A model generated the notes under the pieces. The model did no database searches, was not told the DNA's origin, and worked only from the letters and a program-made list of their open reading frames with translations. Of a stretch of 64,000 nucleotides of DNA, positions 1 through 64,000 are shown one piece after another (the first letter of the stretch is position 1; each line of letters starts with the position of its first letter). Source of the DNA: Winogradskya consettensis (GTDB lineage: Bacteria; Actinomycetota; Actinomycetes; Mycobacteriales; Micromonosporaceae); the NCBI RefSeq assembly GCF_018332715.1, contig NZ_BOQP01000057.1, positions 1-64,000 of the forward strand, in the 5' to 3' direction. The position numbers and the translations under genes were made by a program.

Positions 1-434
1 ATCCGCGTCGGCCATCCGCGCCGGCCAGACCTCGGCCCGGCTGCCGGGAACGACCGTGCCACCCTCGCTCGAACGACCCGAGTGGGCGGGAATCGACCAG
101 CTGATCGGCGCCTATACCGCGCCTTCGCGACTCACTTCGGCTCTTGACGGTTGTCGGCAACTCGACCACGATCACGCTGCCACACGCCCCGCCCGCCCTG
201 TTCTACGCGGCTCGGTTAGCCGGGCTCCCCTGTTCCGGAGCCCCCGAGATCGCCAACGACACCGGATATCCGATCGTCATCCGCTCCGTAGCCGGCCAGG
301 GGCCGGTCACCGTCGCGTTCTACGGCCGCACGGGCACGCGCACCGTGACCTCGTCCGCCGATGGCGCCACCCGGACCGTCACCACCGGAGACGACCCGCC
401 CGCGACCGGCTCCTGCCGTCAGCCCTCGTCGTAA
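1..434 (+). pseudogene. VanW-like protein remnant (frameshifted, 5' end off window)
   Basis: The open frame 144-434 encodes the C-terminal half of a VanW-type domain: an ALFYAARLAGLP block corresponds to the TTLFNAA..AGL stretch of that family, followed by ANDTGYPIVIRS and a VTVAFYGRTG strand. Upstream pieces such as IDQLIGAYT and AFATHFGS lie in the two other frames and are separated by stops, so at least two frameshifts or a deletion have occurred. VanW domains are extracellular and of unclear function. The end of the frame overlaps the convergent HxlR gene by 16 bp. Assignment rests on motif resemblance only; it could also be a strongly divergent short protein. Confidence 0.5.
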
Positions 435-811
435 CGACCCTGCGCGGCGAACAATTCGTCACGGTGGCGCCCGAACCAGCCGAGCAACTCGGTGAGCGGC
501 CCGGCCAGGCTCACCCCGAGCTCCGTCAGGCTGTACGTCACCTGGGGCGGCACGGTCGGCTCGACATCGCGGGCAACCAGCCCGTACCGCACCAGCGCCT
601 TCAGGTTCTGCGACAGCATCTTCTCGCTGATCCCGCCCACCCGCCCGTGCAGCGCCGAGAACCTGTACGGCCCACCCATCAACGCCGCCACAATCAGCGT
701 CGACCACCGATTGGTCACCTGATCCATGATCGGCCGATACGCACACTTCTTGTCGAACGTGTCGTTGGCCAGCAACCGCTGCGCCACGCCGAGCTGGTGG
801 GGTTCCGTCAC
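419..811 (-). CDS. HxlR-family winged-helix transcriptional regulator
   Basis: A 130-residue protein of normal HxlR length. Residues about 23-110 form the winged-helix domain: Cys23 precedes an MDQVTNRWSTLIV helix, then RFSALHGRVGGISEKMLSQNLKAL and a wing ending in TYSLTELG. The N-terminal Cys sits where redox- or aldehyde-sensing HxlR members (YodB, HypR type) carry their reactive cysteine, so electrophile sensing is possible but inferred. The start is GTG at 811, seven bases from a near-perfect inverted repeat that is a good autoregulatory operator. The divergently encoded oxidoreductase that HxlR genes often control is absent here. Confidence 0.88.
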   Translation of the reverse strand: MTEPHQLGVAQRLLANDTFDKKCAYRPIMDQVTNRWSTLIVAALMGGPYRFSALHGRVGGISEKMLSQNLKALVRYGLVARDVEPTVPPQVTYSLTELGVSLAGPLTELLGWFGRHRDELFAAQGRYDEG

Positions 812-817
812 GCCACC

Positions 818-840
818 AGCGTACTTCCCGAAAGTAAGCT
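818..840 (-). promoter_or_regulatory. HxlR-type operator
   Basis: On the minus strand AGCTTACTT, five bases, AAGTACGCT form an inverted repeat with 9-base arms and one mismatch. An ACTT-N5-AAGT core is typical of HxlR-family operators. It ends 7 bp before the start of the HxlR gene, which fits autorepression. Confidence 0.6.
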
Positions 841-862
841 GCTTTCCAGCAGTGAAGGCGAG

Positions 863-2566
863 TCATGGTTGCGGTGTTGTAGCGGCAATGTCGCGAAGGA
901 GCTCCTTTTCGCGGTCGCGCAGATCGGCGGCCCGCTGGAAGTCCTCTTCGTCGATCGCTTTCTCCTTGGCGCGCCGGATCCGAAAAATCTCCCTGTCCAG
1001 CTCGGAACCCTCCGGCTCCACGTCTCGCAGGGGCGCGGCGGGGGACTTGCGGCGTAGGTTGGCCGTGACCGGTGTGGGGGTGTCGTCGAGGTCGGCGAGG
1101 CGCCCGGTCTGCAGGTGGCTGATGTCGCCGTTGTTGTCGAGCGCCGCGGCGAGCAGCAGGGGGAGCGACGTGCCGTGCACAGCGACGTCAGCCGGGTCGT
1201 CGAGCAGGGTCTCGTGTCCGGTCCTGATCTCGGTCTCGGTCTTGGCGGACGGCTCGACACGGTAGATCAGCCAGTGCAGCGTCCGGGTCGTGCCGTCGAT
1301 GGCGGCGCCGATGCTGCGGCCGTCGGGCAGGTCGATGATCGTGAGCAGGGCCGGGCGCGTCTCGCCTCGATACATGCGGCCGTGCTCGGCGATCGGGCGC
1401 AGGCGCCAGGCCCCGTCGAAGAGCGTGCCCGAGCCGATCCGCCGGTAGAGCGCGGCAAGATCGGCGGAGGCGTAGAACATGCGCCGGTCGGTGGGAGCGG
1501 TGGTGACATGGTCGCGGATGACCCGGTCGATCACGTCGTCGATCAATGGCTCGGCCGGTGTGAGGTGCCAGCCGGCGATCGGGCGCAGGGCCCCGCCCGG
1601 ATCCTGGGCGACCCCGACCAGACCGGCGTGCAGGGCAACCGTATGGATCTCGCCGTCGTTGACGTTCACGATCACGCGCGAAAGCGTGGCCGGAACGCTG
1701 CTGCTGCGAATTCCGGGCCCGTCATAACCCATCCGCCCTCCGGACGTCAGGTCGCGCGGTTCGTCGAGGGGCAGCTCCAGCAACGGGTTCGGCCGGTCGA
1801 CGCTCCCGCCCCCTTCAAGGTAGGGATACAGCCGCGCGATCCACCCGGTGATCACCTTCGCGCCGTACGCATCAGCAGGGTTGTAGATCCTCCGCCAGAA
1901 AGCGACATCGACGTTGCCGCCCGCCGCCCGCACGAACTGGTCGGCGATCGGCCCCAGCGAATCACCCCACCGCTCCAGCCCGAACCGCCCCAGCCCGTCC
2001 ACCCGCTCCCGGATCCTGCGCCAATCGTCCACGGTCCCGGTCAGCGTGATCTCCGGAATCCCGCAGACACAGACCAACCACACGGAAAAATACGGAGAGT
2101 ACGCATCCAGCAGCACGATCTGCCCCGCCATGCGCTCCACGTCCGTGCTGGTGGAGAAGTCGCACGCGAAGAAGTCATCGACATCGAGCTGGCTGCTCAA
2201 CCCCTCCACCAGCCAGCGCCACGACTCGGCGTCCGTCGGCATCGGCCCGACATGCCGGACCTCGAGCCGCTTACGCCCCGGATGCCCCACGAGCCGAGCC
2301 CGCAGATCCTCCGCGTGCAGCCGCACATGCTGAGATACACCCTGCGCGATGGTCAGCCACACCGCGTCGGGCGACAACAGCAGGGGCCGATGCCCGGCAA
2401 ACGCCTGCCCCACGGCACTGAGCAGAGGATGCACCCCGTCCGGGTCGACGACCGCCACCCCCGGATCCCCGCCCATGGTCAACGCATCCGGAAACAGCCC
2501 ACCGAGCGGCCGCACCGGCAGCACCTCAGCCGCCCGGACCACATCATCAACCCCAAAACTGACCAC
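863..2566 (-). CDS. DUF4419-domain protein with C-terminal UVR-like motif
   Basis: A 567-residue protein. Residues about 30-300 match the DUF4419 pattern (HPLLSAVGQAFAGHRPL, SPDAVWLTIAQGVSQHV, YFSVWLVCVCGIPEITLTG, AFWRRIYNP). The last 45 residues (about 522-560) form a UvrB/UvrC-type UVR helical hairpin with EIFRIRRAKEKAIDEEDFQR followed by AADLRDREK. UVR motifs mediate protein contacts in UvrB, UvrC and Clp ATPases. The function of DUF4419 is unknown to me. There is no signal peptide or membrane segment, so it should be cytoplasmic. The GTG start lies directly behind a GGAG, so an in-frame GTG at 2542 is a possible alternative. Confidence 0.8.
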   Translation of the reverse strand: MVSFGVDDVVRAAEVLPVRPLGGLFPDALTMGGDPGVAVVDPDGVHPLLSAVGQAFAGHRPLLLSPDAVWLTIAQGVSQHVRLHAEDLRARLVGHPGRKRLEVRHVGPMPTDAESWRWLVEGLSSQLDVDDFFACDFSTSTDVERMAGQIVLLDAYSPYFSVWLVCVCGIPEITLTGTVDDWRRIRERVDGLGRFGLERWGDSLGPIADQFVRAAGGNVDVAFWRRIYNPADAYGAKVITGWIARLYPYLEGGGSVDRPNPLLELPLDEPRDLTSGGRMGYDGPGIRSSSVPATLSRVIVNVNDGEIHTVALHAGLVGVAQDPGGALRPIAGWHLTPAEPLIDDVIDRVIRDHVTTAPTDRRMFYASADLAALYRRIGSGTLFDGAWRLRPIAEHGRMYRGETRPALLTIIDLPDGRSIGAAIDGTTRTLHWLIYRVEPSAKTETEIRTGHETLLDDPADVAVHGTSLPLLLAAALDNNGDISHLQTGRLADLDDTPTPVTANLRRKSPAAPLRDVEPEGSELDREIFRIRRAKEKAIDEEDFQRAADLRDREKELLRDIAATTPQP

Positions 2567-2602
2567 CTCCGAACCCTATCGACCGCTGCTGCCTCCGACC
2601 GC

Positions 2603-3031
2603 CTACCTCTGTAGCGTCCTTTGTGGATTGCCAGATGCCGGCTCAGAGATGTCTCGCCGCCCACGGACGTGATCCCCGTATTCATCACCGGCCACCCCTT
2701 CGTTGACCCAGCGGCCGGGATCAGCGCCGGTCAGGCGTTCCGCGAGCAGGAGTGCTTCCCGTTCGTCGCCACAGGTTCCGATTTCGCGGCCCTCACCGGC
2801 ATATGCCTCGTCGACGGGATCCAGGGACCAGAAGTTGGCAAGGTCACCGGCGTTCTCGTCATCCGGGTCCCGAACGGTGTGCAACGAGATCCGGCACTGC
2901 CCGTCTTCGGGGCTGATCGCCACCCATCGGATCGCACGTTCGCCGTGCACCTCCGTGCCGCCGAGGAACTGCTCAACAGCTCTCCCACGTCGCAGAGCCG
3001 TTACGGAGAACTGCCGGGTCAGGTAGCGCAT
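2603..3031 (-). CDS. Hypothetical acidic protein
   Basis: A 142-residue soluble protein I do not recognise. The middle has regular alternating strand-like segments (IRWVAISPEDGQCRISLHTV, then LANFWSLDP) followed by a helical EREALLLAERLTG and a charged tail. There is no signal peptide or transmembrane segment. It lies 36 bp upstream of the DUF4419 gene on the same strand, so co-transcription is possible. No convincing Shine-Dalgarno precedes the ATG. Codon bias fits a real gene. Confidence 0.6.
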   Translation of the reverse strand: MRYLTRQFSVTALRRGRAVEQFLGGTEVHGERAIRWVAISPEDGQCRISLHTVRDPDDENAGDLANFWSLDPVDEAYAGEGREIGTCGDEREALLLAERLTGADPGRWVNEGVAGDEYGDHVRGRRDISEPASGNPQRTLQR

Positions 3032-3048
3032 CCGGGGATCCTAGTAAG

Positions 3049-3414
3049 TCACGGTCGGGCTACTTGCCGAGCACCGCTGCTCATGTCCAGGATGCACACC
3101 GCGTTGCCGAACGGATCCTCCAGAACAGCGCACCGGCCGATGGCGATGTCGAACGGCGGCTCGCGAATCACACAGCCGCCTTGTTCATACGCCGCCACCG
3201 CAGCCAGCACGTCGTCGACGAGGTAGTGCACGCTGACATCGCAGGCGAGGTCCATGGTGTGCAGCACGATCTCGGCGTCGGTCTCCGGCATCCCCATCCC
3301 GACGGACGACTCGTCGTACCAGAGCGGCCGCAGACCAAAAACCCGGGCATAGAATGCCGTGGCCGCTTCGAGGTCACCCACCCGCACCATGACGCAGTCA
3401 ATCTTCCGCAACAT
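3049..3414 (-). CDS. VOC (glyoxalase/bleomycin-resistance fold) protein
   Basis: A 121-residue single-module VOC protein. It begins LRKIDCVMVRVGDLEAATAF, has the FYARVFGLRPLWYDE turn, VSVHYLVDDVLAAVAAYEQG and ends in AVLEDPFGNAVCILD, the usual beta-alpha-beta-beta-beta arrangement. Metal-ligand positions are partly kept (a Glu in ETDAEIVLHT), but a catalytic role cannot be assigned. The start is the ATG at 3414 because GGAGG lies five bases upstream; an in-frame extension to 3489 is unlikely. It lies just upstream of the 2603-3031 gene on the same strand. Confidence 0.85.
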   Translation of the reverse strand: MLRKIDCVMVRVGDLEAATAFYARVFGLRPLWYDESSVGMGMPETDAEIVLHTMDLACDVSVHYLVDDVLAAVAAYEQGGCVIREPPFDIAIGRCAVLEDPFGNAVCILDMSSGARQVARP

Positions 3415-3702
3415 TCCCGCCTCCATGCGCGGCCGGGCTCCCCCAGGAGCGCAGTGGACGAACCGAGTCGGGTGCAGCATGGTCCACAACCTCGCCAGAG
3501 AGCACAGCTCTGGCTGCGTTCGAGCACGGTTACGTCATGACCGCGGGGCCGGGCGCCGAGCGCGACCGTCCGGCACACCGCTCGACCGAACCGGCTCTGC
3601 TTGCCCCGGACTGGTGTGTCGAAACGTCGCTGGCCTCAGGGTGACGGGCACGGCGCGGTCTGCGTCGGTGGTTCACTTGCGGAGGTATGGCGCCAGCGGG
3701 GG

Positions 3703-5232
3703 TCAGCTGATGGGGACGTCGGTGAGGCGGAGTTTGTCGGGGACGTCGAGCGTGACCGATTTTGTGGCCGGAGGTGGGGCGGGGAACCAGAGGGAGAGGG
3801 TTTGGCTGCTGCCGGGTGGGATGGGCCGGCTGAGGAGGCGGTCGCAGAGGCAGCGGTGGTCGCCGGGGTGGAGTTCGTAGTCGAGGCTGTAGGAGGTGGT
3901 CGTGCCGTCGAAGAGGCGGATGCCGGCGGCGCCGTAGCGGGCGTACGGGTCGAATTCGTCGCGGGCGGTGAAAACGCCCTGGCCGAGGAAGTCGTGGATC
4001 GTGGCTTTGTCGGGGCCGACGGTGGTGGCGATCAGGTCGAGCTGCAGGAACGGGCCGCTGAGCCGGGCTCGGCCGGGGGTGAAACGGATCGTGCCGCGGT
4101 GCAGGGGGAGCGACACCTCGACTCCTGCCGCGGCCTTGCCCACGGCGCCTGTTGTCTTGGGTAGCGTGGTCTTGGCTCGCTGGGCGGCGGACCGGCCGTC
4201 GCCTTGGAAGGAGATGGTCACCCGTCTGTTGCGGGCACGGCTCGCGGCGTCGGTGTTGGGCACGGCCGGCTGGGTTTCGCCCTTCGCCGCGACGGTCTTG
4301 GGCCATGTCGCGTCCGGTAGCGGGCCGGTGATCGCTGTGGCGACCGCCTCGGCGCGTTGCTTCGACAGTGTCTGGTTGTGAGCGGTGCTGCCGCTGTCGT
4401 CGGTGTGCCCGGTGACGGTGAGCGGGCCGGCGCCGGCTGCTTTCACGTCCGCCACGGCTGCGGCGATCGTCTTGCCGGCCTGGGCGGTGAGCTGCGAGCT
4501 GTCCAGTTTGAAGAGCACGTCGGTGTCCAGGTTGAGGTCGACGCCGTCAGCGCCGCTGCGGGTGCGCAGACCGACGTCGGAGCGGTCCGAGTAGGCGTCG
4601 AGCGCGGCGCTGACCGACACCGCACCGGTCAGGTCGAGCGGTTCCTGGGTGCGGCCGAGCGAGTCGGGCCCGGTGGGCGGGGCGGGCACCGGGCCGGCGA
4701 CGATCGGCACGTCGGCGAAAACCCCCGCGTAGGGCAGCATCACCGACAGGCTGGTGACGGTGGCCGGGACCCCGGAGAAGGCGGCCTGCAACGGGCGGGT
4801 CTCGCCCCGGTCGATCCGCACCCTGGTGGTGCAGACACAGTTGCCGCCGGCCTCGGCGGTCAGATAGACACGGCGCCCCGCGGTGTCGACGAGGCGGGCG
4901 CCGTCGAACGAGGTCGTCTGCGAGGCCGAGAACTGCCGGCCCACCTGCGCCGAGCCCGCACTTTCGAGCGTGGTGGCGATGCTCAGCACCACGACGTCGC
5001 CGCTGCGGATCAGTGGCCCGACCCCCATGGTGAGCACATCACCGCCGGCGTCGACCCGTCGCGTCTCGATCGGCACGGGCGCGAGGGAGGGGCCGGAGGA
5101 TGACGAGGAGGCGCCGGCCGCGGCAGGAGCCGGACCCGATGAAGCGGGATCGGGTGACGAGGAGGGGGAGGGGGCTGAACATCCGCAGAGGAGCAGCCCG
5201 GCCGCGAGCGCGGCCAGTAACCGTCTCATCAT
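3703..5232 (-). CDS. OmpA-family C-terminal-domain lipoprotein
   Basis: A 509-residue predicted lipoprotein. The first 18 residues are a short signal sequence with a lipobox ending LLCGC (Cys18), followed by a Ser/Pro/Ala linker. Residues about 240-345 form an OmpA/MotB peptidoglycan-binding domain: FKLDSSQLTAQAGKTI, the VTGHTDDSGS signature and LSKQRAEAVA ending in ARNRRVTISF. The N-terminal 200 residues and the C-terminal 160 (with CLCDRLLSRP cysteines) resemble each other in strand pattern, and both look like immunoglobulin-like modules of unknown role. It probably tethers membrane to wall. ATG at 5232 (or 5229) is chosen because GAGGAGG lies 4-7 bases upstream. Confidence 0.85.
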   Translation of the reverse strand: MMRRLLAALAAGLLLCGCSAPSPSSSPDPASSGPAPAAAGASSSSSGPSLAPVPIETRRVDAGGDVLTMGVGPLIRSGDVVVLSIATTLESAGSAQVGRQFSASQTTSFDGARLVDTAGRRVYLTAEAGGNCVCTTRVRIDRGETRPLQAAFSGVPATVTSLSVMLPYAGVFADVPIVAGPVPAPPTGPDSLGRTQEPLDLTGAVSVSAALDAYSDRSDVGLRTRSGADGVDLNLDTDVLFKLDSSQLTAQAGKTIAAAVADVKAAGAGPLTVTGHTDDSGSTAHNQTLSKQRAEAVATAITGPLPDATWPKTVAAKGETQPAVPNTDAASRARNRRVTISFQGDGRSAAQRAKTTLPKTTGAVGKAAAGVEVSLPLHRGTIRFTPGRARLSGPFLQLDLIATTVGPDKATIHDFLGQGVFTARDEFDPYARYGAAGIRLFDGTTTSYSLDYELHPGDHRCLCDRLLSRPIPPGSSQTLSLWFPAPPPATKSVTLDVPDKLRLTDVPIS

Positions 5233-5449
5233 CAGACCTCCTCGCAAGCGGCTCGATACCCGCCACCATAGCGGCGTTCGCCGGCCGCACGCCGACCTCG
5301 GGTACTCCCCTGTGGATAACTATCGGCAGGCCCGGCGGACACTCGAGCCCCCGGACAGCCGCCCGCCGAACAGCCGGACAGCCGGATAGCCGGACGGACG
5401 TTGGTAACGCTGCGAAAGTCTTGAAACGGGTGAGGACCTCCGGGTGAAG

Positions 5450-5546
5450 TGGAGCTTGTCGAGAGTTTGTCCTTCCCGCCCAGCCAATAGTCGTACCGCC
5501 GCGCCGGATGGGCCACGAAGGTGTCGATCGAGGGCGGTGCGGTCAT
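5450..5546 (-). pseudogene. SAM-dependent methyltransferase (DUF574 type) N-terminal stub
   Basis: From an ATG at 5546 about 25 residues read MTAPPSIDTFVAHPARRY then DYWLGGKD, the hallmark start of actinobacterial Methyltransf_19/DUF574 proteins, which normally run to about 260-280 residues. After GGKD the similarity stops and the frame becomes low-complexity sequence. Everything beyond the first two dozen codons is lost. The gap from 5233 to 5587 otherwise holds only short CGGACAGCCG-type direct repeats (about 5353-5400). Confidence 0.65.
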
Positions 5547-5587
5547 CCGGAACCTCCATGTGGACAGCGACGCCGTCATGGAAGGCG

Positions 5588-6871
5588 TCAGCGGTTGTCG
5601 ACGATGCGGCGCATCTTGCCGAGGGAGCGTTCGACGCCGTCCGGCGGGATGACGTCGACGGTGACGCTGACGCCGATGGTGTTCTTGATGTGGGTGGCGA
5701 GTTCCTGGCCGGCTGTGAAGGCGGTCTCGGGGACGGCGCCGGGGCGGCGTTCGACCTTGATGGTGAGCTCGTCGAGGCGGCCCGTGCGGGTGAGGACGCA
5801 TTGGAAGTGGGGGGCCAGGGCGGGCGTACGGAGGATGAGTTCTTCGATCTGGGTGGGGAAGAGGTTGACGCCGCGCAGGATGATCATGTCGTCGGTGCGG
5901 CCGGTGATCTTTTCGAGGCGGCGCATGGGGCGGGCCGTGCCGGGGAGCAGGCGGGTGAGGTCGCGGGTGCGGTAGCGGATCACCGGCATGGCCTGTTTGG
6001 TCAGGGAGGTCAGGACGAGTTCGCCGAGGGCGCCGTCCGGGAGGACCTCGCCGGTCAGCGGGTCGATGATCTCCGGGTAGAAGTGGTCCTCCCAGACGGT
6101 GAGGCCGTCCTTGGTCTCCACGCATTCGCTGGCCACACCGGGTCCCATCACCTCGGACAGCCCGTAGATGTCCACCGCGTGCAGGTCGAGCTGCTCCTCG
6201 ATCTCCGTCCGCAGGTCCTCGGTCCACGGTTCGGCGCCGAAGATACCGACCTTCAGCGAGGTCGTACGCGGGTCGATGCCCTGCCGGTGCATCTCGTCCA
6301 CGATGGCCAGCATGTAACTGGGGGTGACCATGATGATCTCGGGCTCGAAATCGGTGATGAGCGTGACCTGACGCTCCGTCATGCCACCGGAGACCGGGAT
6401 GACCGTGCACCCGAGCTGCTCGGCCCCGTAGTGCGCGCCGAGTCCCCCGGTGAAAAGTCCATATCCATATGCGATGTGTACGCGGTCAGCAGGCCGCCCG
6501 CCCGCCGCACGAATCGACCGGGCCATCAGGCGGGCCCACGTGTCGAGGTCGTCGCGGGTGTAACCGACAACGGTGGGCCGGCCCGTGGTGCCCGACGAGG
6601 CGTGCAACCGGGCGATCGAGGTGCGCGGCACGGCGAACATCCCGAACGGATAGTTGGCGCGCAGGACGGCCTTGTCCGTGAACGGGAAGCGCGCCAAGTC
6701 AGACAGATCCGCGATTTCGGGAGAGTCCCATGCGCCGCGGTAGTGGGGGACGTTCGCGTGAGCGTGGGCGAGCGACCAGCGTAAGCGGGACAGCTGAAGG
6801 TCGCGGAGCGACGAGACCGAGGCGCGTTCGATCGGCTCCAGGGAATCTGGAAGTGGCGTTCGGGATTCCAT
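5588..6871 (-). CDS. paaK: Phenylacetate--CoA ligase
   Basis: A 427-residue adenylate-forming ligase that converts phenylacetate, ATP and CoA to phenylacetyl-CoA, the entry step of aerobic phenylacetate degradation. Visible motifs are SSGTTGRPT (residues 92-100, ATP/AMP binding), YGYGLFTGGLGAHYGAEQLG, YGLSEVMGPGVASEC and a C-terminal SLGKMRR with the likely catalytic Lys419. Length matches the family. The start is ATG 6871, six bases after GAGAGG; a TTG two codons earlier is less likely. It lies 37 bp downstream of the TetR-type regulator on the same strand and is presumably co-transcribed with it, divergent from paaN-E. Confidence 0.96.
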   Translation of the reverse strand: MESRTPLPDSLEPIERASVSSLRDLQLSRLRWSLAHAHANVPHYRGAWDSPEIADLSDLARFPFTDKAVLRANYPFGMFAVPRTSIARLHASSGTTGRPTVVGYTRDDLDTWARLMARSIRAAGGRPADRVHIAYGYGLFTGGLGAHYGAEQLGCTVIPVSGGMTERQVTLITDFEPEIIMVTPSYMLAIVDEMHRQGIDPRTTSLKVGIFGAEPWTEDLRTEIEEQLDLHAVDIYGLSEVMGPGVASECVETKDGLTVWEDHFYPEIIDPLTGEVLPDGALGELVLTSLTKQAMPVIRYRTRDLTRLLPGTARPMRRLEKITGRTDDMIILRGVNLFPTQIEELILRTPALAPHFQCVLTRTGRLDELTIKVERRPGAVPETAFTAGQELATHIKNTIGVSVTVDVIPPDGVERSLGKMRRIVDNR

Positions 6872-6908
6872 GGTCAACCTCTCGTTTCGGCGGCTGATGG
6901 ATGCTGGG

Positions 6909-7511
6909 TCAGTCCCGGATGCTGAGCCCGTCGAAGGCCACGGTGGTCAGGATGGTGGCTAGTTCGCCGGCGTTGCCGCGGGCAGGGCTGTACCACTCGG
7001 CGAGGGAGTTGACCATGCCGAAGAGCACGCGGGCGGCCGTTGCGGGATCGATGTCGGGGCGGATGCCGCCTTCGGTCTGGGCGGCTTTCACCAGGGCCGT
7101 CACCTCGTGGTCGAAGGCGCGGCGGCGGGTGAGCGCGTCCAGCTCCACCTCGCTGTTGCCGCGGACCCGCAGCAGCAGGGTGACGTAGGGCAGGCGGCCG
7201 GCCAGCACCAGCACGCTCAGCCTGATCAGGGTCTCCAGGCGTTCCAGCGCGGTCGCCTCGTCGAGGCCGCGCACCTGGGTCATGGCGTCGTCGAGGCCGT
7301 CGAGGGCGTGGTCGATCGCCATCCGCAGGAGCTCCTGCTTGCCCCGGACGTGGTGGTAGATGCTCGATTTGGTGATCTCGAGGCGCCGGGCCACGTCATC
7401 CATGCTGGTGGCGTCGTAGCCCCGCTCGTTGAACAGCTCCACGGCGGCGTCGAGCACGGCCTGCACGTCATGGCCCGGCCGGCCGCGACGCCCGCCAGAA
7501 ATCTGTGCCAT
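6909..7511 (-). CDS. paaR: TetR-family regulator of the paa genes
   Basis: A 200-residue TetR protein. An N-terminal helix-turn-helix (about residues 20-62) has AVELFNERGYDATSMDDVAR and TKSSIYHHVRGKQELL; the rest is the variable ligand-binding helical domain. By position it is the PaaR-type repressor, whose known relatives respond to phenylacetyl-CoA; ligand identity is inference. The ATG at 7511 has GGAGG four bases upstream, so the longer frame to 7595 is not used. It is transcribed toward paaK and divergently from paaN, and the operator lies in the shared 94-bp intergenic region. Confidence 0.9.
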   Translation of the reverse strand: MAQISGGRRGRPGHDVQAVLDAAVELFNERGYDATSMDDVARRLEITKSSIYHHVRGKQELLRMAIDHALDGLDDAMTQVRGLDEATALERLETLIRLSVLVLAGRLPYVTLLLRVRGNSEVELDALTRRRAFDHEVTALVKAAQTEGGIRPDIDPATAARVLFGMVNSLAEWYSPARGNAGELATILTTVAFDGLSIRD

Positions 7512-7545
7512 CTCGCCTCCAGACAAACTTTTGCCGATAGAGCCC

Positions 7546-7577
7546 TTGATTAACCGACCGAACGGACGGTAGATAAT
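7546..7577 (+). promoter_or_regulatory. paa promoter with PaaR-type operator
   Basis: The operator ACCGACCGAACGGACGGT (7553-7570) fits the palindrome ACCGNCCG-NN-CGGNCGGT; the outer ACCG/CGGT and inner CCG/CGG pairs are exact. It occupies the spacer between a -35-like TTGATT (7546-7551) and a -10-like TAGATA (7570-7575), an 18-bp spacing. A repressor bound here would block RNA polymerase at paaN and probably also the divergent paaR start. Confidence 0.7.
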
Positions 7578-7605
7578 AGGTACAGCCAATCGCAAAGGAG
7601 CGCTG

Positions 7606-9243
7606 GTGACAACCCCCGCTGAGTTCTACCAGAGGCACCGCGAGCTGCTCGACCGTGCGATCGAGGCGGCCGCCGACCGCGACTACTGGTCGGCGTATCC
7701 CGAGTCGCCGAGCAAGTCCGTCTACGGCGAGGAGGCTGCGCCGGCGGGGGAGGCCGCGTTCCGGGCCCTGCTCGGGGCGGAGTTCCCGATCGAGGTGCCC
7801 GGTGCGACCACGACCGTGTCGACTGAGCCCGGTGCGTACGTTTCCTATCCGAAGGGTGACCCGGGCGACCTGGTCGCGGCAGCGCGCGCAGCGACCCCGG
7901 GATGGCGTGCTGCCGGACCGCAGGGGCGTGCCGGAGTCGCCGCCGAGATTCTGCGGCGGATCAACGCGCGCATCTTCGAGATGGCGCACGCGGTGCAGCT
8001 CACGACCGGGCAGGCGTTCGTCATGGCGTTCCAGGCCGGTGGAGCCCACGCGCAGGACCGTGGCCTGGAAGCCGTTGCGGTCGCGCTCGCCGAGTCGACC
8101 CGTATCCCGGCGGCCGCACAGTGGTCGAAACCGCAGCGGGGCGGGGATCCGTTGCGGCTGGAGAAGACCAGCACGGTGGTGGGACGCGGGGTCGCGCTGG
8201 TGATCGGCTGCACCACGTTCCCCACCTGGAACAGCTACCCCGGCCTGTTCGCGAGCCTGGTCACCGGCAACCCGGTGATCGTCAAACCGCATCCCGGCGC
8301 GGTCCTGCCGCTCGCCATCACCGTGCAGATCGCCCGCGAGGTGCTGACCGAGGCGGGCCTGGACCCCAACGTGGTCACCCTGGCCGTGGAAGAGCGCGGC
8401 GACGGTATCGCGGCGACGCTCGCCACCCATCCGGACGTGCGGATCGTCGACTTCACCGGATCGAGCGAGTTCGGCAACTGGCTGGAGGCGAATGCCCGGC
8501 AGGCCGTCGTCTACACGGAGAAGGCCGGGCTCAACACGGTGATCGTCGACTCGACCGCCGACTACCGGGGGATGCTGCGCAATCTGGCGTTCTCGCTGTC
8601 GCTCTACAGCGGGCAGATGTGCACGACCCCGCAGAATCTGCTGGTCCCGGCGACGGGCATCGACACGGACGCCGGGCACAAGAGTCCCGCGGAGTTCGGT
8701 GCCGATCTGGGTGCGGCGGTCGACAAGCTGCTCAGTGATCCGCAGCGGGCGGTCGGCACGCTCGGCGCGATCGTCAACGACGGGGTGCTCGCCCGGCTGG
8801 CCGAGGCGGGGACGCTCCCGGGCGTGCTGCACCCCTCACAAGAGATCGAATCCAGTCGTACGCCGCTGATCGTGCATCTTGATGTCGCCGACGAGAAGAT
8901 CTACACCCGGGAGTGGTTCGGGCCGATCTCGTTCGTGATCACCACGGCTTCCACCGCGGAGAGCATTTCGATCTTCGAGCAGACCGTCGGGCATCACGGC
9001 GCGCTGACCGCACTGGTCCACTCGACATCCGATGAAGTTCTGGGGCAGGTTCGCAATGCCGCGCTGGATGCCGGCGTGCACCTGTCCGAGAATCTCACGG
9101 GCGGGGTGTTCGTCAACCAGACGGCGGCGTTCAGCGATCTGCACGGCACGGGCGCGAATCCCGCGGCGACGGCATCGCTCAGCGACGCGGCGTACATAAC
9201 GGGCCGGTTCTACACCCTGCAGTCGCGGCGGCATGTCTCGTGA
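7606..9243 (+). CDS. paaN: PaaN-type aldehyde dehydrogenase of phenylacetate catabolism
   Basis: A 545-residue protein of the PaaN1 type: an aldehyde dehydrogenase fold without the fused enoyl-CoA hydratase domain of PaaZ. Visible are a Rossmann segment with [20 protein letters not shown] and [26 protein letters not shown], and the catalytic Cys339 in [11 protein letters not shown]. It likely oxidises the ring-opened semialdehyde, though the exact step for PaaN1 proteins is less certain than for PaaZ. The GTG start has AAAGGAG upstream. It leads the rightward operon and overlaps paaA by four bases. Confidence 0.93.
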
Positions 9244-10157
9244 GTGACTTCGAGGACACCATCGCGCGTGATCAGCGGATCGAGCCCGGGGACGCCATGC
9301 CCGACGGCTACCGCAGCACGATGATCCGCCAGATCGCCCAGCACGCCCACTCGGAGATCATCGGCATGCAGCCGGAGGGGGAGTGGATCACCCGGGCGCC
9401 GTCGTTGCGCCGCAAGGCGATCCTGCTCGCGAAGGTGCAGGACGAGGCCGGGCACGGGCTGTACCTCTACTCGGCGGCGGAGACGCTGGGCGCGGACCGC
9501 GGTGACCTGACGCGGCGGCTCATCGAGGGCCGGCAGAAGTATTCGTCGATCTTCAACTATCCGACGCTGACGTTCGCCGACGTGGGCGTGATCGGCTGGC
9601 TCGTGGACGGCGCGGCGATCTGCAACCAGGTGCCCCTCTGCCGCAGCTCGTACGGTCCCTACGGGCGCGCGATGATCCGCATCTGCAAGGAGGAGTCCTT
9701 CCACCAGCGGCAGGGCTACGAGCTGCTGATGACCATGATGGGCGGGACGCCGGGGCAGCGTGCCATGGTCCAGGACGCGGTGAACCGCTGGTGGTGGCCG
9801 TCGCTGATGATGTTCGGGCCGCCGGATGACCGGTCGCCCAACTCGGCGCGGTCCATGGCCTGGAAGATCAAGCGGCACAGCAACGATGAGCTGCGCCAGC
9901 GGTACGTCGACATGAGTGTCCCGCAGGCGGAAGCCCTCGGTGTCACCCTTCCGGATGACGAACTGCGCTGGAACGCCGACCGCGGGCACTATGACTTCGG
10001 CACGCCGGACTGGGCCGAGCTGACCCGGGTCATCTCTGGCGACGGGCCCTGCAACGCCGCCCGGATCGAGCGCCGCCGCCGCGCCGACGAGGACGGCGCC
10101 TGGGTCAGGGAAGCGGCAGCCGCGCACGCGCGCAAGAGGGAGAAGGTCGTCGTATGA
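9240..10157 (+). CDS. paaA: Phenylacetyl-CoA 1,2-epoxidase catalytic subunit
   Basis: A 305-residue di-iron ferritin-like oxygenase subunit; with PaaB, C and E it epoxidises the aromatic ring of phenylacetyl-CoA. The two carboxylate/histidine iron motifs are visible as [13 protein letters not shown] and [15 protein letters not shown]. Conserved family blocks include [20 protein letters not shown] and [14 protein letters not shown]. The GTG start overlaps the paaN stop (GTGA), indicating translational coupling. Slightly shorter than some homologues but with no internal loss. Confidence 0.97.
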
Positions 10158-10438
10158 ACCACGAGTGGCCACTGTTCGAGGTGTTCGTCCGAGCCAGACG
10201 CGGGCTCAACCACGTGCACGTCGGTTCCCTGCGCGCCGCCGACCACGAGATGGCGGTGCACCACGCCCGCGACCTCTACACGCGGCGTAACGAGGGCGTG
10301 AGCATCTGGGTGGTGCGCTCCGACGACGTGGTCGCGTCGAGTCCCGAGGACAAGGCGGCGTTCTTCGAGCCGAGCGGCGACAAGTCGTACCGGCATCCCA
10401 CGTATTACACGATCCCCGGCTCCGTGCCGCACATCTGA
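10154..10438 (+). CDS. paaB: Phenylacetyl-CoA epoxidase subunit PaaB
   Basis: A 94-residue small subunit of the epoxidase, conserved as [20 protein letters not shown] and [20 protein letters not shown]. In the known complex PaaB bridges the PaaAC heterodimers and is needed for electron transfer from the reductase. Length is normal. Its ATG overlaps the paaA stop (ATGA). Confidence 0.96.
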
Positions 10439-10449
10439 GGGGGTCCACG

Positions 10450-11307
10450 ATGTCCTTCGACGACGCCTATGAGGCGCTGACCGATCACGACGACGACGCG
10501 CGGTGGGCGTACGGCACGGGGTTCGCCGACCCGCTCGCCGGGGTGGACACGGCCGTGCCCGCCGGTGCCGACCGGGCCGCGCTCGCGGACTACTGCCTGA
10601 TGCTCGGTGACGACGCGCTGATCATGTCGCACCGGCTGCAGCAGTGGGTGACCCGCGCGCCGGAGATCGAGGACGAGCTGGCGATCGCCAACATCGCCCT
10701 GGACCTGCTCGGCCAGGCCCGGCTGCTGCTCAGCCGCGCGGCCGTCGTCGAGGACGCCGGCCGGGACGAGGACTCCCTGGCCTATCTGCGGGAGCAGGCC
10801 GGCTTCCGCAACGTGCGCCTGGTGGAGCGCACCGACGACGACTTCGCGCACCTGGTCGCCCGGCTCGTCGTGTTCTCGTCGTGGCGGCTGGCCATTTTCG
10901 ATCAGCTGACCAAATCGGCCGACCCGGTGCTGGCCGCGATCGCGGAGAAGGGCACCAAGGAGCTGACCTACCATCGCGAGTACGCCGCCCAGTGGGTCGT
11001 GCGGCTCGGCGACGGCACGGACATCTCGCACATCCGCATGCAGGACGCGGCCGAGGCGGTGTCCGCGGCGGACCTGTTCACACCGCACGAGACCGAGCTG
11101 AGCATGGCGGCAGCGGGGTTCGGCGTCGACCCGGCGAGCACCCGCACCGAGGTCGAACGGGTCTGGGCACAGGTCCTCGACGCCGCGAAGCTGCAGGCGG
11201 CGCCGTGGGGTGGCGGCGAGCCGCGGGGCGCGCACACGCCGGCGATGGCGGACATCCTCGCCGAGCTGCAGGGAGTGGCACGGGACAACCCGGGCGGCAC
11301 CTGGTGA
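10450..11307 (+). CDS. paaC: Phenylacetyl-CoA epoxidase structural subunit PaaC
   Basis: A 285-residue ferritin-like helical protein, the non-catalytic partner of PaaA. Diagnostic segments are CLMLGDDALIMSHRLQQWV, ANIALDLLGQARLL and YLREQAGFRNVRLVER, plus TYHREYAAQWVVRLGDGT. GAGGGGG precedes the ATG, 11 bp after paaB. The last codons overlap paaD (GTGA at 11304). Confidence 0.96.
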   Translation: MSFDDAYEALTDHDDDARWAYGTGFADPLAGVDTAVPAGADRAALADYCLMLGDDALIMSHRLQQWVTRAPEIEDELAIANIALDLLGQARLLLSRAAVVEDAGRDEDSLAYLREQAGFRNVRLVERTDDDFAHLVARLVVFSSWRLAIFDQLTKSADPVLAAIAEKGTKELTYHREYAAQWVVRLGDGTDISHIRMQDAAEAVSAADLFTPHETELSMAAAGFGVDPASTRTEVERVWAQVLDAAKLQAAPWGGGEPRGAHTPAMADILAELQGVARDNPGGTW

Positions 11308-11792
11308 CCGCCTTCGCCGTGGCAGCCCGGGTGCAGGACCCGGAGCTGCCCTGGCTCACCCTCGCCGACCTGGGCATCCTGCGCGAGGTCGAGGAGCTGG
11401 CCGACCGGGTGGTCGTGACGATCACCCCGACGTATTCCGGCTGCCCGGCCATGGGCGCGATCCGCGACGACCTCACAGGTGCGCTGCGAGCGGCCGGTTA
11501 CGGGCGGGTCGAGGTGCGTACGGTGCTCACCCCGGCCTGGACCACCGACTGGATCACCCCGGCCGGCCGGGAAAAGCTCACCGCAGCCGGGATCGCCCCG
11601 CCGGGTCCCGCACCGCGCCGAGCCGCCGGGCCCGTGCCCCTGACCCTCTTTGCGGTACGTCCCCCGGTGCCCTGTCCCCGCTGTGGCGCCCCGGATAGCG
11701 AGCAGATCGCCGCGTTCAGCGCCACCGCCTGCCGGGAACTGCGCCGCTGCCCCGCGTGCCGGGAGCCGTTCGAGCACGTCAAGGAGATCTGA
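11304..11792 (+). CDS. paaD: PaaD-type Fe-S assembly/maturation protein
   Basis: A 162-residue protein with an N-terminal MIP18/DUF59 domain (VQDPELPWLTLADLGILR and ITPTYSGCPAM, with its conserved Cys) and a C-terminal zinc-ribbon-like region with Cys pairs in CPRCGAPD and RRCPACREPFEH. PaaD is needed for epoxidase function, probably in Fe-S or di-iron maturation; its exact role is not settled. The GTG start overlaps the paaC stop by four bases. Confidence 0.94.
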   Translation: MTAFAVAARVQDPELPWLTLADLGILREVEELADRVVVTITPTYSGCPAMGAIRDDLTGALRAAGYGRVEVRTVLTPAWTTDWITPAGREKLTAAGIAPPGPAPRRAAGPVPLTLFAVRPPVPCPRCGAPDSEQIAAFSATACRELRRCPACREPFEHVKEI

Positions 11793-11793
11793 G

Positions 11794-12834
11794 GTGCCCT
11801 TCCACCCGCTGCGTGTCGCGACCGTCGACCGGCTCTGCGCGGACGCCGTCGCCGTGACCTTCGACGTGCCCGCCGGGCTGGCGGCGGAGTTCGACTTCCA
11901 GCCGGGACAATCGTTGACGGTGCGCCCGCCCGCCGCGGACGAGCGGCGTACGTATTCGATCTGTTCCGCTGCCGGTGCTCCGCCGCGGATCGGGGTGCGG
12001 GAAGTGCTCGGCGGCCTGGTCTCGTCGTGGCTGGTGCACGACGTGCGCCCGGGTGACGTGGTCGAGGTGGCGCCGCCCAGCGGGACGTTCACCCCGGATC
12101 TCGCGGCGGGCGGCCGGCATGTGCTGATCGCCGCCGGATCAGGGATCACCCCGGTGTTGTCCATCGCGTCATCGCTGCTGAGGCACCCCACTTCTCAGGT
12201 CACCATCTTTTACGGGAACCGGCGTGCGGACACCGTCATGTTCGCCGAGGAGCTGGCCGATCTGAAGGACGCGAACCCGTCGCGGCTGGAGCTGGTGCAC
12301 CTGCTGTCGCGGGAGGAGCGCGAGGTCTCGCTGCTGTCCGGGCGGCTCGACGCTGCCAAGTTGCGCACCCTGTTACCGCTGCTCATCGACGTGGCGGCGG
12401 TGGATCACTGGTGGTTGTGCGGGCCGTTCGGGATGGTGACGGACGCTACCGAGGTGCTCCGGGCGTACGGGGCCGATGTGGGTGTGATCCACCGTGAGTT
12501 GTTCTGGGTGGATGAGCCACCGCCGGTTGTCGACCGGCCCCCGGTGGAGCTGGGGGAGAGCCGTGAGGTGACGGTCATGATGGACGGCCGCTCCACGACG
12601 GTCCCGGTCGCCGACGGCGACACGATCCTCGCGAGCGCCCAGCGGTCCCGGCCCGACCTGCCGTTCGCGTGCAAGGGCGGGGTGTGCGGAACATGCCGGG
12701 CCATGGTTACCGAGGGCGAGGTGGAGATGCGCCGTAACTTCGCTCTGGAGCCGGCGGAGGTGGCAGCCGGGTTCGTCCTGACCTGTCAGTCGCTCCCGTT
12801 GTCACCCAAGGTGATCGTCGATTACGACACCTGA
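11794..12834 (+). CDS. paaE: Phenylacetyl-CoA epoxidase reductase PaaE
   Basis: A 346-residue electron-transfer subunit passing electrons from NAD(P)H through FAD and a [2Fe-2S] cluster to PaaA. Domain order: FAD-binding barrel (RRTYSICSA), NAD-binding domain (IAAGSGITPVLSI, CGPFGMV), then a plant-type ferredoxin domain with Cys293, Cys298, Cys301 (CKGGVCGTC) and Cys331. The GTG start is 1 bp after the paaD stop with AAGGAG upstream. Last gene of the operon; paaF, G, H and J functions are not in this window. Confidence 0.96.
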   Translation: MPFHPLRVATVDRLCADAVAVTFDVPAGLAAEFDFQPGQSLTVRPPAADERRTYSICSAAGAPPRIGVREVLGGLVSSWLVHDVRPGDVVEVAPPSGTFTPDLAAGGRHVLIAAGSGITPVLSIASSLLRHPTSQVTIFYGNRRADTVMFAEELADLKDANPSRLELVHLLSREEREVSLLSGRLDAAKLRTLLPLLIDVAAVDHWWLCGPFGMVTDATEVLRAYGADVGVIHRELFWVDEPPPVVDRPPVELGESREVTVMMDGRSTTVPVADGDTILASAQRSRPDLPFACKGGVCGTCRAMVTEGEVEMRRNFALEPAEVAAGFVLTCQSLPLSPKVIVDYDT

Positions 12835-12964
12835 TCCCCCGTCAGGGCCACCCCGGCGGTTCAACTTTCCGTGGCAATGTGAAGAAACAAGCAGGACACA
12901 TCCTGTGGCGGAGCTATGTGCGTAGTTGGTGCATGAAGTTGCCCGCCTATGAAGGGATGACGGC

Positions 12965-13636
12965 ATGCGGTTACGGACAGTACTCAGCCTCGCAGCGGCA
13001 GGCGTGGTCGGCGCGGCCGGCCTCGTGGTGGCCCCGTTGACGTTCGCCGCGCAGGCACCCGGAAACGCCTGCGCCGACGTCGAAGTGATCGGCGCCCGCG
13101 GCACCACGGAACGACCGGGGCTGGGCATCCTGCTCACCCCGCTCGCCCAGCAGCTCACCCGCGAACTGCCGCAGAGCATCAGGACCACGGCGGTCGACTA
13201 CCCCGCCAACTTCAACTACACCGCCAGCGTCCGCCAGGGCGTCACCGCACTGGCCGGCGACGTTCAGCGCACGGCCGCGGCCTGCAAGAACACCCGCTTC
13301 GTCCTCATGGGCTACTCGCAGGGCGCGGACGTCGTCGGCGATGCCCTGACCAGCCAATCGGCCCTGCCCACCGCGCTGCAGGACCGGGTCGCGGCGGTCC
13401 TGCTCTTCGGCGACCCCACCTTCACCCGCAACGAACCCTTCAACGTCACCGACGGCACCCGCTCCGGCGTCTTCCCCCGCGGCGCGGGCCGCCTGAACAC
13501 CTTCGCCGACCGCACCCAGTCCTTCTGCAACCGCAACGACCAGTTCTGCCAGGGCGGCACCAGCCTCGCCGCCCACCTCGACTACGCCAAATTCGCCGAC
13601 GACGCCACGGCTTTCGTCGGCGAACAACTCGGCTGA
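12965..13636 (+). CDS. Secreted cutinase-family serine esterase
   Basis: A 223-residue secreted hydrolase. Residues 1-29 are a signal peptide (VLSLAAAGVVGAAGLVVAP, cleavage near TFAA). The GYSQG nucleophile elbow places Ser118; Asp192 and His204 (AAHLDYAKF) complete the expected triad, and cysteines near 36, 107, 187 and 195 can form the two family disulfides. Likely substrates are esters such as cutin or lipids. Length is normal. AAGGGATG lies upstream of the ATG, and a strong hairpin follows the stop. Confidence 0.93.
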   Translation: MRLRTVLSLAAAGVVGAAGLVVAPLTFAAQAPGNACADVEVIGARGTTERPGLGILLTPLAQQLTRELPQSIRTTAVDYPANFNYTASVRQGVTALAGDVQRTAAACKNTRFVLMGYSQGADVVGDALTSQSALPTALQDRVAAVLLFGDPTFTRNEPFNVTDGTRSGVFPRGAGRLNTFADRTQSFCNRNDQFCQGGTSLAAHLDYAKFADDATAFVGEQLG

Positions 13637-13648
13637 CCCCACCCCGAC

Positions 13649-13682
13649 GCCGCCGCCCCGCTCGTCGGCCAGGGGCGGCGGC
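13649..13682 (+). terminator. Hairpin terminator after the cutinase gene
   Basis: GCCGCCGCCCC (13649-13659) pairs perfectly with GGGGCGGCGGC (13672-13682) across a 12-base loop, starting 12 bp after the cutinase stop. There is no T tract, as is common for GC-rich actinobacterial terminators. Confidence 0.7.
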
Positions 13683-13710
13683 GCTTCGGCCTCATCCCGG
13701 CCACATCGAA

Positions 13711-13912
13711 GACCCGGCGTGGTTTGGGATGCCCGGTCTGGCTGGGAAGACCCGCGTGGTTGGGGATGCCCGGTCCGGTTGGGAAGACCCGCGTGGTTGG
13801 GGATGCCCGGTCCGGTTGGGGATGCCGGGCGCGGTTTGGGATGCCTGGTCTGGCTGGGGAGGCCCGGCGCGTAGGTGGGAGGCCCGGTCTGGCCGGGGAG
13901 GCCCGGGATGGC
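13711..13912. repeat. Tandem minisatellite, about 37-bp unit, five imperfect copies
   Basis: Successive copies carry GACCCGCGTGGTTGGGGATG then CCCGGTCCGGTTGGG. Copies 1-3 are nearly identical; copies 4-5 are diverged (GGCCCGG replacing GACCCG). The array fills most of the 342-bp interval between the cutinase and the next gene. It is open in several frames, but the resulting peptides are low-complexity and I do not consider them coding. Confidence 0.75.
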
Positions 13913-13978
13913 TCGTGGGAACCTCAGGATGGCTCGTGGAAACATGGCGGCTGTAGTCATGTCCGTGAGGTGAGGTCG

Positions 13979-14347
13979 ATGAGCACCGCCAACCCGCCCG
14001 CCCGGCTCGGATGGTCCCTCGGGCTCGGCGGGACAGCCCTGCTGGCCGCGGGCCTGTTCCGGATGACCCCGCCGTACCGCCGCCGCCGGAGCATGACCGG
14101 GCGGATTCTCCCGGCCACCACCGGTCCGTCGTTCGGACAGTTGGTGCTCGGCGGTGGCGGCTTCGTGGTCGCCGCCCTGCCCCTGTTCTGGATGGGCAAA
14201 CTCCCGGCCGACATGCCTTCCAGCAAAGACCCTGGCATCGACGCCCATCCGGACTACGCCCGGGTCGCCCGCCGCGGCCGCATCGCCGGCGTGGCCATCT
14301 CCATTCTGGAGATCGCCTGGATCATCGCCTGCGCCGCCCTGTCATGA
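13979..14347 (+). CDS. Small two-helix membrane protein
   Basis: A 122-residue protein with hydrophobic segments at about 12-27 (LGLGGTALLAAGLF), 55-70 (LVLGGGGFVVAALPLFWM) and near the C-terminus (AGVAISILEIAWIIACAAL), giving two or three membrane spans joined by basic loops (PPYRRRRSMTGR). No family recognised. The start is the ATG at 13979, preceded by GTGAGGTGAGG; the open frame extends back through the tandem repeat, which is unlikely to be translated. Confidence 0.65.
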   Translation: MSTANPPARLGWSLGLGGTALLAAGLFRMTPPYRRRRSMTGRILPATTGPSFGQLVLGGGGFVVAALPLFWMGKLPADMPSSKDPGIDAHPDYARVARRGRIAGVAISILEIAWIIACAALS

Positions 14348-14397
14348 CGGGTATCAACTGGCGCTTCCCACCCTGGCTCGGCCGCGGGGCGTACCGA

Positions 14398-14826
14398 TCA
14401 GCAGGCAACCCAGCAGTAGACCGGCCACCCGGCCCGGATCGCCTCGCGGGCCAGTCCCGCCACGCCCGTGACGACCCGCAACGCGACGTCCGCAGCCAGC
14501 TCGTCGCCGTCCCGCGTCACACTCGCTGACCACTGCGCGGCCAGCGCTTCGAGCTGAGCAGCGTCGGCGTGCAGCAACCGGCTGGTCAGCTCGTCGGACA
14601 ATGCGAACACCGCGCTGCCGTCGTTGACCCACGGCGCCACCATCCGCGGCACACCGGCTTCCCATAGCTCCTCGACGGACCGGCCGGACAGCGAGCTCTC
14701 CCACATGACAACGGCATCGTCGGCGCTGAGGAAAGAACCCACGACGCCGCCCGCCGGCCCCCGATTCCGCGTGGCAGCAGCCTCCGAGTCCTCAGTCGCC
14801 AGGAAGAACGTCACGTACTCGCTCAC
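14398..14826 (-). CDS. Hypothetical protein coupled to the upstream gene
   Basis: A 142-residue soluble protein starting VSEYVTFFLATEDSEAA. It shows a helical middle (LTSRLLHADAAQLEALAAQW) and a hydrophobic C-terminus with Cys residues (PVYCWVAC). I do not recognise the family. Its GTG start overlaps the stop of the 14823-15185 gene in a GTGA, so the two are translationally coupled and probably work together. The longer in-frame extension to 14988 only reads antisense-like sequence. Confidence 0.7.
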   Translation of the reverse strand: MSEYVTFFLATEDSEAAATRNRGPAGGVVGSFLSADDAVVMWESSLSGRSVEELWEAGVPRMVAPWVNDGSAVFALSDELTSRLLHADAAQLEALAAQWSASVTRDGDELAADVALRVVTGVAGLAREAIRAGWPVYCWVAC

Positions 14827-15185
14827 GGCCCCACCACGAACGGCCGCCACGAGTACCGCACGGCAAGCGTCGGGTCCCCGGCGAGGAAGCCCGTGAACGC
14901 TCGCACGACCTCGTCGCAGGTGCTCCATACCATCGGGAAATACACCAGGGGTCCGCTCGCCCCACCGGTCAGCCCTCCGGTGGACCACGGGCTGTCCTCG
15001 CCGGCGTCCGTGTCGATGTCCGGATAGCGGTCCAGCAGCGCCCGCACGTAGGCGGCGATGCGGGCGGTGGGCTCCACCCGATCATCGGGCTCGACGTACT
15101 GGTCGTAGAGCTTGTCGAACTTCGCGGCCGCAGCGACATCGTTGGCCGGCCGGTCCCCATCCCAGACTGCGAGGTCGTACGACAT
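14823..15185 (-). CDS. Hypothetical protein of the MSYDLAVW type
   Basis: A 120-residue soluble acidic protein. The N-terminus MSYDLAVWDGDRPANDVAA and the following LYDQYVE recur in actinobacterial proteins of unknown function, which I recall but cannot name. It contains AYVRALLDRYPDIDTDAGED and ends VRYSWRPFVVGP. The ATG at 15185 is chosen because homologues start there; an upstream extension to 15215 is possible. First gene of a two-gene unit with 14398-14826. Confidence 0.72.
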   Translation of the reverse strand: MSYDLAVWDGDRPANDVAAAAKFDKLYDQYVEPDDRVEPTARIAAYVRALLDRYPDIDTDAGEDSPWSTGGLTGGASGPLVYFPMVWSTCDEVVRAFTGFLAGDPTLAVRYSWRPFVVGP

Positions 15186-15307
15186 GGCCGGGATCATATG
15201 GCGGGGGTGCGACACTTTTTTGCGGGGCCGTGTCGATCCGCGCGCCGCTCGTTCGACGTGTGGGGGCGAGGGCCGAGGGACGGTCCCGCCCGATGAGGGA
15301 GAACCCG

Positions 15308-15733
15308 ATGCCGAGGTACATGCTGATCATGCGAGGCACCGACGAGACGACCGCGGCCATGATGGCCACGCCGTTCGAGGAGATGCTGGCCACGACGGGC
15401 CGGTTCAACGAGGAGCTGATCAAGGCGGGCGTGCTGCTCGCCGCCGAGGGGCTGGACGATCCGGGGCAGGGTGTGGTGGTCGACCTCGGCGGCGAGAGCC
15501 CGGTGGTCACCGACGGGCCGTACGGTGAGACCAGGGAACTTTTCGGTGGTTTCTACCTGCTCGAGGTCGCCTCGCAGCAGGAGGCGGTCGAGTGGGCGAA
15601 GCGGATCCCGGCCTTCCCCGGCTCGAGCATCGAGATCCGCCGGGTGCCCGGCATCGAGGAATTCCCGCAGGACAACGAGTGGGTCGCCAAGGAACGCGCC
15701 TGGCGCGAAAGCGGCGCATCCGTCACGCACTAG
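15308..15733 (+). CDS. YCII-related (DGPF-type) protein
   Basis: A 141-residue protein of the YCII/DGPF family: MPRYMLIMRGTDETT, LIKAGVLLAAEGL, then VVTDGPYGETRELFGGFYLL with the DGP(Y/F) signature, and WAKRIPAFPGSSIEIRRV. The family has a ferredoxin-like dimeric fold, often encoded near ECF sigma factors, with no established catalytic role. The start is ATG 15308 with GAGGGAG upstream. Its stop shares a CTAG with the convergent 15730-15972 gene, so the two tails overlap by four bases. Confidence 0.9.
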   Translation: MPRYMLIMRGTDETTAAMMATPFEEMLATTGRFNEELIKAGVLLAAEGLDDPGQGVVVDLGGESPVVTDGPYGETRELFGGFYLLEVASQQEAVEWAKRIPAFPGSSIEIRRVPGIEEFPQDNEWVAKERAWRESGASVTH

Positions 15734-15972
15734 TGAGCGTCGCGACCCATTTCCTCGGGTACGGCTTCTGCGCCGCCAAGGCGCCGGGAGACGACCCCGA
15801 TGAACCGGGTCTTGCGGCGGATCACGTCCCACGGCTCCCGCTCGTCGTCGGCCCAGTCGCGGAGCAGGGCGTACAGGGTTCCGTACGGCGAGCTGTCGGC
15901 CAGCACGCCGGTGAGCAGGTCGTACATGGAGTCCAGCGAACGCCCGACGAAGTGCAGGACGCCGCCCGACAT
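15730..15972 (-). CDS. Small hypothetical protein
   Basis: An 80-residue basic/acidic protein (MSGGVLHFVGRSLDSMYDLL ... REPWDVIRRKTRFIGVVSRR). No family, signal peptide or membrane span recognised. ATG 15972 is preferred because GAGGAG lies just upstream; ATG 15987 is the alternative. Its TAG stop overlaps that of the YCII gene. Confidence 0.5.
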   Translation of the reverse strand: MSGGVLHFVGRSLDSMYDLLTGVLADSSPYGTLYALLRDWADDEREPWDVIRRKTRFIGVVSRRLGGAEAVPEEMGRDAH

Positions 15973-16134
15973 CTTCTCCTCACGCATGTGGCGTGTGTAC
16001 CGAACCCCGGCCCGCCGCGACACCGATATTCCGGTGGACGCCCTCTCCCCGTCCACCGGCGCGGCCTCCGCCCGAGCCGGCCGCGACATCGGCCGAGCCG
16101 CAGCCCCCGAGGTGGCAGCATTCTGGCCGTGACC

Positions 16135-16214
16135 CGGCAACCCCGGGCCGCGGCAACCCCGGGCCGCGGCAACCCCGGGTCGTGCCAACCCCGGGTCGTG
16201 CCAGTCTCAGGCCG
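16135..16214. repeat. 16-bp tandem repeat, five copies
   Basis: Unit CGGCAACCCCGGGCCG at 16135, 16151, 16167, 16183 and 16199; the first two copies are identical and the last three carry substitutions. The last copy runs into the 3' end of the GGDEF-EAL gene, whose stop codon (16207) lies inside it. Confidence 0.85.
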
Positions 16215-18429
16215 CGGCGGGGAGGTCCTCGGTGGTGAGGAGGCCGAGGACCGTGGCGTGGTCGGCGGGGCGGCCGAAGAGGTAGCCCTGGCCGTGGTCG
16301 CAGCCGATGCGGCGCAGGACGGACCATTGGGCGTCGGTTTCGATGCCTTCGGCGACTGTCTGCATGCGGAGGGCTTTGCCGAGGCCGACCATGGCGTTGA
16401 CGAGGGCGTGGTCGTCGGGGTCGGTGTCGACGCCGTCGACGAAGGACTTGTCGATTTTGATGATGTCGACGGGGAGTTGTTTGAGGTAGCTGAGGGAGCT
16501 GTAGCCCGTACCGAAATCGTCGATGGCCAGGCTGACGCCGAGGCTGCGCAGGGCGCCCAGGGTCTCGATCGCCGCGGTGATGTCCGCCATGAGCATGGAT
16601 TCGGTGATCTCGAGGGTGAGGTGGTTCGCGGGGATGCCCGCGTCGGAGAGGGCGGCGGCGACGTCGTCGACCAGGCCGGCGTACTGAAACTGGCGGGCGG
16701 AGAGGTTGACGTTGATCCTCAGGTGGGCGGCGGCGGGCGTTTCGGCACGCCAGCGCGCGAGTTGTGCGCAGGCGCGGCGCAGGACCCAGCGGCCCAGCGG
16801 CACGATCAGGCCGTTCGCCTCGGCCGCGGCGATGAAACAGTACGGGCTGAGCAGCCCCCGCTCCGGATGCCGCCACCGCACGAGCGCCTCGACCCCCGTG
16901 ACCCGCCGGGTGCGCATGTCGACGACCGGCTGGTACAGCACCTCGAACTGGTCCTCGGCGAGGCCTCGTTCCATGTCGACGCGTTGCTGCGCCTCTTCGA
17001 GCACCGAGCGTGACATCGACGGGTCGAACACGGCGTAGGCGTTGCGGCCGGCCCGTTTCGCCGCGTACATGGCCAGGTCGGCGTCGCGCAGGAGCTGCTC
17101 GGCGGGGCGGGTGCCGCCGGCGATGCCGATGCTCAGCGAGCACGTGACCTCGCGGCTGCCGAGGCGGATCTGTTCGCGGCCGGCACGCAGCAACCGTTCG
17201 GCGAGCGCCACCGCGGCCGGTTCGTCGGTGTCCTCGAGCAGCACCGCGAACTCGTCGCCGCCGAGCCGGGCGAGGACGTCGCCGGGGCCGATCTCGCGGC
17301 TGAGCCGGGTGGCGATCGTGGCCAGCAGTTCGTCGCCGAGGCTGTGCCCGAGGTCGTCGTTGATCAGTTTGAAGTCGTCGAGGTCGAGCAGGAGCACGCC
17401 GATCTCGGTGTCGTCGATCCGGGCGACGGCCTGAGCGAGCCGGTCCCGGAACAGTGCCCGGTTCGGCAGGCCGGTCAGCGAGTCGGTGAACGCCTGCCGG
17501 CTGAGCTCCTGTTCCAGGGCCCGGCGCCCGCCGATGTCCCGCAGACTGATCACGGCCGCGCGCAGGTCCGGGTCGCCGTGCCGGTTGGTGCCGATGACGT
17601 CGAGGTGCACCCACGTGCCGTACGCGCCCTGGATCCGCATCTCGATGCGGCTGGTCCCGCCTTCCGGGGCCTCGAACAGCGCGGCCATCCAGGACCGGGC
17701 GAGGATCCGGTCGTCGGGGTGCATCAGTTCGCCGAGCAGTTCCCCGGTGAACTCGGCGGGTGCCCGCCCGAGAACGGTCTGCACCGACGGGCTCACGTAG
17801 TGGATGTGGAAGTTCCTGTCGATCGCGAACACCGCGTCGGACGACGCCTCGAGCAGCAGCTCGGCGCGGTGCTCGACCGAGCGGCGCCGGGCGTGCAGCC
17901 GTCGCCGGTTCTGCGCCCCGACCGCGCACAGGGCGGCGACGCTGGCCAGGATCGCGGCGAGCGTGACGACCGCGACGGCGTTGACGCCGACGCGCAACTG
18001 CACCAGCCCCAGCAGTCCCACGACCGAGGTCACGCCGACCGCGACGACCACGGCCGGCCCGTACAGCATCGACGAGGTGATCAACAGCAACGCCACACAC
18101 GGCAGGTACGCCGTCACGCCCTGCTCGTCGTTCGCCGCGAACAGCCACAGGATCGGCAGCTCGGCCACCCACCAGAGCAGAAGCCACCGGCGCAGCCGAT
18201 GAATGCGGACGTAACGCCGCCACGGGAGCGCCACCGCAGCGGCCTGCACCACGGCAGCGGCGACCAGCAGCGGCGCCACCCACCATCGGATGTCGGCCGC
18301 CCAGTTCACGGCCACGCGTACCGAGGCCAGCAGGGTCACCCCACCGGCGATCCCCGACCCCAGCCGAACCTGCCGCGCCCAGTACTCCGCGGTGTGGTCG
18401 TCGATCCCCGGCCGTTGCATGACGCCCAT
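16207..18429 (-). CDS. Membrane-bound PAS-GGDEF-EAL cyclic-di-GMP protein
   Basis: A 740-residue protein. Residues about 30-170 contain five or six hydrophobic helices (a MASE-like sensor), followed by a PAS domain (about 180-300; DAVFAIDRNFHIHYVSPSV), a GGDEF domain and an EAL domain. The GGDEF signature is intact at about residue 390 (ARLGGDEFAVLLED), so diguanylate cyclase activity is likely. EAL is intact at about 512 (GVEALVRWRHPERG), with DDFGTGYSSLSYL and PVDIIKIDKSFV, so phosphodiesterase activity is also possible. Whether it makes or degrades c-di-GMP cannot be decided. The start (18429 or ATG 18420) is uncertain. Confidence 0.93.
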   Translation of the reverse strand: MGVMQRPGIDDHTAEYWARQVRLGSGIAGGVTLLASVRVAVNWAADIRWWVAPLLVAAAVVQAAAVALPWRRYVRIHRLRRWLLLWWVAELPILWLFAANDEQGVTAYLPCVALLLITSSMLYGPAVVVAVGVTSVVGLLGLVQLRVGVNAVAVVTLAAILASVAALCAVGAQNRRRLHARRRSVEHRAELLLEASSDAVFAIDRNFHIHYVSPSVQTVLGRAPAEFTGELLGELMHPDDRILARSWMAALFEAPEGGTSRIEMRIQGAYGTWVHLDVIGTNRHGDPDLRAAVISLRDIGGRRALEQELSRQAFTDSLTGLPNRALFRDRLAQAVARIDDTEIGVLLLDLDDFKLINDDLGHSLGDELLATIATRLSREIGPGDVLARLGGDEFAVLLEDTDEPAAVALAERLLRAGREQIRLGSREVTCSLSIGIAGGTRPAEQLLRDADLAMYAAKRAGRNAYAVFDPSMSRSVLEEAQQRVDMERGLAEDQFEVLYQPVVDMRTRRVTGVEALVRWRHPERGLLSPYCFIAAAEANGLIVPLGRWVLRRACAQLARWRAETPAAAHLRINVNLSARQFQYAGLVDDVAAALSDAGIPANHLTLEITESMLMADITAAIETLGALRSLGVSLAIDDFGTGYSSLSYLKQLPVDIIKIDKSFVDGVDTDPDDHALVNAMVGLGKALRMQTVAEGIETDAQWSVLRRIGCDHGQGYLFGRPADHATVLGLLTTEDLPAAA

Positions 18430-18465
18430 GATCGGCAGCCCCCACGGCCAGGTGAGGACATCCAG

Positions 18466-18936
18466 CTACAGCTCGGTCACGGTACGCGTCTGTGAGTTGT
18501 AACTGCGTGCGGCGACGAAGCTTCCGCGCGCGGGTGGCAGGTCGGCGAGTAGATGAAGTGCTTCGTCATGGGCGGTTTCGGTGATCTTGAGGGCCAGGCT
18601 GACGTGCGGGACGAAGTCCGGTGGCGGGGGCCAGGGGTTCGCGGCGGTCAGGGAGGTCCAGATGGCGGTCTGGAGGGCGCGGAGTTCGGCGGTCGGTGTC
18701 ACCTCGCGGACCAGGGCTCGCCCGAGGATGCGCACCCGTCCGAGTTCCGCCGCGACCGGTAGCCGTAGCGGGCTCAGCCCCTGCAGCGACTCGGCGGTGA
18801 TCATTGTCAGGTGCGGGCGGTTGGTCGGGTGGGGGTGGGTGGCGAGGCTCGGCAGGCCGGCGGCGGCCAGGAGTGACCACAGATGGCGTACGCCGGCCTC
18901 GAGCTGCTCGTCGGGCAGCAGTTCGACGGTGTGCAC
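18466..18936 (-). CDS. 2'-5' RNA ligase-like 2H phosphoesterase
   Basis: A 156-residue protein with the two His-x-Thr/Ser motifs of the 2H superfamily: HLT at residues 42-44 (in NRPHLTM) and HVS at 111-113 (FVPHVSLAL), the expected spacing for a single LigT/ThpR-type domain. Enzymes of this family hydrolyse or ligate 2',3'-cyclic phosphates or related nucleotides; the substrate here is unknown. It lies 36 bp upstream of the GGDEF-EAL gene on the same strand. Confidence 0.85.
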   Translation of the reverse strand: MHTVELLPDEQLEAGVRHLWSLLAAAGLPSLATHPHPTNRPHLTMITAESLQGLSPLRLPVAAELGRVRILGRALVREVTPTAELRALQTAIWTSLTAANPWPPPPDFVPHVSLALKITETAHDEALHLLADLPPARGSFVAARSYNSQTRTVTEL

Positions 18937-18961
18937 GTCACTACATCTACCAGGCCCAGAT

Positions 18962-19753
18962 CTACCAGGCCCAGGCCTCCGGACCCGGGCCGCCGTTGCC
19001 GATCGGCGGGAAGATGTCGTCGAGGGCGCTCAGCGTCTCCGCGGAGAGCGTGGTCTCCAGGGCGAGCAGGGCCTGATCCAGCTGCCCGGGAACGCGCGGG
19101 CCGACGACCGGCGCGGTGACGCCGGGCCGGGACAGCAGCCACGCGAGGGCTACCGCGGTCGGTTCCAGGCCCAGCCCGGCGCACAGCTTCTCGTAGCGTT
19201 CCAGCGCGGCGACGTGCGGCTCGACCCGGACCGCGGCGTCGCGGGCCGTGCGGACGCCGGTGTTCTCCCGTTGTTTGCGCAGCGCCCCGGAGAGCGCGCC
19301 GAAATGCAGCGGAGAGTACGGCAGCACGCCGATCCCCAGCTCGATCGCCGCTGGTAGCACCTCGAGCTCCACGTGCCGGGTGAGCAGGTTGTATTTTGCC
19401 TGCTCGGAGACGAGACCGAGATAGTTGCGGCGATCGGCGGCGGCCTGGGCGCAGGCGAGGTGCCAGCCCGCGAAGTTCGACGAACCCGCGTACCGGATCT
19501 TGCCCTGCCGGGTGAGGATTTCCAGGGCCTGCCAGATCTCCTCCCACGGGGTGCCGCGCTCCACGTGATGCAGCTGGAACAGGTCGATCCAGTCGGTCCG
19601 CAACCGCCGCAGCGAAGCCTCGCAGGACGCGATGATGTGCCGCGCCAGGATCGCGTGGCTCTCGCTCTCGGTGGTCAGCCAGCCGAAATTCATCGTCCCG
19701 AGACAGACCCGCGACACCTGCAGCCCGGTCCGCCCCAGCTTCGTGTACCTCAT
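18962..19753 (-). pseudogene. Aldo/keto reductase with internal in-frame deletion
   Basis: A 263-residue open frame that starts and ends like a complete AKR of about 325-345 residues (MRYTKLGRTGLQVSRVCLGT; SSNFAGWHLACAQAAA; LVSEQAKYNLLTRHVELEVL) but joins ESHAIL (residue 36) directly to ARHIIASCEASLRRL. About 65-75 residues expected in between are missing, the block that carries the catalytic Asp, Tyr (VYG) and Lys (ATK). Only the His of FQLHH (about 62-63) remains. The frame is preserved across the junction, yet the protein should have no reductase activity. ATG 19753 is the family start. Divergent from the ArsR-type gene at 19817. Confidence 0.75.
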
Positions 19754-19793
19754 GGCCCGATCCTGGCTCCGGGTACGCGGTGAGGGGTAACCG

Positions 19794-19809
19794 TTCGACT
19801 GTGCTCGAA
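19794..19809 (+). promoter_or_regulatory. Possible ArsR-type operator
   Basis: TTCGA-CTGTGC-TCGAA is an inverted repeat centred 16 bp before the ATG of the ArsR-like gene and between it and the divergent AKR gene. Short arms make it a weak candidate. Confidence 0.35.
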
Positions 19810-19816
19810 TGGTCGC

Positions 19817-20581
19817 ATGCTCACGTTCGAGCTCACCGCCGCCGAGGTCCGCGTCGGCCACTCCCCGATGGCGGAGACCATGGCGAGCCTGGTCGCGCTC
19901 CAGGAAACGGACAGATTCTGGATGTACGCGTCCTGGCGCGCCCGCGTCACTCCGGCCCTCGCCGCCCTGGGCCTGAGGACCCTGCCTGCCGTGGTCGCGC
20001 ACCCGCACGTGTGGCTGCCCGACTTCCTCACCCCGGTCCCCGCGATCGGGCTTCCCCGCCCCCGGCTCCGCGACGAGCTGGCCCAGATCGCGGCGACGCC
20101 GCTCGACCTGGTCGCGTACGAGATGGACCTGGCCTGGAAAGGCAGCGAGCCGCCGCCCGAGATCTCGATCTTCGCCACCGATCCGGCGCGGGGCCTGGCC
20201 GAAACGTACGCCGGCCAGGCCATGACCCTGCTCCCGTCAGCCTTCGCCGGGCCGAAGGTGTTCGCCCTGACCTCATCACCACGCGGATCGGCCCTCTGGT
20301 ACCCACCGCGCGGGTTCGGCACATTGTGGAACGCCCCGGGCCCGGTCCCGGGAGCCGCGGTGTCGGCGCTGCTCGGTGCCACCCGGGCAGCCGTGCTGAC
20401 GCTGGTCGCCGCACCGCACAGCACGGGCGAGGTGGCTGCGACGCTCGGAATCTCGCCGGCAACGGCGTCGCACCACCTGACGACTCTGCGCGATGCCGGG
20501 CTCGTCGTGGGCAGCAGGGACGGACGCCAGGTTCGTTACGACCGCTCAGATCTGGGCGATCAGGTCTGCGGCGACGCCTGA
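19817..20581 (+). CDS. ArsR-like regulator (DUF5937 type), shortened internally
   Basis: A 254-residue protein. The N-terminal part (LTAAEVRVGHSPMAETMASL, LPDFLTPVP) and ALWYPPRGFGTLWN match the ligand domain of a large actinobacterial ArsR-related family; residues about 185-245 form the winged helix (STGEVAATLGISPATASHHL, TTLRDAGLVVGSRDGRQVRY). Relatives I recall have about 320-330 residues. Here DPARGLAE (about 129) runs straight into TYAGQAMTLLPSAF, and the intervening helical block of about 70-80 residues is absent. DNA binding may survive; ligand sensing is doubtful. The tail overlaps the convergent HAD gene by 22 bp. Could be a degraded gene like its neighbour. Confidence 0.75.
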   Translation: MLTFELTAAEVRVGHSPMAETMASLVALQETDRFWMYASWRARVTPALAALGLRTLPAVVAHPHVWLPDFLTPVPAIGLPRPRLRDELAQIAATPLDLVAYEMDLAWKGSEPPPEISIFATDPARGLAETYAGQAMTLLPSAFAGPKVFALTSSPRGSALWYPPRGFGTLWNAPGPVPGAAVSALLGATRAAVLTLVAAPHSTGEVAATLGISPATASHHLTTLRDAGLVVGSRDGRQVRYDRSDLGDQVCGDA

Positions 20582-21048
20582 CCCAACCACCGTTGCACCG
20601 CGGCGAAGTCCGCGTCCGTCAGGCCGGCGAGGGGATCGACCCGGTGCACGAGCGCGCGTCCGGGGTGATTCGCCGCCACCCAGCGCCGGTCGGCACCGGT
20701 CGTCTCGTCGTCCAGCCAGACGAAGGGCCGCCCGTCCGCCCACCGGGTCAGCGCGATCGTCTTCCAGTGCAGACCGTCTCCGGGGTCCTCATCCTCGTCC
20801 GGCCAGTCGACGACGGGCAGCCGGGGGAGACCGAGCAACGGTGCCACCGTCTCGTTCGCCTCGTGCATCCAGGTGGTCGCCCAGACCAGCTCGCACCCCA
20901 GCCCGATCAGCCGCCGCCCGTCCGCGGGATCGAGCCGGTCCAGCAGCGGGTTGCCGCCCTCACCCTGCGCGGTCGCCGGCCGGCTGCCCGGCCGTGCGCG
21001 GAAAGGGATCAGGGGGCCGTCGACGTCGAGGAAGATCAGCGGTGGCAC
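20560..21048 (-). CDS. HAD-like hydrolase domain protein
   Basis: A 162-residue HAD-superfamily protein. The first motif IFLDVDGPL has Asp8 and Asp10; a second block LGCELVWATTWMHEAN contains the Thr motif; LHWKTIALTRWADGRP supplies the Lys; WLDDETTGADRRWVAAN carries the terminal Asp pair. These cover HAD motifs I-IV, so it is probably a small phosphatase of unknown substrate. Cytoplasmic. Convergent with and overlapping the ArsR-like gene. Confidence 0.83.
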   Translation of the reverse strand: MPPLIFLDVDGPLIPFRARPGSRPATAQGEGGNPLLDRLDPADGRRLIGLGCELVWATTWMHEANETVAPLLGLPRLPVVDWPDEDEDPGDGLHWKTIALTRWADGRPFVWLDDETTGADRRWVAANHPGRALVHRVDPLAGLTDADFAAVQRWLGQASPQT

Positions 21049-21150
21049 GCGTGGACGGTAGCGGTCGAGCGGATCGAGGTGGCCGGAGCCCGACCGTGGT
21101 CGCGAACCGGCCGTCGCGGAAGGACGGCTGCGGCACTGCCGGCCCGCCGG

Positions 21151-22719
21151 TTACGCGCCGGTGATCGGGAGGGCGGTGGCGATGGGCCAGGCGAGCAGGA
21201 GGGAGCCGGCGGCGGCGGTCAGCCAGCGGGAGGCGCCGGCGCGGTTCAGGAGGGTGCTCCAGGCTGCCTGCCACAGCATGAGCAGGGCCAGCAGCGGCAC
21301 TACCAGCAGGACGAAGGACGAGGTCAGGCCCGTGATCGCCGCTCCGGTCAGGGCCAGGAGCGTGATCGCCGACACGGCCAGGGTGGCGTGGACGTTGCCG
21401 TTGGTGGCGCGCTCGGTGGCGTACGTGAGGAGGGTGAAGGCGGCCCAGACCGCCAGGAGCAACCACCAGCGGATGCCCGTGGGCACGACGTGGGTCACGC
21501 CGAGCTGCAGGGGCACAGTGATCGCGCCGGCGGCGTACACCATGATCAAGACCTGGATCTTCGGTCCGGCTCTGCGTCCGGTCTTTGCCCTCATCGTGTA
21601 CGCGAGGAGCAGCGCGCCTGTCACCCCCATGAGCCCCACGACGTAGCCGCCCAGGTCCAGCGGCAGCCTGTTGCTCGGCAGGATCGGGGCCAGCAGCGCA
21701 CCCACCAGTGCGGCACCAGCGGCAACCACGCAGACGCGGCCGACCAGCGGCGCATCGAAGCGGAACCATCCGGCCGGCGGTCCGTCGGGACGGTCCGATG
21801 CGGCGATCGGCCGGCCGGCCAGTGGTGCGTCGGGGCGGTCCGGTCCGGCGATCGGCCGGCCGAGGAGGAGCCATGCGAGGGGGAACAGGCCGATTGCGAA
21901 GGCGAGCAACAGGAGCACCGCGCCTGCGGGACGCCGCAAGGGGGAGGGGAGCCCGCCGGGATCGGCGGGTCTGCCGAGGGATTGGTCGAGCCAGGCCGCG
22001 GTTTCGCGGTGGGTGCGGGGCGCGTACAGGATGGAGATGTGCTCGACGGCGGGGACGACCACCAGGGAGCGGTCGGGGCTGACCGCGGCGGCGGTGGTGG
22101 CGACCTCGTGGAATGCGGGGAATTCCAGAGCGCCCACCATCAGGAGCAGGTGCTGCGGGTCGCCGGTCCGGGCGATCGAGGCGTAGGGCAGGGAGATGGC
22201 GACCGTGGCGCTGATGTCCGGATGGCTTGCGGCGTAGCGAGTGACGGTTGTGGCGCCCATGGAGTGCCCGACGAGCGCGATGCGGGCGGGGTCCACATCG
22301 GGCAGCGAGCGCAGATGGGCCAGCGCGACGTCGAGGTCGTGCTGCAGCGCGTCGTCGCCGTCCGGCATGGGGTGCGTGTTGGCGCCGTGCCCGCTGAAGT
22401 CGAGCAGCACCACCACATAGCCCCGCGCGGCGAGCGTGTCCCCGAACGGTGCCATCAGCCGCGCCGACCCGGCGAACCCGTGCGCCACCACCACCCCGGG
22501 ATGCCGGTCGCCGGGCGGATGAACCTCGTCCAGCGGCACCCCGCCGACGACGGCGTGCGCGTGGTGCGTGTCCCCGCCCGCGCCGGCTGACAACCACACG
22601 CCCGCGGTGGCGAGCAGGAGCGCGGCGATCGCCACGATGATGGGCAGGCGTCGATCGTTGGGCACGTCAGACCGTACCGTGTCGGACCTGGTTGAGACCG
22701 CCGTCCACGTCGTACTCAC
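21151..22719 (-). CDS. Alpha/beta hydrolase fused to a multi-span membrane domain
   Basis: A 522-residue protein. One membrane helix near residues 24-42 is followed by an alpha/beta hydrolase with VVAHGFAGSA (oxyanion region), the nucleophile elbow GHSMG (Ser153) and a likely catalytic His in VEHISILY. From about residue 275 to the end there are seven or eight hydrophobic helices. Between the domains GRPIAGPDRPDAPLAG is followed by a near-copy, GRPIAASDRPDGPPAG. Substrate unknown; the active site probably lies outside the membrane. The GTG start overlaps the stop of the upstream dehydrogenase-like gene (GTGA), indicating coupling. Confidence 0.82.
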   Translation of the reverse strand: MSTTWTAVSTRSDTVRSDVPNDRRLPIIVAIAALLLATAGVWLSAGAGGDTHHAHAVVGGVPLDEVHPPGDRHPGVVVAHGFAGSARLMAPFGDTLAARGYVVVLLDFSGHGANTHPMPDGDDALQHDLDVALAHLRSLPDVDPARIALVGHSMGATTVTRYAASHPDISATVAISLPYASIARTGDPQHLLLMVGALEFPAFHEVATTAAAVSPDRSLVVVPAVEHISILYAPRTHRETAAWLDQSLGRPADPGGLPSPLRRPAGAVLLLLAFAIGLFPLAWLLLGRPIAGPDRPDAPLAGRPIAASDRPDGPPAGWFRFDAPLVGRVCVVAAGAALVGALLAPILPSNRLPLDLGGYVVGLMGVTGALLLAYTMRAKTGRRAGPKIQVLIMVYAAGAITVPLQLGVTHVVPTGIRWWLLLAVWAAFTLLTYATERATNGNVHATLAVSAITLLALTGAAITGLTSSFVLLVVPLLALLMLWQAAWSTLLNRAGASRWLTAAAGSLLLAWPIATALPITGA

Positions 22720-23636
22720 CCATGACCTTGTTCTCGCCCGCCGGGTCCGAGCAGGGCGTCGAGGGTGAAACGGGCGCCGAGCGACGCCGGACCTTTCGTG
22801 GCGCCGTCCCCGGCGAGGATTCGCAGGGCTGCGCCGACCACGAGCGGCGCGGTGATGGCGTAGATGTCGCGGCCGGCGTAAGTGATGCGGCGTTGCTCGC
22901 CGCCGCCGATCGCGACGACCTCGATGTGGAAGGTCTGCGCGGACCGGCCGTGCGCGTCCACGGCGGCCGGGCCGGAGGGGTCCGCGGCGTGCAGGTCGTC
23001 GACCGCGTTGGTGGTCATATAGGTGTCGATGTCGGGGATGTCCAGGTGGGTGGGGATGGTGGCGCTGTCCGCCATGGTGAACTCGGCGACGACCGGGCGG
23101 ATGCCGATGCTGAACGCGAAGTCGGTGCGGGGCTGGGCGCCGTCGCGGAACTGCAGTTTCCCGCCGGTGTGCACCGGGCGCAGTCCGCCGCGACGCTGGG
23201 AGGAGGCCCGGCCCGTCGCGCGGGTTCCCGGGGTGGGGCGCCAGCCGCTCAGGGCGTACGCAATGGTGAGCCTTTCCGTGCCCTGGAAGGCCACGGCAGT
23301 CGCGAGCAGGTCACCGAGGCCGCCGAAGAACCCGGCTGCCGGGACGATCGGGACGGGTGCGCCGGCGTAACGGTCGAAGGTGCTGGTGACGACCTCGAGC
23401 TCCGCGGTGACGTCGAGGTACGGGATGCCGGCCCGGACCGCGGCCGTGATGGTCGGGTCGGCGGTGGCGGCGAACGGGCCGGCGCAGTTGATGACGGCGT
23501 CGGCGTCCCGCAGCGCCGTGTCCAGGTCGGTCGTGCGGTCGCAGGCAACCGGGGTCACGCCGTGGTGCTCCAGCTCGGCGATGACAAAACGGCCGGTGTG
23601 ACCGGCGGCGCCCGGTACGGCGATTCGGTAGGACAT
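22716..23636 (-). CDS. Saccharopine dehydrogenase-like NAD(P)-binding protein
   Basis: A 306-residue protein with an N-terminal Rossmann motif (GAAGHTGRF, residues 9-17), ADAVINCAGPFAATADP, YLDVTAELEV and AGFFGGLGDLLATAVA, as in trans-acting enoyl-reductase/saccharopine dehydrogenase-like proteins. The C-terminal half is the alpha/beta partner domain with AGRDIYAITAPLVV. Substrate unknown; it need not act on saccharopine. It is coupled to the membrane hydrolase downstream. A decayed paralogue lies at 60676-61212. Confidence 0.85.
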   Translation of the reverse strand: MSYRIAVPGAAGHTGRFVIAELEHHGVTPVACDRTTDLDTALRDADAVINCAGPFAATADPTITAAVRAGIPYLDVTAELEVVTSTFDRYAGAPVPIVPAAGFFGGLGDLLATAVAFQGTERLTIAYALSGWRPTPGTRATGRASSQRRGGLRPVHTGGKLQFRDGAQPRTDFAFSIGIRPVVAEFTMADSATIPTHLDIPDIDTYMTTNAVDDLHAADPSGPAAVDAHGRSAQTFHIEVVAIGGGEQRRITYAGRDIYAITAPLVVGAALRILAGDGATKGPASLGARFTLDALLGPGGREQGHG

Positions 23637-23726
23637 GCCACCAGGATCGCCGTCGCGGACGCCGGCCGGGAGTGTCCCGAACGCCGTTACCCGTACAGTT
23701 TCGGACAGGCGTCCCTCAGAGCCGTC

Positions 23727-23908
23727 TCAACGAGGGCAGAGGACGCTGGTGACCATCGTGAGGTAGGCCGCGCCGGCATCCGGAACCGGTGGCCGGCCCG
23801 GGACCTTGCGCTGGTGGTCAGCAGTTCCCGCTGTTGCTGAGGTCGCAGGAGCCGACCGCCGAACAGCGCGGCGTCGAAGCGGGCGAGGTCGGCGGTGGTG
23901 GAGATCAT
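23727..23908 (-). pseudogene. Beta-lactamase-family serine hydrolase fragment
   Basis: MISTTADLARFDAALFGGRL and LRPQQQRELLTT match the segment about 100 residues before the end of class-C-like serine hydrolases. A frame change then leads to AGAAYLTMVTSVLCPR and a stop, which looks like the authentic C-terminus. The catalytic N-terminal domain and the stretch between the two pieces are missing. Confidence 0.55.
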
Positions 23909-23981
23909 CGCCCTCGGTCTGCCCACGGCGGCCGACGACCACCGCCGGGTCCTGGCCGTGCTGCGTTATCTGAGGGCCTGA
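23898..23981 (+). pseudogene. C-terminal fragment of an unidentified gene
   Basis: ALGLPTAADDHRRVLAVLRY then LRA and TGA reads like a genuine gene end with good codon bias, but there is no start or body: upstream sequence belongs to the antisense serine-hydrolase fragment. Family unknown. Confidence 0.3.
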
Positions 23982-24012
23982 CGTCTACGCCGTCACCCGT
24001 ACAGTTTCGGAC

Positions 24013-24640
24013 ATGCATTCTGTTGCCCTCGCCGTCACCGACGGCACGCCGCTGTTCGAGCTGGCCGCGGCGTGCGAGGTGTTCGGCGTGGACCGGGAGC
24101 TGGCCGACCCGTGGTACTCGTTCACGATCTGCGGCGACGACGGCGCGAGGGTGGGCGGCTGGCTGAACGCGGGCAGTTCGTGCTGGCCGAGGCGGGGCTG
24201 CTCGACGGCCGCCGCGCCACCACCCACTGGGCGCACACCGCCCTCATGCAGCGCAGATATCCGGCGGTGCGGGTCGACCCGGGCGTCCTCTACGTCGACG
24301 ACACCGACGTCCTGACCTCCGCGGGCAAGGCCGCGGGCATGGATCTCTGCCTGCATCTCGTACGCCAGGACCACGGCACCGCCGTCGCCAACACCCTCGC
24401 CCGCACCCTGGTGGTCCCGCCGCACCGACCCGGCGGCCAGGCGCAGTTCATCCCGGCCGCGGTCGCCCACGGCGCCGGCCACGTCCTGGGCGACGTCCTG
24501 CCCTGGGCCCTCGACCGCCTCGACCGGCCCACCACGGTGCGTGACCTGGCCCGCGAGGCCCGGATGAGCTGCGCCGCCACTTCAGCGGGCAGCTCGGCGT
24601 ACCCCCGGAAACCTATCGCCGCACCTTCCGCGCCGGTTAG
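24013..24640 (+). pseudogene. GlxA-type AraC regulator, deleted and frameshifted
   Basis: The ATG at 24013 begins MHSVALAVTDGTPLFELAAA, CEVFGVDRELADPWYSFTI, the DJ-1/PfpI-like start of GlxA-family regulators. After GDDGARVGGWLNAG the frame shifts and resumes at FVLAEAGLLDGRRATTHWAH, so about 60 residues including most of the DJ-1 core are gone. The AraC part runs LARTLVVPPHRPGGQAQFIP and RPTTVRDLAREARMS, then a second frame change leads to RRHFSGQLGVPPETYRRTFR and TAG, without the first recognition helix. Intact relatives have about 310-330 residues. The stop overlaps the convergent methyltransferase stop (TTAG). Confidence 0.8.
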
Positions 24641-25233
24641 GACAACCGGGCCAGGGCGAAGATCTGGCTCTCCGGCGGGCCGCCGGCCGGGGTGAAGTCG
24701 ACGGTCTCGATGCTGTCGAGAGTGAAGCCGGCCTCGGTGAGTGTGGCGGCGAGCTGGTCCTGGGGGTAGCCGGTGACGTGGACGGGGACGCCGAGGAACT
24801 CGACGGGGAGGCTGTCGGCGTCGAGGTTGACCATGCCCAGGGCGAACAGGCCACCGGGCTCGAGCCAGCCGGTGATGCGGGCCAGGGTTTTCTCGATGTC
24901 GGCGCGGCTGAGCATCAGCAGGGAGAAGAAGGCGGTGACCGCCCCGAACGGGCCGTAGTCGTCGGGGAGCTCGCGGATGTCGGCGTGCCGGAACTCGGCC
25001 TGCGGGACCTGCTCGCGGGCCAGGCGCAGCATGCCCTCGGCGATGTCGACGCCGATGACGCGGTGACCGGCCTCGGTGAGCAGTTTCGCGGTGGGCACGC
25101 CGGTGCCGCAGCCGAGGTCGAGGATCGCGCTCGGGGGCAGCTGCGCGGCGATCCGTTCGACGAGGGCGGTCTGGAAGGGATTGTGGCTGTGCTCGCCCTG
25201 GTAGAGCTCGGCGAGTTGATCGAAGGCTTCCAT
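24637..25233 (-). CDS. Class I SAM-dependent methyltransferase
   Basis: A 198-residue cytoplasmic methyltransferase with motif I ILDLGCGTG (residues 37-45), motif II VIGVDIAEGMLRLAREQ, an acidic FRHADIRELP loop and post-core LEPGGLFALGMVNLD. Small-molecule substrate unknown. The start is the ATG at 25233 (MEAFDQLAELYQGEH), the usual family start; the longer frame to 25305 is less likely. Isolated on this strand between the GlxA remnant and the LAxTG gene. Confidence 0.87.
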   Translation of the reverse strand: MEAFDQLAELYQGEHSHNPFQTALVERIAAQLPPSAILDLGCGTGVPTAKLLTEAGHRVIGVDIAEGMLRLAREQVPQAEFRHADIRELPDDYGPFGAVTAFFSLLMLSRADIEKTLARITGWLEPGGLFALGMVNLDADSLPVEFLGVPVHVTGYPQDQLAATLTEAGFTLDSIETVDFTPAGGPPESQIFALARLS

Positions 25234-25288
25234 GCGCTGGGAACCTACCAATCCACCAGCGCAAATACCATGTCCCTTTCGGACAGAA

Positions 25289-25323
25289 CCGGCCCGGGAC
25301 GTCACGTGGACGACCCGGGCCGG
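25289..25323 (-). terminator. Hairpin terminator of the LAxTG gene
   Basis: CCGGCCCGGG (25289-25298) and CCCGGGCCGG (25314-25323) form a perfect 10-bp stem with a 15-base loop, 21 bp downstream of the stop of the leftward LAxTG gene. Confidence 0.65.
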
Positions 25324-25344
25324 GATGCTGAACCTCGCTGGTGG

Positions 25345-26988
25345 CTACTGGCCGCCGGAGCGCCGGCGCCGGGTGACGCTGAGGACCAGGAAGCCGGCCA
25401 GGATCAGGACGGCGCCGCCGAGCACGGCCGTCATGACGTTGGCGCCGGTGAGGGCGAGCTTGTTCTCGTTCGACGCCTGGATGTCCTCGTCCTCGAGGTG
25501 CTGCGCGGTCGGCGCGACCGCGTCGGGGGCACCGTCGTCGTCAGAGGAGTCGCCGGTGGTCGCCGCCGCGGAGGACTTGCTCGGCTTCGGCGTCGAGGTC
25601 TTGTTCCCCTGCACGTTCTGCGCCGGGGTCTCCTCCTCGGCCTCGCCCGACGAGCCGCTGTCGCCCGACGAGCCACCGCTGGTCGAGCCGCCGCTGGTCG
25701 AGCCACCACCGGTCGAGCCGCCGCTGGTGGAATCGTCCGAGTCGTCGCTGTCGGCCGGGGCCTCGGTCGTCGGTTTGACCGTGGTCTTCGTCGGCTTGGG
25801 GGAGGTGGTCGACTCGGCCTGGCCGTCGGTGCCCGTGGCGGGCTTCGTCGTCGGCGGGATGGTCACGGTCGGGGACTTCGGCGGCGTGGTGCCGGTCTCG
25901 GTCTCCGGTGCGGCGCTGCTCTCAGCCGGATCCGGCTGCTCGGCACCGTTACCGCCACCGGCGTTGTCGCCGCCGCCGTTGTTGTTCCCGCCCCCGTTGT
26001 TGCCACCGCCGTTGTTGCCGCCGCCCCCGTTGTTGCCGCCGTTGCCCTGGTCGTCACCGTCGTCGCCCTGGTCATCGCCGTTGCCGCCGCCCGCGGCGGC
26101 GTTGACCTTGAGGCGGACCGCGTCGATGGCGGGGGTCTCGTTGGCGCGCTGCATCATCGGCACGCGGTGCGAGCCGTCACCGGCCCACGAGGCGCACTGG
26201 GCGGTGCCCTCCTGCGGCAGGCCGGGGACCTGGATCGTGACGGTGTCGGGGGTCGCGCCGCCCTTGCCGTCCTCGGTGGCGACGAAGAACGCCGGGACCG
26301 GGGAGGGGTCGACGGCCTCGGTGGTGCTCTCCAGCATCCGGCAGGCGGTGTGGAAGTGGCCGCGGACCAGGCCCTCGGCGGTGAGCACGGAGCTCTCGAC
26401 GTAGTAGCCGCCCTGCCCGGCGGCGAGGAAGCGGTCGCGGACCAGGTTGCGGGTGCTGACCTTCAGCGTGAAGGGCTGGCCCACGGTGACCTGCTCGGGG
26501 GAGTCCGTGATCAGCAGCGTGGGGTTCTTCGCCGCCTCGCCGACCTCGCCGAACTCGGTGGACACGCAGCGGTCGCCGTCCTGGAAGCCGGTGTGCGCCG
26601 CGAGCTTCGTGTTCTCGCAGGTGTTCTCGAGGATCTCGAGGCCGTTGACCGTCTTCTTGATGGTCGCGCCCTCGGTGCACTCGGCAACCGGTTCCGGCTC
26701 GGGGGCCTTCTCGCCCTTGGCCAGCTGCCCGTCGCCCTTGTGCTGCAGCTTGCCGTTCTTGTCGACGTAGTCGCCGATCTTCGGGTCGGTGGCGCTCTTC
26801 GCGCCGCCCGGCTCCTGCGACGAGGCGGCGGCCGGGGCGGAACACGCGGCGACCTTGGTCTCGTCCGCGTTGGCGAACTGGGTGAAGCCGATGACACCGC
26901 CGATCGCCACGAGGACCGCGGCGCCGGCGATGAGACGACGGTCGGGGCCGCGGCGGGTAGCGGCCCGGCGGGAAGACGACCTTCGCAT
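25345..26988 (-). CDS. LAxTG-anchored surface protein with Gly/Asn and Ser/Thr-rich stalk
   Basis: A 547-residue predicted cell-wall protein. An Arg-rich N-terminus and LIAGAAVLVAIGGVIGF form the signal segment. Residues about 50-300 are a Cys-containing ectodomain (VAECTEGATIKKTVNG, VTVGQPFTLKVSTRNLVRDR, FHTACRMLESTT, GTAQCASWAGDGSHRVP) that I do not recognise. A GGNNGGG-type stretch and a TS/GGS/Pro-rich stalk follow. The end has LALTG (511-515), a hydrophobic helix and RRRR: the LAxTG signal used by class E sortases. No sortase is in the window. ATG 26988 is preferred, with GAGG upstream. The 278-bp upstream region is AT-rich for this genome and holds a TATAAA-like box (minus strand, 27127-27132). 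Confidence 0.85.
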   Translation of the reverse strand: MRRSSSRRAATRRGPDRRLIAGAAVLVAIGGVIGFTQFANADETKVAACSAPAAASSQEPGGAKSATDPKIGDYVDKNGKLQHKGDGQLAKGEKAPEPEPVAECTEGATIKKTVNGLEILENTCENTKLAAHTGFQDGDRCVSTEFGEVGEAAKNPTLLITDSPEQVTVGQPFTLKVSTRNLVRDRFLAAGQGGYYVESSVLTAEGLVRGHFHTACRMLESTTEAVDPSPVPAFFVATEDGKGGATPDTVTIQVPGLPQEGTAQCASWAGDGSHRVPMMQRANETPAIDAVRLKVNAAAGGGNGDDQGDDGDDQGNGGNNGGGGNNGGGNNGGGNNNGGGDNAGGGNGAEQPDPAESSAAPETETGTTPPKSPTVTIPPTTKPATGTDGQAESTTSPKPTKTTVKPTTEAPADSDDSDDSTSGGSTGGGSTSGGSTSGGSSGDSGSSGEAEEETPAQNVQGNKTSTPKPSKSSAAATTGDSSDDDGAPDAVAPTAQHLEDEDIQASNENKLALTGANVMTAVLGGAVLILAGFLVLSVTRRRRSGGQ

Positions 26989-27266
26989 GGGTGATACCTC
27001 TTCTGTAGTCTTTCGCTCATCGTCAGCAACCTTTTCCAGGATTACCGACGCCCTTTCGGGCCCCATATGAGCTGGCTCCCGAACGGTAGGTGCCCGGGAG
27101 CCGGAAAGCCATTTCACGCCAGAACCTTTATACATTCTTAGGCGTAAATTAAAGAAGAAATATGTGAGCTCACCCGATCCGCGGGCATCAGCCGTTCGGC
27201 TGATCCGAGGGGTTCAATGCCAGCCCGACTTTTTCTCGCGGGATACGCACGCGAGGGTGATCAGCA

Positions 27267-29279
27267 TCAGGCATCGGAGGGGGTCCGGGCAAGGGCCGCG
27301 GGGCGAGCGGGCCACCAGAACCGGTCACCCAGGAGGGTGGCCAGGGCCGGGACCAGCACCGTACGCACGAGCAGCGTATCGAGCAGCACACCCACGCCGA
27401 CGATGACGCCGATCTGGGTGAGCGTGATGATCGGCAGCACCCCGAGCACGCCGAAGACCGCGGCCAGCAGGATGCCCGCACTCGTGATCACCGCACCGGT
27501 GGCGGCCAGGGCGTGCACCATTCCGTCGCGCGTACCCCGCTGGGCGGCCTCTTCTCGTGCTCTTGTCACCAGGAAGATGTTGTAGTCGACGCCGAGCGCG
27601 ACGAGGAACAGGAACGAGTACAGCGGAACCTGGTTGTCGAGTCCCGGATATCCGAGAACGGTGCGGAAGAGCAGCGATCCGGCGCCCAGCGCTGCCCCGA
27701 AACTCGCGATCACGGTGACGATGAGCAGCACCGCCGCGACCGCCGCGCGCAGCAGCACACCGAGGACCAGCAGCACGATGAGCAGGATGACCGGAACGAT
27801 GACCTCGAGGTCGTGGCGCGACGCGTCCCGTTTGTCGAGCGCGGTCGCCACGCTGCCACCGACCAGCGCGTCGGCGGGGAGGTCCGCTCTGAGCGTACGG
27901 ATGGATTCGTAGCTCTCGGGGGTGTCGGGTGCGGCCGTGAGGGTCGCGGCGATCCGGACCACCGTCGCGGTCTGCTCGGCGATCCTGGCCTGGGCGACTC
28001 CCGCGGTCGCGGTGACGGCCGCGAGGACCTCCTGGGCGTGCGCGGGGTCGGTGAGCACGACGGCCGGGTCCGCGGCTCCGGCGGGGAACGACCGGCTCAG
28101 CGTGTCGAGGCCTTCGACGGACTCGGCCTTGACCCGGAACTGCTCGGTCTGCGACAGGCCGAGCTGGGTGCCGGGGATGCCCGCGGAGAGCGCGCCGAGG
28201 ATCACGATGGACACGACGGTGACCAACCCGGGACGCCGTGCCACAGCGTTACCGACCCTCGACCACAGACCGTGTCTGAGCTCGTCGCCGACCTTCGGGA
28301 TGAACGGCCAGAACAGGCCACGGCCGCAGACCACCAGCGCGGGCGGGAGCACGACCAGCGCGAAGAGCGCGGCCACGCCGATGCCCAGCGCGGCGGTGAC
28401 ACCCAGCGCGACCGTGTCGCCGAGGCTGGCCAGCAGCAGGGTGAGCAGGCTGAGCACGACGGTCGCGGCGCTGGCGATCACGGCCGGCCCGGCACCGCGC
28501 AGGGCCCGGCGCATCGCCTCGCGGCGGTCCTCGTGCAGGTGCAACTCCTCGCGGTAACGGGAGATGAGCAGCAGCGCGTAGTCGGTGCCCGCGCCGAACA
28601 CCAGGACGGTGACGATGCCGACGGTCGAGTCACCCACGGTCAGGTCCGTGTGCCGCGAGAGCACGGCGATCAGGCCGCTGGCCACCCGGTCGGCGACGCC
28701 GACCACGATCAGGGGCACAAGCCAGAGCAGGGGGCTGCGGTACGTGATGAGCAGCAGCACCGCCACCACGACAACCGTGACGAGGAGCAGGTTCGTGTTG
28801 GCGCCCGTGAAACTGTCGGCGATGTCCGCGGCGAAGCCCGCACCCCCGGTCACCTGCGCGGTCAGGCCGTCCGGCAGCCCCTGCGCGGCGCTCGCCCGCA
28901 ACTGCGCGACCCGGTCGATGAGCTCGTCGGCCGGCAGGTTCGCGGGCAGGTCCACGGCGACCAGGGCCGCGTCCTTGTTCGGGGAGAAGATCGGCTGTCC
29001 CTTGAGCGCCGTGGCGTCAGCGGCGATCTTCGCCTGGTCGGCGGCGGTCAGCGCGCCGCCGTCGCGGCTGTAGACGATCAGCGCGGGATTGCTCTGCCCC
29101 GAGGGCAGCTCGCGCTCGATCGCGGCGACCCGGGTCGACTCGGCGCCGCCGGGCAGGACCGCGGTGGGATCGTTCGAGGTGCGGACCGAGCCGGAGAAGC
29201 CGAGCACCGCCCCCGCCGCGAGCAGGGCGACGGCCAGCACCAGCCAGGCCGTCAGCCGTCCGGTCAGGGTTCGCAACAC
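27267..29279 (-). CDS. MmpL/RND-family membrane transporter
   Basis: A 670-residue MMPL protein: an N-terminal helix (LTAWLVLAVALLAAGAVLGF), a periplasmic-type loop, five or six helices, a second loop and a second helix block. The proton-relay Asp-Tyr pairs are visible as FGAGTDYALLLISRYREEL and ALGVDYNIFLVTRAREEA. It probably exports a lipid or drug-like compound. The start is GTG 29279, five bases after GAGAGGAT. It is divergent from a MarR gene and shares an operator region with it, so it is likely repressed by that regulator. Confidence 0.93.
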   Translation of the reverse strand: MLRTLTGRLTAWLVLAVALLAAGAVLGFSGSVRTSNDPTAVLPGGAESTRVAAIERELPSGQSNPALIVYSRDGGALTAADQAKIAADATALKGQPIFSPNKDAALVAVDLPANLPADELIDRVAQLRASAAQGLPDGLTAQVTGGAGFAADIADSFTGANTNLLLVTVVVVAVLLLITYRSPLLWLVPLIVVGVADRVASGLIAVLSRHTDLTVGDSTVGIVTVLVFGAGTDYALLLISRYREELHLHEDRREAMRRALRGAGPAVIASAATVVLSLLTLLLASLGDTVALGVTAALGIGVAALFALVVLPPALVVCGRGLFWPFIPKVGDELRHGLWSRVGNAVARRPGLVTVVSIVILGALSAGIPGTQLGLSQTEQFRVKAESVEGLDTLSRSFPAGAADPAVVLTDPAHAQEVLAAVTATAGVAQARIAEQTATVVRIAATLTAAPDTPESYESIRTLRADLPADALVGGSVATALDKRDASRHDLEVIVPVILLIVLLVLGVLLRAAVAAVLLIVTVIASFGAALGAGSLLFRTVLGYPGLDNQVPLYSFLFLVALGVDYNIFLVTRAREEAAQRGTRDGMVHALAATGAVITSAGILLAAVFGVLGVLPIITLTQIGVIVGVGVLLDTLLVRTVLVPALATLLGDRFWWPARPAALARTPSDA

Positions 29280-29287
29280 GACAAATC

Positions 29288-29320
29288 CTCTCGATGGCAA
29301 AGTATCTCGACCATCGAGAG
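29288..29320. promoter_or_regulatory. MarR operator between mmpL-like and marR genes
   Basis: ATCTCGA-CCA-TCGAGAG (29304-29320) is a near-perfect MarR-size palindrome. CTCTCGATGG (29288-29297) is also the exact inverse of CCATCGAGAG (29311-29320), so two overlapping dyads exist. The site abuts the Shine-Dalgarno of the exporter gene and lies 39 bp before the marR start. Confidence 0.65.
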
Positions 29321-29358
29321 TCTTACTGAGCCGGGCACGATCTGCAACACTGGGGTAC

Positions 29359-29841
29359 GTGTACCGGGCGCGAGAGACGAAGCGGGACCTCCTCCGCGAG
29401 GAAATCGTCAACCTCCTGCGCTCCTACAGCGTCCGTGCCCAGCACGTAGGGCAGGCATTCGCGCAGCGCAACGGTTTGCACCACACGGATCTGCAGGCGC
29501 TGATCGCGGTCATGCACGCCGAGGGGCACGGCGATCCGCTGACGCCGGGGCGGCTGGGGGAGGAGCTGGGGCTCTCGTCCGGCGCGACCACCGCGGCGAT
29601 CGACCGCCTCGAGCGGGCCGGGCATCTGCGCCGCAGCCGGGAGAGCAGTGACCGGCGGGTGGTGCATCTTCGCTACGGGGAGCCGGGGATGGCGCTCGCG
29701 CGGACGTTCTTCGGGCCGCTCGGGCAGCGTACCGATCAGGTCATGAAGGATTTCACCGACGACGAGCTGGCGACCGTGCAGCGGTTTCTGGCCGGGATGG
29801 ACGACGCGCTCCAGGCGCACCACGACGACGTGCGCGGTTAG
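29359..29841 (+). CDS. MarR-family regulator
   Basis: A 160-residue MarR protein with the winged helix at about residues 45-100 (LHHTDLQALIAVMHAEG, PGRLGEELGLSSGATTAAID, RLERAGHLRRSRESSDRR). The GTG start is chosen for family length. Divergent from the MmpL-type exporter; most likely its local repressor, released by an unknown substrate of the pump. Confidence 0.9.
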   Translation: MYRARETKRDLLREEIVNLLRSYSVRAQHVGQAFAQRNGLHHTDLQALIAVMHAEGHGDPLTPGRLGEELGLSSGATTAAIDRLERAGHLRRSRESSDRRVVHLRYGEPGMALARTFFGPLGQRTDQVMKDFTDDELATVQRFLAGMDDALQAHHDDVRG

Positions 29842-29880
29842 CGATCCTCGCGTGGCACACGCTGCGGCCAGGTGCGGGGT

Positions 29881-30081
29881 TCAGCAGTCACGCGCGGTAG
29901 GGGCGGCCGGTTCCAGGCGGATCGTCAGGGTTGTCGCCTCGCCGGTCACCGACGTCGAGAGGCGGCTCTCGACCGGCGTCGCCGCGACGGACCTCGGTGG
30001 GGTCGCCGCCATGCCGAAGCCCGCGACGATGGCGGTGAGGGAGGTGAGCCCGATGGCGAGGCGCTTCACGGTCGTCGGCAT
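29881..30081 (-). CDS. Small secreted protein
   Basis: A 66-residue protein: a lysine/arginine start (MPTTVKRLAIGLTSLTAIVA), a hydrophobic core and Ala-rich cleavage region near residue 25-34, then a short Thr-rich mature part ending in Cys. GGAAAGAG lies upstream of the ATG. No family recognised. The gene is divergent from 30142. Confidence 0.55.
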   Translation of the reverse strand: MPTTVKRLAIGLTSLTAIVAGFGMAATPPRSVAATPVESRLSTSVTGEATTLTIRLEPAAPTARDC

Positions 30082-30141
30082 GGTTCCACTCTTTCCCCCG
30101 ACGGTTGAAGCTGCAACGTTCTGGAGGCTGAGAGTTTCCTG

Positions 30142-30996
30142 ATGATCCCGGCGCTGAGCGAACGAGCTGTCCAGAATCTGCGATCCGCGTACGAACGGGC
30201 GGTCGACGCCGGTGCGCCCGTCGTGCCGGCCGGTGATGTCCCCGCGGCGGCCGGCGGTCTCTACGATCCGGATCTGCGCGAGGTGCGGTGGCGGGTGCTC
30301 GCGGCGCGCGGGCTCGACGCGGGACCGCAGTGGGGTGACTCGCTGTCGGTGGCGCTGGACCGGGCCGGGCGGGCCGCTGACGGTGCGGTGCTCGGGACGC
30401 GGCTGCTGCGGTCGTGGTGGACGGGGCCGTCGCTACCCTGGGGGTCGGGCCGGCGGTCGTCGGACACCCGGCCGGCCGCGCCGCTGATCGGGGCGCTGTC
30501 CTCGATCGGGGTGCTGGGCGGGCACGGTCCTCGGCGGACACTGGCCCGGCGGACACTGGCACGGCGGATGCTGGACCGCGACGGCGGGATGATCGTGCCG
30601 CTGATCGAGTACGAGAGCAAACGCCAGGCCGTACGGCTCGGGCATTCCGTCGTGCAGAGCAGCGCGGTGCTCCTCGCCGTCCTGAGCTTCGACGCGCAGA
30701 TCACGAGCCGCGGCCGGGCGCTGCACCCGCGATATGTGGCGAGCAACCAGGGCGGCCGGATGCTGCGCGACAGCGGCGTGACCCTCGCACCCGCGTTCGA
30801 GGCCGCGGTGGACATCCTGGACGAGGGCGGCGACGCCTTCACGTTCCTCCCCGCCGCGTTCTCCGAGGCTGCCCGGGACCTGCTGGACATCGCGCTCACG
30901 CTCGGCGCCCCGAACCCCGGCACGAGCCACGTCGTCGAGGCGACCCGGGAGACGGCGTGCCCGGCCGCTGACGTTCTGGTGTCACGGTTGTCGTGA
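30142..30996 (+). CDS. Unrecognised 284-residue protein
   Basis: A soluble protein with no family I recognise. The N-terminal part (ERAVQNLRSAYERAVDAGAP) is helical, followed by a Gly/Arg-rich middle where ARRTLARRTLARRMLDRD reflects a 15-bp tandem repeat, and a more ordered C-terminal half (VPLIEYESKRQAVRLGHSVV, LLAVLSFDAQITSRGRALH, GDAFTFLPAAFSEAARDLLD). Its stop overlaps a possible GTG start of the next gene (GTGA), so the two may be coupled. Codon bias supports a real gene. Confidence 0.65.
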   Translation: MIPALSERAVQNLRSAYERAVDAGAPVVPAGDVPAAAGGLYDPDLREVRWRVLAARGLDAGPQWGDSLSVALDRAGRAADGAVLGTRLLRSWWTGPSLPWGSGRRSSDTRPAAPLIGALSSIGVLGGHGPRRTLARRTLARRMLDRDGGMIVPLIEYESKRQAVRLGHSVVQSSAVLLAVLSFDAQITSRGRALHPRYVASNQGGRMLRDSGVTLAPAFEAAVDILDEGGDAFTFLPAAFSEAARDLLDIALTLGAPNPGTSHVVEATRETACPAADVLVSRLS

Positions 30997-31013
30997 GTGC
31001 GTACCGTCATCGG

Positions 31014-31832
31014 ATGGATCTTCTGGTGGTGGGCGGCAGCGGATTTCTCGGCCGGGAGGTCGCCCGGCAGGCGCAGCTCGCGGGGGACCGCGTCACGGCG
31101 ACGTTCCACAGCGGGCCGCGGGAGATTCCCGGCGTCGAATGGCGCGGGCTCGACATCAGGCACCGGGCCGCGACGGTGGACCTGGTCGGGCGGGTACGGC
31201 CGCAGGTGGTCATCAACGCCGCATACCTGCAGACAGACTGGGCGACCACCGCGGACGGCGGCATGCACGTCGCTGACGCCGCGGTGCGTGCCGGTGCGCG
31301 ACTCGTGCACGTCTCCAGCGACGCGGTCTTCTCCGGGCGGGCACCCCGCTATGACGAGACGTGTACGCCGGACCCGGTCACACCGTACGGAGCCGCCAAG
31401 GCCGCAGCCGAAACCGCCGTGCGCGGCCTGGCCCCGGCAGCCGTCATCGCCCGCACCTCATTGATCATCGGCGGCGGGGAGTCCCTTCAGGAGATCGCCG
31501 TGCACGGGCTTGCCTCGGGTGCGCGTGAGGGCGTGCTGTTCACCGATGACGTGCGCTGCCCGGTGCATGTCGGGGACCTGGCGGCGGCGTTGCTGGAGCT
31601 GGCGCGGTCGGCGTACTCCGGGATGCACCACCTCGCCGGCGCCGACGCGATCAGCCGCCACCAGCTCGGGGTCCTGATCGCCCGCCGCGACGGCCTCGAC
31701 GAAACGGCCCTGCCCACCGGCCTGCGCGCGGCTTCGGGCCTGCCGGGCGCCCTCGACGTACGCCTCGACTGCTCCCTGTCCCAATCCCGTCTGACCACCC
31801 GCCTGCGCGGCGCCCGCACCTTCCTGAGCTAG
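31014..31832 (+). CDS. RmlD-like NAD-dependent sugar epimerase/reductase
   Basis: A 272-residue extended short-chain dehydrogenase: Rossmann motif LLVVGGSGFLG (residues 3-13), VINAAYLQTDW, HVSSDAVFSG and the catalytic Tyr125/Lys129 in PYGAAKAAAE. It resembles dTDP-4-dehydrorhamnose reductases in the VHVGDLAAALLEL and YSGMHHLAG blocks, but no other deoxysugar genes are nearby, so the substrate is open. ATG 31014 gives the family N-terminus; a GTG at 30993 overlapping the previous stop would add seven residues. Confidence 0.85.
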   Translation: MDLLVVGGSGFLGREVARQAQLAGDRVTATFHSGPREIPGVEWRGLDIRHRAATVDLVGRVRPQVVINAAYLQTDWATTADGGMHVADAAVRAGARLVHVSSDAVFSGRAPRYDETCTPDPVTPYGAAKAAAETAVRGLAPAAVIARTSLIIGGGESLQEIAVHGLASGAREGVLFTDDVRCPVHVGDLAAALLELARSAYSGMHHLAGADAISRHQLGVLIARRDGLDETALPTGLRAASGLPGALDVRLDCSLSQSRLTTRLRGARTFLS

Positions 31833-32362
31833 CGCCTCTTCTTCTTGCCGGGGTCGAGGTCGATGCGGTGCCGCAGGGCGGGGACCCAGTGGCTGCCGTA
31901 GCGTTCGCGCAGGTCGGGGCGGCGCCAGTCGTCGCCGGTGATCAGGTCGCGGCAGGTCATCGCCGGGCAGCGGCAGACCATGGTGTAGTCGTGGTCGGCG
32001 GTGCTGGTGGCGTAGTCGTTGATGAGCTCCTCGCCGGCCCGGACGGCTCGGCGGGTGACGAGGGTGTAGGGCTCGTCCCACCACAGGTTGGGGTCGCAGC
32101 TGTGGTTGGCCTTGCCGTTGGGCTGCCCGGGTGGGAGGACCAGGTGCGAGTCGTCGAAGACCGTGATGGTGTCCACGTAGCTTGTCGACCCCGTCAGTAA
32201 CTGCTGCAGCTCCTGGCCGGTGACGAGGTGGCCGCCGAGCCGGGAGAGCGCGGTGCCGGCCGGGATGTCGTCGGCGGCGAAGAGCCCCTCACCCGCGATC
32301 GCCGATGCCCGGACCCGCACCGCGGGATGCAACCAGCACTCGGATTCCGGCATCGGCCACAT
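31829..32362 (-). CDS. SET-domain protein with post-SET zinc motif
   Basis: A 177-residue protein with a compact SET domain: IAGEGLFAADDIPAG, the SAM/lysine-site motif NHSCDPN (residues 86-92), GEELINDYAT (110-119) and a post-SET cysteine set CRCPAMTC (130-137). SET proteins methylate lysines; in bacteria targets are mostly unknown, so a protein-methyltransferase role is inferred. The C-terminus is strongly basic (DPGKKKRR). ATG 32362 or 32353 fits the domain boundary. The 3' end overlaps the SDR gene by four bases, tail to tail. Confidence 0.85.
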   Translation of the reverse strand: MWPMPESECWLHPAVRVRASAIAGEGLFAADDIPAGTALSRLGGHLVTGQELQQLLTGSTSYVDTITVFDDSHLVLPPGQPNGKANHSCDPNLWWDEPYTLVTRRAVRAGEELINDYATSTADHDYTMVCRCPAMTCRDLITGDDWRRPDLRERYGSHWVPALRHRIDLDPGKKKRR

Positions 32363-32427
32363 GCCACCACGCTGGCCCTGCCCGCCCCCGACCGCAACCC
32401 CCGCGCGGCTCAAAGGCCCCCGGCGGC

Positions 32428-32781
32428 TCACAGGCCGCGCATCTGCCAGGCGTCGGTGATCAATTCCGTGAGGCGTTCCGCGTCGACCTTCGCCAGCCGT
32501 AGCATCACCAGTGGCAGGCCGTCGTACCCGGATGTGGTGAAGAACAGCTCGGGCTCGCCGAGCAGCAACGCCTGCTTCTCCGCCTCGTCGCCGACGTAGA
32601 GCACCGCGATGTCCGTGCGGATCACCCGCGGCTTCCCGGGCAGCCGTTCCGGATAGGACCAGACGAATCCCTTGTTGCCCACCCGGAAGTCGAAGCCGTC
32701 GCTCTCCATCTCGGCCACGCCGGTCAGCCCGAGCGCGACCCGGCGCACGTCGCCCGCGTCACAACCTTTGCGCATCCGCAC
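32428..32781 (-). CDS. MmcQ/YjbR-family protein
   Basis: A 117-residue YjbR-like protein (VRRVALGLTGVAEMESDGFD, FRVGNKGFVWSYPERLPG, FFTTSGYDGLPLVMLRLAKV, LTELITDAWQMRG). The family has a double-wing CyaY-like fold often annotated as DNA-binding; biochemical function is not established. It starts 3 bp after the nitroreductase stop, suggesting it belongs to the same leftward operon. Confidence 0.87.
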   Translation of the reverse strand: MRMRKGCDAGDVRRVALGLTGVAEMESDGFDFRVGNKGFVWSYPERLPGKPRVIRTDIAVLYVGDEAEKQALLLGEPELFFTTSGYDGLPLVMLRLAKVDAERLTELITDAWQMRGL

Positions 32782-32784
32782 AGG

Positions 32785-33750
32785 CTATCCGGGGGTTCGC
32801 AGGACCTCCTCCAGCGGGCGCCGGGGCGTGGGGCGGCCCGGACGGCCGTACCCGATGCGCAGGGCGATCTGTGGCACGCCGTCGCGGCGCAGCGAACGCC
32901 GGAGCTGGTCGCGGGCGGCCGGGACCTCGATCGGCTGGGAGATCATCGAGGTGGCCAGGCCCGCGCCGGTCGCGGTGAGCAGGACGCGTTGCAGGGCGAG
33001 GCCCGCGGCGACCTGGTCCACGGGGCGGTCGCCGGTGGTGCCGAGGATCGCCACGAGCGGCTCCGGTTCGAAGTCGCGGCCGGGGGTGCGGCGGCGGTCT
33101 CCGTACGGTCGCTGGGGGAGGAGGTCCTGGGGCTCGGGCAGTGGGGCGCCCGCGCTCACCGGGACCCCGTCGAAGGCCGCGGTGACGTATGTCCATCCGG
33201 CGAGTTCCGCCTGGTAGCGGGGGTTGCGCCGGAGCACCCTGTCCGCACTGCGCGCGATCTCGCCGAACGCCGTCAGCGCGGTTGTCCCCACGAGCAGTTC
33301 CAGCCACGCCGTCCCGGTCCGGGCGGCGTCGATGAGGCGTACCCGAAGCTCGGACGGCACCGGATCCGGCCAGAAAGGCCGCCGGTTGCTCATCCGCCGG
33401 GCCATCACCGAGGCAAGATCGACCTCACCGTAGGTGGGCGGCCGCGGCGTCGCGGGTGTCAGTCTCGCGATCATCTCACCGTACGCCCGGAGCGCGATCG
33501 CCGCGGGCCGGCCCGCCGCCGTGAGCGCCAGCCCCGCGTTGAACGTCGCCGCCCCGCAGGCCAGCCGCACCGCCCACCCGGTGCTGTCCGCGATCGCGAG
33601 CTGCCGCGAGCGGTCCGCGAGCACCTCGATCCCACCGTCCCGCAGCCGGAACGCCCACGGCTGCGAATTGTGCAACGAGGGCGCCCGGATCGCTGCGGAC
33701 GCCGCCAGGCGCAGGTCGCCACCGGCATACCCGGCCATGGTTTCGCTCAT
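32785..33750 (-). CDS. Acg-like nitroreductase-family protein
   Basis: A 321-residue protein of the Acg/Rv2032 branch of the nitroreductase superfamily: ASAAIRAPSLHNSQPWAFRL, ACGAATFNAGLALTAAGR, RRMSNRRPFWPDPVP, VDQVAAGLALQRVLLTATGA and IALRIGYGRPGRPTPRRP. Mycobacterial relatives belong to the dormancy (DosR) regulon and may sequester flavin; catalysis is uncertain. The ATG overlaps the stop of the frameshifted upstream gene (ATGA), so it was probably translated by coupling. Operon order leftward: monooxygenase, pseudogene, this gene, YjbR. Confidence 0.87.
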   Translation of the reverse strand: MSETMAGYAGGDLRLAASAAIRAPSLHNSQPWAFRLRDGGIEVLADRSRQLAIADSTGWAVRLACGAATFNAGLALTAAGRPAAIALRAYGEMIARLTPATPRPPTYGEVDLASVMARRMSNRRPFWPDPVPSELRVRLIDAARTGTAWLELLVGTTALTAFGEIARSADRVLRRNPRYQAELAGWTYVTAAFDGVPVSAGAPLPEPQDLLPQRPYGDRRRTPGRDFEPEPLVAILGTTGDRPVDQVAAGLALQRVLLTATGAGLATSMISQPIEVPAARDQLRRSLRRDGVPQIALRIGYGRPGRPTPRRPLEEVLRTPG

Positions 33751-34156
33751 TCCTCTACGGTCGCGCCGCCACCCGCACGGGGGTCAGGGCCGAAGGTCCC
33801 GAACCTGTGGACATCCTTGCCCGGCCCGTCCGAGATCCCGGTGTCGTCGAGGTGGTTGAACACGTGCAGCACGGCATCCCCGAACCGGAACAGCAGCCCG
33901 CTCTCCCCCCAGCCGGCGATCTCGTCGAGCGGGAGGTCACCGCTCAGGCTGCCACGCGATCTCCACCTGCCGGTCGTCGTCTAACACCAGCACGACGGGC
34001 AACCCCTGGAACCAGCGGCCGGTCGCCGGATCATGCCCGGTCCAGCCCGCCGCCAGCCGCCCGCCCGATCAGCGCGACCAGCGCGGTGTGCTGGTCGCGC
34101 AACTGGTCGCGCGCCGCGACGTACCGTGCCTGCCGGTCCGGGCCCGCCACGTTCAT
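33747..34156 (-). pseudogene. Frameshifted hypothetical gene in the monooxygenase operon
   Basis: Starting at ATG 34156 (GGAGG six bases upstream, overlapping the monooxygenase stop), the frame reads MNVAGPDRQARYVAARDQLR, DQHTALVALIGR, then hits a TGA at 34031. The product continues in a second frame (LAAGWTGHDPATGRWFQGLP, VVLVLDDDRQVEIAWQPER) and in a third (LSGDLPLDEIAGWGESGLLF, FGDAVLHVFNHLDDTG) to a TGA overlapping the nitroreductase ATG. Two frameshifts therefore break an original gene of about 135 codons. Family not recognised. Sequencing error cannot be excluded. Confidence 0.65.
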
Positions 34157-35406
34157 CATTTTCCTCCCGGGGACGCTCGCAGCTGAGGGTATTCCGGCAG
34201 GGCGAGGCTGGTGGAAGCGGAGGACAACAGGGCGCGTTCCGCGACGGTACGCAGTGCCCGGGTGGCGGTCAGGCGGTGGACGCCGTGCAGCACGCGCAGA
34301 CCCCAGCGGGAGTCCGGCAACGCGATCCCGGGGACCCCCGGAGGCAGCTGCTGCGTCCTCTCGACGTGCGTGCGGAGCACTTTCTCGTACGCCCGGAAGG
34401 CGCGCGCCGGGTCGAACGGGGTGCCGCCGTCGCGTTCCGTGGCGAGCTCTCCTGCCAGGACGTGTGCTCCCAGCAGGGCGAGTGTGGTGCCCATTCCCGT
34501 CGGGGCGCCCCAGGCGGTGTCCCCGACGAGGGCGACCCGGCCGTGGGACCAGCGCGGGACGCGTACCTGCTCGATGCGCTCGAAGTAGAACTCGTCCGGC
34601 CGGGCGGCGAACCCGTCCAGGATGCGCGGGGTTTCCCAGCCGACGCCGGCGAACCGCTCGCGCAGCACCCTGATCTGCGCCCCCGCATCGAGCCGGTCCA
34701 CTCCCATCGGCGGGGCCATGAAGGCGAGAGTCGCCCGCGTGGAGCCGACGTTGTCCGGGCGCAATGACGCGACGCGCCTGCCCGTGGCGGTCAGCCATCG
34801 CCACCACCGGTCGTCGTTCCCGGCGCGGTCGATCGTGCCGTAGGCGACGTACTGCCCGAGATCGTGGTAGCTCGCCCCGGAGCCGGACGGGAGGACGAGG
34901 TCACGGGTCCTGGACCGGCGGCCCTCGGCGACCACCAGCAGGTCGTACCGCTCCCGGCGACCGGTGGCCGTGACCACGTCGACGCCGTCGCCGTCCTGGG
35001 CGACCTCGACCAGGTGATCGCCGTAACGGTGCTCGACCCCGCCCGCCGTGGCCCGCAGCAGCAGCGCCGAGAGCTGTCCCCGTAGGATCTCCAGCTCGGC
35101 GGTGGGCCCGTCCTCGCCGGGACGGGCGGGAAAGACGGCGTAGACGCTGCCGTCCGGGCGCAGGAAGCGTGTCCCCAGCTCGCCGGTGCCCGCCGCGGCC
35201 ACCTCGGCACGCAGCCCCATCCGCCGCAGAACCTCATGGCCCGCGCCCCGGATGTCGACGTTCTGGCCCGCGCTGCGCTGCTGCGGGGCACGTTCGAGCA
35301 GGGTCGTGGCGAAGCCGGCGCGCCGCAACCCCCAGGCCAGAGCGGGCCCGGCGATGCCGGCGCCGGTCACGAGGACCCGTGGTGGGTTGCTGTCGGTCAT
35401 GCTCAT
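34156..35406 (-). CDS. FAD-dependent aromatic-type monooxygenase
   Basis: A 416-residue flavoprotein monooxygenase of the PHBH/TetX-like group: the FAD motif GAGIAGPALAWGLRRAG (GxGxxG at 15-20), the internal AEGRRSRTRDLV segment (DG-motif region) and the second FAD motif VALVGDTAWGAPTGMG. It is expected to hydroxylate a small organic molecule using NAD(P)H and O2. AAGGAGG lies four bases before the ATG. It is divergent from a MarR gene with a perfect operator palindrome between them and heads a leftward operon. Confidence 0.92.
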   Translation of the reverse strand: MSMTDSNPPRVLVTGAGIAGPALAWGLRRAGFATTLLERAPQQRSAGQNVDIRGAGHEVLRRMGLRAEVAAAGTGELGTRFLRPDGSVYAVFPARPGEDGPTAELEILRGQLSALLLRATAGGVEHRYGDHLVEVAQDGDGVDVVTATGRRERYDLLVVAEGRRSRTRDLVLPSGSGASYHDLGQYVAYGTIDRAGNDDRWWRWLTATGRRVASLRPDNVGSTRATLAFMAPPMGVDRLDAGAQIRVLRERFAGVGWETPRILDGFAARPDEFYFERIEQVRVPRWSHGRVALVGDTAWGAPTGMGTTLALLGAHVLAGELATERDGGTPFDPARAFRAYEKVLRTHVERTQQLPPGVPGIALPDSRWGLRVLHGVHRLTATRALRTVAERALLSSASTSLALPEYPQLRASPGGK

Positions 35407-35424
35407 GGGACCTCCTTGAAAAAG

Positions 35425-35439
35425 ACTCTCTGAGAGAGT
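35425..35439. promoter_or_regulatory. MarR operator upstream of the monooxygenase operon
   Basis: ACTCTCT-G-AGAGAGT is a perfect 15-bp palindrome in the 76-bp gap between the divergent monooxygenase and MarR genes, immediately upstream of the monooxygenase Shine-Dalgarno. Confidence 0.7.
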
Positions 35440-35482
35440 GACTCGCTCAGGAAGCTACTGCATGATCGAGTAGAGTGCACCC

Positions 35483-36013
35483 ATGGCGGTCCCGGGCGAA
35501 CACACCGACTCCCTCTTCGTGCCCGGCCGGCGGTCCAGGCTGCTGCAACTGCTGCGCACCTACACCGACACCCACGTCGAGCTGACCCGGCATCTGGCCC
35601 GCACGCTGGGCATCCACGCGAACGACGCCGTCGCGATCGCGGAGATCCTGTGGGCCGAAGCCACCGGCGACCCCCTGTCACCGGTACGGCTGTCCGAGCG
35701 CATCGGCCTCGCCTCCGGAGGCACGGCAACGCTGCTGAACAGACTGGAGACGGCCGGTTTTGTCGTCCGCAGCCGCGAGGACACCGACCGCCGCATCGTC
35801 CGATTGCGCCTCACGCCCCAGGCCCGCTCCCGGACCGAGGAGTTCTTCCTGCCGACCGGCGAGCACCTCAACAACGCCCTGGACGGCTACGACGACGCCA
35901 CCCTGGAGAGCATGGAGCACCTGCTCACCGAGATCGTCGCAGTGACCGCAGCCCGCAACGAGCAACTCCGCGCAGACCTCAAGCGCGTGTCGTCAGGCCG
36001 TCAGGGGACGTAG
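35483..36013 (+). CDS. MarR-family regulator
   Basis: A 176-residue MarR protein; the winged helix spans about residues 40-110 (AVAIAEILWAEATGDPLSPV, RLSERIGLASGGTATLLNRL, ETAGFVVRSREDTDRR). Length is slightly above average because of an N-terminal extension. By arrangement it should repress itself and the divergent FAD monooxygenase; the inducer is probably the monooxygenase substrate, which is inference. Confidence 0.9.
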   Translation: MAVPGEHTDSLFVPGRRSRLLQLLRTYTDTHVELTRHLARTLGIHANDAVAIAEILWAEATGDPLSPVRLSERIGLASGGTATLLNRLETAGFVVRSREDTDRRIVRLRLTPQARSRTEEFFLPTGEHLNNALDGYDDATLESMEHLLTEIVAVTAARNEQLRADLKRVSSGRQGT

Positions 36014-36145
36014 CCGCCTCGACGCGTTCGCCCGTGGTGGTCATGTCCGACTCCCGCGCGTGCGAACCTAACATTTTCTGAGCCGGGATAAATCGTCCGC
36101 ACGACGGAATGGTTCTCGTCGAGGGGGGCTTACTAGGCTCGGATC

Positions 36146-37165
36146 ATGACGTTTCCGGCCGATCTGGTGCGCGACGAATGGGTCGCCGAGGGCCTCGAGC
36201 ACGGTACGGCGAACGAGGTCACCGGTGGGGTGTGGCGGGTGCGGCGGGACGGCGGGCCCGTGGTGCTGAAGGTGGCGACGCCGCGGCGGGAGGGGGCGTT
36301 GCCGCATCTGGCGGCGAGTGCGGAGCCGGGGCACTTCAACTTCTGGCGCAGGGAACCGTACGCGTACGAGGCCGGGCTGCCGGGGACGGTGTTCGCCGAG
36401 GGTGGCCTGTCGGCTCCCGAGTGTCTGTCCGTGGAGGAGCGCGCGGATGGTTCGGTGGCGATGTGGCTCGAGGACGTGCCCGGTGCGGCCGGCACGACGT
36501 GGGGGCCGGCGGAGCTGGGGGATGTCGCGTACCGGCTGGGGGTCGCCCAGGCCGCGTGGGTGGGGCGGGGGCCGATGGAGGCCGAGTGGCTCGCCCGGGA
36601 TTTCCTGACCGAGGGCGGCCTCGGGCTGCCCGTTCCGGATGACCTCGACTGGGACCATCCGGCGGCGGTCGCGGCGTGGCCGCCGGAGCTGCGGGCCGGG
36701 CTGCGGCGGTTGTGGGAGCGCCGTTTCGAGGTGCTGGCGGCGGCGCGGGCGTTGCCGAGGACGATGTGTCACCACGACGTGTGGGCGATGAACCTGATCG
36801 GTGCGCAGCGCGGGCCGGTGCTGCTGGACTGGGCGCACGTGGGTCCGGGCCCCATCGGTGAGGACGCGGCGAACCTCGCCCTGGACTCCTTCTCGGACGG
36901 TTTGCTCGACCTGAAACTCCTGGACGAGGCCCTGGAAACCGTGACCGACTCCTATGTACGCGGTACGCGCGGCACCCTGCACCCGGACGACGTCCGCCGC
37001 GCGATCCGGGTCGCGGGCGCGGCGAAGTTCTTCTGGATGGCGCCCCGGATGCTGGCCACCGCGGGCACCGCCCAGACCGGCTACGACAGACGTGACCTCG
37101 CGGAGCGCTTCGCCGGCCGAGCCCCGATCCTCCAGGTCATCGCCGAATTCGCGGACAGCGTCTGA
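36146..37165 (+). CDS. Aminoglycoside/choline-kinase-fold phosphotransferase
   Basis: A 339-residue protein-kinase-like phosphotransferase. Visible are the Lys-containing strand ([10 protein letters not shown]), the catalytic loop [12 protein letters not shown] (Asp211) and the metal-binding [20 protein letters not shown]. The substrate may be an aminoglycoside, sugar or other small molecule; similarity does not discriminate. The N-terminal glycine loop is not obvious. It stands alone, downstream of the MarR gene by 132 bp. Confidence 0.85.
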
Positions 37166-37257
37166 GCGCGCCGGGCCATGACCCGGGCCGGCGGTGAGCC
37201 CCTGATCCCCGGAAAATGAGGCGACAGCCGCAGCGCAGGGGGATTAGCCTCCGCCGG

Positions 37258-38232
37258 ATGCATGAAGCCTCGAGCTCCCTCACCTGGCGGCCGCTCACCA
37301 GCCAGGACGCCAGGGCGGGAGCAGACCTGCTCAACGCCATGGAGACCGTCGACAAGGTCGGCGAGTACTACGACGAGCAGGACGCCCTCCAGGAACTGAC
37401 CGACCCCTATGCGGAGCTGGAACGCGGCAGCCTCGCCGCCTTCGACGGACCCGTCATGGCAGGCTTCGTGAAAGTTCGGTACCAGCCGGACGCGGACCAG
37501 GTCCATCGGATCGTCATGGACGGCGGGGTGGCCCCCGGCCACCGGCGCAGGGGCCTCGGCGCCAGGCTGGTGAAAGCCGGGGTGGCGGCGGCGAAGCGGC
37601 TGCACGCGCTGCACCACCCGACGCTGAGGCTGGTGGTCGACATCCATCGGCTCGAGGGTATCGCCGGTCTGGCGGAACTACTGGGCCCGCAAGGCTTCCT
37701 GCCGGCCCGCTACTACCAGAACATGGAGCACCCGCTCGGTGACGCGATCCGTGACACCGCGATCCCTGCCGGACTGCGGGCCGAGCCATGGTCGCAGGAC
37801 AACGACGAGGAGTTCCGGCTGGTCCGTAACGAGGCGTTCAAGGATGACTACCTGTGGGCGCCGCTGCCCGCGGATTCCTGGCGCAGCGAGGTCATCAACC
37901 AGGCATTCCGGCCCGAGGTCAGCTTCCTGGTCCGGGACGTGGCGGACGGGACCCCGGCGGGCATGCTGGTGACGATGTCCTGGGACGCCAACACGGCGGC
38001 CACCGGCATCCGCGACGCGCGTTTCATGCTCATCGCGACACAACCGGGCTACCGGAAGCGTGGTGTCGCCGGTGCACTGATCGGGCGCGGGCTCCGGGCC
38101 GCAGCCGGCCACGGTTACGACCGGGTCGTCGTGCAGGTGGACTCGGCGAACCCGTTCAGCTCGTTCAGGCTCTACGAAGCGGCCGGATTTACCCCTACGC
38201 AGCGATTCGTGCGCTGGACGCTCGACGTCTGA
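37258..38232 (+). CDS. Tandem GNAT acetyltransferase
   Basis: A 324-residue protein with two GNAT domains. Domain 1 (about 8-150) has the acetyl-CoA loop VAPGHRRRGLGARLV; domain 2 (about 170-324) has ATQPGYRKRGVAGALIGRGL and the C-terminal NPFSSFRLYEAAGFTPTQRF strand pair. Both CoA-binding loops look intact. Mycothiol synthase-like and antibiotic-modifying acetyltransferases share this architecture; substrate unknown. The ATG at 37258 is used rather than an upstream in-frame start. Confidence 0.88.
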   Translation: MHEASSSLTWRPLTSQDARAGADLLNAMETVDKVGEYYDEQDALQELTDPYAELERGSLAAFDGPVMAGFVKVRYQPDADQVHRIVMDGGVAPGHRRRGLGARLVKAGVAAAKRLHALHHPTLRLVVDIHRLEGIAGLAELLGPQGFLPARYYQNMEHPLGDAIRDTAIPAGLRAEPWSQDNDEEFRLVRNEAFKDDYLWAPLPADSWRSEVINQAFRPEVSFLVRDVADGTPAGMLVTMSWDANTAATGIRDARFMLIATQPGYRKRGVAGALIGRGLRAAAGHGYDRVVVQVDSANPFSSFRLYEAAGFTPTQRFVRWTLDV

Positions 38233-38258
38233 GCCGAACGCCAGGCGGTCGCGGCGGG

Positions 38259-40064
38259 TCACCCGAGGGGGACGCGCCAGGTGAGGATCGTTCCGCCGGT
38301 CGGGGCGGGGGTGATGGCGAAACTGCCGCCGAGGTCGCGGGCTCGTTCGGTCATGTTGATCAGGCCGCCCCGGGCTGCGGCGGGGTCGGTGCCGATGCCG
38401 TTGTCCTCCACTCGGATGAGGACTTCGCCGTCGGCGGCGCGCGCTGAGACGCGTACCGATGAGGCTTGAGCGTGTCTTGCGGTATTGGAGAGGGCTTCGC
38501 GGAGGACGGCCAGGAGCTCCGGGACCACGTCGTCGGGGACCGCGCTGTCGATCGGGCCGGTGACGTCGAGGGTGGGGCGGAAGCCGAGCGTTTCGGCGGC
38601 GGCCTGGACGGTGTCGCGCAGTTCGGTACGCAGGGTCGTGCCCGCGGGTGCCCGCAACTCGAAGATGGAGCGGCGGATGTCGCGGATGGTGGCGTCCAGG
38701 TCGTCGACGGCCGCGTTGATCCGCTTGGCCGCCTCGGGGCGCAGTGCGTGCGGTGCCACGCCCTGGAGCTGCATCCCGGTCGCGAAGAGCCGCTGGATCA
38801 CGACGTCGTGCAGGTCGCGGGCGATGCGTTCACGATCCTCGAGGACGACGAGCAGCTCGCGTTCCTCCTGGGCGCGGGCCCGTTCGAGCGCGAGAGCCGC
38901 CTGCCCGGCGAAGCTCGACAGCAGCGCCGGATCGTCACTGTTGTCGCCGGCCAGCCCCGCGACGATCAGCACACCCTGCGGCAGATCCGCCCGCGTGGCC
39001 GCCGACGGCGAGCTACCCGCGAACGCCGGGGTGGTGACGGTGGGTGGGCCGCTGGGGGAGGGCGGGCCGGCGGCGAGGGGGGCGGCCATGGCGGGGCCGT
39101 CGGGGACCGGGGCGGGCCAGTCGGCGACGTCGCGGAGGTTGACGGTGCCGGTGTGGAGGGCGTCGACGTCGACGGAGAGGATGCGGCCGACCAGGCCGTC
39201 GGCGCCGTCGGCGACCTCGATGCGGTAGCGGGCGTCCTCGAAGCCGGGGTCGGCGAGCAGGACGAGGACCAGCTCCGCGCCGGCGATCTCGCGGGCCCGG
39301 CGGGCGATCAGCTGCAGTGCCTCCTGGCGGCGGACCGTGCCCAGCAGCACGGAGGTGATCTCGGCGGCGGCGGAGAGCCAGCGTTCGCGGCGCTGGGCGA
39401 GGGCGAACAGGCGGGCGTTGTCGATCGCCACACCCGCCGCCGCGGCGAGGGCCACCACGATCTCCTCGTCGTCGTCGGTGAACTGGGCGGCGCCCTGCTT
39501 CTCCGCGAGGTAGAGGTTGCCGAAGATCTGGTCGCGGGTGCGCACGGGGACGCCGAGGAAACTGTGCATCGGGGGATGCTCGGGCGGGAAGCCGTAGGAG
39601 CGGGGATGCTCGGTGATGTCCGGGAGGCGTACGGGCTGCGGGTCGGTGATCAGCAGGCCCAGCAGGCCACGGCCGTGCGGCAGGTCGCCGATCTTCGCGT
39701 GGTTCTCCGGGGACAGGCCGTGGGTGATGAAGTCGGAGAGCTGCGTCTTGTCCGGCGCGAGCACGCCCAGCGCGCCGTACCGTGCCCCGGCGAGCGCGCA
39801 CGCCGCCGCGACGATGCGTTGCAACGTGCTGCGCAGGTCGAGGTCGGACCCGATGCCGACCACCGCGTCGAGCAGGGCACGCAGCCGTTCCCGGCTGGCG
39901 ACCACCTCCCCGACCCGGTCGAGCATCTCCTGCAGGAGCTCGTCCAGCCGCACCCGCGAGAGCGGCGTCAACCCCAATGAAGGCGAGCCCAGTGAAGGCG
40001 AGCCCAGCGAGAGCGGGCCGGTCGGTGCGGGCCCGGGCTCGTCGCGTGGAAGGGGCTCGTTCAT
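38259..40064 (-). CDS. GAF-GAF sensor histidine kinase (DosS/NarL-partner type)
   Basis: A 601-residue cytoplasmic kinase. Two GAF domains (about 65-200, HGLSPENHAKIGDLPHGRGL and FLGVPVRTRDQIFGNLYLAE; and about 215-385) are followed by a HisKA_3 dimerisation helix with the phosphoacceptor His419 (ERIARDLHDVVIQRLFATGM) and a HATPase domain (LREALSNTARHAQASSVRV, VEDNGIG). It resembles the mycobacterial DosS/DosT oxygen-redox kinases. The N-terminus has a 15-bp tandem repeat giving SLGSPSLGSPSLG. No response regulator adjoins it, so its partner must be elsewhere. Confidence 0.92.
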   Translation of the reverse strand: MNEPLPRDEPGPAPTGPLSLGSPSLGSPSLGLTPLSRVRLDELLQEMLDRVGEVVASRERLRALLDAVVGIGSDLDLRSTLQRIVAAACALAGARYGALGVLAPDKTQLSDFITHGLSPENHAKIGDLPHGRGLLGLLITDPQPVRLPDITEHPRSYGFPPEHPPMHSFLGVPVRTRDQIFGNLYLAEKQGAAQFTDDDEEIVVALAAAAGVAIDNARLFALAQRRERWLSAAAEITSVLLGTVRRQEALQLIARRAREIAGAELVLVLLADPGFEDARYRIEVADGADGLVGRILSVDVDALHTGTVNLRDVADWPAPVPDGPAMAAPLAAGPPSPSGPPTVTTPAFAGSSPSAATRADLPQGVLIVAGLAGDNSDDPALLSSFAGQAALALERARAQEERELLVVLEDRERIARDLHDVVIQRLFATGMQLQGVAPHALRPEAAKRINAAVDDLDATIRDIRRSIFELRAPAGTTLRTELRDTVQAAAETLGFRPTLDVTGPIDSAVPDDVVPELLAVLREALSNTARHAQASSVRVSARAADGEVLIRVEDNGIGTDPAAARGGLINMTERARDLGGSFAITPAPTGGTILTWRVPLG

Positions 40065-40086
40065 GGGCCCGATAGTAGTGGCCGCC

Positions 40087-40896
40087 TCAGGAGCGGAGCG
40101 TAGCTGCGACGCGCCGGCCGCGGACGATGAGGACCGGGCAGCCGGCGTGGTGCAGGAGTTGCATGCCGGTGGAGCCGAGCAGGGTGTTGGTGATCGTGCC
40201 GTGGCCCCGGCTGCCGACGATCATGAGCCGGGCGTCGTGGGAGACGGCGACGAGTACGGCCGCCGCGCCGTCCGGGGAGACCACGGCCTCGGCGTCGACG
40301 TCGGGGAACCGGTCCCGCCAAGGCGCGAGCTGAGCCTCCAGCCGCTCGGTCTCCTCGCGCTCCCGTTCCGCGGCACCGACGGGCAGGGACGCCCCCGCAG
40401 CCGCGAAGGAAACCCCGCGGACGACAGCGAGCGGAGCCCCGCGCCCCGCGGCGGCGGAGAACGCGGCTTCCAGGACCGCCTCGGCGGAGTCGGAGTCGTC
40501 GACGCCGGCGACGATCGGGCCGGGCATGCCGGAGCGGCCCCGCACGACGACGACGGGTGTCCTCGCGTACGTGGCGACGCGCTGGCTGACCGATCCGAGC
40601 AGCAGGCTCGCGAACCCGCCCCGGCCCCGGTTGCCGAGCACGATCAGCGCGGCGTCCTCGATGGCGAGCAGCGCCGGCACGGGGTCCCCGTCGACGGCGA
40701 CGGCCTCGATCGGGATCGCGAACGGTGCGGCCGCGCGGGCCTGGAGGACGGCGGCGTCCAGCACCGGGGCGGCATGGTGGCGGTCGTCGTACGCGTACAG
40801 GATGCGCAGTGTGGTGTCCTGGCGTGCGGCCTCTCGCGCGGCCCATCGCACGGCGGCCTCACCCGATGCTGTTCCGTCCGTAGCTGCAACGATCAT
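40087..40896 (-). CDS. Tandem universal stress protein
   Basis: A 269-residue protein with two UspA domains. Domain 1 starts IVAATDGTASGEAAVRWAAR and has the ATP-binding LIVLGNRGRGGFASLLLGSV; domain 2 starts PIVAGVDDSDSAEAVLEAAF and has MIVGSRGHGTITNTLLGST. Both G-2x-G-9x-G(S/T) nucleotide motifs look intact. It lies 22 bp upstream of the DosS-like kinase on the same strand. In mycobacteria such proteins are induced with DosR, so a shared hypoxia or redox response is plausible here. Confidence 0.93.
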   Translation of the reverse strand: MIVAATDGTASGEAAVRWAAREAARQDTTLRILYAYDDRHHAAPVLDAAVLQARAAAPFAIPIEAVAVDGDPVPALLAIEDAALIVLGNRGRGGFASLLLGSVSQRVATYARTPVVVVRGRSGMPGPIVAGVDDSDSAEAVLEAAFSAAAGRGAPLAVVRGVSFAAAGASLPVGAAEREREETERLEAQLAPWRDRFPDVDAEAVVSPDGAAAVLVAVSHDARLMIVGSRGHGTITNTLLGSTGMQLLHHAGCPVLIVRGRRVAATLRS

Positions 40897-40950
40897 GCTT
40901 CTCAGTCAACGCCGGGCAGCGTCACCGGGGAAGTGCCGAAGGTCCCGGGT

Positions 40951-41802
40951 TCAGCTGGTGATGTCCCGGCCGGCGAAGCGTGCCCAGGCGGCGCAGAGGA
41001 ACACCACGATGTACGCGCCGGCGGTCAGCAGCCCTGGCTGCAGCGCGCTGAGCGAGACCGGGTCGCGCAGCAGCTCGCCGAAGTCCTGCCAGTGCTGGGT
41101 GAGCAGGTACGGGTGGAGCCAGTCCAGCTGCGGGATCTGCCCGAGCACGAAGCTCGCGACGGTCAGCATGGTCAGCGCGATCGTGGCCCCCATCGGCTGC
41201 TCCGTCAGCGTCGACAGGAACAGTCCGACCGCCCCGAGCGCCGTGAGGCAGACGCCGAGGTAGAGGCAGACGCCGAGCAGGCGGAGCAGCCCCGCGCCGA
41301 AGCTGATCGAGGTGCCGGAGAGCGTGGTGACGTCGCCGCCGCCGAAGAGCAGCAGCCCGGCGAGGATGCCCGAGGTCGCGACGACGAGCGGGGCGAGAAA
41401 GGCGCCCATGACGATCCCCGCGTACTTCACGGCCAGCAGTCTGATCCGCCCGACCGGGACGGTCAGCAGGTAGCGCAGGGTGCCCTGGTTGGCCTCACCC
41501 GCGACGGCGTCGCCGGCGAGCATCGCGATCGCGATCGGCAGGAAGAGCGTCAGCTCCACCCCGACCCCGGCGAGCGCGACGAAGAAGCCGTTGCTGAGGA
41601 TCTGGGAGAAGAAGTCCGGGCCCCCACCCTGGCCGCGACCGGTGCTGTCCGGCGTTGCCACCTTCATGGCGACGGCAATGACGACGGGTACGGCTGCCAG
41701 CGCGGCAAGCCCGGCCTGGTTACGCCGCCGGACCGCGATCAGCCGCACCTCGGACGCGAGGAAACGGGACGAGACGCGGCGCCGGACCTTAACTTGAGAC
41801 AT
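40951..41802 (-). CDS. ABC-2-type transporter permease
   Basis: A 283-residue membrane protein with six hydrophobic helices (LAALAAVPVVIAVAM; GFFVALAGVGVELTLFLPIA; LAPLVVATSGILAGLLLF; LGVCLYLGVCLTALGAVGLF; IALTMLTVASFVLGQIP; GLLTAGAYIVVFLCAAWARF). It is of the ABC-2 export type, with the cytoplasmic N-terminus basic. Its start lies inside the 3' end of the ATPase gene (14-bp overlap). Cargo unknown. Confidence 0.9.
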   Translation of the reverse strand: MSQVKVRRRVSSRFLASEVRLIAVRRRNQAGLAALAAVPVVIAVAMKVATPDSTGRGQGGGPDFFSQILSNGFFVALAGVGVELTLFLPIAIAMLAGDAVAGEANQGTLRYLLTVPVGRIRLLAVKYAGIVMGAFLAPLVVATSGILAGLLLFGGGDVTTLSGTSISFGAGLLRLLGVCLYLGVCLTALGAVGLFLSTLTEQPMGATIALTMLTVASFVLGQIPQLDWLHPYLLTQHWQDFGELLRDPVSLSALQPGLLTAGAYIVVFLCAAWARFAGRDITS

Positions 41803-42721
41803 CGAATCCCCGCCCGGTGAGCTGCACGAACACGTCTTCCAGGCTGGGCGCCTGCACGGTGAACCCGCGGACCGGCACCCCGTCGTGCACCAGCGCCGCG
41901 ACGACCTTCTCCGGTGCCGCCGCGCCCAGCCGTCCCGAGGCCTCGGCCGCTGTCTCGGTGACCTCGGTGAGCCCCATCGCGCGCAGCACCGTCGCCGCGG
42001 CCCCGGGCTGATCGGTGAGCACCCGGGCCATCGGTGCGGCGTCGGCGCGCAGCTTGCCGAGCGGCTCCTGCGCGACGAGTTTGCCGCGGTGCATGACGCC
42101 GACGTGCGTGCAGACCTGCTCCACCTCGGCGAGCAGGTGCGTGCTGAGCAGCACGGTCGACCCCTCGGCGGCGAGCGCGGCGACCAGGGTGCGCACCTCG
42201 CGGGTGCCCTGGGGGTCGAGGCCGTTGGTCGGCTCGTCGAGAATCAGCAGCTCACGGGGCACGAGCAGGGCCGCGGCGATCGCGAGCCGCTGCTTCATGC
42301 CCAGCGAGTAGGTGCGGTACCGCTTGGTCGCCGCGGCGGAGAGCCCGACCCGGTCCAGCGCGGCGGCGATGCGGGCCTCGGCGGTGCGACCCTCGGCCGT
42401 ACGGTCGGCGGCGTCGACCCGGCGCAGGTTGTCCCGCCCCGACAGGTACGGGTGGAAGCCCGGCCCCTCGACCAGCGCGCCGACCCGGGGCAGCACGTCG
42501 GCCGCCCGCTCCGGCATCGCCCGGCCGAGCAGCTCGTGCCCGCCCGCGGTCGGCGCGATGAGCCCCAGCAGCATCCGGATGGTGGTGGTCTTCCCGGAGC
42601 CGTTGGGCCCGAGGAAGCCGAACACGGCCCCTCGCGGGACAGCCAGGTCGACGGCGTCCACCGCGACCTGGCTGCCGAACCGCTTGGTCAGCCCGTGTGA
42701 GGCGACCGCGAGGTCTGTCAT
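41789..42721 (-). CDS. ABC transporter ATP-binding protein
   Basis: A 310-residue ATPase with Walker A GPNGSGKTT (residues 38-46), a Q-loop region, the signature YSLGMKQRLAI, Walker B LLILDEPTNGLDP and switch His in LLSTHLL. The C-terminal extension (about 220-310) is typical of ABC-2 exporters. ATG 42721 follows the stop of the LolA-like gene by one base, so the three genes lolA-like, ATPase and permease form one leftward operon. Confidence 0.94.
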   Translation of the reverse strand: MTDLAVASHGLTKRFGSQVAVDAVDLAVPRGAVFGFLGPNGSGKTTTIRMLLGLIAPTAGGHELLGRAMPERAADVLPRVGALVEGPGFHPYLSGRDNLRRVDAADRTAEGRTAEARIAAALDRVGLSAAATKRYRTYSLGMKQRLAIAAALLVPRELLILDEPTNGLDPQGTREVRTLVAALAAEGSTVLLSTHLLAEVEQVCTHVGVMHRGKLVAQEPLGKLRADAAPMARVLTDQPGAAATVLRAMGLTEVTETAAEASGRLGAAAPEKVVAALVHDGVPVRGFTVQAPSLEDVFVQLTGRGFDVSS

Positions 42722-42722
42722 G

Positions 42723-43865
42723 TCACTTGCCCGCAGCCTCGTACAGCTTCTCCGGGGCGACGGCGCCGACCAGGACCCGGCCGTCATCGGTGAGCAGCGC
42801 GCTGAACAGGGCGCTCTGCAGCAGCCGGCCGCTGCCCCACGTGCCGCTGACCTTCGGCAGGCTGTTCGTGATGGCGTCGAGCTGAGCGGTGTCGGCGCCC
42901 TGGCCCTTGCCCGCCGTGGAGCCGCCGTCTTCCTTGGGCAGCGTCGCGACCAGCACCGACGTCCAGCCCTCGCCGACGACCTTCGTGCCCGCGGCCTCGG
43001 CCTTCGCGTCGGCGGCGGCCTTGTCGTCGAGCGACCCGTGCTGCTTCTCCAGCTCCGCGGCGCTCGGCTCGGTCACCTTCGTGCCGGCCGGCGGGGTGAA
43101 GACGAACTGCTCCGGGTCCGGGGTCTCGAAGCTGACCTGCTGGAACGCGATCCGCAGCGCCGGGGTGTCGACACCCTTGGCGTAGACATCGACGCCGAGC
43201 GGGATGTGCTTCTCGCCGTCGATCGCCAGGCGGACCTGACCGACCAGCGACGCGGCGTCCTTGGGCGTGAGCACCAGCTCGTAAGCGTCCCGCCCGGCGA
43301 CCTTGGCCGCGCCCGTCGTGGTGACGGCCGTGCTCGGGCCGACCGCGGCGAGGGCGGCGTCAGCGGCCTCCTGCGGGGTCTGCGGCACGCCCGCCGGCAG
43401 CGCCTTGTCCTTCTTCGTCAGGGCGTCCGCCGGGATCTTCGCGTGCACGGCGGAGTTGTCGCTGCTGCGCCACGTCCAGACGTCGGTGCCGTTGCGGATC
43501 ACGTCGGTCTCGCCGAGCGTGCCCAGCAGGGCGAGGCGGACCTTGTCCTCCCCGGCGTACCAGACCCGGGCGGTGTTGCTGCCCGACACGAGCTTCATGA
43601 GGTCCGCGCCGCTGCCCGACCCGCCGGTGACCCCGGGCAGCGTGGGCAGCCCCAGATCGGCGGTCTGCACGACGGTGCCGGACAGCCCGTCGACCTTCGC
43701 GCTCTGCACGTCGACCAGCAGCTGGGCGGCGCTGCGCTCCGGCAGCGTGGGGTCCGCGCTGGCCGCGATGGTGCCCGCGGCGGCGCCGCCCCCGATGACG
43801 ACGACCGCGGCCGCCGTCGGAACCAGCCAGCGCAGTGCCGGCCTCGACCTGAACACACCACTCAT
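42723..43865 (-). CDS. LolA-like/DUF2092 secreted or membrane-anchored protein
   Basis: A 380-residue protein with an N-terminal membrane segment (WLVPTAAAVVVIGGGAAAG) and a LolA-like outer domain: AAQLLVDVQSAKVDGLSGTV, SNTARVWYAGEDKVRLAL, VIRNGTDVWTWRSSDNSAVH, RDAYELVLTPKDA and LAIDGEKHIPLGVDVY. Actinobacterial LolA-like proteins are thought to bind lipids or lipoproteins near the membrane. Coupling to an ABC exporter suggests it delivers or senses the cargo. ATG 43865 is chosen with GGAGG nine bases upstream. Confidence 0.85.
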   Translation of the reverse strand: MSGVFRSRPALRWLVPTAAAVVVIGGGAAAGTIAASADPTLPERSAAQLLVDVQSAKVDGLSGTVVQTADLGLPTLPGVTGGSGSGADLMKLVSGSNTARVWYAGEDKVRLALLGTLGETDVIRNGTDVWTWRSSDNSAVHAKIPADALTKKDKALPAGVPQTPQEAADAALAAVGPSTAVTTTGAAKVAGRDAYELVLTPKDAASLVGQVRLAIDGEKHIPLGVDVYAKGVDTPALRIAFQQVSFETPDPEQFVFTPPAGTKVTEPSAAELEKQHGSLDDKAAADAKAEAAGTKVVGEGWTSVLVATLPKEDGGSTAGKGQGADTAQLDAITNSLPKVSGTWGSGRLLQSALFSALLTDDGRVLVGAVAPEKLYEAAGK

Positions 43866-43952
43866 GGTGTCCACCCTCCGTTGTCCTGCTCACAGAGTGC
43901 GCCGGGGAGCCTGTGACGCCGCTGAGAAGACCACCTAAGGGTAATGCCCTGA

Positions 43953-44660
43953 TCAGGCCTGGGCGGTCGGGCGCACGACGATCTCGTTGACGTCGACGTC
44001 CGCGGGCTGGTCGATCGCGAACTCGACGGCCCGCGCGATGGCGTCCGGGGAGATGGCCATCGCCTCGTAGCTCGCGCGGACCTCCGGGGCGGCGATGGAC
44101 GAGCTCACGAAGTCGGTGGCGGTGACGCCGGGGGAGACGGTCGTGACGCGCAGCCCGGCGCCGGCCTCCTGACGCAGCCCCTCGCTCATCGTGCGAACGG
44201 CGTTCTTCGTGCCCGCGTAGACGGCCATCCCCGGCACGACCTTGAGCCCGGCAGTCGACAGCGTGGTGACGAAGTGCCCGCTGCCCTGCGCTCGGAAGAC
44301 GGGGAGGGCCGCTGCCACCCCGTACAGAAAACCTTTGATGTTGACGTCGATCATGTCCTCCCAGTCCTCGACGCCCAGGTCGTCCAGGGGTGCGACGATC
44401 CCGACGCCGGCGTTGCCGACCAGCACGTCGAGGCGGCCGAACCGCTCCTGCGCGAGGGCGACGAGGCCGGCCATGTCGGCGCGTCGCCGCACGTCGGTCC
44501 GCAGCATGACGGCCTGGTCACCGATGCGGGCCGCGAGGTCGGCCAGGCGGTCCTCCCGCCGGGCGCCCAGAACGAGCCGGTGCCCGGCCTCGGCCAGCCG
44601 CAGCGCGGTCGCCTCACCGATCCCGCTGCTTGCCCCGGTGACGGCAATGACCTTGGTCAT
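43953..44660 (-). CDS. Short-chain dehydrogenase/reductase
   Basis: A 235-residue classical SDR: TGASSGIG (8-15), NAG (83-85), catalytic Ser135, Tyr148 and Lys152 (GMAVYAGTKNAV), and SPGVTATDF. It resembles the YdfG/clavulanate-dehydrogenase-like group of broad NADP-dependent alcohol dehydrogenases. AGGAATC precedes the ATG. It is divergent from the TetR gene at 44757 with two operator-like palindromes between them, and so is probably repressed by it. Confidence 0.92.
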   Translation of the reverse strand: MTKVIAVTGASSGIGEATALRLAEAGHRLVLGARREDRLADLAARIGDQAVMLRTDVRRRADMAGLVALAQERFGRLDVLVGNAGVGIVAPLDDLGVEDWEDMIDVNIKGFLYGVAAALPVFRAQGSGHFVTTLSTAGLKVVPGMAVYAGTKNAVRTMSEGLRQEAGAGLRVTTVSPGVTATDFVSSSIAAPEVRASYEAMAISPDAIARAVEFAIDQPADVDVNEIVVRPTAQA

Positions 44661-44687
44661 GGTGATTCCTCCGGTACGCGTAGACTC

Positions 44688-44739
44688 AAGCGGACAGCTG
44701 TCCACTTGTTCCTCCGACGTTAGCGGACATGTGTCCGCT
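44688..44739. promoter_or_regulatory. Paired TetR operators between SDR and tetR genes
   Basis: Two similar palindromes: AAGCGGACAGCTGTCCACTT (44688-44707, one mismatched pair) and AGCGGACA-TG-TGTCCGCT (44722-44739, perfect arms). Both share the half-site AGCGGACA. Their centres lie about 33 bp apart, three helical turns, in the SDR-tetR divergent region. Confidence 0.75.
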
Positions 44740-44756
44740 TAGCCAGCGACCCGGGA

Positions 44757-45314
44757 GTGTGCCCTGTGACACCGAGGCGATCGGACGCCGAGCAGAACCG
44801 CGCGAAGATCCTCGAGGTCGCCATCGCGGCGCTGGCCGTGACGAGTGACGCGACCCTGCAGTCGATCGCGAAGCAGGCGGGCGTCGGGCAGGGCACGCTG
44901 TACAGGCACTTCCCGACGCGGGAATCGTTGCTGCTCGCCGCCTACCGCGACGACGTCGAGCGCCTGATCGGCGCTGCCCCGGCCCTGCTCGCGGCGAACC
45001 CGCCCGTCGTGGCCCTCCGGTTGTGGTTCGACCGCCTGGCCGCGTACGGAAGGATCAAGCACGGGGTCGCGGAGGCCGTGCACGCCGCCACCCGGGCCGA
45101 GCTGTCCGGGGTCTACTACGACCGCGTGATCGAGGCGATCACCTCGCTGCTCACCGCCGGGCAGCGGGCCGGAGCCCTGCGGCCGGACCTCGACGCGGAG
45201 GAGGTGCTGCTGCTCGTGGGGTTCCTGTGGCGTCTCGAGAACGAGGACTGGGAGAACCGCTCGCGTCACCTGCTCGACATCGTGATGGACGGGCTCTCGC
45301 TGAGGCCACGCTGA
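44757..45314 (+). CDS. TetR-family regulator
   Basis: A 185-residue TetR protein. The helix-turn-helix is at about residues 15-60 (AKILEVAIAALAVTSDATLQ, SIAKQAGVGQGTLYRHFPTR) and the C-terminal domain has RRxG-like AGQRAGALRPDLDAEEVLLL. GTG 44757 or GTG 44766 may be the start. Divergent from the SDR gene, sharing two palindromic operators. Confidence 0.9.
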   Translation: MCPVTPRRSDAEQNRAKILEVAIAALAVTSDATLQSIAKQAGVGQGTLYRHFPTRESLLLAAYRDDVERLIGAAPALLAANPPVVALRLWFDRLAAYGRIKHGVAEAVHAATRAELSGVYYDRVIEAITSLLTAGQRAGALRPDLDAEEVLLLVGFLWRLENEDWENRSRHLLDIVMDGLSLRPR

Positions 45315-45356
45315 GATCGGATTCGCCGGCTGGCCCGCACGTGCCAAGGTAGGGGA

Positions 45357-46016
45357 GTGCGGGTGCTGGTGGTGGAGGATGAGGAACGGCTCGCGGTCGC
45401 GTTGCGCCGGGGGCTGCAGGCCGAGGGATTCGCCGTCGACATAGCCGGTGACGGGCAGGACGGGCTCGAGCTCGCCCGGCACGGCGACTACGACGCGATG
45501 ATCCTGGACGTCATGCTGCCCCGGCTCTCCGGCTACCGCGTCGTGCGCCAGCTGCGTGCCGAGCGCAAATGGCTGCCGGTGCTGATGCTCTCGGCCAAGG
45601 ACGGCGAGTACGACCAGGCCGACGGGCTCGACTGCGGCGCCGACGACTACCTGACCAAACCCTTCTCGTACGTCGTGCTGCTCGCCCGGCTGCGCGCGTT
45701 GCTGCGTCGCGGCACCCCGCAACGCCCGGCCGTCCTGCGCCACGGCGACGTCGAGCTCGACCCGGCCCTGCGCAGGGTCACCGTCGCCGGCGAGGAGGTC
45801 GTCCTCACCGCCCGCGAGTTCGCGCTGCTGGAATACCTGATCCGCCGCCCCGGTGAGGTCGTCTCCAAGACCGAGCTCCTCGACCACGTCTGGGACGCCG
45901 CCGTCGACACCGCCGCGAACGCCGTCGAGGTCTACGCCGGATACCTGCGCCGCAAGATCGGCCGCGACCGCCTGGAGACCGTCCGCGGCGCGGGCTACCG
46001 CCTGTCCGGAGCCTGA
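45357..46016 (+). CDS. OmpR/PhoB-family response regulator
   Basis: A 219-residue regulator: receiver domain with acidic pocket (VVEDEER), phosphoacceptor Asp51 (AMILDVMLPRLSG) and Lys101 (LTKPFS), then a winged-helix DNA-binding domain (about 125-215) ending in YLRRKIGRDRLETVRGAGYR. The GTG start is directly followed by RVLVVEDE. The stop overlaps the start of the sensor kinase (TGATG), so the pair is translationally coupled. Confidence 0.95.
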   Translation: MRVLVVEDEERLAVALRRGLQAEGFAVDIAGDGQDGLELARHGDYDAMILDVMLPRLSGYRVVRQLRAERKWLPVLMLSAKDGEYDQADGLDCGADDYLTKPFSYVVLLARLRALLRRGTPQRPAVLRHGDVELDPALRRVTVAGEEVVLTAREFALLEYLIRRPGEVVSKTELLDHVWDAAVDTAANAVEVYAGYLRRKIGRDRLETVRGAGYRLSGA

Positions 46017-47377
46017 TGTCCTGGGTACGCCGCCTCAGTTTGCGGGCGCGGCTGTTGCTGGTCTCCGTGGTGATGCTGGCGCTCGGGCTGGCCGGCGGCG
46101 GGGTGGTCCTGGTCGCGACCATGCACTTCACGCTGCAACGCACGGCGACCAGCGAGGCCCTCGAAACGGCCAGGGCGGTGGCCGGGCTCGTGGACTCGGG
46201 GACGCTGTCCGACCCGGTTCCGGCCTCGCCGACCGTACGCGTCCAGGTCGTCGCCGCCGACGGGAGCATCGTGGCGGGATCCGCCGGCGCCGACCGCCTG
46301 ACCCCGATCCTCTACGCCCGGGAGCGCAGCGCGCTCGGGGACGGCGAGGGCATGTACATCCCCGGATACCGGATCGGGCTCGACGGCCGGGCGCGGGTCG
46401 TCGCCGTCACGGCGGGCCCGGTGACCAGCCGCGTCACCGTCCTGGTGGCCCGGCCCACCCAGGATCTGACCCAAAGCGTCGACCTGCTGCGCACCACGCT
46501 GCTCGTGACCTTCCTGCCCCTGGTCGGCCTGCTCGCCCTCGTGTCGTGGCGGCTGGTCGGCGCGGCACTGCGCCCGGTCGAGTCGCTGCGCGCCGGCGCC
46601 GAGGACATCACCGGCGGGGCGCGGCCGGGGCGGCTGCCCGTGCCGGACTCGGGCGACGAGATCCACCGGCTGGCCGTGACGCTGAACGACATGCTGCACC
46701 GCCTGGAGACCGCCCGGGCCCGGCAGCGCGCGTTCGTCGCCGACGCCGCACACGAGCTGCGCAGTCCACTCACGAACATGCGTACCGAACTGGAGGTCTC
46801 GCAGCTGCTCCCGGACGACACGGACTGGCCCGCCCTCGCCGGTGACCTGCTCACCGACGTCGAACGCCTGAGCCGCCTCGTCGACGACCTGCTCCTGCTC
46901 GCCCGCGCGGACGACGCCACCACCCGGGCCCTGCCGCCCAGGAGCGAGGAGGTCGAGCTCGGGCAGTTGCTCGCGGAGGCGGCGGCCCGCTACCCGGCGA
47001 TCGAATACGAACGCCCGGCGGCGCCGCTGCGGGTGACCGGCGACCGCGACGCCCTCGCCCGGGTGGTCGCGAACCTGCTCGACAACGCCGTGCGCCACGC
47101 GAGCTCCGCCGTGCGGCTGGCGGTGACGGCCGACGGCGCGTACAGGAAGATCACCGTGACCGACGACGGCCCGGGCATCCCCGCCGCCGACCGGACCCGC
47201 GTCTTCGACCGGTTCACCCGGCTCGACGACGGCCGTGCGCGCGACGCGGGCGGCTCCGGTCTCGGCCTGGCCATCGTCCGTGAACTCGTCCGCCGCCACC
47301 ACGGCACGGTCGCCCTCAAGGGCACGGTCCCGCCCCCCGGCCTGACCGCCGAGGTTCGCCTCCCGGCGACCCCGTAA
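46016..47377 (+). CDS. Sensor histidine kinase, partner of 45357-46016
   Basis: A 453-residue membrane kinase: helix 1 (LLLVSVVMLALGLAGGGVVL), an extracytoplasmic sensor of about 100 residues, helix 2 (TTLLVTFLPLVGLLALVSWR), HAMP, HisKA with His246 (FVADAAHELRSPLTNMRTEL) and HATPase_c (NLLDNAVRHA, VTDDGPGIP, GGSGLGLAIV). The stimulus is unknown. A YcnI/sigma unit follows 88 bp downstream on the same strand; a link to copper is possible but unproven. Confidence 0.94.
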   Translation: MSWVRRLSLRARLLLVSVVMLALGLAGGGVVLVATMHFTLQRTATSEALETARAVAGLVDSGTLSDPVPASPTVRVQVVAADGSIVAGSAGADRLTPILYARERSALGDGEGMYIPGYRIGLDGRARVVAVTAGPVTSRVTVLVARPTQDLTQSVDLLRTTLLVTFLPLVGLLALVSWRLVGAALRPVESLRAGAEDITGGARPGRLPVPDSGDEIHRLAVTLNDMLHRLETARARQRAFVADAAHELRSPLTNMRTELEVSQLLPDDTDWPALAGDLLTDVERLSRLVDDLLLLARADDATTRALPPRSEEVELGQLLAEAAARYPAIEYERPAAPLRVTGDRDALARVVANLLDNAVRHASSAVRLAVTADGAYRKITVTDDGPGIPAADRTRVFDRFTRLDDGRARDAGGSGLGLAIVRELVRRHHGTVALKGTVPPPGLTAEVRLPATP

Positions 47378-47464
47378 ATTCCCCGGGAACTTTTCCGGGC
47401 CCGGTGCCGACCAATGACCGGGTCCGGCGCTGCTGCCGGGCCGACCCGAGTCGGAAGGCCTGAG

Positions 47465-48253
47465 ATGTCCCTGCTGAAGCGTTCGGGTGTGGTCGGCGGT
47501 CTGGTCGCCGCGTTCGCCCTCGCTCTTGCCGTGCCCGCATCCGCGCATGTGACCGTCAACCCGGGCACCGCCACGCAAGGTGGCTACGCGAAGGTCACCT
47601 TCCGGGTGCCGAACGAGACGGACAGCACGAACACCACCAAGCTCGAGGTCACGCTGCCCGAGGAGACCCCGATCGCGTCGGTGTCGCTCAAGCCGGTCCC
47701 CGGCTGGACCCTCGCCGCCGAGAAGGCCGTGCTGGCCAAGCCGATCGAGGCGCACGGCGCGCAGATCACCGAGGCCGTCCGCAAGCTCACCTGGACGGCG
47801 ACCGGCGACGCGGCGATCAAGCCGGGCCAGTTCCAGGAGTTCGACGTCTCGCTCGGCCCGCTGCCCGAGGCCGACCAGATGGTCTTCAAGGCCCTGCAGA
47901 CCTACTCCGACGGTACGATCGTCCGCTGGATCGACGAGCCCACCACGGACGGCACCGAACCCGAGAAGCCGGCCCCGGTTCTCAAGCTCACCCCCGCGGC
48001 CGCCACGGATACCGCCGCGACGACTCCCACGGTCAGCGCCGAGGCCGAGACAGCATCGGACGACGGCAACGGGTCCTGGACCGGGATCGCCGGCATCGTT
48101 CTCGGGCTGGTGGCGCTGGTGCTCGGGCTGCTCGCGTACCGCCGCTCCGGCTCGCCGGCGCCTGCCTCGGTTTCCACGCCGGCCCCGGTGCAGGGCGGCA
48201 AGCCCTCGGCTCAGGGCGACAAGTCCTCGGTCTCCGCGACCAAGGCGGAGTGA
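47465..48253 (+). CDS. YcnI-domain copper-associated membrane protein
   Basis: A 262-residue exported protein. The signal peptide ends ASA, leaving His28 (HVTVNPGTATQGG) as the mature N-terminal residue, as in the mononuclear copper site of YcnI proteins. The YcnI domain (about 28-170) includes YAKVTFRVPNETDSTNTTKL and PGQFQEFDVSLGPLP. A Pro/Thr/Ala linker leads to one membrane helix (WTGIAGIVLGLVALVLGLLA) and a short Ser/Lys-rich cytoplasmic tail. It probably binds copper at the outer membrane face. The stop overlaps the sigma-factor start (GTGA). Confidence 0.92.
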   Translation: MSLLKRSGVVGGLVAAFALALAVPASAHVTVNPGTATQGGYAKVTFRVPNETDSTNTTKLEVTLPEETPIASVSLKPVPGWTLAAEKAVLAKPIEAHGAQITEAVRKLTWTATGDAAIKPGQFQEFDVSLGPLPEADQMVFKALQTYSDGTIVRWIDEPTTDGTEPEKPAPVLKLTPAAATDTAATTPTVSAEAETASDDGNGSWTGIAGIVLGLVALVLGLLAYRRSGSPAPASVSTPAPVQGGKPSAQGDKSSVSATKAE

Positions 48254-48345
48254 CCGGCGGCGGGGTGACCGGCGACGGAGCGATCGGCGGCGGGGTGACC
48301 AGCGGCGGAGCGATCGGCAGCGGGGTGACCGACGACGAGGTGACC
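48241..48345. repeat. Tandem GGGGTGACC-type repeat at the ycnI/sigma junction
   Basis: GTGACC recurs five times between 48250 and 48345 within imperfect units of GTGACCGGCGGCGG and GGAGCGATCGGCGGCGG. Each GTG lies in the sigma-factor frame and could serve as a start codon. Confidence 0.7.
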
Positions 48346-48882
48346 GGATGGGCGCTCGCCGCCGGCCGTGGTGACGCGGACGCGGCGGCGGCGTTCATCC
48401 GGGCCACCCAGCGCCAGGTGTGGCGGTTCCTGCATCATCTGGCCGCCCCCGGCGAGATCGAGGACCTGACCCAGGAGACGTATCTGCGTGCCCTGCGTAG
48501 CCTGCCGTCGTTCGCGGGCCGGTCGAGCGCGCGGACCTGGTTGTTCACGATCGCCCGGCGGGTCGCGGCCGATCAGGTGCGCGCGGCGGTCAGCCGCCCG
48601 CGCACCGCGGTCGTCGAGGACTGGCAGGCCGCGGCGGACGCCGCCGGCGCGGCCCACCAGTCGCGCTTCGAGGACGACGTCGCGCTGCGGGACCTGCTCG
48701 GCGGGCTGCCGGGCGAGCGGCGGGAGGCCTTCGTCGCGACCCAGCTGCTCGGGCTCTCGTACGCCGAGGCCGCCGAGGTCTGCGACTGTCCGATCGGGAC
48801 GATCCGCTCCCGGGTGGCCCGGGCCCGCGAGGACCTGATGGCCGTCCTCGCGGACCGGGACCGCTCGCGCCCCGCGATCTGA
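48250..48882 (+). CDS. ECF-type RNA polymerase sigma factor
   Basis: A 210-residue sigma factor: region 2 at about 45-105 (AAAFIRATQRQVWRFLHHLA, DLTQETYLRALRSLPSF, ARTWLFTIARRVAADQVR) and region 4 at about 145-200 (RREAFVATQLLGLSYAEAAE, CDCPIGTIRSRVARAREDL). Relatives begin about at VTDDEVTGWALAAGRGD, which corresponds to GTG 48325; the first 25 residues here are encoded by a tandem repeat. GTG 48250 overlaps the ycnI stop, so coupling is likely whichever start is used. No anti-sigma gene adjoins; YcnI with its cytoplasmic tail may have a regulatory role, which is inference. Confidence 0.9.
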   Translation: MTGGGVTGDGAIGGGVTSGGAIGSGVTDDEVTGWALAAGRGDADAAAAFIRATQRQVWRFLHHLAAPGEIEDLTQETYLRALRSLPSFAGRSSARTWLFTIARRVAADQVRAAVSRPRTAVVEDWQAAADAAGAAHQSRFEDDVALRDLLGGLPGERREAFVATQLLGLSYAEAAEVCDCPIGTIRSRVARAREDLMAVLADRDRSRPAI

Positions 48883-48901
48883 AGCCCACCGGCCTGATTT
48901 C

Positions 48902-49534
48902 TTACCCGCCGGTGTAGGCCTGGTAGGTGCGGTCGGCGCTCGCCCGGGCGAGCGCCGGGTCGTCGCCGTTCGCGATCGCGGCCTCGGCCCAGGCGTCCGC
49001 GGAGAGCCGCATGAATTCCTTGCCCTCCGCTGTCGCGACCCACGCGGCGGCGGCCTCCGGATCCAGGGTCGCCGACGGGTCGCTGAGGTAGTTCGCCATG
49101 CCGAGGAAGCCCGATTCCCAGCCCATCCCGGTGGCGGCGGGCCCGTACTGGTCCCAGAGCTCGTCGGTGACGTGGGCGACGTGTTCCAGCTCGAAACGCG
49201 TACGGTCATCGCCCTCGGCGGTCAGCCGGATCTCCACCCAGCTGACCTGGCCACCGAACTCCCAGGTGGCGGAGTATCCGTGCGGCTTGTCGCACCGGGT
49301 GATGGTGCCCCCGGCGTTGCCCTGGAACTGGAACCGGCCGCCCTCCACGAGGTCGCCCTCGATCGGCAGGAACCAGCGCGGGATGCGCTCGGCGCTGGTC
49401 ACGGCGTCCCACAGGTCCTCGAGCCCGGTGTCGTACACCTGACTGAGGGTCGCGACCCGGGCCTGCCCGGCCTCCAGGACACGATCGCCGACGGTACGGC
49501 TGACGGCGCTGATCTGCTGCTTGACATCGATCAC
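48902..49534 (-). CDS. SRPBCC (AHSA1/START-like) protein
   Basis: A 210-residue START/AHSA1-type protein: RVATLSQVYDTGLEDLWDAV, RIPRWFLPIEGDLVEGGRFQ, GTITRCDKPHGYSATWEFGG, and the C-terminal GMGWESGFLGMANYL helix. Such proteins bind hydrophobic ligands; in actinobacteria they often sit beside an ArsR regulator, which is missing here. A CATAAG-N6-CTTATG dyad lies upstream of the start. Confidence 0.9.
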   Translation of the reverse strand: MIDVKQQISAVSRTVGDRVLEAGQARVATLSQVYDTGLEDLWDAVTSAERIPRWFLPIEGDLVEGGRFQFQGNAGGTITRCDKPHGYSATWEFGGQVSWVEIRLTAEGDDRTRFELEHVAHVTDELWDQYGPAATGMGWESGFLGMANYLSDPSATLDPEAAAAWVATAEGKEFMRLSADAWAEAAIANGDDPALARASADRTYQAYTGG

Positions 49535-49582
49535 TCGGAGTCTCCCGGCCTGCTCTCACGCGTACGTTGCGCTCCTGTATAG

Positions 49583-49600
49583 CATAAGCCCGCACTTATG
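49583..49600. promoter_or_regulatory. ArsR-like operator upstream of the SRPBCC gene
   Basis: CATAAG-CCCGCA-CTTATG is a perfect inverted repeat 49 bp upstream of the SRPBCC start, in an AT-richer patch that also contains TATAGCATAA. No ArsR gene is adjacent. Confidence 0.5.
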
Positions 49601-49639
49601 TTACTGCGCGACCCCGCCACACCCTGCCACGCTGAACCC

Positions 49640-50407
49640 ATGCGAGCGCCCGCAGCGGCAGCGTGCCTGATGCTCCTGGCCGGCTGCACGCACGACACCC
49701 CGCAGCCCGCCGCTCCGGCTGCCGTGCCCAGCTCGCCGGCCCCGCCCACACCGTCGATCTTCCCGTCGAACCCGCTGCCGCCGCCGCCCTCCCCGTCGCC
49801 CGCACCCTCCCCGTCCTCCGCCGCGCCGGGGGCGACCCGCCCGAGCGGGTCGCCGGCGGCCACAGCGAGCACGGGCTGGGAGATCACCGTCTACTACACG
49901 GCGGTCGAGAAGCTCCACGACGGCAGGCCCGAGCAGGTCACCGGTTGCCGGAAGCTCGACTGCGCCCACGGCGACGAGGATCTCGGCGAGTACCCGGAGG
50001 ACTTCGTCGACGCCGTGGAGGAGGAGGGCACCGGGCGTACCGAATCAGGCAGGTATTTGAACTGGTCCTATGACATCGGCTACTGGCTGGACACCGCCCC
50101 GCGCGACACGAACGGCCACGCACTTCACCCGTTCGTGTCCGCGGCTGCCGACCCCGGCGTCCTGGCCCGCGGCACCCGTTTCCGCATCGCCGGCTGCGGC
50201 ACCGCGGACGACGGCTCCCGCCCCGCGGCACGCGTCTGCACCGCCCTGAGGAACGCCGCCTGGCAGGTCACCGACGAGTTCACCCCGGGCCTGGGCGGCA
50301 GCCATCACATCGACGCCTACATCGGCGAGGAGACCGGCCGCGACTTCACCGGCTCGCCCTGGTACCTCACCCTGCGCAACGCCACCCTGGCCGTCACCCG
50401 GCCGTGA
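49640..50407 (+). CDS. Secreted lipoprotein with 3D/RlpA-like domain
   Basis: A 255-residue lipoprotein. MRAPAAAACLMLLAGC ends in a lipobox (Cys16), followed by a Pro/Ser-rich linker of about 60 residues. The C-terminal domain (about 75-255) has ITVYYTAVEKLHDG, HPFVSAAADPGVLARGTRF, VTDEFTPGLGGSHHIDAYIG and EETGRDF, the strand and Asp pattern of double-psi beta-barrel 3D/RlpA-like domains; that assignment is tentative. ATG 49640 gives a proper signal peptide; the frame opens at 49598. Confidence 0.78.
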   Translation: MRAPAAAACLMLLAGCTHDTPQPAAPAAVPSSPAPPTPSIFPSNPLPPPPSPSPAPSPSSAAPGATRPSGSPAATASTGWEITVYYTAVEKLHDGRPEQVTGCRKLDCAHGDEDLGEYPEDFVDAVEEEGTGRTESGRYLNWSYDIGYWLDTAPRDTNGHALHPFVSAAADPGVLARGTRFRIAGCGTADDGSRPAARVCTALRNAAWQVTDEFTPGLGGSHHIDAYIGEETGRDFTGSPWYLTLRNATLAVTRP

Positions 50408-50448
50408 ACGCCCGGACCAGGCCGGGCTCGGATGGTACGAGCCCGCTG

Positions 50449-50718
50449 TCAGGACGCGTAACGCTCGCGGGACCGTTCCCGGGCCTTGGCCGCCTCGATC
50501 TCGCGATCCTTGGACGGCGCGGTCGTGACCAGCTCGTCGAGCAGCGCAGCCGTGGCAGCCGCGACGGCCTCGACCGCGCGATCGTAGGCCGCCTGGTTGC
50601 GTTGTGAGGGCTTGGCCGCCCCGGCCACCTTCCGGACGTACTGCAACGCGGCGGCATGCACCTCGTCCGGCGTCGCGGGCGGCTCGAAGTTGTGCAGCTG
50701 ACGGATGTTCCGGCACAT
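50449..50718 (-). CDS. DUF2277 protein
   Basis: An 89-residue protein matching DUF2277 end to end: MCRNIRQLHNFEPPATPDEV, AALQYVRKVAGAAKPSQRNQ, LLDELVTTAPSKDREIEAAK. Function unknown to me; small, helical, cytoplasmic, with conserved N-terminal Cys2. It lies downstream of the M4 protease gene beyond a hairpin. Confidence 0.9.
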   Translation of the reverse strand: MCRNIRQLHNFEPPATPDEVHAAALQYVRKVAGAAKPSQRNQAAYDRAVEAVAAATAALLDELVTTAPSKDREIEAAKARERSRERYAS

Positions 50719-50735
50719 GCACCCAGCTTAAACCA

Positions 50736-50773
50736 GCGCGCTGGGATCCTCGGGGGGAGAGATCCCAGCGCGC
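50736..50773 (-). terminator. Hairpin terminator of the M4 protease gene
   Basis: GCGCGCTGGGATC (50736-50748) and GATCCCAGCGCGC (50761-50773) make a perfect 13-bp stem with a 12-base loop, eight bases downstream of the protease stop and 18 bases upstream of the DUF2277 start. Confidence 0.8.
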
Positions 50774-50780
50774 CACGGTT

Positions 50781-53702
50781 TCACTTACAGGTTTTGGCTC
50801 CCGTCGCGTACGCCAGGCCGAAGCCGGACGCCGACGAGTCCATGAAGACCACCTCGCGTCCTACCCCTGCTGACGCGAACATCTGTGCGCCCGGGCTGCA
50901 CGACGCCGGGCCGATGTACTTGCCCTGGAACGTGTACTGCTTGAGTTTCGGGTTGAGCGAGTTGTCCGGGTAGCCACCGGTCGCCATCCACGCCTCGACC
51001 GGCGCCTCCTCGGTGACGGTGAGGACCGTGCCGGACAGCGCGACGGTGTCGGCGCGGATCGCCTGCGGGGAGTTCTCCTCGAACAGCAGGTGCGGGGTGC
51101 GGGTGGCGAAGTCGAAGAGCCGAATGGAGTCGTGGTACGCCCCCTGGCTCCACTGCCCGTCGACGATCGTGCCGTAGTCGCGGTCGGTCATCCAGGCGAC
51201 CGCCGTGGCGGACAGGTCGGGGTAGCTCACCCGCTCGGCGCCGAAGTCGCCGCCGGCGTATGTGGTCTTCCCGGTCGTGACGTCGTGGACCTCGGCGCCC
51301 AGTGACCAGTAGATGCCGTTGGCGTCGGGCTGCTGGAAGATCTCGTAGCGTACGTAGGAGATCTTCCCGTCCTTGACGCTCGGGGCCGTCGCGGGGCCGA
51401 ACCAGTCGGGATGGGCGAGGGTGTGCACGGCCGGCGAGCTGCCGCGCAGGTAGCGCACGACGTCGAGGTAGCTCTGCGCCGGGTCGTACTGGCTCCACGC
51501 GACGAGGTCGCCGTCGAAGCCGAGGCCGTTGATGCGGTACGGGGAGCTGTAGAGCTCCTTGACCCGGCCGCCGCCGATCGGCGCCGACAGGATGCGGTTG
51601 GTCTCGTACGTCGGTGATGCGGGGTCCACGGCGACCGACAACCACACGACCCGCTTGCCGTCGGTGTGCGGGAAGCTGTTGATGCTCCCGTCGTCGGGGG
51701 AGATCCGGTACGGCGTGCCCTTGCCGTTGGTGCGGCCCGCCCAGATCGAGGTCGGCTCGGTGCGGTTCGCGTCGGATCGCGGTACGGCGAACCAGCCGCC
51801 CGCCGTGCTCGCCGTCATGTCGGCGTACATGCCGGTGTTGAGCCGGTCGATCAGGACCTCGGTGCCCTTGCCGTACAGGGTGGCCTTCCACTTCGCGGTG
51901 ATCCCGCGCGAGTCGAACGCCGTCCGCACCACCTTGAGGTCGGCCTTGCCCAGGCGGAACGACGTGGCGGAGGCGAGCACCGCGTCACGCGCGTCGACGA
52001 AGTCGGACATGGGCGTCAGGTAGTCGGTGAGGGCGCGATAGACGATCTTGTCGGCGGTGGTCTTGCCGAGCTTCTGCCGCAGGTCCCAGAGGGCACCGGA
52101 CACGATCGTCGAGTTGAGGTGCACACCGCCGTCGTCCATCGACGGTGTGTCGATGAGGTGCTGGAAGTCCGCTGTGGTGGCACCGTCGTCGAGGTCGCGC
52201 AGGGCGCACGTGGCGGGGGTCAGCGTGCGGCAGAGGTCGCCGCCGATCAGGCTCGCCTGCGGGTCGGACATCGGCGTGCCCGACGCGTCGACGTCGATGG
52301 CGTTACCGAAGTAGTCGGCGATCGCCTCGTTGAGCGCGCCCGATTGTCCCGCGTAGACGAGGCTTGCGGTGTGCTCGACCACGCCGTGCGTCATCTCGTG
52401 GCCCACGACGTCCGGGTCGGCAGCCAGCGGGAGGTACTCGTCGTCGCCGCTGCCGTACACCATGCGGGTGCCGTCCCAGTACGCGTTCACCCACGGGTTG
52501 CCGCCGTACGTGATGCCCACGACCGAGTCGATCGGCATGCCGGCGTCGTCGAGGCTGGTGCGCCCGAGCTTCGCCTTGTACCACTCGTAGACCTTCGTGG
52601 CGTCCCAGGCGGCGTCCACTGCGCCGGCGGCGGTCAGGTCGGCGCCGAGCGTGGTCGACGCGGAGGTGAACGGCGCCAGGCCCTCCGGCCACGCGCCGCC
52701 CATCAGGTCGTAGTAGTCGCGGCCGCGGGCGTCCCAGGTGGTGATCGGCACCGTCGTGCCGTCCGGCTGCTGGTGGGTCCGGTCCTGCAGCAGGTACGAG
52801 CCGGCGTCGGACCGGACGAGCGGGAGCGCCACGGTGGCGCCGTGCAGGGTGGTGGCCTGGCCGACGACCGGCGCCGTCCCGGTGCCCGCGGCTTTCGACT
52901 GCGTGCCGGCCGGTGCCGTGGTGACGCCGTCGGCGGCCAGGGCGGCGGCCTGCTGGCCGGTGACGAAGGACTTGATCCGGCTGACGCTGAGCAGCGGCAT
53001 CCCGTTCGCCGCGCCCACGTACACGTCGCGGAGCACGGGCTGACCCGTGACGACGTCCGCGCCCTTGACGAGCACGCGCCGCGCGAGCAGGCCGGTGCCG
53101 GTCGGCATGACCAGAAGGCCCTGGTCGGTGCCGGTGAGGTCCGGGGCGGCCGTGGTGCCGGGCCGCGGGATCGAGGCCACGACGGCCGAGCCGGGGTGCA
53201 GGCTCTTGCGCACCTCCTCGACCGCCCGGGACACCGCCAGCGCTGCGGGGATCGGGGTGACGGTCGTGTCGACGTCCAGCTTCGTGAAGTAGGTGCCCGA
53301 GGTGCCGGTCACCGTACGCCTGCCGGCCGTCTTCTCCGTACGCACGACGTACTGGGCGCCGAACACGGGCAGGCCCTTGTACCTCTGGTCCAGCCGGACC
53401 GTCTCCCGTTCGCCCTGCGTCTCGACGCTCGCGGTGGTGAGCGTGCCGGCCGGATCGCCGATCCTGTAGCGGTCCTTGTGGCTCGCGAGGTGAGCCTTCG
53501 CGGCCTTGTCCGGTGCGACCGTGGCGTCGACCGGGTCGGTCACATCGTCCACCAGGGCAGGGGTGTCCGTCGCGGGCGCGGCAGTGACCGGTGCCGGGTC
53601 GGCCGGCGCCGGGGACGCCGCGTTCGCGGCGTGCGCGGTGGTTCCCAGGATGGCAGCCGCCGCCAGCACGGCGATCGTGGGTAGTGCCTTGGCTCTACGC
53701 AA
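50781..53702 (-). CDS. Secreted M4-family (thermolysin-like) zinc metalloprotease
   Basis: A 973-residue secreted protease. After a signal peptide (IAVLAAAAILGTTAHAANA) comes a propeptide with FTP/PepSY-like elements (about 60-280), then the M4 catalytic domain: zinc motif HEMTH (His435, Glu436, His439), third ligand Glu459 in GALNEAIADYFGN, and an active-site His in DDGGVHLNSTIVSGALWDL. The last 350 residues form a repeated-strand domain (SVAVDPASPTYETNRILSAP; VAWSQYDPAQSYLDVVRYLR) that may be a beta-propeller, unusual length for M4 enzymes. TTG 53702 is the likely start, six bases after AGGAG. Divergent from a LuxR-type regulator. Confidence 0.93.
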   Translation of the reverse strand: MRRAKALPTIAVLAAAAILGTTAHAANAASPAPADPAPVTAAPATDTPALVDDVTDPVDATVAPDKAAKAHLASHKDRYRIGDPAGTLTTASVETQGERETVRLDQRYKGLPVFGAQYVVRTEKTAGRRTVTGTSGTYFTKLDVDTTVTPIPAALAVSRAVEEVRKSLHPGSAVVASIPRPGTTAAPDLTGTDQGLLVMPTGTGLLARRVLVKGADVVTGQPVLRDVYVGAANGMPLLSVSRIKSFVTGQQAAALAADGVTTAPAGTQSKAAGTGTAPVVGQATTLHGATVALPLVRSDAGSYLLQDRTHQQPDGTTVPITTWDARGRDYYDLMGGAWPEGLAPFTSASTTLGADLTAAGAVDAAWDATKVYEWYKAKLGRTSLDDAGMPIDSVVGITYGGNPWVNAYWDGTRMVYGSGDDEYLPLAADPDVVGHEMTHGVVEHTASLVYAGQSGALNEAIADYFGNAIDVDASGTPMSDPQASLIGGDLCRTLTPATCALRDLDDGATTADFQHLIDTPSMDDGGVHLNSTIVSGALWDLRQKLGKTTADKIVYRALTDYLTPMSDFVDARDAVLASATSFRLGKADLKVVRTAFDSRGITAKWKATLYGKGTEVLIDRLNTGMYADMTASTAGGWFAVPRSDANRTEPTSIWAGRTNGKGTPYRISPDDGSINSFPHTDGKRVVWLSVAVDPASPTYETNRILSAPIGGGRVKELYSSPYRINGLGFDGDLVAWSQYDPAQSYLDVVRYLRGSSPAVHTLAHPDWFGPATAPSVKDGKISYVRYEIFQQPDANGIYWSLGAEVHDVTTGKTTYAGGDFGAERVSYPDLSATAVAWMTDRDYGTIVDGQWSQGAYHDSIRLFDFATRTPHLLFEENSPQAIRADTVALSGTVLTVTEEAPVEAWMATGGYPDNSLNPKLKQYTFQGKYIGPASCSPGAQMFASAGVGREVVFMDSSASGFGLAYATGAKTCK

Positions 53703-53836
53703 TTCGTGCTCCTGCAAGGTGGGGAACAGCTCGGTTCGCCTACCTCACCCCGGTGCCGGATTGCGCCACAAGAAGGACCTTGCGCATTTGCGCACATGAG
53801 CAGGTGCGCCGCCGGGTCCATGCCGGACGGCCTTAC

Positions 53837-53849
53837 AGATTTGTAATCT
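53837..53849. promoter_or_regulatory. Possible operator in the protease/regulator divergent region
   Basis: AGATT-TGT-AATCT is a perfect short dyad in the 205-bp region between the M4 protease and the LuxR-type gene. Nearby TTGCGCATTTGCGCA (53788-53802) is a second repeat-rich candidate. Neither is proven. Confidence 0.35.
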
Positions 53850-53907
53850 CCGATTCATCGCAGCGAGAGCGCACCCGGGCATGCTCGGATCTCAGGGGCT
53901 CAGAAAC

Positions 53908-54936
53908 ATGGATGTGACGGACGTACCGTGGTCGGCAACCGGTCTTGATCCGCTGGCCGGCCGCGTCCTGGAATACCTGGTGGCGGTGCGATCGGCGGAC
54001 CGCGACGAGGCGGCGTCAGCTGTCGGGGTGTCACCGTCCGAGGCGGAGCGGGCGCTGCGGCACCTCGCGGACGCGGCACTGGCGACACAGACCGGCGGTG
54101 CGGCACCACGATGGACGGCCGCGCCGCCGAGACCGTCGCTCGGCGCCCTGCTGGCCCGGCGGCGCGCAGAGCTGGCCCGCGTCGAGGACCTCGTGGAGCG
54201 GCTCTCCGAGACACACGAAGCGGTGTCCGGGCCCCGCGCCACGGACGTGGTGGAGGTGCTGAGGAGCGGGGACGAGGTGCCCGCCCGCTATCGCCAGCTG
54301 CTGATGGGAAGCTCGTCCGAAGTGCTGCATCTGGCGAAACCGCCGTATGTGACAGGTGCGTCGGCGTCCACCGGGGCGGTGGGGGTGACGCCCGGCGTGC
54401 AGATGCGATCGGTGTACGAGACGGACGGTTTCACCGACTCGGTGTCCCTCATGACGGCTCTGCGCGGGACGGGCGAGGGCGGGAAACTGCGGATGACCTC
54501 GCAGATCCCGGTGAAACTGGTGATCTTCGACCGGGCGGCCGCGCTGCTGCCGATCTGGGCGGACCGCCCGTCGTCGGGTTCGCTGGTGGTTCACTCGCCC
54601 GCACTGGTGATGGCACTCGTGGCCCTGTTCGAGAGCGTGTGGGAGCGCGCCGAACCGGTGTCACTGACGAGACGGCACGACCTGCCGGACGGGGACCGCG
54701 GGCTCCCGGCCTCGGGACGGGACCTGCGAACCCGGGAGATCCTGCGCATGATGGCGGTCGGCATGAAGGACGAGACGATCGCCCGGATCCTCAACGTGAG
54801 CCGCCGCACCCTCCAGCAGCACATCAGCGACGCGGGTGCGGTGCTCGGCGCCCGTACGCGCTTCCAGATCGCCCTGCTGGCGGCGAAGCAGGGCTGGCTG
54901 AGCGACCGGAGCGACGGCGCGGATCACCCGAGCTGA
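53908..54936 (+). CDS. TrmB-like/LuxR-type transcriptional regulator
   Basis: A 342-residue regulator. The N-terminus is a TrmB/sugar-type winged helix (about 10-60: LAGRVLEYLVAVRSADRDEA, GVSPSEAERALRHLADA) followed by a coiled helix (ARRRAELARVEDLVERLSET). The middle domain resembles a PLD-like TrmB effector domain (VPARYRQLLMGSSSEVLHLA; VKLVIFDRAAALLPIW). The C-terminus (about 270-335) is a LuxR-type helix-turn-helix (ILRMMAVGMKDETIARILNV, SRRTLQQHISDAGAVLGART). ATG 53908 is preferred over 53881. The divergent protease gene is the obvious target, which is inferred from arrangement. Confidence 0.85.
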   Translation: MDVTDVPWSATGLDPLAGRVLEYLVAVRSADRDEAASAVGVSPSEAERALRHLADAALATQTGGAAPRWTAAPPRPSLGALLARRRAELARVEDLVERLSETHEAVSGPRATDVVEVLRSGDEVPARYRQLLMGSSSEVLHLAKPPYVTGASASTGAVGVTPGVQMRSVYETDGFTDSVSLMTALRGTGEGGKLRMTSQIPVKLVIFDRAAALLPIWADRPSSGSLVVHSPALVMALVALFESVWERAEPVSLTRRHDLPDGDRGLPASGRDLRTREILRMMAVGMKDETIARILNVSRRTLQQHISDAGAVLGARTRFQIALLAAKQGWLSDRSDGADHPS

Positions 54937-54945
54937 GAAATCCGT

Positions 54946-55953
54946 TCAGGTCGAACCGCGGGTGATGAGCGCGGTGGGCAGCGTGGTGGGTTCGGCGGGT
55001 GCCGGCGATCCGAGCAGCATGGCGACGATGGCTTCGGCTGCGGCCGTACCTATGCCGGTCTTGTCCTGAGCGACAGTGGTCAGTCCTGGCGGGACCAGGG
55101 CCGCCACCTCGATGTCGTCGAAGCCGATGATCGCGATGTCGGCGGGTATGCGCAGCCCGGCCTCGTGGATGGCCCGCATGGCGCCGACCGCCATCTCGTC
55201 GCCGGCGGCGAACACCGCGGTCGGGGAGCGGGGCAGCAGCCGTTTCATGGCGGCGTAGCCACTGTCGAGATACCAGTCGCCGGACGCGATGTCGGCGTCG
55301 GCGAGGGTCCGGCCCGCCTCGGTGAGGGCGGCGCGGAAACCGGCGAGTCGTTCGGCGGCCGGCCAGGTGTCCGGGGGGCCGGTGATGGTGGCGATGCGGT
55401 GGTGACCGCGATCGATCAGGTGCTGCGCGGCGAGCCGGCCGCCGCCGGCGTTGTCGGACGTGATCGAGGTGCACGTCGGGCCGGTGAACCGCAGATCCAG
55501 GGCGACGCAGGGCACCTCGGCGTCGACCAGGGCCAGCACGGCCGGATCGCGGCTGCCGTTGTCGATGATGACCACGCCGTCGACGCTGTGGCGCTGGACC
55601 GCACGCAGGAAACGCTGCCGGCTGTCGGGCCCGGCGCTCCGGTCGGGGGCGAGCATGAGCAGGTGCAGTCCCTGGGCGCTCAGCGCGCTCTTCAACGCGA
55701 CGAGGATGTCCTGCAGGAACGGGTGCCGCCAGCCGGGGCGGCGGTGGTCGGTGTCCCACACGAGTCCCACCATGTTGGACTTCTTGGTGGCGAGGGTGCG
55801 GGCTGACTCGTTCGGCAGATAGCCGACCTCGGCGGCCATGTCGAGGACGTGCCGGCGGGTGCCGGGGCTGACGATCTCCGGGGTGTTGAAGACGCGGGAC
55901 ACCGTGGCGACGGAGACACCGCACCGACGTGCCAGTTCTTTGATGCTGGACAT
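54946..55953 (-). CDS. LacI-family repressor of the sugar operon
   Basis: A 335-residue LacI protein: DNA-binding helix-turn-helix at 3-25 (IKELARRCGVSVATVSRVFN), hinge helix (NESARTLATKKSNMVGLV), then the periplasmic-binding-like sugar domain (VDGVVIIDNGSRDPA, SITSDNAGGGRLAAQHLIDR, FAAGDEMAVGAMRAIHEAGL, GFDDIEVAALVPPGLTTV). ATG 55953 is preferred, with GGGAGC upstream; the frame opens at 55986. One copy of its probable operator lies just upstream, and a double copy precedes the importer operon. Confidence 0.93.
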   Translation of the reverse strand: MSSIKELARRCGVSVATVSRVFNTPEIVSPGTRRHVLDMAAEVGYLPNESARTLATKKSNMVGLVWDTDHRRPGWRHPFLQDILVALKSALSAQGLHLLMLAPDRSAGPDSRQRFLRAVQRHSVDGVVIIDNGSRDPAVLALVDAEVPCVALDLRFTGPTCTSITSDNAGGGRLAAQHLIDRGHHRIATITGPPDTWPAAERLAGFRAALTEAGRTLADADIASGDWYLDSGYAAMKRLLPRSPTAVFAAGDEMAVGAMRAIHEAGLRIPADIAIIGFDDIEVAALVPPGLTTVAQDKTGIGTAAAEAIVAMLLGSPAPAEPTTLPTALITRGST

Positions 55954-55967
55954 GACTCGAAGCTCCC

Positions 55968-55983
55968 ATGTAACCGGTTTCAT
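55968..55983. promoter_or_regulatory. LacI operator at its own promoter
   Basis: ATGTAACCGGTTTCAT contains the AACCGGTT core and is identical to one arm of the 30-bp palindrome at 56140-56169. It lies 15 bp upstream of the lacI-type start codon, which fits autorepression. Confidence 0.7.
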
Positions 55984-56139
55984 CACCGTATCAAGCAGAT
56001 ATCACACCGGTCAATGTGTTGATCTCGCGTTATTCGTTCGTCACTTGACAGAAGACGCATTGATGGGGTCAAACTCTTGGCGTCACGGGATGCACCTCAA
56101 TCCTTTTTGATCGACCTCGAAACAATCATGCTCGGCACA

Positions 56140-56169
56140 ATGTAACCGGTTTCATGAAACCGGTTACAT
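56140..56169. promoter_or_regulatory. Double LacI operator of the sugar operon
   Basis: A perfect 30-bp palindrome: ATGTAACCGGTTTCA followed by TGAAACCGGTTACAT. Each half contains AACCGGTT, itself self-complementary, so two LacI-type sites lie in mirror orientation 15 bp apart. It ends 22 bp before the binding-protein start. A TTGACA at 56045-56050 is the best -35 candidate; no clear -10 is seen. Confidence 0.85.
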
Positions 56170-56191
56170 CGCCATGGAAAGGAGATCGCCC

Positions 56192-57448
56192 ATGCGCTTC
56201 TCACGTGCCCTGGCCACGGCTGCAGCGGCAACCCTGCTGCTGACCGCCTGCGGATCAGGCGGCGGTGAGAGCGGCGACGGCGCAACCGTCACGCTCAACG
56301 TCAGCCTGTTCGGCAACTTCGGCTACCAGGAGCTCTACAAGCAGTACGAATCGGCGCACCCCAACATCAAGATCAAGGAACACACGGCTGCCTACAACGA
56401 CCACCACCGCGACCTCGCCACCCACCTCGCCACCGGGTCCGGCGCCGGCGACATCGAAGGCGTCGACATGGGCTTCATCGCCCAGATGCGCGAGGTCGGC
56501 CAGCAGTTCACCGATCTCGGCACCGACCGGCAATCCGAGTACCTGCCCTGGAAATGGCAGGCGTCGCTGACCAAGGACGGCAAACAGATCGGCTACGGCA
56601 CCGACGTCGGCGGCCTGGCCATCTGCTACCGCCGCGACCTGTTCCAGCAGGCCGGCCTGCCCGCCGACCGCGACGCTGTCTCCGCCGCGTGGGCCGGCGG
56701 CTGGGACAAGTACCTCGAGCTCGGCAAGCAGTACACCGCGAAAGCACCGAAGGGAACCGCGTTCTTCGACGGCGGGGGAGCGCTGTACAACGCCGTCATC
56801 GGCCAGGCACCCGAGGGCTTCTACAGCAGCGACAACACCATCGTCGTCGCCACCAACCCCGAGGTCCGCAAGGCCTGGGACCTCGTCGTCCAGGCGATCC
56901 AGAGCAACCTGTCGGCGAAACTGATCGAAAGCTCGCCGGAATGGAACAATGGCTTCGCCAAGGGCCAGTTCGCCACGATTGCCTGCCCCGCCTGGATGAT
57001 GGCCAAAATCAAGGATCAGGCCAAGAGTTTCGCCGGGAAATGGGACGTCGCCGCGGTTCCCGGGGGCGGCGGTAACTGGGGTGGCTCGTACCTGACCGTT
57101 CCCAAACAGGGAAAGCACGTCGCCGAGGCCAAGGAACTGGCCGCGTGGCTCACCGCCCCGGAACAGCAGGCCAGGAACTTTACCTCACAGGGCCTGCTGC
57201 CCTCGATCCCCGCGCTCTACGACAAGCCCGAGATCGCCGGCTACAAGGACCCGTTCTTCAACGACGCACCCGTCGGCAAGCTCTTCACCACCGCTGCCAA
57301 GGAATTGAAACCGCAGTACCAGGGCCCGCGCACCGGTGACATCCAGACCACCATCCGCGACGGCCTGGTCCGCATCGAACAGGGCAAACAGACCTCCGAC
57401 CAGTCCTGGCAGCAGACCGTCAGCGACGTCGAACGCCTCGCCAAATAG
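56192..57448 (+). CDS. Sugar ABC transporter substrate-binding lipoprotein
   Basis: A 418-residue solute-binding lipoprotein: signal sequence with lipobox LLTAC (Cys20) and Gly/Ser linker, then the family 1 binding fold (TVTLNVSLFGNFGYQELYKQ, ATHLATGSGAGDIEGVDMGF, IGYGTDVGGLAICYRRDLFQ, KGQFATIACPAWMMAKIKDQ). It resembles CebE-type cellobiose/oligosaccharide-binding proteins. AGGAG lies seven bases before the ATG. First gene of the importer-glucosidase operon; a multiple-sugar ATPase (MsiK-type) must be supplied in trans. Confidence 0.94.
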   Translation: MRFSRALATAAAATLLLTACGSGGGESGDGATVTLNVSLFGNFGYQELYKQYESAHPNIKIKEHTAAYNDHHRDLATHLATGSGAGDIEGVDMGFIAQMREVGQQFTDLGTDRQSEYLPWKWQASLTKDGKQIGYGTDVGGLAICYRRDLFQQAGLPADRDAVSAAWAGGWDKYLELGKQYTAKAPKGTAFFDGGGALYNAVIGQAPEGFYSSDNTIVVATNPEVRKAWDLVVQAIQSNLSAKLIESSPEWNNGFAKGQFATIACPAWMMAKIKDQAKSFAGKWDVAAVPGGGGNWGGSYLTVPKQGKHVAEAKELAAWLTAPEQQARNFTSQGLLPSIPALYDKPEIAGYKDPFFNDAPVGKLFTTAAKELKPQYQGPRTGDIQTTIRDGLVRIEQGKQTSDQSWQQTVSDVERLAK

Positions 57449-57522
57449 CCGACCACGCACGGCCGGCGGGCACCGCGAGCGCGCACCGCACCGCCGGCCA
57501 CCGCGGCGACGAAGGACCACCC

Positions 57523-58437
57523 ATGGCCATGCCACACCTCAGCGCCCGGCTCGACACCAAGGGCTCGCCCTACCTCTACGTACTCCCGTTCTTCCTGCTG
57601 TTCGGCGCGTTCGGACTGTTCCCGCTCATCTACACCGGCTACGTCTCGTTCAACGACTGGAACCTGCTCGACGCCGGGGAGCACCGGTGGGTGGGCCTCG
57701 CCAACTACAGCGAGCTGTTCCACGACGCGTACTTCTGGAACGCCCTCGGCAACACCCTCAGCATCTGGGTGCTGTCCACCGTGCCGCAACTGCTCGCCGC
57801 CCTCTGGATCGCCCACCTGCTCAACCACCGCCTACGGGCACGAACCGGCCTGCGCATGGGCGTCCTGCTCCCCAACATCACCTCCATCGTGGCGGTGACC
57901 ATCGTCTTCACCCAGATGTTCGGCCGCGACTTCGGCATGGTCAACTGGCTGATCGGCCTCACCGGGATCGGGCCGATCGACTGGCAGGCCAGCACCTGGA
58001 GCTCGCATCTCGCCATCTCCACCATCGTCATGTGGCGCTGGACCGGCTACAACGCGCTGATCTACCTCGCCTCGATGCAAGCCATTCCCCATGACCTGTA
58101 CGAAGCGGCCGAGCTCGACGGCGCCTCGTCGTTCCAGCAGTTCCGCCGGATAACCGTGCCCATGCTGCGGCCCACCATCATCTTCACCACCGTCATCTCC
58201 ACCATCGGCGGCCTGCAGATCATGGCGGAACCCCTGCTGTTCGCCGGCACGTCCACACCCACGGGCGGCTCCGACCGGCAGTTCCAGACCATCGCCCTTT
58301 TCATGTACGAGCAGGGGTTCCGCGAATTCCGGTTCGGTTACGCCTCCGCGATCGCCTGGACCCTCTGCCTGATCATCGCCGTCTTCGCGATCGTCAACTT
58401 CCTGCTCACCCGGCGCATCGCCAATGACGAGAAATGA
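57523..58437 (+). CDS. Sugar ABC transporter permease (MalF/CebF type)
   Basis: A 304-residue permease with six membrane helices (LYVLPFFLLFGAFGLFPLIY, ALGNTLSIWVLSTVPQLLAA, GVLLPNITSIVAVTIVFTQM, and later segments) and the cytoplasmic EAA loop YEAAELDGASSFQQFRRITV, where the shared ATPase docks. It pairs with the next permease, seven bases downstream. Confidence 0.95.
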   Translation: MAMPHLSARLDTKGSPYLYVLPFFLLFGAFGLFPLIYTGYVSFNDWNLLDAGEHRWVGLANYSELFHDAYFWNALGNTLSIWVLSTVPQLLAALWIAHLLNHRLRARTGLRMGVLLPNITSIVAVTIVFTQMFGRDFGMVNWLIGLTGIGPIDWQASTWSSHLAISTIVMWRWTGYNALIYLASMQAIPHDLYEAAELDGASSFQQFRRITVPMLRPTIIFTTVISTIGGLQIMAEPLLFAGTSTPTGGSDRQFQTIALFMYEQGFREFRFGYASAIAWTLCLIIAVFAIVNFLLTRRIANDEK

Positions 58438-58443
58438 GCCGTC

Positions 58444-59337
58444 ATGACCATTCTCGCCACACCACCGACGGCCCCCGCTGAAACCGAAGAACCACGCCCG
58501 GCCCGCCGTCGCAGCTTCGGCTACCCCCGCAGGGCCTCGATCTGGACGTACGCCGCCCTGCTCGCGATCGTCGCCGGCTCGGTCTTCCCGCTCTACTGGT
58601 CGTTCGTCGTGTCCTCCCAGACCAGCGAAGCCGTCGCGCAGGTCCCGCCCGTCCTGATCCCCGGCGGCCACCTGTTCGACAACATCGCCCGCGTCTTCGA
58701 CTCCACCGACTTCGGTCGCGCCCTGCTCAACTCGTTCCTCGTCAGCGGCTCGATCACCATCTCCGTGGTGTTCTTCTCGACCCTCGCAGGCTTCGCCTTC
58801 GCCAAACTGCGCTTCCGCGGCCGCAAGGTCCTGCTGGTCCTCGCCATCGCCACCTCGATGGTCCCCCAGCAACTCGGCATCATCCCGCTCTACCTGCTCA
58901 TGGCGAAGATCGGCTGGACCGACCACCTCGCCGCCGTCATCGTCCCCGGCCTGGTCACCGCGTTCGGCGTCTTCTTCATGACCCAGTTCCTCGGCCGCGC
59001 CGTCCCCGACGAACTCCTCGAAGCCGGCCGCATCGACGGCTGCACCACCTTCGGCCTCTACTGGCACGTCGTCCTGCCCATCGCCCGCCCCGCCGCCGCG
59101 GTCCTCGCCCTGTTCACCTTCATGCAGGCCTGGAACGACTTCTTCTGGCCGCTGGTCGTCCTGCAGAACAACGCCACGGTCCAGGTCGCCCTATCATCGT
59201 TGGCCAGCGGCTACACCACCGACTACACCCTCACCCTGACCGGCACCCTGCTCTCGACGCTCCCGATCCTCGTGATCTTCATCGTCCTCGGCAGGCAGAT
59301 CGTCGGCGGCATCATGCAAGGAGCAATCAAGGGATGA
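58444..59337 (+). CDS. Sugar ABC transporter permease (MalG/CebG type)
   Basis: A 297-residue permease with six helices (TYAALLAIVAGSVFPLYWSF, SFLVSGSITISVVFFSTLAG, VLLVLAIATSMVPQQLGIIP) and the EAA loop LLEAGRIDGCTTFGLYWHVV followed by LPIARPAAAV. Its stop overlaps the beta-glucosidase start by four bases (ATGA), so import and hydrolysis genes are translationally coupled. Confidence 0.95.
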   Translation: MTILATPPTAPAETEEPRPARRRSFGYPRRASIWTYAALLAIVAGSVFPLYWSFVVSSQTSEAVAQVPPVLIPGGHLFDNIARVFDSTDFGRALLNSFLVSGSITISVVFFSTLAGFAFAKLRFRGRKVLLVLAIATSMVPQQLGIIPLYLLMAKIGWTDHLAAVIVPGLVTAFGVFFMTQFLGRAVPDELLEAGRIDGCTTFGLYWHVVLPIARPAAAVLALFTFMQAWNDFFWPLVVLQNNATVQVALSSLASGYTTDYTLTLTGTLLSTLPILVIFIVLGRQIVGGIMQGAIKG

Positions 59338-60671
59338 CGACGCCTTTCGTATGGGGGGCCGCGACCGCGGCGTATCAGATCGAGGGAGGGGTGGCGGAGG
59401 ACGGCCGGGGTGACTCGATCTGGGATACGTTCTGCCGGCGGCCCGGGGCGATTGCTGACGGGACCTCCGGGGAGGTTGCTGCCGACAGTTATCACCGGTG
59501 GCTCGATGATGTGGAGCTTCTGGACGGCCTGGGTGTCGGCGCTTATCGCTTTTCGGTCGCGTGGCCGCGGGTCATGCCGAGCGGGGCGGTCAACAAGCCG
59601 GGGCTGGACTATTACGACAGGATCGTCGACGCGCTGTGCGAGCGTGGCATCCGTCCCTTTGTCACCCTTTATCACTGGGATCTGCCTCAGGAACTGGAAG
59701 ACAAAGGCGGCTGGAGAGTACGCGACACCGCGGACCGTTTCGCCGACTACGCCACGGTCGTCGCGGAGCGCCTCGGGGACCGGGTCGAGGACTGGATCAC
59801 GCTCAACGAGCCGTACTGTTCCTCGATCGTGGGTTATGCCGAAGGCCGCCACGCACCCGGCGCGACCGAAGGCCACGGGGCTCTCGCGGCAGCGCACCAC
59901 CTGCTGATCGCGCACGGCAGGGCAACAACGGCAATCCGCACCGTACGCCCGGAAGCCCGCGTAGGCATCACCCTCAACCTGTCCCCGGCGGTCCCCGCGA
60001 ACGACACCCCGATCGACCGCGCCGCCGCGGCCCGCATGGACCTGCTCGTGAACCGCCAGTTCACCGACCCGGTGCTCGGCGGCGCGTACCCGGACGGGTT
60101 CGAGAAGCTCTTCTCCGGCGTGAGCGACCTGTCCTTCCGCCGAGACGGTGACCTCGACATCATCGGCGTCCCGCTGGACTTCCTCGGCGTCAACTACTAC
60201 TACCGGATCCACGCCGCCGACGCGCCGTACGACCAGCCGGACCCGGGCCTGCGCAGCGCCAGCGACATCGGCGTTCGCTCGGTGCCCCGCGACGGCGTCC
60301 CCACCACCGACCTGGGCTGGCCCATCGAACCCCAGGGCCTGTACGACACCCTGACCGGCCTCGCCGAACGGTACCCGGCCCTGCCCCCGGTCTACGTCAC
60401 GGAAAACGGTGTCGCCCAGCTCCGCGACGACCTGAACCCCGACCCGGCCCGCATCGACTTCATCACCACCCACCTCGACGCCGCCACCCGCGCCGCCGCC
60501 GACGCCCCCATCGACCTCCGCGGCTACTTCTACTGGTCCCTGATCGACAACTTCGAATGGGCCCGCGGCTTCGGCCCCCGCTTCGGCCTGGTCCACGTCG
60601 ACTACCCCACGGGCAACCGCACCCCCCGGGCGAGCTACGAGTGGTTGCGCAGGCGGATCGCCGGGCTGTAG
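59334..60671 (+). CDS. GH1 beta-glucosidase
   Basis: A 445-residue cytoplasmic family 1 glycoside hydrolase. FVWGAATAAYQIEGGVAEDG is the family N-terminal signature; the acid/base Glu159 lies in ITLNEPYC and the nucleophile Glu357 in YVTENGVAQ; FYWSLIDNFEWARGFGPRFG completes the aglycone site. It should hydrolyse cellobiose or other beta-glucosides brought in by the adjacent importer. Full length, no damage. It ends four bases from the convergent pseudogene. Confidence 0.97.
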   Translation: MTTPFVWGAATAAYQIEGGVAEDGRGDSIWDTFCRRPGAIADGTSGEVAADSYHRWLDDVELLDGLGVGAYRFSVAWPRVMPSGAVNKPGLDYYDRIVDALCERGIRPFVTLYHWDLPQELEDKGGWRVRDTADRFADYATVVAERLGDRVEDWITLNEPYCSSIVGYAEGRHAPGATEGHGALAAAHHLLIAHGRATTAIRTVRPEARVGITLNLSPAVPANDTPIDRAAAARMDLLVNRQFTDPVLGGAYPDGFEKLFSGVSDLSFRRDGDLDIIGVPLDFLGVNYYYRIHAADAPYDQPDPGLRSASDIGVRSVPRDGVPTTDLGWPIEPQGLYDTLTGLAERYPALPPVYVTENGVAQLRDDLNPDPARIDFITTHLDAATRAAADAPIDLRGYFYWSLIDNFEWARGFGPRFGLVHVDYPTGNRTPRASYEWLRRRIAGL

Positions 60672-60675
60672 ATCT

Positions 60676-61212
60676 TCAGAGGGCGAGGTGGTCGAGGGGG
60701 AGGGCGCGCAGGAAGTCCCCGGCGTCGAAGGCCGTGCCCGCGGTGACCAGCCCGGTGGCCGCGGTCCGGCCGTCGAGGATCCGTGTGACCGCCTCGCCCG
60801 CCAGGGGCGCACTGAACGCGTAGATGTCGCGCCCACCGGCCGACACCCGGCGCTCCTGGCCGCCACGCCGGACGACCACCTCGACCATGAACGTCTGGGC
60901 CTGCCCGGGGTGAGCAGGGGGCGGCCCGACGTGCAGGTAGCTGCTGATGCCGCGGGTCGGCAGGTGCCGGGCGATGCTCACCACGTCCGCGGTGGGGAAC
61001 TCGGCCTCGACCTCCAAGGTGCCGAACGGCGGCGGAAAATCCCAGGTCCCGACCGGTCCACCCCGCCGTCACCGAAGGCGGCGGTGGCCAGTAGGTCGCC
61101 GAGACCGCCGAAGAAGCCGATCGCGGGCAGGACCAGGGTGCCGGCCGGCGGCCGGGCGTCGTCGAACATCCGCCATGCGACCAGCGTCTCCCCGGCGACG
61201 TCCAGAAACGTT
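60676..61212 (-). pseudogene. Saccharopine dehydrogenase-like pseudogene
   Basis: A decayed paralogue of 22716-23636. It begins inside the protein at VTFLDVAGETLVAWRMFDDA (equivalent to YLDVTAELEV), has the shared AIGFFGGLGDLLATAAF block, then a frameshift plus a loss of about 50 residues near GDGGVD. The second frame reads VGTWDFPPPFGTLEVEAEF, VSIARHLPTRGISSYLHVG and AGGRDIYAFSAPLAGEAVTR to the stop. The N-terminal Rossmann motif (about 70 residues) is missing entirely, so no dinucleotide-binding protein can be made. Confidence 0.75.
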
Positions 61213-61602
61213 ACTGTCCGCTTGGTTGACGACACGGGAGAATCTTGCTCAGCAGGGTGCCGCGCGGCGCGAAACCCTGGGATGAATAGAACCGCACGGC
61301 GTCTGCGTTGTGCGCGAAGATGCCCGCGTACAAATCTCGATGCCCTGGGTCAGGGCTGTGGCTTCGGCGGGCGGGTCGGGCAGGGGGACGATCTCGGCGG
61401 AACCGGCGATCTCGCCCGCGATCTCGGCGAGCAGGAACCGGCCCTCGGGGAACGACCGCTCGAAATGCGCGCGGACGATCGCGGCGTCGGGAACCCGGTA
61501 GACGTCCGGGTCGAGGCTGACATGCCACTGCGCGTTGGCCAGCCGCAGCGTGACCAGTGCTGGGACGTCGGCGGGCAGAGCGGGGCGGATCACCGGCTGC
61601 AT
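61211..61602 (-). pseudogene. GNAT acetyltransferase with deletion and frameshift
   Basis: The ATG at 61602 starts a GNAT domain (VIRPALPADVPALVTLRLAN, FLLAEIAGEIAGSAEIVPLP). After PDPPAEATALTQGI the frame changes and resumes at HRDLYAGIFAHNADAVRFYS, then SQGFAPRGTLLSKIL, the normal C-terminal strand. The central acetyl-CoA loop (Q/RxxGxG/A) and about 50 residues are lost. It merges at its 3' end with the saccharopine-like remnant. Confidence 0.75.
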
Positions 61603-61665
61603 GGGTGAACGTTACCGGGCGGCTGTGCCAGGGACGGCCCGGCGGGGAGCGGGTAGGTTCTCGGC

Positions 61666-63315
61666 GTGACCGTGGACCTCGAGGAACCCGCCGTCGACGT
61701 GCCCGAGGCGACTGAAAGGCCCCGCCGCCGCCGGAGGTGGGTCGCGCCGCTGCTGGTGCTGCTGTTGCTGGGGCAGATGGCGGCCGTCATGGTGGTCACC
61801 GCCGTGCAGCAGACGCCGACGATCGACGAGCCGGTCTACGTGGGCACCGCGGTCAGTTACCTGGAGCAGCACAGCCTGCGCTACAACCCCGAGCATCCGC
61901 CGCTCGGGAAGCTCATCATGGCGGCGGGGCTGGTGTTCGCGCATCCGAAGCTGGATCCCGCGTTCCGGGGCAACCAGAGCCTGCTCGGGCGGCACGTGCT
62001 CTACGAGGCGGGCAACGACCCGTACGAGCTGATGTTCCTGGCCCGGTTGCCGATGATCGTGCTGACGCTGCTGTTCGGGCTGGTCGTCTTCGCCTTCGCC
62101 CGGGATCTGACGGGGACCGCCGGGGGAGTGCTGGCCCTGTCCCTGTACGCGTTCTCGCCCGACCTGATCACGCACGGTTCCCTGGCGACGCTGGACGTAC
62201 CCGCGATCGGGTTCCTCGTGACGGCGGTGTGGCTGACGTGGCGGGCGCGCAGCTCACGGGCGTACCTCCATCTGGGTCTTGCGGGGGTTGCCCTGGGGGC
62301 GGCGATCGCGACGCGGATGAGTGTCATCCCGGCGGTGCCCGTGGTGATGCTGCTGGCGTTCCTGAGCCTCAGGAAGCAGCGGCGTTCCTGGCTGAGCGCG
62401 GTGGCGGCGGCCGTGGGTGTGGCCGTGCTCGCCGTTGCCGTCGTCTGGGTCTGTTACCTCGTGATCGATCCGCGGTTGCGGTTCCTGACGCCGACCGGGA
62501 TGCCGGAGATCCACGGGTTGCGGGCGCTGTTCGTCGACCTGCTGCCGTTGCCGGAGCCGTACCGCGACGGTATGCGCATCCAGTTCGGGTTCGAGGACTC
62601 GACGTTCCAGGGGTTCCTGTTCGGCCGGCTGTACGAGGGTTCGCTCTGGTACTACCTCCCCGCCGCGCTGCTGGTGAAGACGCCGCTCGGCATGATCGCG
62701 CTGTGGCTGGCCGGGAGCGTCGCGGTGCTCGCCGTGCCCCGGCTGCGCCCGGCCGCCGTCTATCTGCTCGTCACACCCGCGCTCCTGCTGGGCCTGGCGA
62801 TGACCGGTGCGCGTGACTTCGGCAGCCGTTACGCGATCTTCCTGCCGATCTTCCTCGCCGTCGCCGCGGCTGCCGTGGTCACGGTCCGCTGGCGGTGGGC
62901 GCACCTCGCCGCGGGGCTGCTCGCACTCTCGGTCGCGGTCAGTTCGGTGCGGACCTTTCCCTACTACCTGCCGTACGCCAACGAGGCGTTCGGGGGACCG
63001 TCGCGGACGCACCTGCTGCTGCACGACTCGAACGTCGACTGGGGTCAGGACCTGGGCCGGCTGGCGGACCGGCTGCGCGAGCGGTATCCCGGCGAGCAGG
63101 TCTGGCTCGTGTACAAGGGCGCGGGCGTGCCCTCGGCGTACGGAATCGATGCCCGCAACCCGCTCAAGACGCCGCCGGCGGACGTCCATGGCCTGCTCGT
63201 GGTCTCGGACAGCTCGGTGGCGAAGGCGACCGGCCGGCTGAAGGCCCTGCTCGCCACGAGCGGCGCCCCGGTCGACGAGGTCGGTCACTCGATCAGCATC
63301 TACCGCCGCCCCTGA
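61666..63315 (+). CDS. GT39/ArnT-like membrane glycosyltransferase
   Basis: A 549-residue protein with 11-13 hydrophobic helices starting after a basic RPRRRRRW segment. The first outer loop carries the catalytic-type acidic pair Asp54-Glu55 (TIDEPVYVG) and HPPLGKLIMAAGL, as in PMT/GT39 and related GT-C lipid-linked-sugar transferases. The C-terminal part has a soluble loop (SNVDWGQDLGRLADRLRERY). It probably transfers a sugar from a polyprenyl phosphate to a protein or glycan outside the membrane. The tail overlaps the convergent WYL gene by 23 bp. Confidence 0.87.
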   Translation: MTVDLEEPAVDVPEATERPRRRRRWVAPLLVLLLLGQMAAVMVVTAVQQTPTIDEPVYVGTAVSYLEQHSLRYNPEHPPLGKLIMAAGLVFAHPKLDPAFRGNQSLLGRHVLYEAGNDPYELMFLARLPMIVLTLLFGLVVFAFARDLTGTAGGVLALSLYAFSPDLITHGSLATLDVPAIGFLVTAVWLTWRARSSRAYLHLGLAGVALGAAIATRMSVIPAVPVVMLLAFLSLRKQRRSWLSAVAAAVGVAVLAVAVVWVCYLVIDPRLRFLTPTGMPEIHGLRALFVDLLPLPEPYRDGMRIQFGFEDSTFQGFLFGRLYEGSLWYYLPAALLVKTPLGMIALWLAGSVAVLAVPRLRPAAVYLLVTPALLLGLAMTGARDFGSRYAIFLPIFLAVAAAAVVTVRWRWAHLAAGLLALSVAVSSVRTFPYYLPYANEAFGGPSRTHLLLHDSNVDWGQDLGRLADRLRERYPGEQVWLVYKGAGVPSAYGIDARNPLKTPPADVHGLLVVSDSSVAKATGRLKALLATSGAPVDEVGHSISIYRRP

Positions 63316-64000
63316 TCGCCGCGGTGAACCGGGCCGCCACCTCTGCCACGGCGGCGTGCAGCTCGGGGCCCTCGTCGACGGTGAAGTCGATCGGCACGGC
63401 GGCCAGCCACTCCTGCGCGTACATGGCCGGGTTGCGGGTGCTTCCGGTCAGGACGCACCGGTCGCCGTCCGCTTCGAGGCGCCCCATCGGTGGCCGGATG
63501 AACGGTGCCACCCGCTCCAGGGGTGCGTGGAACACCACGCGCGTCGGGTATTTCCAGCCGCTGCCCAGGTTCTCCTCCAGCGAGGCGACCGGGTCGAGGT
63601 CCGGGGGTGGGGTGAAGCGGTGTGCGGTTCTGCGTACGGCGTGGATACGGTCGACGCGGTACGTGCGGATCGCGTCCGCGGCGTGGGAATGGCACAGCAG
63701 GTACCAGCGGCCGTAGCGCACCACCACCGCCCACGGGTCGACCTCGGCCTCGAAGGTGCGCGACGTGACGACGACCCGGCACCGCTCGGCGATGGCCCCG
63801 ACCAGGGCACTGGCGATGGCGGGATCCGGGCGTGCCGCTCGCGGATCAGGAGCGGCCGACGCGTACGCCCGGAGCGCCGCAGCCTGCCGCCCGATGCCCT
63901 CGGGTAGCGCCCGGATCACCTTGCTGAGCGCCGACCCGGCGACGTCCTCCGCGTCGATCGCCGCACCCCCGTCGAGGACCGCCATGACGAGGCTGAGTGC
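63293..64000 (-). CDS. WYL-domain transcriptional regulator (5' end off window)
   Basis: The open frame continues past 64000, so only the C-terminal 235 residues or so are seen; the N-terminal DeoR-like helix-turn-helix is outside. The WYL domain is at about GRWYLLCHSHAADAIRTYRV followed by DRIHAVRRTAHRF, with the WYL triad and downstream Arg residues that contact nucleic acid or nucleotide ligands. A C-terminal WCX-like region (RVVFHAPLERVAPFIRPP; GDRCVLTG) follows. The ATG at 63985 is internal to the frame and probably not the start. Confidence 0.9.
   Translation of the reverse strand, partial: ALSLVMAVLDGGAAIDAEDVAGSALSKVIRALPEGIGRQAAALRAYASAAPDPRAARPDPAIASALVGAIAERCRVVVTSRTFEAEVDPWAVVVRYGRWYLLCHSHAADAIRTYRVDRIHAVRRTAHRFTPPPDLDPVASLEENLGSGWKYPTRVVFHAPLERVAPFIRPPMGRLEADGDRCVLTGSTRNPAMYAQEWLAAVPIDFTVDEGPELHAAVAEVAARFTAAIRGGGRC

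Follow-up and report, generated by a model that had tools for sequence, protein, structure and literature searches.

The locus and its two shortened genes

The window analysed here, the whole stretch of DNA under study, comprises 64,000 nucleotides from Winogradskya consettensis (contig NZ_BOQP01000057.1). It carries an aldo-keto reductase (AKR) gene and a divergently oriented gene for a DUF5937/ArsR-type regulator, with a conserved site between them. The coordinates of these and the related features are collected in Table 1. The start codon of the AKR gene is most likely that at 19753, rather than an upstream GTG.

Table 1. Coordinates of the genes, joints and losses discussed, as positions in the window
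Feature	Position	Strand	Remarks
AKR gene (AKRtyl/AKR12D-like), internally deleted	18965..19753	-	263 aa; stop codon 18962-18964
AKR deletion joint	19644..19645		180 bp gone, 60 codons with catalytic Asp, Tyr and Lys; ~1 nt common at joint
Likely operator GTTCGACTGTGCTCGAAT	19793..19810	+	Between AKR and regulator, 6 nt before regulator start codon; intact
DUF5937/ArsR-type regulator, internally deleted	19817..20581	+	254 aa; winged helix near C-terminus retained
Regulator deletion joint	20199..20200		180 bp (60 codons) gone; 1-2 nt common at joint
Beta-lactamase-family serine hydrolase remnant	23730..23913	-	60/365 codons left
GlxA-like (DJ-1/PfpI + AraC HTH) regulator remnant	24013..24632	+	Frameshifted: 151 bp (near 24176) and 160 bp (24569)
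Cluster of losses relative to the sister genome	15781..24632		252, 165, 180, 180, 99 (tandem repeat), 181, about 150, 160 and 323 bp, plus 44, 2200 and 2578 bp

An earlier note, made from the letters of the sequence, had held that both genes lack an internal block at particular places and that both frames remain open. It is apparent that this description is correct. The orthologous locus of a close relative was compared (locus L162 in the genome designated G063, which is 91-96% identical in DNA sequence in the blocks around the pair), and it contains both of the segments that are absent from the window. Comparison genomes were taken one per species, so that G063 represents a sister species. 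Its AKR and regulator are 323 and 314 aa long, respectively, and the window genes have therefore each lost 180 bp relative to it.

The AKR alignment consisted of the window sequence and 45 orthologues, out of 80 loci kept from 575 relatives. The 45 other rows contain 62-68 residues where the window has none; measured against the more distant relatives, the loss amounts to about 63 residues, as compared with 60 codons against the sister. The columns of the catalytic Asp, Tyr and Lys, which the earlier note had placed in the missing block, are indeed gapped in the window and filled in 45/45 orthologues, so that the tetrad is incomplete; those of the catalytic His and the C-terminal Trp are still present. 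The Pfam Aldo_ket_red profile (291 positions) matches the window protein at positions 85-289 only, and thus not over the whole domain; in an intact orthologue (locus L042), positions 1-289 are covered. An AlphaFold model of the short protein has a mean pLDDT of 83 overall, with values of 38 (residues 21-30) and 45 (residues 31-40) at the joint. The missing block includes two barrel strands, and the modelled short protein probably does not form a closed eight-stranded barrel. Because the Y53F mutant of AKRtyl is described as inactive (PMC10923870), and the same Tyr column is deleted here, reductase activity is not to be expected of the shortened AKR. Its remainder was examined for accelerated evolution and none was seen. 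The AKR paralogues in the same genome are diverged ones only, the best having 56% identity in a comparison of the gene as a whole.

In the regulator alignment, 17 of 17 other rows have 68-71 residues opposite the gap in the window sequence. A gap of about 70-80 residues had been noted earlier; the absence of the block is borne out, but its size is 60 codons against the sister and 68-71 residues against distant relatives. The winged helix-turn-helix profiles HTH_20 (45.1 bits) and HTH_5 (32.8 bits) match the window regulator above their cut-offs. DUF5937 scores 22.1 bits, below its cut-off of 27.1, as compared with 40.6 bits for the intact orthologue from genome G001. The model of the intact L042 regulator contains a single long helix (residues 124-168), and its residues from about 131 to 200, i.e. 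most of that helix and the strands that follow, have no counterpart in the window. Judged from this model, the short regulator would keep its DNA-binding end and lack most of the core helix. Invariant sites are changed at 9/66 positions in the window regulator vs 3/66 in that of G001; seven of the nine, as judged by eye, are common to the intact sister. When the full-length G001 regulator was used as the query, no second copy containing the block was found above 37% identity in the window's own genome.

The site between the two genes reads GTTCGACYGTGCTCGAAT in most loci (L155-L184 and L041-L060), where it lies between divergent AKR and DUF5937/ArsR genes. Of the family's 354 genomes scanned, 32 contain the pattern, at 33 places, with a single match in the genome of W. 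consettensis. Among the 17 named loci for which the spacing was determined, 16 have the site 6 nt upstream of the regulator start. This conservation points to a putative operator, and the 6-nt spacing suggests a leaderless regulator transcript combined with an operator. In Dactylosporangium sucinum (L057), the interval from the AKR start to the regulator appears to hold five or more tandem copies of an operator-like unit. A lost AKR promoter was considered as well, as a -10-like site looked degraded in comparison with distant relatives; the intact sister has the same hexamer, however, and this candidate was dropped. Where the pair is intact, the two genes and the conserved site constitute a tractable regulator-target unit.

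Direction of change

Thirty of the 33 places were read as loci, L162 of the sister among them, and three were left out. Among the 29 loci other than that of the window, 28 have an AKR and 28 a regulator within reach, and none of these lacks the block; one of the 28 AKRs is cut short at the opposite end. Homologues that naturally lack the blocks were thus absent both from these 28 + 28 proteins and from the two alignments. Since the blocks are present in the sister genome, in 45/45 AKR rows and in 17/17 regulator rows, the comparison argues that both were lost on the lineage of the window. An intact orthologue at the same place in a close sister, as is expected for a pseudogene, is therefore found for each gene. 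The use of outgroups to assign direction applies to the AKR and regulator losses; for the GlxA-like and hydrolase genes described below, direction is taken from the domains seen in the sister.

A cluster of losses around the pair

The two deletions lie in a stretch that is about 6 kb shorter than the corresponding 15 kb of the sister (Table 1). As a control, four further stretches (contig C8 twice, C46 and C49; 261 kb) were aligned to the sister genome, giving 330 kb in all. With one filter applied throughout, nine losses of 90-700 bp were found within 8.85 kb, vs four in the other ~322 kb aligned, two of them on the rest of the window's contig (C57) and two on C8. The Poisson probability of nine or more losses at the outside rate is ~6e-15, a figure that is overstated, as the stretch was chosen after the data had been seen, although the difference is a large one. 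The losses of 99 and about 150 bp pass the filter less cleanly (overlaps of 34 and 48 bases, respectively), and the size of the loss near 24176 was set by exact realignment. A genome-wide excess of small losses was considered and rejected, the filter having returned two in the 261 kb outside C57, where ~2.5% of the genome was sampled.

The same filter revealed eight losses of the reverse class, i.e. in the sister, over the 330 kb. These range from 112 to 536 bp and none is in the stretch, although a less clean loss of 189 bp in the sister does fall inside it. Because the reverse class comprises eight events in 330 kb, clean indels of 90-700 bp are a normal kind of change between these genomes. 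Beyond the stretch there are also large clean losses, of about 4.9 kb and 1.1 kb, on C8, and clustering is therefore shown for the small class only.

The overlap between the sequences joined was estimated as 0-2 nt at 10 of the 11 joints tested and as 12 nt at the other, which is outside the cluster; some of the fits were poor. It is odd that a length of exactly 180 bp occurs twice among the losses, next to one of 181 bp; given the 112-536 bp range of the losses in the sister, a size preference is possible. The reading frame is kept in 4/7 losses situated inside one frame (those in the AKR and regulator genes and those of 252 and 165 bp) and is broken by those of 181, 151 and 160 bp. If the chance of staying in frame is taken as one in three, P is 0.17. 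Inclusion of the 99-bp tandem-repeat loss gives 5/8 (P 0.09), and the use of uncorrected net lengths gives 6/9 (P 0.04); the excess of in-frame losses over chance is weak.

The losses of 252 and 165 bp, both multiples of three, affect a frame without a Pfam match (15733-16188), the counterpart of which in the sister has 207 codons and may or may not be a real gene. Elsewhere in the window, the sister has about 10.7 kb more DNA at 60654-61625, and an open frame at 61657-63312 has possible internal losses in comparison with relatives. Synonymous divergence from the sister is 0.13-0.23 for six genes in 18469-23636 vs 0.03-0.20 for the control genes of the window.

Broken and intact neighbours

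Within the stretch, Pfam matches were obtained for a GGDEF-EAL protein, a 2'-5' RNA ligase-like protein, the AKR, the regulator, a HAD-like protein and an alpha/beta hydrolase; a response-regulator-like protein was named by eye. The additional matches in the sister are to an Rrf2-type protein, a saccharopine dehydrogenase-like protein, a beta-lactamase-family hydrolase, a sensor kinase, a GlxA-like protein (with DJ-1_PfpI and HTH_18 domains) and Imm53. No codons of the Rrf2-type and sensor kinase genes remain in the window, and 6/230 codons remain of an unnamed gene. The 323-bp loss covers the Imm53 of the sister, to judge by its coordinates. Internal gaps relative to the sister are absent from the GGDEF-EAL, RNA ligase-like, HAD-like and saccharopine dehydrogenase-like genes. 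The 2200-bp loss, at 22706-22719, has deprived the alpha/beta hydrolase frame of its start; as judged by eye, this frame now opens at a GTG that lies in what is left of the start of another gene.

The state of these plainly broken neighbours serves as a useful control for the two open frames. The remains of the GlxA-like gene have 0, 2 and 12 changes at the first, second and third codon positions, respectively, in 609 bases, with 2/201 codons altered in meaning, and those of the hydrolase gene have 0, 0 and 4 in 182 bases (both on exact diagonals). For the remainder of the AKR gene, the corresponding changes relative to the sister are 4, 4 and 31, with a dN/dS of 0.10, and for that of the regulator gene they are 5, 4 and 37, with a dN/dS of 0.08; dN/dS in the control genes of the window ranges from 0.03 to 0.58. 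Relaxed selection in the remainder, another property expected of a pseudogene, is thus not seen in the AKR and regulator genes, and the dead neighbours likewise do not show it. Given that neighbours which are certainly dead have not yet begun to decay, the deletions look very recent. As the frame-broken neighbours are equally undecayed, the constraint on the AKR and regulator genes can predate the deletions, and the low dN/dS values are therefore no argument for working short forms. They are explained by very recent loss or by an assembly fault. Frames that are open, cleanly shortened and low in dN/dS can, in other words, reflect a gene loss that took place very recently, as opposed to a new function.

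Explanations for the losses

The reading that the data favour is that both genes were lost recently and locally, through two separate deletions of 180 bp in a local cluster; we assign it a probability of roughly two in three. A conserved divergent pair, reductase and regulator on either side of one likely operator, would have been knocked out very recently in the lineage of the window, and the two deletions would be part of a local burst or run of deletions. The one or two bases shared at both joints would fit DNA ends that were trimmed and then joined without a template, and the simplest assumption is that both frames stayed open by chance.

The alternative that survives best, although it is distinctly the less probable, is a fault of assembly, in which wrong joins bridged a region of poor coverage and the genes of the strain are intact. 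In its favour, the genome is a 112-contig draft, the rest of this assembly has few losses of such size, the losses that can be dated look equally fresh, and a length of 180 bp recurs (twice exactly, with one loss of 181 bp). Against this, the shared 1-2 nt at the joints offer little for an overlap-based join, and reads that span them should presumably exist; the sister genome likewise has indels of similar size, the contig is free of N, and the stretch is away from the contig ends. The omission of lines from the sequence file was also considered, and was discarded on the reasoning that none of the usual line lengths divides the distance from joint to joint.

A more specific proposal, that a single recent episode stripped one 9-kb stretch of about nine pieces measuring 90-350 bp, along with two of larger size, is tentative and rather unlikely. 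Equally doubtful is the form that such an episode would have taken, namely a shower of end-joined deletions in which the order and direction of what lies between were kept and many of the pieces were near 150-180 bp.

The earlier note had offered a choice between two independent deletions in adjacent genes and a pair of shortened proteins with a new role. Comparison with the sister and with distant orthologues supports the first of these, and the second is without support. It would have the proteins retained as a non-catalytic, reductase-derived scaffold and a regulator without its ligand core. The open frames, the constrained remainders, the intact likely operator, the retained winged helix and the slight excess of in-frame losses over chance are all compatible with such a role. 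The same stretch, however, contains losses that destroyed genes, and the equal freshness of the frame-broken neighbours deprives the constraint of its force; in addition, model confidence is low at the AKR joint, and the short forms are absent from all other genomes examined. The idea is accordingly improbable, and none of the results makes it necessary to assume that the short proteins have new roles. That the blocks are insertions gained by relatives, with the short forms being ancestral, has the clean joints and nothing more in its favour and is scarcely credible, given that the AKR block carries active-site residues in orthologues from several phyla and the regulator block is present in all 17 of the other rows.

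If the deletions are real, as the preferred reading of two separate recent losses holds, their clustering provides an opportunity to test whether deletions come in local bursts in relatives of Streptomyces, a genus from which several end-joining-like genes have been reported (S. ambofaciens, PMC5124664).

Comparison with known systems

A search of the literature for an aldo-keto reductase together with ArsR in Actinoplanes yielded nothing. For DUF5937, the literature found concerned salmonellosis only, and for pseudogenes and deletions it consisted of general papers. By sequence, the closest solved relatives of the intact L042 reductase are AKRtyl/AKR12D (PDB 8jwk-8jwo and 8xr2-8xr4; PMC10923870). 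The AKRtyl structures are also the nearest by fold to the model of the window remnant, with 44-46% identity; the His and C-terminal Trp columns are common to the two, and the Asp, Tyr and Lys columns are absent in the window.

The regulator may be compared with ArsR-type regulators that have an N-terminal DUF5937 region (Pfam PF19361). Its C-terminal winged helix fits HTH_20 and HTH_5; it differs from them in the region missing relative to L042 and in its sub-threshold DUF5937 score. In the model of the intact regulator, a stretch the size of a winged helix is similar to ArsR/SmtB and MarR folds (best E value 0.004).

Recent pseudogenes can arise through small deletions. Unlike typical recent pseudogenes, the AKR and regulator genes keep their frames, and no point decay is seen in them. 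What they have in common with recent small-deletion pseudogenes is the presence of intact sister orthologues, the loss of the active site and the disabled state of their neighbours.
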